Source: Candidatus Fermentibacterota bacterium (GTDB lineage: Bacteria; JAFGKV01). From it: DNA of 24,433 bases. Of this stretch, positions 1-24,433 are shown one piece after another (within the stretch, counting starts at the first letter, position 1; the number at the start of each line of letters is the position of its first letter). Location: the NCBI GenBank assembly GCA_030620115.1, contig JAUXFG010000047.1, positions 1-24,433 of the forward strand, read 5' to 3'. The notes beneath the pieces were generated by a model. The model worked only from the letters and a program-made list of their open reading frames with translations, did not search any database and was not told the DNA's origin. The translations under genes were made by a program, and so were the position numbers.

Positions 1-289
1 ACGTGTCATTCTGAGGAAGCGAAGCGACCGAAGAATCTCGCCGGGGAAGAAGCCGGAATCTATGATCTGTCAATCTTACGATCTAAAATCTGAAGCTTGT
101 GAAATTCTAAGCGTTCACAGGTTCAGAGTTTCCCGCTGGAGGCGGGATGCAAGGCTACCTTTCAGATCCCACGAATCAATAGTTCGGATTTCCGGTGAAC
201 CCTGAACCTATGAACCTTTCAACCCGTGAACGGTTACGTGAAATTTGAGGTGTGGTAAAGCTTGTGAGCGCTGATCCCTCGGTGATACT
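1..289. repeat. Gene-free left edge with degenerate intergenic repeats
   Basis: No convincing gene is seen here. Positions 4-40 carry a stretch of the type beginning TGTCATTCTGAGGAAGCG, which I recognise as a recurrent intergenic sequence in many environmental bacterial genomes. Positions 62-95 contain reiterated AATCTG/GATCTG words, and 197-232 contain reiterated TGAACC/GTGAAC words. A small hairpin (TCCCGC 131-136 with GCGGGA 142-147) lies between them. Similar words recur at 1391-1419, 17395-17424 and 23041-23065, so this looks like spacer-type repeat DNA. No promoter for the following gene could be identified with confidence. Confidence 0.5.
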
Positions 290-1246
290 ATGAATACTCG
301 TGGCACACTATTGCTCTCGATGATTATTGTTGCGATAGCATGCTGTTTTCTGTTTTCGTCTTCGCAACAAGCATCCCGCGGGGCGACCTGCATCAACAAG
401 GGAGGGCTGCTGGCGATTGTGGACACGCTGCCCCCCCTTCCCGCAGGATGCCGGACGGTGCGGTTGGTTGATTCGGTCTTGTACTGTACGGTGAGCGGTT
501 CACACGCGATTCTACGGCGCCCGCTCACCCATGAACGGGCTGAGACCATTGCAGTTCTTCCGCCGGGATCGTCGCCCATGGGCCTTGCCTTGCGTGGGGA
601 TCAACTGGCCGTGACGGATCCCTCCTCCCGATCGTTGTGGATCACCATCAACGGGAGCCTCGAACAAGTCAAGCCGGGGATCAAGCATGCCATTACTCCA
701 TCCACCGTGCTCTGGAAAGACTATGAAAATCTGATATTCCATGGGATGTGGTTGAGGAACGCTGTTGACGGTATCGTGGTAGACCAAGGCATCATCCAGT
801 TCAATCGAAAAAACGAATCGATCCGGTTCTTGTTTACGCTGAAGGGGGAAAAAAGCCTGGGAAACCTCACGAGGACTGCTGTCCCCATGATTTGTGCAGT
901 AGAGGATCGTATTCTCGCCGCATGGTGCGCGGACTCGATGCTCACCGTTCTCGACGTAACGGATACCCCGGCCCAGCCGGTTCACGAGTTGAACTGTGCG
1001 GACATCTTGGGAGATCTCTTCTCCGATTCGTTGGCTGTTTTGAGCTTCGCATCCGCCAGCGATGGTGCGTTCCGGCTTCAGTTAACCTCTGGAGGGAGAA
1101 GTATTCTCCTGCAGGGAACGCTGGAGACTCCTTTGTTTCGAATCGATCTCCCCCCAGCTATGAGCGGCTATCACCTGCTCGCCTGTGACGACCTGCTCCT
1201 GGCGTGGCGACCACACGACGGCATGCTGCTTTCGCTGGCGAACTGA
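290..1246 (+). CDS. Exported protein of unknown function
   Basis: I do not recognise this 318-aa protein. It begins with a short polar stretch and a hydrophobic segment (about residues 7-25), consistent with a signal peptide or N-terminal anchor. A Cys pair (IACC) sits near the end of that segment, but the lipobox is not canonical. The rest alternates short hydrophobic strands with polar turns, with recurring patterns such as LALRGDQLAVTD and ICAVEDRILAAWC, suggestive of a beta-rich, possibly propeller-like exported domain; this fold is inference. The ATG at 290 has only a poor ribosome binding site. It is separated from uvrA by 213 nt of repeat-containing spacer, so it is probably its own unit. 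Codon use and lack of interruption support a real gene. Confidence 0.7.
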   Translation: MNTRGTLLLSMIIVAIACCFLFSSSQQASRGATCINKGGLLAIVDTLPPLPAGCRTVRLVDSVLYCTVSGSHAILRRPLTHERAETIAVLPPGSSPMGLALRGDQLAVTDPSSRSLWITINGSLEQVKPGIKHAITPSTVLWKDYENLIFHGMWLRNAVDGIVVDQGIIQFNRKNESIRFLFTLKGEKSLGNLTRTAVPMICAVEDRILAAWCADSMLTVLDVTDTPAQPVHELNCADILGDLFSDSLAVLSFASASDGAFRLQLTSGGRSILLQGTLETPLFRIDLPPAMSGYHLLACDDLLLAWRPHDGMLLSLAN

Positions 1247-1292
1247 AACATCAATGCGCGAAGGAATACCATTCAGTGTTCAGTCCGGCCTC

Positions 1293-1311
1293 TGATGGCG
1301 CCGCGCCATCA
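1293..1311. repeat. Perfect 8-bp hairpin after the exported-protein gene
   Basis: TGATGGCG (1293-1300) and CGCCATCA (1304-1311) form a perfect stem with a 3-nt loop, 47 nt past the stop at 1246. No T-tract follows, so it is not a classical intrinsic terminator, though it could slow or protect the transcript end. Confidence 0.45.
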
Positions 1312-1390
1312 AACTTGTCAAGGGGCAAGCAGAATACAGTGTACTCTCAGGCAAATGTACTCACAAACAAGAACAGGAAGAGCGTCCCAC

Positions 1391-1419
1391 CTGAACGCTG
1401 AACGCTGAACCCCTGAACG
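1391..1419. repeat. Short tandem CTGAACG repeat upstream of uvrA
   Basis: CTGAACG occurs at 1391-1397, 1398-1404 and 1413-1419, with a truncated copy CTGAAC at 1405-1410. It resembles the TGAACC/GTGAAC words at 197-232 and 23041-23065. It lies 40 nt before the uvrA start and shows no coding potential. Confidence 0.55.
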
Positions 1420-1459
1420 CTCGCAAACCTGAAGCAAGGACGAGGTTGCAAGGAACATA

Positions 1460-4354
1460 ATGAAGGACGAAGGCTGCAACCACACGCATCAAGACGGCTT
1501 TGACCCGGCTGAATGGCTGGTGGTCCGCAAGGCCGCAGTGCATAATCTGAAACATATTGATGTCAGCATGCCGAGGAACCGTCTCGTGGTGATCACTGGC
1601 CCTTCTGGCTCGGGGAAAAGCAGTCTCGCCTTCGATACGATTTACGCAGAGGGGCAACGACGGTACGTGGAATCACTTTCCGCGTACGCGAGACAATTCC
1701 TTGGGATCATGGATAAGCCGGATGTCGAGAGTATCGAAGGGCTCTCCCCCGCCATCAGCATCGAGCAGAGGAAACCTGGGCACAATCCTCGTTCCACGGT
1801 TGGCACGAGCACGGAGATCTATGACTACCTGCGAGTCCTTTATGCGCGACTGGGATCCCAACACTGCCCCCAGTGCGGCCGGCGAGTGGAGAAACTGGGA
1901 ATAGACCAGATGGCGCAGCGAGTTCTCTCCACCATGGAGGGTTCGAGGATCAATATTCTTTCTCCTGTGGTCAGAGGGAGAAAGGGCGAATACAAGGAGC
2001 TCTTCCAGAAGCTCGTGTCCCAGGGCTATGTCAGGATCCGCGTAGATGGGCTGGTCCATCGGATCGAGGAGGTGCCGGCACTCCACAAACACAAAAAGCA
2101 CACCATTGATGTGGTCATCGATCGCCTCGTGGTGAAAGGGGAGACGAAACTCCGGCTGGTGGAGTCACTGGAGACCGCCTCCAATCTCGCAAAAGGACTG
2201 GTCTTGGTGCAGCCCGAGGGTGGCGAAGAGCTTTTTCTTAGTGCGAACAACGCATGCCCTGTGTGTGAGCTCTCCTTCGAGGAGCTCCAGCCCAGGCTCT
2301 TCAGCTTCAACAGCCCATACGGCGCCTGCGAGATCTGTGACGGTTTGGGCGTGAAAACCGAAATCGACCCCAGGCTCGTGGTCCCCGACCACCGGCTCTC
2401 TCTGAATCAGGGCGCTCTGATTCCGTGGGCCGTCAAGGAGGGCGGCCTCGACGTCTTTCGGCGTCAGATACTTTCCACACTGGCCCGGGAGCTTCAGTTC
2501 AGCCTCGATACCCCCTTCGGCGATCTCCCTGATGCGGTTCGACAAATTCTGCTCTACGGTACGAATAACCAATTTCGCTTTTCATTGAGCAGCAAGAAGG
2601 GAACCCAAAAGTGGGAGTGGGAAGCACCGTTCGAAGGGATCATTCCGCACCTCTCGAGGCGCTATCGCCAAGCCTCACCCCGGAGGAGAGCCATCCTCGA
2701 GAAGTACATGAGCAGACTACCCTGCCCTTCCTGCAGCGGGGCGCGACTACGGGCACAGACCAGATCGGTTCTGTTGAGGGATGTCCCCATCCACCAGTTG
2801 TCAAGATGGAGCATCTCACATATCCGGGTATTCTTTTCGGATTTCCAACCAACCCCCATAGAGATGGCAATCGGAGGCAGGCTATTGGAGGAGATCCATC
2901 GACGCCTACGTTTCCTCGACGAACTTGGCATCGGCTATCTTTCTCTGGATAGGGTTGCGGGTACGCTCGCGGGCGGCGAAACACAACGTATTCGTTTGGC
3001 CAGTCAGCTTGGTTCCGGACTCGTGGGCGTACTCTACGTCTTGGATGAGCCTTCTATTGGGCTGCATGCCCGAGATCACGAGAAGCTCCTCTCCGCACTG
3101 AGCGACCTCCGCGATCTCGGCAACACAGTCCTTGTGGTGGAGCATGACCGGCAGACAATGCTCGCCAGCGACTGGATAGTTGATCTTGGCCCGGGGGCCG
3201 GCAAACGGGGCGGAGAAGTGATCTATTCAGGACCGCCAGCCGGGATCCTGACACAAGCAGATTCCCTCACCGGAGCCTACGTGTCAGGGAGAAAAAACAT
3301 ATCGATCCCTTCCGCGCGTCGATCAGGCGCCGGCCGATTCATCGAGATCATTGGGGCACAGCAGCACAACCTCAAGGCTATCGATGTACGGCTTCCGTTG
3401 GGAACATTCATCTGCGTCACCGGAGTGTCCGGCTCCGGAAAGAGCACTTTGGTCCACGAGATCTTGCACAAAACATTGGCACGGCGCCTTCACGGAGCCC
3501 GTGCCGTACCTGGCCTTCACAAGGCGATTCGCGGCTTCGAATATGTCGATAAGGTGGTGCTGGTGGACCAGAACCCCATCGGGAGAACGCCGCGGTCGAA
3601 TGCGGCCACCTACACCGGGGCATTTGGCCCCATACGGGAGCTGTTCTCCAAGCTTCCGGAGGCAAGAATGCGGGGATACTCCCCCGGAAGATTCAGCTTC
3701 AATGTTCCCGGTGGCCGCTGTGCATCATGTCATGGAGCCGGCGTGGTGAAAATCGAAATGCATTTCCTCCCGGATGTGTACGTGAGATGTGAAGCATGTG
3801 GTGGGAAACGTTTTGGCGAGGAGACATTGGCAGTGACCTTCAAAGGGTTCAGCATCTTCGATGTGCTTGACATGACGATCGAAGATGCTATTACACTTTT
3901 CCACGCGATTCCCGGTATCACTCGGAGGCTTGGTGCACTCAATGATGTGGGCCTCGGGTATCTCTCATTGGGTCAGCCGGCCACGACGCTGTCGGGCGGC
4001 GAGGCACAACGTGTGAAACTGGCCTCCGAGCTGTTCAAGGGTGGAAGAGGGAGAACACTCTATGTGCTGGATGAGCCAACCACAGGGCTCCACTTTGATG
4101 ACATCAGGATTCTTCTCGATGTGTTGTTCCGTCTGGTTGCGCGGGGAGACACCGTGGTGGTGATAGAACACAATCTCGACGTGATAAAGGCGGCGGATTG
4201 GATCATCGATCTAGGCCCCGAGGCGGGAGATCAGGGGGGGGGAATCGTGGCGGAAGGCACTCCCGAACAGGTGGCGGAGAGCCATGAGAGCCAAACCGGG
4301 AGGTTTCTCAGAACCGTTTTGCCGCCGGCTTCCGTGAGCACGTCTAGTAACTGA
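1460..4354 (+). CDS. uvrA: UvrABC excinuclease subunit A
   Basis: This is the damage-recognition ATPase of nucleotide excision repair. It scans DNA as a dimer with UvrB, loads UvrB at lesions and acts in the cytoplasm. The 964 aa are slightly longer than the usual 940 or so, mostly because of about 20 extra N-terminal residues. Two ABC ATPase halves are visible. The first has Walker A GPSGSGKS (47-54), a Cys-rich zinc module (CPVC...CEICDG) and the signature LAGGETQR followed by LDEPSIGLH. The second has GVSGSGKST, the C-terminal zinc module (CASCHGAG...CEACGGKRF), LSGGEAQR and LDEPTTGLH. The conserved stretch IEGLSPAISIEQ and the NPRSTVGT motif are also present. The ATG at 1460 follows an AAGGAA element. 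No SOS-type operator was recognised upstream. Confidence 0.97.
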   Translation: MKDEGCNHTHQDGFDPAEWLVVRKAAVHNLKHIDVSMPRNRLVVITGPSGSGKSSLAFDTIYAEGQRRYVESLSAYARQFLGIMDKPDVESIEGLSPAISIEQRKPGHNPRSTVGTSTEIYDYLRVLYARLGSQHCPQCGRRVEKLGIDQMAQRVLSTMEGSRINILSPVVRGRKGEYKELFQKLVSQGYVRIRVDGLVHRIEEVPALHKHKKHTIDVVIDRLVVKGETKLRLVESLETASNLAKGLVLVQPEGGEELFLSANNACPVCELSFEELQPRLFSFNSPYGACEICDGLGVKTEIDPRLVVPDHRLSLNQGALIPWAVKEGGLDVFRRQILSTLARELQFSLDTPFGDLPDAVRQILLYGTNNQFRFSLSSKKGTQKWEWEAPFEGIIPHLSRRYRQASPRRRAILEKYMSRLPCPSCSGARLRAQTRSVLLRDVPIHQLSRWSISHIRVFFSDFQPTPIEMAIGGRLLEEIHRRLRFLDELGIGYLSLDRVAGTLAGGETQRIRLASQLGSGLVGVLYVLDEPSIGLHARDHEKLLSALSDLRDLGNTVLVVEHDRQTMLASDWIVDLGPGAGKRGGEVIYSGPPAGILTQADSLTGAYVSGRKNISIPSARRSGAGRFIEIIGAQQHNLKAIDVRLPLGTFICVTGVSGSGKSTLVHEILHKTLARRLHGARAVPGLHKAIRGFEYVDKVVLVDQNPIGRTPRSNAATYTGAFGPIRELFSKLPEARMRGYSPGRFSFNVPGGRCASCHGAGVVKIEMHFLPDVYVRCEACGGKRFGEETLAVTFKGFSIFDVLDMTIEDAITLFHAIPGITRRLGALNDVGLGYLSLGQPATTLSGGEAQRVKLASELFKGGRGRTLYVLDEPTTGLHFDDIRILLDVLFRLVARGDTVVVIEHNLDVIKAADWIIDLGPEAGDQGGGIVAEGTPEQVAESHESQTGRFLRTVLPPASVSTSSN

Positions 4355-4464
4355 TGTTGCCTTTTATGCTCATCTGCGCAATATGTCCCCCGATTTTTTG
4401 CTCACCAGCAGATTCATGCGTAGTATTGACAGAAAACCATTTGATCCTATGAGAGGGAGGTCGC

Positions 4465-5568
4465 ATGGCTGAGCTGAAAAAGACCAAGCTCGCGGCTGAG
4501 CACGAGCGTCTCAGCGGCAAGATGGTTGATTTTGGAGGATGGTGGATGCCTGTGCGCTACAGCGGCACCGTGGCGGAACACCTCCGCGTTCGCTCCAGTG
4601 TGGGGCTCTTTGATGTCTCGCACATGGGGGAGATCCTGATCACCGGCCCCGACGCGCTCCGCTTCACCAGCCACCTCGTGACGAACAATGTAGCAAGGCT
4701 CGAGATCGGCCAGGCACTGTACACCTGCATGTGCTACGAGACGGGCGGGATCGTGGACGACCTCCTCGTCTATCGGTTGGACGATGGCTATTTCCTTGTC
4801 GTCAATGCTGCCAACATCGATAAAGACTATGAGTGGATCATCAAAAATGCCGAGGGCGACATCGAGATCACCAACCAGAGCGATGATTACATTCAGATCG
4901 CTCTCCAAGGACCAAGAAGCGCAGAAATCTTGGCGCCGTTGGTAAATGTCGATCTTGAATCCATGGGCTTCTACCGCTTTGCCATAGGGAAGGCGCTTGG
5001 CGTCGACGCCCTCATCTCTCGGACAGGCTATACAGGAGAAGATGGGTTCGAGATCTATGCAAGAGCTTCGGAACGGGAGGCTGCTTCACTCTGGAGAGGT
5101 CTGCTGGAACATGGAAAGCCATTTGGGATACTACCCGTGGGCTTGGGCGCCCGGGATACCTTGCGTTTGGAGATGGGATACTGCCTCTACGGCAACGATA
5201 TCACCAAGGACACCACCCCTCTCGAGGCTGGACTGGGGTGGGTCACCAAATTGAAGAAAGGGCCTTTCATCGGTCGAGATCCGCTCCTCGAACAGAAAGC
5301 ACAAGGCCTCACGCGTAGGCTCGCCGGTTTCACCGTGGAAGGCAGAAGCGCTCCGCGGCATGGATACGGCCTCCAGGTGGAAGGAGAGACGGTGGGAGCC
5401 GTGACATCCGGCGCCTTCTCTCCATCGCTTGAGACTAGTATTGGATTGGGCTACATCTCCACGGACGCCCTCTCCGGTGGAGGTGACCTTCTTGTTGATA
5501 GAAGAGGGAGACTGTTTCCTGCAACACGGGTGAAGCTCCCCTTCTACACAGAGGGCTCGCATCATTGA
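4465..5568 (+). CDS. gcvT: Glycine cleavage system T protein (aminomethyltransferase)
   Basis: GcvT moves the aminomethyl group from lipoyl-GcvH to tetrahydrofolate, releasing ammonia and 5,10-methylene-THF. The 367-aa length is typical. Near the N-terminus are the folate-domain motifs [10 protein letters not shown] (21-30), where most homologues have GW-x-MP, and LFDVSHMGE (48-56). [11 protein letters not shown] (94-104) carries the conserved acidic pair D98/D99 that corresponds to the catalytic Asp region. [13 protein letters not shown] is the second hallmark, and the C-terminal barrel contains [12 protein letters not shown]. The ATG at 4465 has a good GGGAGG at 4455-4460. It is first in a gcvT-H-PA-PB-lplA series on one strand. 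No glycine riboswitch was recognised in the 110-nt spacer before it. Confidence 0.97.
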
Positions 5569-5642
5569 CCCGCATTTCTCACCAGCTTTCGTCGCGAGGC
5601 GGTCCCGTGCAGACGCGGGATGGACGCAAAACTTGCGACACC

Positions 5643-5666
5643 TCGACCGGGCTCGGGGCAGGTCGA
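5643..5666. repeat. Inverted repeat in the gcvT-gcvH spacer
   Basis: The 159-nt spacer 5569-5727 holds an inverted repeat, TCGACC (5643-5648) and GGTCGA (5661-5666), around a GC-rich loop. It resembles a frequently seen intergenic element in environmental bacteria built on CTTCGAC/GCTCAGGG words. A second weak stem (CCCG...CGGG) lies just upstream. An in-frame upstream codon would lengthen GcvH into this spacer, but the ribosome binding site places the start at 5728. Confidence 0.4.
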
Positions 5667-5727
5667 AGACACCGCATTGCCCAGCACTCCGAGTTCGGTA
5701 CACGAGCAACCAAGGAGGAGAAGTCAA

Positions 5728-6114
5728 ATGGATGAAGCGATTCGCTGCACGAGTGAACACGAATGGATTCGTGTGGAGGAAGGCCTGGCGGTAGTCGGGT
5801 TGACTGATTATGCGCAAAGCGAACTTGGTGATATTGTCTACGTGGAACTACCGGAGATCGGCGCCCGATTCGAGAAGGGCGAGGTCTTCGGCACCGTGGA
5901 ATCCGTAAAATCAGTCACTGATCTGTACTCGCCCATTTCTGGGGAGATCAAAGAGGTCAACGTCGAACTCGAGGCCCATCCAGAGCTGATCAATCAGGAT
6001 CCATATCATCAGGGCTGGGTGATGAAACTCGAGATCCAAGACTCCAGCGAAATGGATGATCTGATGACCGATGCTGAGTACGAGGAATTCATCTCGGGAG
6101 GTGTTGAGGAGTGA
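5728..6114 (+). CDS. gcvH: Glycine cleavage system H protein
   Basis: GcvH is the lipoylated carrier that shuttles the aminomethyl intermediate between the P, T and L proteins. The chosen ATG at 5728 follows AAGGAGGAG (5712-5720) and gives 128 aa, the normal length. An in-frame start at 5620 would add 36 unrelated residues. Seen motifs are SEHEWIR at the N-terminus, GLTDYAQSELGDIVYVELPE, and the lipoylation context GTVESVKSVTDLYSP, with the acceptor lysine at K61. The C-terminal NQDPYHQGWVMKLE is also typical. The last codons overlap the GTG start of gcvPA (GTGA), indicating translational coupling. A lipoate ligase encoded downstream is the likely modifying enzyme. Confidence 0.97.
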   Translation: MDEAIRCTSEHEWIRVEEGLAVVGLTDYAQSELGDIVYVELPEIGARFEKGEVFGTVESVKSVTDLYSPISGEIKEVNVELEAHPELINQDPYHQGWVMKLEIQDSSEMDDLMTDAEYEEFISGGVEE

Positions 6115-7445
6115 GCCATCTACCGCTCACTGCCCATGATCGGGAAGTCATGCTCCAACGCATCGGTGTGGGAAGCTTCGAGGAGCTGATTGAACCGATA
6201 CCTCGCCATATCAGGCAAAAGACGAAGCTGTCCCTTCCACCGGCATTGCCCGAACCTGCGTTGATCCGCCATATGAAAGCGCTTAGCGCGGAGAATAGAA
6301 GTCTGGTGAGCTTCTTGGGAGGGGGATGCTACGAGCACTTTCATCCTGCCGTGGTGGACTACCTGTGCGGGAGACCGGAATTCCGGACCGCCTATACCCC
6401 CTATCAGGCTGAGGCAAGCCAGGGCACGCTGCAGTCCATCTACGAATTCCAGACTGTGGTTGTGGAACTCACAGATATGGAGGTGGCCAACGCATCGATG
6501 TATGATGGGGGCAGTGCCGCGGCCGAGGCAGTACTCATGGCCGCGGCAGCCACTCGCCGCTCCTCGGTCCTGGTGAGCCAGGGGCTCCATCCCCTCATGA
6601 GGCGTGTCGTCTCCACCTACACAAGAGCCAAGGGCATAGAGCTGATTGACGTGCCGCTGCGAAATGGCAGAGTGGACATCGAATCGATAGACTCGTCTGA
6701 ACATGAACCAGCCGCGGTACTCTACCAGCATCCAAACTTCTTCGGCTCCCTTGAGGACCAGGCGTCTCTCATCGAGACAGCTCATGAACGCGGTGCGTTG
6801 GCCATAGCGGTGGTTGATCCACTCTCGCTTGTGATTCTGGCCCCACCGGGAGCGGTGGGGGCGGATATCGTGGCAGCTGAAGGCCAAGCTCTGGCCATCC
6901 CCACCATGTATGGTGGCCCAGGGGTGGGGCTCTTGGCATGCACCGAAAAACTGATACGCCGCCTCCCCGGCCGTTTGGCAGGCGCCACCGTGGATGCCCA
7001 AGGCAGGAGAGGTTTCGTGCTCACCATGCAAGCAAGAGAACAACACATCCGGCGACACCGTGCGGCGAGCAACATCTGCACGAACCAAGCCTTGGTAGCC
7101 CTGGGCTTCCTCATCACTGTGGCAGCCCTCGGTCCGCAAGGACTCCGGGACATGGCCACCCAAGGGATACAAAAGGCACATTACCTCGAAACCCAGCTGC
7201 GCGAGCAGGGCTTCGAGCCGGAATTCCATGGGCCATTCCTCTGGGAGTTCACGCTTCGGACGAAGAAGCCGGCAGCCGCATATGTGGATGCACTGCTTCC
7301 CCACAGCTATGTGCCTGGCATCGATCTGGGGAAATTCGATCCGGAGTGGAGCCATCGCCTGCTGATCTACGTCAGCGAGCTCCGCACCAAGGAGGAGCTT
7401 GATACAATGGCTATGCTCATGGGGGAGGTGGACCGTGGCGTCTAA
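6111..7445 (+). CDS. gcvPA: Glycine dehydrogenase (decarboxylating) subunit 1
   Basis: This is the N-terminal-half subunit of split P protein, which with GcvPB forms the PLP-dependent glycine decarboxylase. The 444 aa match the usual size of about 440-450. Recognisable motifs include FLGGGCYEHFHP near residue 65, YTPYQAEASQGTLQSIYEFQT, MYDGGSAAAEAVLMAAAAT and MYGGPGVGLLAC. The GTG start at 6111 overlaps the gcvH stop by four bases and follows GGGAGGTG (6096-6103). The 3' end overlaps the gcvPB start by 11 nt. Split P proteins are common outside Proteobacteria and eukaryotes, where a fused about 950-aa form prevails. Confidence 0.96.
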   Translation: MSHLPLTAHDREVMLQRIGVGSFEELIEPIPRHIRQKTKLSLPPALPEPALIRHMKALSAENRSLVSFLGGGCYEHFHPAVVDYLCGRPEFRTAYTPYQAEASQGTLQSIYEFQTVVVELTDMEVANASMYDGGSAAAEAVLMAAAATRRSSVLVSQGLHPLMRRVVSTYTRAKGIELIDVPLRNGRVDIESIDSSEHEPAAVLYQHPNFFGSLEDQASLIETAHERGALAIAVVDPLSLVILAPPGAVGADIVAAEGQALAIPTMYGGPGVGLLACTEKLIRRLPGRLAGATVDAQGRRGFVLTMQAREQHIRRHRAASNICTNQALVALGFLITVAALGPQGLRDMATQGIQKAHYLETQLREQGFEPEFHGPFLWEFTLRTKKPAAAYVDALLPHSYVPGIDLGKFDPEWSHRLLIYVSELRTKEELDTMAMLMGEVDRGV

Positions 7446-8892
7446 GCTGATTTTCGAGTTGGGCGCCCCGGGAAGGCAGGCGGTGGGCCTTCCGGAGCTC
7501 GACACCCCGATGCAGGAACTGCATGAGCTCTTGCCCGATGTTCGGCTAAGAGATGCGGCGCCACGGCTCCCGGAGGTCGATCCACTAGAGCTTGTTCGGC
7601 ACTATACCAGGATCTCGGTGCTCAATCATCATATAGAGAAGGGCTTCTATCCGCTGGGATCTTGTACTATGAAAGCCAACCCACCGGTCAACGAGGCCTT
7701 GGCAGGCCTTGACGGCTTCACCTCGCCTCATCCACTGGCGCCGGAGAAGCTGGTTCAGGGTACACTGAAGCTATTGGCTGCCTTGGAGGAGATGCTCATC
7801 GAGATCTGCGGTCTGGCGGCTGTCACGCTTCAGCCTGCAGCAGGTGCGCATGGAGAACTCACCGGTCTTCTGGTAATACGAGCCTACCATGAAATGCATG
7901 GCAGCCCCAGGAAAAGAGTCATCATACCGGATTCCGCGCACGGGACCAATCCTGCCAGCGCAAGCCTCGTGGGGTACGAGACCCTCGAGATTCGCTCCAC
8001 ACAAGACGGCCTGGTCGATATCGAAGCACTTGGCGCCGCACTGGATGAAGAGACGGCGGTGTTCATGCTCACCAATCCCAACACGGTGGGGCTTTTCGAG
8101 AAGAACATCACGAAGATCCAAAGGATGGTTCACGACGTGGGCGCCCTGCTCTATATGGACGGGGCGAACATGAACGCGCTCCTGGGAATCACCCGCCCCG
8201 GGGACATGGGCTTCGATCTCGTCCATCTGAACCTGCACAAGACCTTCTCCACCCCCCACGGCGGGGGCGGACCTGGCTCCGGGCCACTGGCGGTCTCAGC
8301 CGAGCTTGAGCCATTCCTTCCGGTTCCTCGGCTCAAGGAAGCAGCCGATGGCAGCATTGCCTGGGATTGGGACAGACCGCGTTCAATAGGCAAAGTCATC
8401 ACCTGGTGGGGACAGTTCGGAGTGCTCGTTCGTGCATATGCCTACCTGAGAGCTCTTGGTGCTCAGGGCCTCAAGGAGGTCGGAGAGGCGGCCATCCTGA
8501 ATGCCAATTACTTGATGGCTCTCCTTTCGGACGCTTTTGAACTCCCGTACCAGGGGCCGTGCATGCATGAATTCGTCCTCAGCGGGAATCGGCAGAAAAG
8601 AATGGGCGTACGTACGCTTGACATGGCAAAACGACTCTTGGATAAAGGGGTTCACGCGCCTACCATATACTTTCCCCTCATCGTCAGCGAATGTTTGATG
8701 ATTGAGCCATCGGAGACTGAATCAAGGCAGAGCATAGAAGGTTTCGCGGAAGCACTTCTTGAGGTGGCCCAGGAGGCCGAGCACGACCCGGATCTAGTTC
8801 GGAATGCGCCACATACCACTCCAGTGGGTCGCCTTGATGAGACCAGGGCCGTGCGACAACTCGATCTCTCCTTCTTCTCTGGCGACAGGTGA
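7435..8892 (+). CDS. gcvPB: Glycine dehydrogenase (decarboxylating) subunit 2
   Basis: This is the catalytic PLP-binding half of split P protein. I chose GTG 7435 because GGGGGAGGTG (7421-7430) lies just upstream; it gives 485 aa, the typical length. An in-frame ATG at 7399 would add 12 atypical residues inside gcvPA. The Schiff-base lysine is in LNLHKTFSTPHGGGGPG (K269). Other hallmarks are YPLGSCTMKANP, LQPAAGAHGE, DSAHGTNPASA and MDGANMNALLG. The overlap with gcvPA implies equimolar, coupled synthesis. After the stop, an 81-nt spacer with degenerate GCTGAAATGCC-like words leads to the lipoate ligase. Confidence 0.97.
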   Translation: MASKLIFELGAPGRQAVGLPELDTPMQELHELLPDVRLRDAAPRLPEVDPLELVRHYTRISVLNHHIEKGFYPLGSCTMKANPPVNEALAGLDGFTSPHPLAPEKLVQGTLKLLAALEEMLIEICGLAAVTLQPAAGAHGELTGLLVIRAYHEMHGSPRKRVIIPDSAHGTNPASASLVGYETLEIRSTQDGLVDIEALGAALDEETAVFMLTNPNTVGLFEKNITKIQRMVHDVGALLYMDGANMNALLGITRPGDMGFDLVHLNLHKTFSTPHGGGGPGSGPLAVSAELEPFLPVPRLKEAADGSIAWDWDRPRSIGKVITWWGQFGVLVRAYAYLRALGAQGLKEVGEAAILNANYLMALLSDAFELPYQGPCMHEFVLSGNRQKRMGVRTLDMAKRLLDKGVHAPTIYFPLIVSECLMIEPSETESRQSIEGFAEALLEVAQEAEHDPDLVRNAPHTTPVGRLDETRAVRQLDLSFFSGDR

Positions 8893-8973
8893 GAGAGGAT
8901 GTCTGAGTGCTGAAATGCCGGATTGCTCGAATGAAAGGCCAAGGGACCTAGAACGGGCAGACGAGACGATTCT

Positions 8974-9765
8974 ATGACCGGCAAGGCGCTCCCCTCCACG
9001 GATGTGTGGCGGATTATTCTTCATGGCGATCAAGAGCCCCACTTCAATATGGCCTTGGACCAGGCGCTGCTGGATTCAGTGGTGGCGGGCCGCGCTCCCC
9101 CCACATTACGCTTCTATGGCTGGACAAAGGCGGCGATCACCGTAGGCTATCATCAGAATCCTGAGAAGGTTCTCAATATGGAGGCGGTGCGCGCCGCAGG
9201 CATCGAGGTGCTGAAGAGACCCACTGGCGGACGGGCGGTGCTCCACGGAGATGATCTCACCTACTCCATCACACTGCCGCGGGCGGATCTCTTGGCGAGC
9301 AGCGTGATCGTTTCGTATCGATCCCTGAGCGAAGCCTTGGCAGCAGGGTTGGCCCAGGCCGGAGTACACGTTACCTTGGCACGTGGAAAGGGAATTCATA
9401 TGGGCCCGGGGCCCCAGCCGTGCTTCACGAGTACCGCTCGCTACGAATTGACCTCGAATGGCAGGAAACTGGTGGGAAGTGCACAAAGAAGGATGCGTGG
9501 AGGGCTCCTTCAGCAGGGCAGTATCCCGCTCAGAGATGGAGGCGTCAGGCTCCGGGGCCTTCTGCCGGATGGTCTCGATCTTGGAGGATTAGAAAACCGC
9601 TGGACCACGGTGGAAGAGATTACCGGGCGTGCGGTGGAATGCATGTCGCTGGCTAGCGCCGTAGCGGAGGGTTTCTGTCGCCAGTGGGGAGCGCGGATGG
9701 TGACACATCCGCCCCATGACGACGAACTCCGCGACGCACAAAGGATTGTTTATGGAGGAGAATGA
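8974..9765 (+). CDS. Lipoate-protein ligase / octanoyltransferase family protein
   Basis: This 263-aa protein belongs to the LplA/LipM/LipB fold family that attaches lipoyl or octanoyl groups to carrier proteins. Motifs are HFNMALDQALLD at the N-terminus, RFYGWTKAAITVGYHQNP, the lipoate-binding signature KRPTGGRAVLHGDDLTYS, and CFTSTARYEL followed by GRKLVGSAQRR, with the conserved lysine that contacts the lipoyl-AMP or acyl intermediate. The length fits a single-domain ligase or octanoyltransferase rather than long E. coli-type LplA (about 337 aa), so LplA versus LipM activity cannot be decided by eye. The neighbouring gcvH makes GcvH the obvious substrate. The start at 8974 has a poor ribosome binding site. 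The 3' end overlaps the next gene by 14 nt. Confidence 0.9.
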   Translation: MTGKALPSTDVWRIILHGDQEPHFNMALDQALLDSVVAGRAPPTLRFYGWTKAAITVGYHQNPEKVLNMEAVRAAGIEVLKRPTGGRAVLHGDDLTYSITLPRADLLASSVIVSYRSLSEALAAGLAQAGVHVTLARGKGIHMGPGPQPCFTSTARYELTSNGRKLVGSAQRRMRGGLLQQGSIPLRDGGVRLRGLLPDGLDLGGLENRWTTVEEITGRAVECMSLASAVAEGFCRQWGARMVTHPPHDDELRDAQRIVYGGE

Positions 9766-10171
9766 CTCAGGAAAACCCTCACCACTCCTTGGAAAGCTGG
9801 CAAAGGAAGTGGTTGATCGAAGCCTTACCGCACCTGCGGTGATGTTTCTGGAGTCAACGAAACCCTTGAGTTTTCTCGGCAGCCAGGTTATGGTATTCTT
9901 CGCGCCTTTCGTGAAAGCCTTCTGGACTGGCGCCAGCTATGATCAATTGGCGGAACTTCTCGAGGATAGGGAGAACGTCGAGAGACTATTGCAGGAAATA
10001 GAACGGCTTGAGGCCGAGCAGAACGCTCAGCGCAAAGCGGAGAAGGCGAAGCGCAAGGCGGAGAAAGCGCGGCGCAAGGCGGAGAAAGCGCGGCGCAAGG
10101 CGGACGAGATGGCACTCGGCATCGCTCAGAAGAAGGAGAGGCGCTTATGGCCACTGAAACGAAAGAAATAA
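9752..10171 (+). CDS. Small Lys/Arg/Ala-rich heptad-repeat protein, function unknown
   Basis: This is a 139-aa protein from ATG 9752, which overlaps the end of the ligase gene. An in-frame codon at 9716 would lie deeper in that gene. The first 70 residues look folded, with a hydrophobic stretch around LSFLGSQVMVFFAPFVKAF that could be a membrane-associated helix. They are followed by an acidic helix ending ENVERLLQEIERLEAEQ and then a strongly basic helix of RKAEKAR-type heptads. The tail ends RRLWPLKRKK. The 3' end overlaps the start of the GlmL-like gene by 25 nt, so the two are probably translationally coupled. I know of no assigned function. An adaptor, or a membrane anchor for the neighbouring ATPase, is a guess from gene order only. 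Confidence 0.75.
   Translation: MEENDSGKPSPLLGKLAKEVVDRSLTAPAVMFLESTKPLSFLGSQVMVFFAPFVKAFWTGASYDQLAELLEDRENVERLLQEIERLEAEQNAQRKAEKAKRKAEKARRKAEKARRKADEMALGIAQKKERRLWPLKRKK
10031..10105 (+). repeat. In-frame 21-bp tandem repeats encoding a basic heptad
   Basis: Three 21-bp units start at 10031, 10052 and 10073; the second and third are identical (beginning CGCAAGGCGGAGAAAGCG) and the first differs at a few positions. A partial fourth unit begins at 10094. Each encodes RKAEKAR or a variant. Unit length is a multiple of three, so copy-number changes would preserve the frame and simply lengthen the basic helix. Confidence 0.85.
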
Positions 10172-11985
10172 GGCCCGAAGAGCTGCAGAATATTCTGGCC
10201 ACCGACTGCGGGAGCACCACCACGAAGGCCATCCTCATTGAGAAGGAAGGGGATGAGTACCGGCTGAAGGTTCGTGGTGAGGCGCCAACCACGGTCGAAG
10301 CTCCTGCAGAAGATGTGACCAGGGGGGTGCTCAACGCGGTGGGCGAGGTCGAAGAGCTCACCCATCGAACCATGCTGAAGGGAGATGGAATCCTCAAGCC
10401 CAAACAAAATGGCGATGGGGTGGATATCTACATGTCCACATCCAGCGCCGGTGGCGGCCTCCAAATGATGGTGGCGGGCGTGGTCAAAAGCATGACGGGA
10501 GAGAGCGCGCAACGCGCGGCACTGGGCGCCGGCGCCATCGTCATGGACATACTTGCTTCCAACGACGGGCGACTCCCCCATCAACAGATCGAACGTATCC
10601 GGCATCTTCGGCCGGATATGATCCTCCTCTCCGGCGGTATCGATGGCGGTACCACTACCCATGTGGCTGAATTGGCGGAGATCATAGCCGCCGCCGATCC
10701 GAAACCACGGCTGGGGCAGGGCTACAAGCTTCCGGTTATCTATGCCGGGAATAAAGAGGCCGCCGAAATGATTACGCAGATCCTTGGCGACAAGGTGGAG
10801 CTTTTTGTCGTCGATAACATCCGCCCTGTCCTGGAGAGAGAAAACCTTGGCCCGGCAAGAGAGAAGATCCATGAGCTTTTCATGGAACATGTCATGCAGC
10901 AGGCCCCGGGTTACGCCAAGCTCATGAGCTGGACCGATGTGCCCATCATGCCGACTCCGGGGGCGGTGGGGCTCACTATTCAGACCATCGCCGAACAACA
11001 GGGTATCGACGTGGTCGGTGTCGACATCGGAGGCGCCACAACCGACGTATTCAGCGTGTTCTCCGGCATCTTCAATAGAACGGTCAGCGCCAATCTCGGC
11101 ATGAGCTACTCGGTCTCCAACGTCATGGCGGAAGCCGGATTGGACAATGTGATGCGCTGGGTCCCGGTCGACATGGATGAGCTCGACCTTCGAAATCGTA
11201 TCAAGAACAAGATGATCCGGCCCACCACGATACCACAGATGATGGACGAGTTGATCATCGAACAAGCAATGGCCAGGGAAGCGCTCCGTCTTGCATTCGT
11301 GCAGCATAAGGCCTTCGCGGTGGGACTCAAGGGTATCCAACAGGAACGGACCATCTCGGATACCTTCGACCAGAAAGGCACCGGAGAGACATTGGTCGAC
11401 ATGATGAGCTTGAAACTCCTTGTTGGCTCCGGCGGTGTGCTCTCCCACGCCCCCAGGCGGAATCAGGCGGCCATGCTGCTGGTCGACTCCTTTCTCCCTG
11501 AGGGCTTCACGCATCTTGCGGTGGACTCAATCTTCATGATGCCCCAGCTTGGTGTGCTCTCCACGGTACACCCTAGTGCAGCAGCCGAGGTGTTCGAACG
11601 AGACTGTCTCATCCACCTCGGTACCTGCATCGCCCCGGTAGGCACCATAAAGCCAGGCAAAACCATGCTCACGTTGGACATTGAGTTGCCCACCGGCAGT
11701 CAACACCTCGAGATGAAACTCGGTGAGCTCAAGCTGCTCCCCCTTGGCGTCGGGGAACAAGCCAAGGTCACGGCCCGCCCCGCTCGCGGGCTGGATCTCG
11801 GGGCCGGAAAGGGGCAGGAGATGGAGGAAGTAGTGCAGGGCGGTGTTGTTGGCGTCGTCATAGACACCCGAGGTCGTAACCCCTTCGTCCTCCCGGTGGA
11901 AGCCAAAGAGCGGGTGCCGAAGCTTCTCGAGTGGATCGAAGCCCTGGATGCCTACCCGATGTCGGCTTTTTCCGCGATCAAATGA
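10147..11985 (+). CDS. GlmL/MutL-type ASKHA ATPase (glutamate mutase accessory family)
   Basis: This 612-aa protein has the sugar kinase/HSP70/actin ATPase signature of the GlmL/MutL family (the glutamate-mutase accessory protein, unrelated to mismatch-repair MutL). Phosphate-1 is ATDCGSTTTKAIL near the N-terminus, and phosphate-2 is VVGVDIGGATTDVFSV around residue 300. Between them are ASSAGGGLQMMVAGVV and DMILLSGGIDGG. GlmL of clostridial glutamate mutase is about 460 aa; this form has roughly 130 additional C-terminal residues containing ARGLDLGAGKG and GGVVGVVIDTRGRNPFVLP. Family members accompany B12-dependent mutases and are thought to act as reactivating chaperones, but no mutase subunit lies in this window. 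ATG 10147 follows AAGGAG and overlaps the preceding gene. The next gene begins 53 nt downstream, suggesting one operon. Confidence 0.85.
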   Translation: MATETKEIRPEELQNILATDCGSTTTKAILIEKEGDEYRLKVRGEAPTTVEAPAEDVTRGVLNAVGEVEELTHRTMLKGDGILKPKQNGDGVDIYMSTSSAGGGLQMMVAGVVKSMTGESAQRAALGAGAIVMDILASNDGRLPHQQIERIRHLRPDMILLSGGIDGGTTTHVAELAEIIAAADPKPRLGQGYKLPVIYAGNKEAAEMITQILGDKVELFVVDNIRPVLERENLGPAREKIHELFMEHVMQQAPGYAKLMSWTDVPIMPTPGAVGLTIQTIAEQQGIDVVGVDIGGATTDVFSVFSGIFNRTVSANLGMSYSVSNVMAEAGLDNVMRWVPVDMDELDLRNRIKNKMIRPTTIPQMMDELIIEQAMAREALRLAFVQHKAFAVGLKGIQQERTISDTFDQKGTGETLVDMMSLKLLVGSGGVLSHAPRRNQAAMLLVDSFLPEGFTHLAVDSIFMMPQLGVLSTVHPSAAAEVFERDCLIHLGTCIAPVGTIKPGKTMLTLDIELPTGSQHLEMKLGELKLLPLGVGEQAKVTARPARGLDLGAGKGQEMEEVVQGGVVGVVIDTRGRNPFVLPVEAKERVPKLLEWIEALDAYPMSAFSAIK

Positions 11986-12038
11986 CGAGTCGAACCATGC
12001 ATCTAATGACGGAAACGAGCAGTATAAGGAGGTAAGCT

Positions 12039-13166
12039 GTGGCGCATGCATATACCCCCGGCCTCCGTGTGGCCGATCTCACGACAGTGCAAAAAGAACG
12101 CCGCCTCCCCCTCCCCGGGGATGTCTTGGTTTCCGTGGGGGATGTGGTGGAAGCAACGCAGGTGGTGGCAAAAACAGAGCTGCCTGGTAATGTAGAGAGT
12201 GTGAACGTTGCCAATCGGCTCGGCGTTCCCCCTGAAGACGTGCCTCATGCCATGCTGAAGAAGGAGGGTGATTCCGTTGAAAAGGGCGAGATCATCGCCC
12301 AGAGCAAGAGCTTCTTCGGCCTCTTCAAATCCTCATGCATGGCAACCGTCAAAGGAACCATCGAGAACATATCTTCCGTCACGGGGCAGGTTCTGCTTCG
12401 TGAGCCCCCGCTCCCCGTGCAGGTGGCGGCATACGTCGATGGCGTCGTTACCGAGGTCATGCCCCGAGAGGGCGTGGTAGTGGAGACGCCCGCATCCTTC
12501 ATTCAGGGAATATTCGGGATTGGTGGCGAAGTGAACGACCAATTGACCATGGTGAGCTCAAGCCCCGACCAGATCCTCGACGCCGGCGATTTGAATGAGT
12601 CTCATCAAGGCAAAATCGTGGTGGGCGGTTCCTTGGTCACCGCCCAGGCCATCAAGAGAGCGGTTCAATTGGGCGTTACGGGCATTATTTCCGGCGGACT
12701 GAACGACAAGGATTTGAAGGAATTCCTCGGATACGATCTTGGCGTTGCCATAACCGGGAATGAAGACAAGGGCATTACCGTGGTCGTCACGGAAGGCTTT
12801 GGCGAAATAGGCATGGCGGGTGGGACATTCGAACTTCTGAAGCGTTGCGAGGGCAAACAATGCTCCATGAACGGAGCGACGCAAATCAGGGCAGGCGTCA
12901 TCAGGCCCGAAGTGGTGATACCACGGAAGGACCGTGCCGTTGCCGCTGAGGGAGGCGACTCCACCGAGATGGGCAATATGGCAATAGGGAGCCCGGTGCG
13001 CGCCATCCGCCAACCTTACTTCGGCAAGATCGGCACAGTATCGGCCCTCCCTCCCGAGCTCCGGAAAGTCGAATCAGAGACCCTGGTACGAGTCCTGGAG
13101 ATTACCTTTGAGGATGATTCCAAGGCAATAATTCCACGGGCAAACGTGGAACTGATTGAACACTAG
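12039..13166 (+). CDS. Barrel-sandwich / KOW-domain protein of unknown function
   Basis: This 375-aa protein starts at GTG 12039, supported by AAGGAGG at 12026-12032. Residues about 20-160 show repeated short motifs such as GDVLVSVGDVVEATQVVAKTE and KEGDSVEKGEIIAQS, typical of barrel-sandwich-hybrid (lipoyl/RnfC-like) domains, but with no MKM biotinylation motif and no evident lipoylation lysine. The middle contains VVGGSLVTAQAIKRA, GIISGGLNDKDLKEFLGYDLG and a Cys pair in CEGKQCSMNGA. The C-terminal 60 residues (GSPVRAIRQPYFGKIGTV...) look like a KOW/SH3-like fold. I do not know a function. Its tight placement behind the GlmL-like gene suggests a functional partnership. The domain assignments are inference by pattern. 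Confidence 0.8.
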   Translation: MAHAYTPGLRVADLTTVQKERRLPLPGDVLVSVGDVVEATQVVAKTELPGNVESVNVANRLGVPPEDVPHAMLKKEGDSVEKGEIIAQSKSFFGLFKSSCMATVKGTIENISSVTGQVLLREPPLPVQVAAYVDGVVTEVMPREGVVVETPASFIQGIFGIGGEVNDQLTMVSSSPDQILDAGDLNESHQGKIVVGGSLVTAQAIKRAVQLGVTGIISGGLNDKDLKEFLGYDLGVAITGNEDKGITVVVTEGFGEIGMAGGTFELLKRCEGKQCSMNGATQIRAGVIRPEVVIPRKDRAVAAEGGDSTEMGNMAIGSPVRAIRQPYFGKIGTVSALPPELRKVESETLVRVLEITFEDDSKAIIPRANVELIEH

Positions 13167-13169
13167 GCA

Positions 13170-13190
13170 GGGCAGGCTTGCAGCCTGCCC
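13170..13190. repeat. Perfect 9-bp hairpin between KOW gene and histidine kinase
   Basis: GGGCAGGCT (13170-13178) pairs with AGCCTGCCC (13182-13190) around a 3-nt loop, starting three bases after the stop at 13166. There is no T-tract. It could be a weak terminator or processing site separating the GlmL/KOW operon from the kinase gene, or a dispersed palindromic element. Confidence 0.6.
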
Positions 13191-13211
13191 GGATTGCCAC
13201 GAGGTGTAGAA

Positions 13212-14486
13212 GTGAGCCCGTTCATGATCGGCAGTATCGTGACGGGCTTCATGATTGGTTTTATCCTGGCGGCGATCCTGGTGAGGGTGTCGTGGGGGCG
13301 CAGACGTCTCACGCAGACCTCCAAGATCGGGGGTTCCGTCGAAGCCTGGGCGACGCTGCTTCACCAGACTCTCGGAGAGATGAAGAACCAGCAGGTCGCG
13401 GCCGATTCTCAGCGAAGACAGGCAGAGGACCGGGCATCGCAAGCCGAACTGCTCTATCGGGTCATCATAGAAAGCGTGCCCAGCGGCATCGCCACGTTTG
13501 ATGGGTATGGTTCACTGGTCACTGCCAATCCCGTGGCCCAACATCTTCTTGATCTCGAAGGAACCCGGCTTCCACCTGAATTGACATCACTTCTGGAGAA
13601 AGCCCTTCACGGGGAGGAACCTCCCTATGTGGAAATGGAATTCGGGGCACAGGAACACTCGGTGCCCGTGGGTGTGCAGGTAAGGCCTTTGAAGGGTGCC
13701 TTCACCGCATCAGGCGCCGCCGGAGTCGTAGTTGTCCTGGTCGAACTCACCGAACTCCGGAGATTGCAAACTAGGGCCAGACTCATGGAGGAATTGGCCG
13801 ATCTGGGCCAACTTGCCGCAGGGATCGCCCACGAGTTCAGGAATGCCACCGGCGTCCTCCGAAGCTCCGCTGAATACCTCCGGACCAAGGTCGACAATGA
13901 AGCTTCCGAGGCGGTGGAGGATCTTCTGCGAGAGACAGAGCGACTCTCCCGCGTGACCACGGATCTTCTTGATTTTGCGCGGCCATGGGAAAGCAATCTC
14001 GAACCTGTCGAGATGGATGAACTCGTACAGGAAGTGGTCGACCAGTTGCGGGAGCTGTACGTGGACTCTCGGATCACCACGGAGCTTCGCTGCCACGGCA
14101 TGACCGTGTACGGGCGAAGTTCGGTCCTCTCCAGGGTTGTCGACAATCTCGTCCGTAATGCGCTGGAGGCAAGCGATGCCCCCGCTACTGCCATACTACG
14201 GTCCAAGGTTCTGACGAGGGAAACGGGGCGTTGGTTCAAACTCCAGGTCTTGGATCACGGGAAAGGGATTGAGTCAAGGCATCCAGAGGAACTTTTTCAA
14301 CCTTTCAGGACTACGAAACCCGATGGAACAGGCATGGGACTCACTCTTGCACGAAAAATCGCCCGTCTCCATGGAGGGGATGTTTCTTTACGGAATCGAG
14401 AAGGCGGAGGGGCAATCGCCGAACTCGACTTGCCCCTTGATCGCGAACAGGAATCGTTCGCCATGTCTGGGCGAACCCCAAGGTGA
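13212..14486 (+). CDS. PAS-domain sensor histidine kinase (NtrB/PilS-like)
   Basis: This is a membrane-anchored sensor kinase, 424 aa from GTG 13212, which follows GAGGTG (13201-13206). An in-frame TTG at 13194 lies against the hairpin and lacks a ribosome binding site. One transmembrane helix (about residues 5-27) is followed by a coiled linker, a PAS domain (about 85-180; IIESVPSGIATFDG) and a HisKA domain with H207 in AGIAHEFRNATGVL. The usual Pro after HExRN is replaced by Ala. The ATPase domain shows DNLVRNALEAS (N box), LDHGKGIE (G1) and GTGMGLTLARKIARLHGG (G2). It ends just where the oppositely oriented pilin coding region meets it, with the NtrC-type regulator beyond, so the two are the probable pair. 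True PilS has more membrane helices. Confidence 0.92.
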   Translation: MSPFMIGSIVTGFMIGFILAAILVRVSWGRRRLTQTSKIGGSVEAWATLLHQTLGEMKNQQVAADSQRRQAEDRASQAELLYRVIIESVPSGIATFDGYGSLVTANPVAQHLLDLEGTRLPPELTSLLEKALHGEEPPYVEMEFGAQEHSVPVGVQVRPLKGAFTASGAAGVVVVLVELTELRRLQTRARLMEELADLGQLAAGIAHEFRNATGVLRSSAEYLRTKVDNEASEAVEDLLRETERLSRVTTDLLDFARPWESNLEPVEMDELVQEVVDQLRELYVDSRITTELRCHGMTVYGRSSVLSRVVDNLVRNALEASDAPATAILRSKVLTRETGRWFKLQVLDHGKGIESRHPEELFQPFRTTKPDGTGMGLTLARKIARLHGGDVSLRNREGGGAIAELDLPLDREQESFAMSGRTPR

Positions 14487-14812
14487 CAATGAGCATCCAC
14501 ATTCGTAATGGCGTACCCATCGAATTCGTACTCCGTGCCGAATGGACACTGAGGAGTTTGGCTCAGATAATCCGGAATCAGACTCTGGATACTAGGGGCC
14601 GGTGATAAATGGTCAGCAAAGTAGACGCCTGCTGCCGAGTTCGTCATGGCCATATTGCCAAGGCAGAATGCCTGGTGCGCGGTATCCATAACCTCCAGGT
14701 AATACGGCAACAGAAGAGCGGCAAGGATAAGAAGGATTGCCATGACGAGTACGAGTTCTACCAGCGTCATACCACGAGGGCGCCATGTCCTCTGCTGAGC
14801 ACCGCGGTACAT
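14297..14812 (-). CDS. Type IV pilin-like / pseudopilin protein
   Basis: The minus-strand ATG at 14812 has AAGGAG 7 nt upstream. The N-terminus is a class III prepilin signal: a basic leader ending RPRG, cleavage G14|M15, then TLVEL with the conserved Glu at +5 and a hydrophobic helix (VLVMAILLILAALLLPYY). The globular part has Cys at 50, 89 and 109. The last two bracket a CPFGTEYEFDGY...C loop typical of small pseudopilins, which usually end a few residues later. Here the frame stays open for about 60 more residues, antisense to the kinase gene, so the real or ancestral C-terminus is probably near residue 112 (about 14477). The product would be processed by a prepilin peptidase not in this window. 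Confidence 0.75.
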   Translation of the reverse strand: MYRGAQQRTWRPRGMTLVELVLVMAILLILAALLLPYYLEVMDTAHQAFCLGNMAMTNSAAGVYFADHLSPAPSIQSLIPDYLSQTPQCPFGTEYEFDGYAITNVDAHCHLGVRPDMANDSCSRSRGKSSSAIAPPPSRFRKETSPPWRRAIFRARVSPMPVPSGFVVLKG

Positions 14813-14893
14813 GAGGCCGCTCCTTCGCGCACCACTCGTGTTTCACAAACGCGGAAATCATGGATGAGAGACTCCGGCTTGATACACCTGCGC

Positions 14894-14908
14894 GCTGATA
14901 TTATGCCA
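14894..14908 (-). promoter_or_regulatory. Candidate sigma-54 promoter for the pilin gene
   Basis: On the minus strand the sequence reads TGGCATAATATCAGC. It has the invariant GG and GC dinucleotides at exactly the -24/-12 spacing and a perfect TGGCA -24 box; the -12 box (CAGC) is weaker than TTGC. Transcription would start near 14882, about 70 nt before the pilin ATG. An inverted repeat ATCA-N5-TGAT at 14921-14933 lies upstream and could be part of an activator site. The adjacent GAFTGA-type regulator makes the site more plausible. Confidence 0.55.
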
Positions 14909-14962
14909 GACACAACAAGGATCATTCGGTGATAAATCGAACACCTCGCAAGGTAGGATATC

Positions 14963-16360
14963 ATGCGGACATTGGCTAATACGAACGACATGGTCCTTCT
15001 GGTGGAAGACCGTGAGACCATGCGTCGCTCCTTGAGAAGGCTCCTTGCCGAGGCGGGATATACAATCGAGGAAGCAGCTGACATCTCATCCGCAAAGGCC
15101 AAACTCTCCTCTCATACACCGGATATAATCCTCAGTGATTTACGCCTCCCGGATGGAGAGGGTACCGATCTCATTCCCGAGGCCCTGCAGCAGCCGAAGC
15201 CACCACCGGTGATTCTCATCACGGCATATGGATCAGTCGAAACTGCGGTTCAAGCCATGAAATCAGGGGCTTATGATTTCCTCACCAAACCAGTGGATTC
15301 CCAACATCTCCTCCTTCTGGTGAAAAGAGCCATTGAGGAAACCAGGATCAAACGGCAGTACGAGCTGCTAGCCAGGGAACACGAGTCTGGTGCGCCCATC
15401 CTGATCGGCGAGAACACGCAGTTCCGAGCGGTGATGAAAAGGGCATCCACTGCGGCCCCCACCGATACCACGGTCCTCATTCTGGGCGAGAGTGGGACCG
15501 GGAAAGAACTTCTGGCACGCATAATCCATCAGCAAAGCCCCAGAAGGGATGCAAGTTTCATCCCCGTGAACTGTGCGGCCATTTCCGCTTCTCTGGCAGA
15601 GAGTGTCCTCTTCGGACATGAACGCGGCGCGTTCACAGGCGCCACGACCCAACACCGGGGGTGGTTCGAGCTTGCACATGGGGGGACTCTTCTCTTGGAC
15701 GAGATCGGAGACCTCGAACTTCCCCTTCAAGGCAAGCTTCTCCGAGTACTGGAGGATGGCGAATTACAGCGTGTAGGGGGATCGCGATGGATCAAGGTCG
15801 ATGTGCGAATCATTGCCGCCAGCAACAGGGCTCTACTGGATGAGGTGGATGCAGGCAGATTCAGACGTGATCTCTACTATCGCTTGGCGGTGTTTCCTCT
15901 CACCATTCCACCCCTGAGGGATCGTTTGGATGACGTGCCTCTTCTGGCTGAGTACTTCCGAAGCATTCACTCCGGGAGATTCGGCAAGCACGACCTTTCA
16001 TTCCCCGATGGCGTATTGGATGAGCTGAAGAACTACCGTTGGCCGGGAAACGTTCGCGAGCTGAGCAACATCGTCGAGCGAGCGGTGATCCTCGCCAAGA
16101 CCGGCAAGATGAACCGTGATCTTTTTCCTGTCATTCCCGTGATGCAGCCCATGCCCCGGCAGACAATATCGGAAGTCCCAAGTAATCTCAAAGGCTACGT
16201 GGCCGACGCCGTGGAACGAATCGAGCGAGATGCCATTGTAAGGGCATTGGAGCAGACTTCCGGGAATCGATCACATGCCGCCCGAATGTTGGGGATCACG
16301 TACCGAACGCTTCTGAACAAGTTGAAAGCCTTCGGCATGGACGTTGATAATATGCCTTGA
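14963..16360 (+). CDS. Sigma-54-dependent response regulator (NtrC/PilR family)
   Basis: This is a 465-aa activator with three domains. The receiver (about 10-125) has acidic residues E15/D16, phospho-acceptor D59 in ILSDLRLPDG, and the conserved Lys in DFLTKPVD. The AAA+ domain (about 145-380) has Walker A GESGTGKE (175-182), the sigma-54-contacting GAFTGA loop (222-227), Walker B GTLLLDEIGD (241-250) and the RWPGNVRELSN motif. The C-terminal Fis-type helix-turn-helix is around GNRSHAARMLGITYRTLLNKLK. Phosphorylation by the neighbouring kinase would trigger oligomerisation and open complexes at sigma-54 promoters, such as the candidate before the pilin gene. The start at 14963 has only a weak upstream purine stretch. 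Confidence 0.95.
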   Translation: MRTLANTNDMVLLVEDRETMRRSLRRLLAEAGYTIEEAADISSAKAKLSSHTPDIILSDLRLPDGEGTDLIPEALQQPKPPPVILITAYGSVETAVQAMKSGAYDFLTKPVDSQHLLLLVKRAIEETRIKRQYELLAREHESGAPILIGENTQFRAVMKRASTAAPTDTTVLILGESGTGKELLARIIHQQSPRRDASFIPVNCAAISASLAESVLFGHERGAFTGATTQHRGWFELAHGGTLLLDEIGDLELPLQGKLLRVLEDGELQRVGGSRWIKVDVRIIAASNRALLDEVDAGRFRRDLYYRLAVFPLTIPPLRDRLDDVPLLAEYFRSIHSGRFGKHDLSFPDGVLDELKNYRWPGNVRELSNIVERAVILAKTGKMNRDLFPVIPVMQPMPRQTISEVPSNLKGYVADAVERIERDAIVRALEQTSGNRSHAARMLGITYRTLLNKLKAFGMDVDNMP

Positions 16361-16390
16361 GAACCCTCGACAGAAGGATGGACTACGCAT

Positions 16391-17380
16391 ATGCCAGAAC
16401 ACAAGCGCCTCAAAGGGCGCGACCTGCTTCTTACCACGGATTGGCGCAAGGAAGAAATCGAGATTGCGCTCCAATGGGCAACACGCCTCAAGGAGCTCCG
16501 CAGGCTCGGTATTCCACACATGAACTTGCTCCCAGGAAAGACGATCTTTCTTCTTTTCTTCGACAAATCCACCAGGACCCGGAACTCCTTCGAGGCGGGG
16601 ATAACGCAACTTGGCGGGCACGCGCATTTCATCGCCGCCGAAACATCTCAACTCGCCCATGGCGAGAGCCCCAAAGACATGGGCATCATACTATCGGGGT
16701 ACGGTGAGGCTATCGCCATTCGTCACGATCTCGTGCCCGGTGAGGGACAGGCCTATATGCGGGAGGTTGCACGTCACGCCACGGTTCCCGTGCTCAATAT
16801 GCAATGTGACATCGACCATCCATTTCAGATGCTTGCCGATCTTTTGACTTTGCGTGAGCAGTTCGGAGAGAATACCTCGGGCCTGAAGGTTGCCGTCACA
16901 TGGGCATACGCGCCTTCCTACGCCAAGCCTCTCAGTGTGCCTCAGGGTCTCCTCATGCTCCTCCCACGCTTTGGCATCGATGTGGTTCTTGCCCATCCTC
17001 CCGAATACCGCCTCCTTCCGGAAGCCTTGGAGCTGGCGCGCAAAGGAAGCGCAGAGGGAGGTGGAACGATCTCTCTCGCCTCTTCCATGGAGGAAGCGGC
17101 AGAAGGCTGCCACGTGGTCTATGCCAAGAGCTGGGGAGCCGCCAAGCTTCTGGAAAACCCCGAGGAATCATTGGCTGTAGCGAGGCAATACAAGCAGTGG
17201 ATCTGCGACGAGCGGCTCATGAGCATTGCCGGGCCTGACGCCAAATACATGCACTGCTTGCCGGCCGATCGGGGTAACGAGGTCTCGAATGAGGTGTTGG
17301 ACGGGCCTCGCTCGCTCATCTATCCCGAGGCGGAAAACCGGCTGCACACCGCCAAAGCGGTCATGGCACTCACCATGTAG
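16391..17380 (+). CDS. Ornithine/acetylornithine-type carbamoyltransferase
   Basis: This is a 329-aa member of the aspartate/ornithine carbamoyltransferase family, which transfers a carbamoyl group from carbamoyl phosphate to an amine acceptor. The carbamoyl-phosphate loop is KSTRTRNSFE (STRTR 60-64). HPFQ at 143-146 replaces the usual HPCQ/HPTQ. The C-terminal motif is HCLPADRG (288-295) rather than the HCLPAFHD-like form of anabolic OTCase. The acceptor-binding region reads YAKSWG (K246-G249) instead of DxxxSMG; KSWG-type loops are known from the acetylornithine/succinylornithine branch. The acceptor therefore cannot be named from sequence: ornithine, N-acetylornithine and another amine are all open. 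An AAGGA lies somewhat far (12 nt) from ATG 16391. No other arginine gene is nearby. Confidence 0.85.
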   Translation: MPEHKRLKGRDLLLTTDWRKEEIEIALQWATRLKELRRLGIPHMNLLPGKTIFLLFFDKSTRTRNSFEAGITQLGGHAHFIAAETSQLAHGESPKDMGIILSGYGEAIAIRHDLVPGEGQAYMREVARHATVPVLNMQCDIDHPFQMLADLLTLREQFGENTSGLKVAVTWAYAPSYAKPLSVPQGLLMLLPRFGIDVVLAHPPEYRLLPEALELARKGSAEGGGTISLASSMEEAAEGCHVVYAKSWGAAKLLENPEESLAVARQYKQWICDERLMSIAGPDAKYMHCLPADRGNEVSNEVLDGPRSLIYPEAENRLHTAKAVMALTM

Positions 17381-17394
17381 GAGGAGAGATCCGG

Positions 17395-17446
17395 GGATCT
17401 GCAATCTATAATCTGGCAATCTGGAGGATGAGGGATGAAACATCCC
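17395..17446. repeat. AATCTG-type degenerate repeat and short hairpin
   Basis: Positions 17395-17424 reiterate GATCTG/AATCTG words like those at 62-95. They are followed by a 6-bp hairpin GGGATG-AAA-CATCCC (17432-17446). The remaining spacer to the terminator at 17524 shows nothing recognisable. Confidence 0.45.
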
Positions 17447-17523
17447 ATGAGATGGCAGGGATAGAGCTGCCGATGGACAGAGGATAAGAGTTTCTCGACC
17501 CGGAGCGCGAGAGATGGACAAAA

Positions 17524-17559
17524 AGAAAAACCGGATCCTTGCGGATCCGGTTTTTCTTA
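17524..17559. terminator. Bidirectional intrinsic terminator
   Basis: A perfect stem of about 16 bp around a TTGC loop has a GC-rich core (CCGGATCC/GGATCCGG) flanked by an A-run on the left and a T-run on the right. It therefore works as an intrinsic terminator on both strands. It ends the carbamoyltransferase transcript from the left and the two small minus-strand genes from the right. Ends could be off by one base. Confidence 0.9.
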
Positions 17560-17569
17560 TCCAGATCGT

Positions 17570-17821
17570 TTAGCTGGCCATAAGCGCCAGATCACAGACC
17601 GGCGTAGAAATACTCTCGTACCCTGTATTGAAGTGGAGCCAAGGACCGCTTGTTCCCGGCGTATGGCTGTAGGAAGTGCTCCCCACCGAATGGCCCGTCA
17701 GGTAGGTAGTGCCGGGGCCGATATGCAACGACTCCGTGCTGTTCGTCTTGGCACAGGAGAGTGCGGATGTCTCGAACGATGCCTCGGATACGATGGTCGG
17801 CTTACGATATGTCTTGCGCAT
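17570..17821 (-). CDS. RiPP-precursor-like 83-aa peptide
   Basis: This small protein starts at minus-strand ATG 17821 with AAAGAGGG upstream; an in-frame GTG at 17896 would run into the neighbouring gene. The N-terminus MRKTYRKPTIVSEASFETSALSC resembles the short leader (KPxI-SE-FET-AL-C) of a widespread class of small uncharacterised peptides that look like ribosomal natural-product precursors. The rest is rich in Gly, Thr, Ser, His and Tyr (GPGTTYLTGHSVGSTSYSH), with a second Cys at 76 in STPVCDLALMAS. It has no signal peptide or membrane segment. The stop is close to a strong terminator, and the upstream gene lies 34 nt away. No maturase, protease or transporter is nearby, so the RiPP idea rests on resemblance alone. 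Confidence 0.65.
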   Translation of the reverse strand: MRKTYRKPTIVSEASFETSALSCAKTNSTESLHIGPGTTYLTGHSVGSTSYSHTPGTSGPWLHFNTGYESISTPVCDLALMAS

Positions 17822-17855
17822 GGTACCCTCTTTCTTGAGATAGATGAATCGATGC

Positions 17856-18107
17856 TTAGCGAGCGGGGAGCGCCACGCGGGCTGAAAGCTTGCCACCGCG
17901 AAGAGTCACAATACGATACTGGACATTGCCCGTATTCTGCCTCTCGTCCTTCTTCTCGACATTCTTGGAAAGCTGTACGACCTTGGCGGTGCCAGTGTTG
18001 GGCGAAGAGATGCTCTTGCCTTCCACGACTTTCACCGCACCCTTGCCAGCCATCACCGCGGGTGCAGCCAAGCTCAGGATAAGTACGGCCACGAGCAGGT
18101 AGCGCAT
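17856..18107 (-). CDS. Small exported basic protein (83 aa)
   Basis: From minus-strand ATG 18107, with a strong AAGGAGGG 3 nt upstream, the product starts with a clear Sec signal peptide (MRYLLVAVLILSLAAPAVMA, cleavage near A20). The mature part is about 63 aa, basic and Ser/Thr/Lys-rich (GAVKVVEGKS, VVQLSKNVEKKDE), without cysteines. I do not recognise a family. It lies 34 nt upstream of the RiPP-like peptide gene on the same strand, and the two probably share a transcript ending at the 17524-17559 terminator. The in-frame codon at 18161 would only add residues before the signal peptide and is not preferred. Confidence 0.7.
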   Translation of the reverse strand: MRYLLVAVLILSLAAPAVMAGKGAVKVVEGKSISSPNTGTAKVVQLSKNVEKKDERQNTGNVQYRIVTLRGGKLSARVALPAR

Positions 18108-18211
18108 ACTTCCCTCCTTCCTTCCGAATTCAGCTTCTTGAATTGACCCGGCCTTCCACAACCATCACCATGTGCCGTGGATCTACGGGTATCATAAATC
18201 CTATGGCGTGA

Positions 18212-18240
18212 CATTTACACTCCGATCAACGAATTGTCAA
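18212..18240 (-). promoter_or_regulatory. Possible -35/-10 promoter for the small-gene pair
   Basis: On the minus strand a perfect TTGACA (18240-18235) is followed after 17 nt by TAAATG (18217-18212), a weak -10. This would give a leader of about 100 nt before the ATG at 18107. The same spacer (18108-18403, 296 nt) must also hold the divergent sigma-factor promoter, which I could not identify. Confidence 0.3.
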
Positions 18241-18403
18241 CTGAAAAATGAACGCGATCTAAACATGGAACCCATCATGAGCAGAAGGGTTTCGACAGAG
18301 AGGATGGCCTATGCCAATCGAGCAAGAGAGACGAATCGGGAATTCGTTTCGTATGCGGCCAGTGTAGCGAATCGTTTGCCTTGGGAGCCTTGGAGGTTCA
18401 TAA

Positions 18404-19117
18404 TTGTACAGAGATCCGAACGTTGCCAAAGTTGATTCTCTGCCGACGGATAGCGTCGAACGCTATGCCACGTCCGGTCCTTCGAGAATCCTCGCCCTGG
18501 AGAAAGGTTGCGGGCTTACCTATGGAGCCACTTCAGACCTCATGAACGAGTCTGACGACAGTTTGATGGTGAGGGTGAAGAGAGGCGATCACCGAGCCTT
18601 CCGCATTCTGGCCGAACGTTATCGTGATCGGATATTCCGCTTCATATACAGGATGCTACACAACGAGGAAGTTGCCGAAGATCTGACCCAGGAGACATTC
18701 CTGCGCGTCTTCAGACGAGCGAACACCTATAAGGCCGGCAGCAACTTCTCCATCTGGCTCTATACTATTGCGAAAAACCTGACATTCAACCGAGTTCGAG
18801 ACGAGAAACGACAGCCGCTCGGCGTGGCTGACTCCGTTGATGAGCGTGGATGGGACCTCGCCACGAAAGACCCCTGCCCCGACCCGCTGGAAATGAGTCA
18901 GCGGGATGAGATCCGGAGGTTGGTCGCCTGGGGCGTGGCCCAGTTGCCTCCCAAATTCAAGTCAGCAGTAGTATTGAGAGACATTGAAGGTTTCGAATAC
19001 GAACAGATCGCCAAGATCCTCAGATGTCCGCTGGGCACTGTCAAATCACGGGTGAACCGGGGCCGGCTGCGACTGAGAGAACTCATCCAGACCGAGGCGA
19101 GGGAATACCTCACATGA
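18404..19117 (+). CDS. ECF-type RNA polymerase sigma factor (sigma-70 family)
   Basis: This is an extracytoplasmic-function sigma factor. Region 2 is seen in FRILAERYRDRIFRFIYRML, AEDLTQETFLRVFRRA and FSIWLYTIAKNLTFNRVRDE. Region 4 is seen in LPPKFKSAVVLRDIEG and YEQIAKILRCPLGTVKSRVNRGR. The TTG at 18404 has a perfect GGAGG (18392-18396) at good spacing and gives 237 aa, including 46 extra N-terminal residues. The alternative ATG 18542 gives 191 aa, the normal ECF length, starting MNESDDSLM, but its ribosome binding site is poor. I report the longer form with reservation. The next gene encodes a zinc-type anti-sigma factor, its likely partner, and a protease-like gene and an outer-membrane gene follow. 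Confidence 0.92.
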   Translation: MYRDPNVAKVDSLPTDSVERYATSGPSRILALEKGCGLTYGATSDLMNESDDSLMVRVKRGDHRAFRILAERYRDRIFRFIYRMLHNEEVAEDLTQETFLRVFRRANTYKAGSNFSIWLYTIAKNLTFNRVRDEKRQPLGVADSVDERGWDLATKDPCPDPLEMSQRDEIRRLVAWGVAQLPPKFKSAVVLRDIEGFEYEQIAKILRCPLGTVKSRVNRGRLRLRELIQTEAREYLT

Positions 19118-19184
19118 TTCATGGAAAGAAACGAATGGAGGTGGAATTTGGCCCTTGTTTTACAGGATACCCGGAGGTGAAACC

Positions 19185-19772
19185 GTGCGCTGTTCTCGAG
19201 TAAAGAATCGACTATCGGAATATCTCGATTCGCGGCTCTCGGCAACCGAGAAACAGAGGGTCGAAGACCACCTCGGCCAGTGTGCTTCTTGCCGCATCTT
19301 GTTTGTCGAGACGGAGAAGCTCTGCCACGCACTCCAGGGACTCGTGGACACACCGACTCCCACGGCGCTTGCCCCCCGAATCGATCGTATCCCTTGGGAG
19401 GCCGAGCAGATCACGCAACCAAGCTTCAGTCTCAGACTCGGCTGGGCAGTGGCGGCGGCGGCAACCGTGGTGGCGGTGCTTCTCATGCAACCGATACATA
19501 TAGGCAGATCTCCTGCTGTTGGTTTCGCCACGAGCCACGCGCCGACGCGCAGAGGGAACGAGACCAGCCTCGTTGAGGTGCGAAGGCTCCTCCTCCCTGA
19601 GCAACGACCATCCACGCCTCAAGTACAATGGGTGCGTATCCCCATGTCGCGCGGTGTTCCGCTTGATCGCCGTTCTTCTTCCACTGGGCGAGAACGGAAT
19701 GTCACTGCAAGAGACGATCAGATCTGGCAGGAGGTTCGAAGGGTATCGGTATGCTCACGTAGGTCGTTCTAG
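19185..19772 (+). CDS. Zinc-finger (ZAS/zf-HC2) anti-sigma factor
   Basis: This product probably holds the adjacent ECF sigma factor inactive. GTG 19185 follows GGAGGTGA (19173-19180) and gives 195 aa; an in-frame start at 19155 would precede the ribosome binding site. The N-terminal domain has the anti-sigma zinc motif HLGQCASC preceded by a helix with LSEYLDSRLS. After a linker there is one transmembrane helix (LGWAVAAAATVVAVLLM), then about 80 extracytoplasmic residues rich in Arg and Ser without a recognised domain. Such anti-sigmas are typically released by regulated proteolysis. The HtrA-like protein encoded 45 nt downstream fits as sensor, although its active site looks degenerate. Confidence 0.88.
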   Translation: MRCSRVKNRLSEYLDSRLSATEKQRVEDHLGQCASCRILFVETEKLCHALQGLVDTPTPTALAPRIDRIPWEAEQITQPSFSLRLGWAVAAAATVVAVLLMQPIHIGRSPAVGFATSHAPTRRGNETSLVEVRRLLLPEQRPSTPQVQWVRIPMSRGVPLDRRSSSTGRERNVTARDDQIWQEVRRVSVCSRRSF

Positions 19773-19817
19773 GGTGATCTCTCACGGCTCATTTCACCAA
19801 ACGATACCCCAATCCTC

Positions 19818-20963
19818 ATGACGGCAAACAAGTTCCCTCGCGAGATCGCCACATGTGTGGCAACGATAATTCTTTCCTCCAGTCCACTCTCCGCTGGTGA
19901 TCTCCTCCAACAGCTCCAAACGGAAGTGGCAACCCTGGTCGACCAGGCAAGAAGAGATGTCGTCACCATTACCGTTCCCTATCCGTCAAACCAAGAATCC
20001 GTCCGCTCGGTTCTGATCACCTCCGGGCTCATCATCGCTGACTCTCTGGTGGTCACCGCGGCCAGTGTAGTAGCGCAATCAGAAACAGTTGAGGTGACGA
20101 CTTCTACCGATCATCAGGTTTCCGCGGCCGTGGCAGGGGTTGACTCCGCGGGAGGTATCGCTCTACTCAAGCTCACCCATCCTTTGATTGGATCATTCAC
20201 ACCAACACCAGGTGTACTCCCCGAAGTTGGCGATTGGACCTTTCTGATCACCACACGGTTTGAAGATCTCGCCGGATACAGCCCCGGCATTGTCACCGCC
20301 GTTCGCCCGGCGGGAATGAACGGTCAGGTCACCACAGAAATTCAAGCGAGTACTCCGCCGCTTCCTGCCAGCGCCGGAGCAATACTCGTGGATGTGTACG
20401 GTCGGGTCATAGGTCTCGTGGTTGGCCGCCCCGGATGGGGAGAACCAATTGATCCTACCGAAGATGCCACCATGCCAGGAGTATTGGCGGTACCATTCGA
20501 CGAAGTGCTCTCCGTAGCCACGGAGCTCGTCAACACGGGGAGAGTGAAGCGGAGCTGGCTGGGCATCAGTGTGCAAGCCATGACTCCCGCCTTGCGCACA
20601 ATTCTTGGCGTGGAGCCGGGGATCGGGGCAATCGTAGTACACGTGGAAAATGGTGGGCCCGCACATCGGGCCGGCCTCGAGATGGGTGACGTGATATTGA
20701 GCTGCGGCGAGCACCCGGTAGATAGCCCGGGCGGCCTCATGAGGGCCGTATCCTGTGTAGGGCCAGGAGCAGCGCTGGAATTCAATATCCTCCGAAATGA
20801 TGCGGTCTTTGTGCTCCCGGTTACCTTGACCGAACTGCCACACCGAGGCGCCCCTGCGGATGAAGCAATACGATACGAAAATGACCCAGAGGAACAGATC
20901 AAGGCTTTGGAGAGACAGCTCGCCACATTGAAACGCTCCATGGATCGAGCACCCAAGGAATAG
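19818..20963 (+). CDS. HtrA/DegP-like protein with PDZ domain and degenerate catalytic triad
   Basis: This 381-aa protein has the HtrA layout: an N-terminal hydrophobic signal (to about A26), a trypsin-like domain (about 45-240) and one PDZ domain (about 246-340: WLGISVQAMTP, VVHVENGGPAHRAGLEMGDVILS). A C-terminal acidic and coiled tail (EEQIKALERQLATLKRS) follows. Aligned by motif, the catalytic His position (usual VTNNHV) reads VTAASV (S83). The Asp position (usual DIAVLK) reads GIALLK (G113). The nucleophile loop (usual GNSGGPL) reads PASAGAIL, keeping only S185. It is therefore probably a non-proteolytic sensor or chaperone in the periplasm. Its position after the sigma/anti-sigma pair suggests envelope-stress sensing. 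Confidence 0.85.
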   Translation: MTANKFPREIATCVATIILSSSPLSAGDLLQQLQTEVATLVDQARRDVVTITVPYPSNQESVRSVLITSGLIIADSLVVTAASVVAQSETVEVTTSTDHQVSAAVAGVDSAGGIALLKLTHPLIGSFTPTPGVLPEVGDWTFLITTRFEDLAGYSPGIVTAVRPAGMNGQVTTEIQASTPPLPASAGAILVDVYGRVIGLVVGRPGWGEPIDPTEDATMPGVLAVPFDEVLSVATELVNTGRVKRSWLGISVQAMTPALRTILGVEPGIGAIVVHVENGGPAHRAGLEMGDVILSCGEHPVDSPGGLMRAVSCVGPGAALEFNILRNDAVFVLPVTLTELPHRGAPADEAIRYENDPEEQIKALERQLATLKRSMDRAPKE

Positions 20964-21010
20964 GTCTCCTTCGGGACGGATTCCTTCTTACCAACAAGGA
21001 AAGAATCACC

Positions 21011-21895
21011 ATGCGTTTTGCTATGACTACACTTCTTGTGTGCGCATTCATTCTGGCTTCGGGATCTGCGGTTTTCGCGGAGGGCTGGGAGAAGTCGGCC
21101 GATCTCTCTCTCACATTCAACCAGAGCAGCTACAGTAACTCATGGACTGGGGGCGAATCCGGTACGCTCACTTGGGCATTCGCCGGCAATCTTATTACCA
21201 CCAAACCCTTGAATCCAAGCATTGAGTGGCGCAATGAGCTCAAAGCTTCATTTGGTCAAACACATGTGCAGCAAGAGGATTCCTCGGGCGTCAAGAATTG
21301 GGCCGCTCCGGAGAAATCATCTGATCGGATCTTTGTCGAATCAATCATGCGATTCACGTTGGAAAAGGCCGCCGACCCGCTGATCGCGGTGACGCTGGAG
21401 AGCCAGTTCTACGACGCCAGCGACTCTGAGATCAGCCGTTGCTTCAATCCGATCCTCCTCACCGAGGCGTTGGGCCTGGGGCGCACGATTAGCAAGAACG
21501 AAAACACCGAACTCCTCACGCGTGTCGGATTTGCGCTCCGGCAGCATATCTCCAATGAGATAATCTCTGTGGACCCGGAAAAGACCGAATACTCCACCAC
21601 CACCGATGGCGGGCTCGAATGGGTAAGCGACCTGAGCCATACATTTAGTGATGGCAACATGAAGTATGTCACCAAGACACGGGTATTCCAGGCACTATTC
21701 AACTCGGAATCAGATGAGTTAGAGGAGGACGACTGGAAGACTCCCGACCTCGCATGGGAAAACACCTTATCGGCCTCGTTCTCCAAGTACATCCAAGTGT
21801 CCCTCTTCTTCGAATTGCTCTACGATAAGGAGATCGATCTGCGCGGTCGATTCCGTCAGGTTTTGGGACTTGGCCTTGCCTACAAGTTATTCTGA
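21011..21895 (+). CDS. DUF3078-like outer-membrane beta-barrel protein
   Basis: This 294-aa protein has a cleavable signal peptide (about 1-23, ending SGSAVFAEG) followed by alternating amphipathic strands. LSLTFNQSSYSNSWTGGESGTLTWAFAGNL matches the N-terminal signature of DUF3078-type proteins found mainly in the FCB superphylum. The chain ends LGLGLAYKLF, with a terminal Phe as in outer-membrane barrels assembled by the BAM complex. ATG 21011 follows AAGGAAAG. It is 47 nt after the HtrA-like gene and ends the sigma-factor cluster. A role as regulated target or as stress signal is inference from position. Confidence 0.8.
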   Translation: MRFAMTTLLVCAFILASGSAVFAEGWEKSADLSLTFNQSSYSNSWTGGESGTLTWAFAGNLITTKPLNPSIEWRNELKASFGQTHVQQEDSSGVKNWAAPEKSSDRIFVESIMRFTLEKAADPLIAVTLESQFYDASDSEISRCFNPILLTEALGLGRTISKNENTELLTRVGFALRQHISNEIISVDPEKTEYSTTTDGGLEWVSDLSHTFSDGNMKYVTKTRVFQALFNSESDELEEDDWKTPDLAWENTLSASFSKYIQVSLFFELLYDKEIDLRGRFRQVLGLGLAYKLF

Positions 21896-22238
21896 GAAGA
21901 CATGGGGAGAGGAAGTAAAGAATGAAATATGTGATATCGGAAAAACCCCCCTGAATCCCCCTTTGCAAAGGGGGAGAAGGTCGGATACACGGAGCTATTG
22001 AGAAGTTACCGGAAAACATCGCTAAGGGTTATTTTGATATCACATCACAACCGTGAATTCATCCGCTGGAGGGCCACGCTCCGTCGTGGCCGCCTATGCC
22101 CTACACCGCGGACGCGATGAAACGCATCCCTCCATCATACAAAGCAAAAGGGGAAGAAGGTTCGATGCATGGATCTATTGAGAGGTTACTGAAATACGGG
22201 CCATGATCTACCGATAGGTTTTCAAGAAGGAGGTCATT
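21896..22238. repeat. Repeat-rich spacer before mscS
   Basis: The 343-nt spacer has no credible gene. It holds a perfect 18-nt palindrome CCCCCTTTGCAAAGGGGG (21957-21974), the core of a common environmental-genome repeat. It also holds an imperfect direct repeat (21971-22010 and 22151-22190, 32 of 40 positions equal, no gaps, offset 180) and a 7-bp hairpin GGCCACG/CGTGGCC (22072-22091). The second repeat copy ends about 40 nt before the mscS start. Confidence 0.7.
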
Positions 22239-23039
22239 ATGGAAAACGTTATGAACACGCTAATCACGTTTGCCACTACCTACGGCATCCGCATCATCGG
22301 CGCTATTCTCATCCTGATTCTCGGTCGTATCGTGGCCGGCTTCGCCAGAAAGCTGCTCCGAAAAGCTCTCTCTGCTCGAAGCGTCGACCCGGTGATCGTG
22401 AGCTTCGTGGGAAGCCTTACCTATTTCCTCATCCTTACCTTCGCCGCCCTTGCGGCGCTGGACAAGTTTGGTGTGGAGACCGCTTCGCTTATTGCAGTAT
22501 TTGGTGCCGCAGGCTTTGCCATTGGCTTCGCGCTCCAGGGCTCGCTATCCAACTTCGCAGCCGGCGTCATGCTGCTGGTCTTTCGACCGTTCAGAATCGG
22601 TGACTACGTGGAGGCTGGAGGCGCCTCGGGTACGGTGAGAGAGATGGGGCTTTTCACCACGATCCTCATGACTCCTGACAATGCGAAGATCATGCTTCCC
22701 AATGGGAAAATCTTTGGCGATACGATCAAAAATATCACTGCCGAGAAGACACGACGGGTCGATCTCGTGGTTGGCATCGGCTACGGCTCATCCATTGAGA
22801 AGGCCATGGAAATCCTCTCAGAGCTTCTGAAGGCGGATCCCCGTGTCTTGCATGATCCCGCACCGCAGATTGCGGTGGCGGAGCTTGCAGATTCCAGCGT
22901 GAATCTGATAGTAAGACCGTGGGTACACACAGCCGACTACTGGGGCGTCAAACTCGATCTGACCTATCAGATCAAGAAAGCCTTTGACCGGCAAAACATC
23001 GAGATCCCATTCCCGCAGATGGTGATACACAAGCCATAA
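22239..23039 (+). CDS. mscS: Small-conductance mechanosensitive channel (MscS family)
   Basis: This is a heptameric inner-membrane channel that vents solutes on osmotic downshock. The 266 aa are close to E. coli MscS (286). There are three membrane helices: about 10-30, 48-72 and 78-112. The third is the pore helix, with the Gly/Ala-rich pattern GAAGFAIGFALQGSLSNFAAGVMLLV. It is followed by the beta domain start FRPFRIGDYVEAGGASGTV and the cytoplasmic domain with MLPNGKIFGDTIKNIT. The C-terminus IEIPFPQMVIH is typical. ATG 22239 follows a strong AAGGAGGT (22227-22234). It stands alone between two repeat-rich spacers and converges on the ATP synthase genes. Confidence 0.96.
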   Translation: MENVMNTLITFATTYGIRIIGAILILILGRIVAGFARKLLRKALSARSVDPVIVSFVGSLTYFLILTFAALAALDKFGVETASLIAVFGAAGFAIGFALQGSLSNFAAGVMLLVFRPFRIGDYVEAGGASGTVREMGLFTTILMTPDNAKIMLPNGKIFGDTIKNITAEKTRRVDLVVGIGYGSSIEKAMEILSELLKADPRVLHDPAPQIAVAELADSSVNLIVRPWVHTADYWGVKLDLTYQIKKAFDRQNIEIPFPQMVIHKP

Positions 23040-23176
23040 CCGTTCACTGGTTCAAGGGTTCAGCCTCCGGCCCATGGGGGCCTACGCCCCGGTGGGGAGT
23101 TCACCGGGAGAATCCGAACCGTTGGTTCGCAGTCTTGACCCACAGATGTGCCACAGATTCGGCCTCCCCCATGTAG

Positions 23177-23196
23177 GGGCACGGCATGCCGTGCCC
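23177..23196. repeat. Perfect 20-nt palindrome downstream of mscS
   Basis: The sequence GGGCACGGCATGCCGTGCCC is a full palindrome (10-bp arms). It resembles palindromes dispersed through many environmental bacterial genomes. It lies 137 nt after the mscS stop, with no T-tract. Confidence 0.7.
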
Positions 23197-23234
23197 ACCG
23201 GCCTGCCTCGACGGCTTGTCACGGCGTAGTCATA

Positions 23235-23271
23235 CGTAGACGGGAGCCTGTCAAAGGGGCGTAGACGGGAG
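23235..23271. repeat. 12-bp direct repeat CGTAGACGGGAG
   Basis: CGTAGACGGGAG occurs at 23235-23246 and 23260-23271, offset 25 nt. It lies within the 284-nt spacer between mscS and atpC, which otherwise holds only palindromes and TTCA/GGTTCA-type words at its left end. Confidence 0.6.
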
Positions 23272-23277
23272 GCATAG

Positions 23278-23305
23278 TCCCACACCCAAAGCTTTGGGTG
23301 TGGGA
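23278..23305. repeat. 28-nt palindrome just past atpC, possible terminator stem
   Basis: A fully symmetric 28-nt palindrome (14-bp arms, centre AAAGCTTT) lies 18 nt past the atpC stop on the minus strand. It forms a strong stem but lacks a T-run in either direction. It may end or stabilise the atp transcript, but could equally be a dispersed element. Confidence 0.6.
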
Positions 23306-23323
23306 TGAGAAGTCCGGGTTAGA

Positions 23324-24433
<1,110 letters not shown>

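Follow-up and report, generated by a model that had tools for sequence, protein, structure and literature searches.

Among described proteins, the relative of the ATPase encoded by the locus presented here is GlmL/MutL, the accessory protein of methylaspartate mutase (PF13941, NF040745, TIGR01319), with which it shares the ASKHA core and the GSTTTKA and DIGGATTD motifs, and whose Pfam model (MutL) it matches over all 450 positions. Unlike GlmL, this ATPase falls below the curated GlmL cut-offs, carries an extra domain of 125 aa and resides in a genome without the tested mutases, and it is tied instead to the genes on either side of it and to a membrane protein family, DUF6754 (PF20539). ASKHA proteins which dock at the membrane and serve a membrane machine are known from the FtsA/PilM type, and these may provide a working analogy for the ATPase, although they belong to a different family and no FtsA/PilM match was obtained for it in a Pfam scan. 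The third protein of the locus and a fused paralogue have a barrel-sandwich core in common with the N-terminal domain of RnfC and NqrA (PF13375, PF05896), but the former has no redox domains, continues into swivel and KOW domains, and remains far below the full-length rnfC model (12.7 bits, cut-off 245.95). The part following its barrel-sandwich domain (residues 131–296) may resemble, in its predicted fold, the swivelling domain of the RraA/phosphohistidine type, at about 12–16% identity.

The locus is part of a stretch of 24,433 nucleotides (the window) from a genome of 4.1 Mb that is 98% complete. It consists of three genes, referred to as the trio, with the following features:

8974..9765, plus strand: lipoate-protein-ligase-family gene, a neighbour, but no fixed member of the module (Pfam LplA-B_cat; neighbourhood counts)
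9752..10171, plus strand: gene 1 ("coil"), 139 aa (open reading frame, alignment of 29 homologues)
10147..11985, plus strand: gene 2, extended MutL-family (PF13941) ASKHA ATPase, 612 aa (Pfam MutL, 2.9e-128)
11608..11982, plus strand: C-terminal extension of gene 2, 125 aa, with the motif GGVVGxxxDxRGRxPF (homologue alignment, Pfam scan)
12026..12033, plus strand: ribosome binding site of gene 3, AAGGAGGT (sequence)
12039..13166, plus strand: gene 3 ("bsh"), GTG start, 375 aa (alignment of 52 homologues, AlphaFold2, Foldseek, VIA-align)
13170..13190, plus strand: perfect 9-bp hairpin directly 3' of gene 3, without a T run (fold computation)

Gene 1 overlaps the ligase gene by 14 nt (ligase stop at 9765) and gene 2 by 25 nt (gene 2 start at 10147), and gene 3 follows gene 2 after 53 nt; an alternative in-frame ATG at 9716 would give gene 1 a length of 151 aa. 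The reading frames, overlaps, gap and ribosome binding site are all as given in a preliminary description of this DNA, which also singled out proteins of 375 and 139 aa. Both sizes hold, for gene 3 and gene 1 respectively, but neither of them is the ATPase. The 46-nt stretch around the hairpin (13160–13205) folds with −23.3 kcal/mol (z −3.0), and the hairpin could possibly be a transcript end or an attenuator; as it lies directly 3' of gene 3, the trio unit may end there. Each of the three proteins is conserved between phyla, with identities among homologues of 47–77% for gene 3, 64–84% for gene 2 and 30–77% for gene 1, and none is therefore a chance reading frame. Elsewhere in the window, the trio is followed at 13194–17380 by genes for a PAS histidine kinase, a sigma-54-type response regulator and an ornithine/aspartate carbamoyltransferase-family protein, in the same order as in the close relative L025, and a 318-aa reading frame without any NCBIfam match is located ahead of uvrA (290–1246).

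The gene 2 product matches Pfam MutL with residues 16–487 (profile 1–450; 428.9 bits, cut-off 27). TDCGSTTTKA, DIGGATTD and GSGG are invariant among the 28 aligned homologues, confirming the presence of the CGSTTTKA and DIGGATTD motifs noticed earlier, and the phosphate-1, phosphate-2 and adenosine motifs of ASKHA ATPases are all intact. By these motifs the protein is an ASKHA ATPase, for which ATP hydrolysis is predicted. Its scores against the three curated NCBIfam GlmL-type models all lie under the cut-offs, with 237.1 bits for the GlmL equivalog NF040745 (cut-off 475), 183.6 bits for the GlmL family TIGR01319 (204.05) and 220.5 bits for Or-4, the GlmL-related ornithine protein NF040744 (600). 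The C-terminal extension, initially put at about 130 aa, comprises the 125 residues after the MutL match, and none of the models in the Pfam scan claims it. When the extended-MutL profile was compared with PDB sequences, no convincing match was obtained. Only two cysteines are invariant in the ATPase (28 homologues). A quick tree places the extended MutL sequences apart from two classical MutL sequences; since the classical branches are very long, only this separation is used here.

For gene 3, an AlphaFold2 model (52 homologues, mean pLDDT 87.5) and fold comparison predict a barrel-sandwich domain at residues 10–130 approximately, the swivelling beta/beta/alpha domain (RraA/phosphohistidine-like) at residues 131–296, and a KOW/SH3 domain at residues 313–375. 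The swivel domain matches RraA with a Z score of 9.1 (rmsd 3.8 Å, 129 residues), which is close to what the best hits reach by chance, and the last domain matches SPT5 KOW with a Z score of 8.8 (rmsd 1.1 Å, 51 residues). The C-terminus shares the KOW fold, and any function given to it would be predicted from the fold alone. Both the barrel-sandwich N-terminus and the KOW-like end proposed beforehand are thus backed by structure prediction and fold comparison, and the reported lack of a biotin or lipoyl motif agrees with a Biotin_lipoyl score of 19.3 bits, under the cut-off of 22.1 and spanning 16 residues. Matches to RnfC_N and NQRA_N are weak (22.2 bits, below cut-off; 25.6 for RnfC_N), as are the only ones found in a search of PDB sequences (RNA polymerase beta-prime and SPT5 KOW). 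The alignment of 52 homologues contains no invariant cysteine. The N-terminal tail of gene 3, AHAYTPGL, is nearly invariant despite being modelled with low confidence, and it may be a binding tail.

Gene 1, which has no Pfam family, had been described as a basic heptad protein. The heptads are real (KAEKARR), but they make up a basic C-terminal tail that varies among relatives, while conservation in the alignment of 29 homologues is confined to about 80 residues (10–92). This part holds a PAIMFLESxKPLSFxGSQxMVFF-type motif (in a looser form, PAxxFLExxxPLSxxGSQ). Hydropathy gives no clear full transmembrane helix; the motif might be a monotopic or re-entrant membrane segment, and the product is probably membrane-associated. 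The heptad tail is coded at 10030–10110 by near-identical 21-nt units (gcgcaaggcggagaaagcgcg-like), likely a recent repeat expansion. Recurrent neighbours of gene 1 in several phyla are c18, a family of 72 aa, and c10, a small membrane protein weakly matching YcxB; in many loci c10 comes ahead of gene 1 (examples at L029:3525-4194 and L144:1642-4758).

A scan of named genomes returned 492 relatives of gene 3, and neighbourhoods were taken from the best 80 of these 492, whose records carry the labels Eisenbacteria, Zixibacteria, WOR-3, Edwardsbacteria, Coatesbacteria, Poribacteria, Latescibacterota, Gemmatimonadetes, Hydrothermota and others. MutL was found upstream of gene 3, on the same strand and within the fetched stretch, in 42 of these best 80 loci, and gene 1 was upstream of MutL in 28 of the 36 loci having room for it. 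Many loci continue beyond the trio with four genes, encoding a DUF6754 protein (PF20539) and three proteins referred to as c7, c6 and c4, which together are called the membrane set.

Neither Pfam nor NCBIfam has a match for c7, c6 or c4, and their profiles gave no convincing match among PDB sequences. According to hydropathy, DUF6754 has an N-terminal hydrophobic segment followed by a fibronectin III domain and another two membrane segments, c6 has a soluble domain between two membrane segments, c7 has about five segments and c4 three to seven. The structure model of DUF6754 is poor (pLDDT 68), and the matches listed in the fold search are nearly all to the fibronectin III domain, the remainder being modelled too poorly to be of use. 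Homology of c6 to the DUF6754 domain was considered and rejected (profile comparison probability of 1%). None of the seven proteins of trio and membrane set matches a PADLOC anti-phage defence model. Outside the window itself, DUF6754 occurs at seven places in the same genome, six times within a complete membrane set and once as a lone gene, and the sets are on other contigs than the trio. The six paralogous DUF6754-c7-c6-c4 sets are L142, L143, L144, L145, L146 and L147 (G000 contigs 47, 51, 46, 20, 11 and 5), and are surrounded by unrelated genes with no obvious common function.

Co-occurrence was assessed in 241 bacterial genomes from about 190 families, using gene 1, extended MutL, gene 3, DUF6754 and c6 as markers. 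These were found in 59, 60, 59, 63 and 63 genomes, respectively; 55 genomes have the full complement of five, 175 have none of them, and 11 are mixed cases. The 59 genomes with gene 3 come from 48 families, and all of them have DUF6754, while 58 have extended MutL, 58 have c6 and 57 have gene 1. Among the mixed cases, the membrane set occurs without MutL in G009, without gene 3 and MutL in G060, G079 and G219, without gene 3 in G032 and without a gene 1 match in G092 and G179, and G089 has MutL and gene 1 but neither gene 3 nor the membrane set. Fisher tests give p values from 1e-45 to 1e-52, which ignore relatedness and overstate the evidence because the genomes are not independent. A better argument comes from the variety of gene orders and from the separate pairings. 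The five markers are gathered in a single same-strand cluster of 5.3–8.2 kb in at least 20 genomes, and these clusters show four gene orders. Of 58 genomes, 42 have MutL directly ahead of gene 3, gene 3 and DUF6754 are at most 5 kb apart on one strand in 27 of 59, and a copy of gene 1 is directly upstream of DUF6754 in 9 genomes. Full-length gene 3 is present once per genome, whereas the same 59 genomes contain 123 copies of DUF6754, with more than one copy in 31 of them and a maximum of seven.

The genome of the window also encodes a protein of 985 aa (G000:C160:17137-19956; L140:7132-10089, minus strand), a fusion that joins a MutL domain to a gene-3-like barrel-sandwich/swivel protein without the KOW end. 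RnfC_N matches this paralogue above the cut-off (29.6 against 25.6), and relatives carry one to two similar MutL fusions. No DUF6754 set lies beside the fusion. Together with the presence of extended MutL and gene 1 in nearly all gene 3 genomes and the position of MutL ahead of gene 3, the fused paralogue backs the proposal of the preliminary description that the three genes form a functional unit; their homologues were not found to be unlinked in most genomes.

That the genes of the trio and of the membrane set belong together is well supported. The reading we prefer, to which we assign a probability of roughly 0.55 based on genome content, neighbourhood and fusion, is that the trio is the ATPase module, soluble in the cytosol, of a hitherto undescribed membrane machine containing DUF6754, c7, c6 and c4.

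The Pfam MutL domain of gene 2 (429 bits) could also indicate the function of GlmL, in which case the ATPase would be the reactivating chaperone of an adenosyl-B12 mutase and gene 3 its exchange partner. This is most improbable, given the scores under all three GlmL-type cut-offs, the separation from classical MutL in the tree and the content of the genome. Searches there found no methylmalonyl-CoA mutase (PF01642) and no glutamate mutase E subunit (PF06368), and 18 of the 22 B12-binding matches have a radical-SAM CxxxCxxC cysteine motif, the other four being one MetH, one corrinoid protein of 213 aa and two matches that are weak or spurious; lysine and ornithine mutases were covered through the B12-binding domain alone. 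Furthermore, in 7 of the 241 genomes the sole MutL matches are low-scoring and without the C-terminal extension, and gene 3 is absent from all seven. A role as B12-mutase chaperone was therefore rejected for the tested families by the NCBIfam cut-offs, the two mutase-family searches and inspection of the B12-binding proteins, and the missing mutase partner remarked on earlier is borne out to the same extent. The ATPase was not found to be always beside mutase subunits, which leaves the unit standing. The neighbours of classical MutL in G052 and G033, meant as a positive control, encode an aminotransferase and luciferase-like monooxygenases and provided no clean mutase control. The earlier guess of a link to carrier-protein or cofactor maintenance, with the trio maintaining the glycine cleavage system, lipoate or a barrel-sandwich carrier protein, came from the gcv genes and lipoate ligase directly upstream in the window; it could also draw on the barrel-sandwich domain of gene 3 and on gcvPB being upstream in 14 of 42 loci. 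Here too the reading is very unlikely, since the gcv neighbourhood is restricted to certain lineages and missing from most Zixibacteria, Coatesbacteria, Planctomycetota and other loci, the position of the ligase varies and is directly ahead of gene 1 in the window and L025 only, and the biotin/lipoyl score of gene 3 is below cut-off over its 16 residues. The gcv and lipoate neighbours are probably a matter of local synteny, and the constant partner is instead the DUF6754-type membrane set, which was out of sight for the preliminary description owing to its location elsewhere in this genome.

An ATPase module linked to RNA, ribosomes or transcription, for instance one coupling synthesis to membrane insertion of DUF6754 proteins, would use the KOW and swivel (RraA-like) domains for binding to RNA or RNA polymerase, in line with the closeness of the KOW domain to SPT5/NusG, the RraA match and the basic tail of gene 1. 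We regard it as unlikely, as Z scores of 8–9 are near background in such searches, KOW/SH3 and swivel folds are known outside RNA biology (UPF0107 protein, M28 aminopeptidases, PetP), and the trio is strictly tied to the membrane set. It is quite unlikely that the genes form a redox or ion-translocating complex with an RnfC/NqrA-like gene 3 and an activating ATPase of the kind that activates 2-hydroxyacyl-CoA dehydratase. The RnfC_N and NQRA_N matches of gene 3, the stronger one of the fused paralogue and the multi-pass membrane partners point in this direction, but the barrel-sandwich domain is all that is shared, the membrane partners match no known redox subunit, and the invariant cysteines amount to none in gene 3 and two in the ATPase. 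There is similarly little likelihood that the co-occurrence reflects only the shared heritage of one large clade, with the trio functionally unconnected to the membrane set: relatedness among the positive genomes is possible, FCB-like phyla account for many of the named loci and the counts carry no tree correction, but the contiguous cluster of 20 genomes appears in four gene orders, and the separate pairings of gene 1 with DUF6754, gene 3 with DUF6754 and MutL with gene 3, as well as a fusion, would then have to be accounted for.

The reading of the trio as the ATPase module of a membrane machine draws on conservation, co-inheritance, clustering, fusion, intact nucleotide motifs, the lack of the tested mutases and the predicted folds. 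From the protein families and the anatomy of the genes we further infer a physical complex, docking at the membrane and the direction of action. Gene 1 would be placed on the inner face of the membrane by its conserved hydrophobic motif and would recruit the products of genes 2 and 3. The MutL-type ATPase and the barrel-sandwich/swivel/KOW protein would form a complex, which is proposed because the two are fused in the paralogue. Binding and hydrolysis of ATP would then lead to a conformational change by which the DUF6754 complexes are assembled, activated or gated, and several membrane complexes in a cell would share one trio. More tentatively, and with slightly less than even odds, a single ASKHA-ATPase module would energise or assemble several DUF6754-c7-c6-c4 complexes across dozens of families, an ATPase of the B12-enzyme-chaperone type having been recast as a motor or loader.

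Pfam, NCBIfam, PADLOC and the open-access papers searched yielded no system that matches (most subscription papers being outside this scope), and no paper in the open-access literature was found to name DUF6754, PF20539 or PF13941. Nor is the module described in the retrieved passages of a paper that deals with novel families in FCB phyla (PMC9727166). While the ATPase is from a known superfamily, the module as a whole may be new in kind.

A protein filed in databases near the helpers of B12 mutases is hereby redirected to a membrane system, and DUF6754 and three nameless membrane families gain a shared partner. The result is a seven-gene module, with five members checked by genome content, which is almost all-or-nothing across many bacterial families. 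If the proposed reading is true, an undescribed membrane machine would be present in dozens of bacterial families, many of them from uncultured FCB-like phyla, and a basic cell function of these large uncultured phyla may be hidden in the module.
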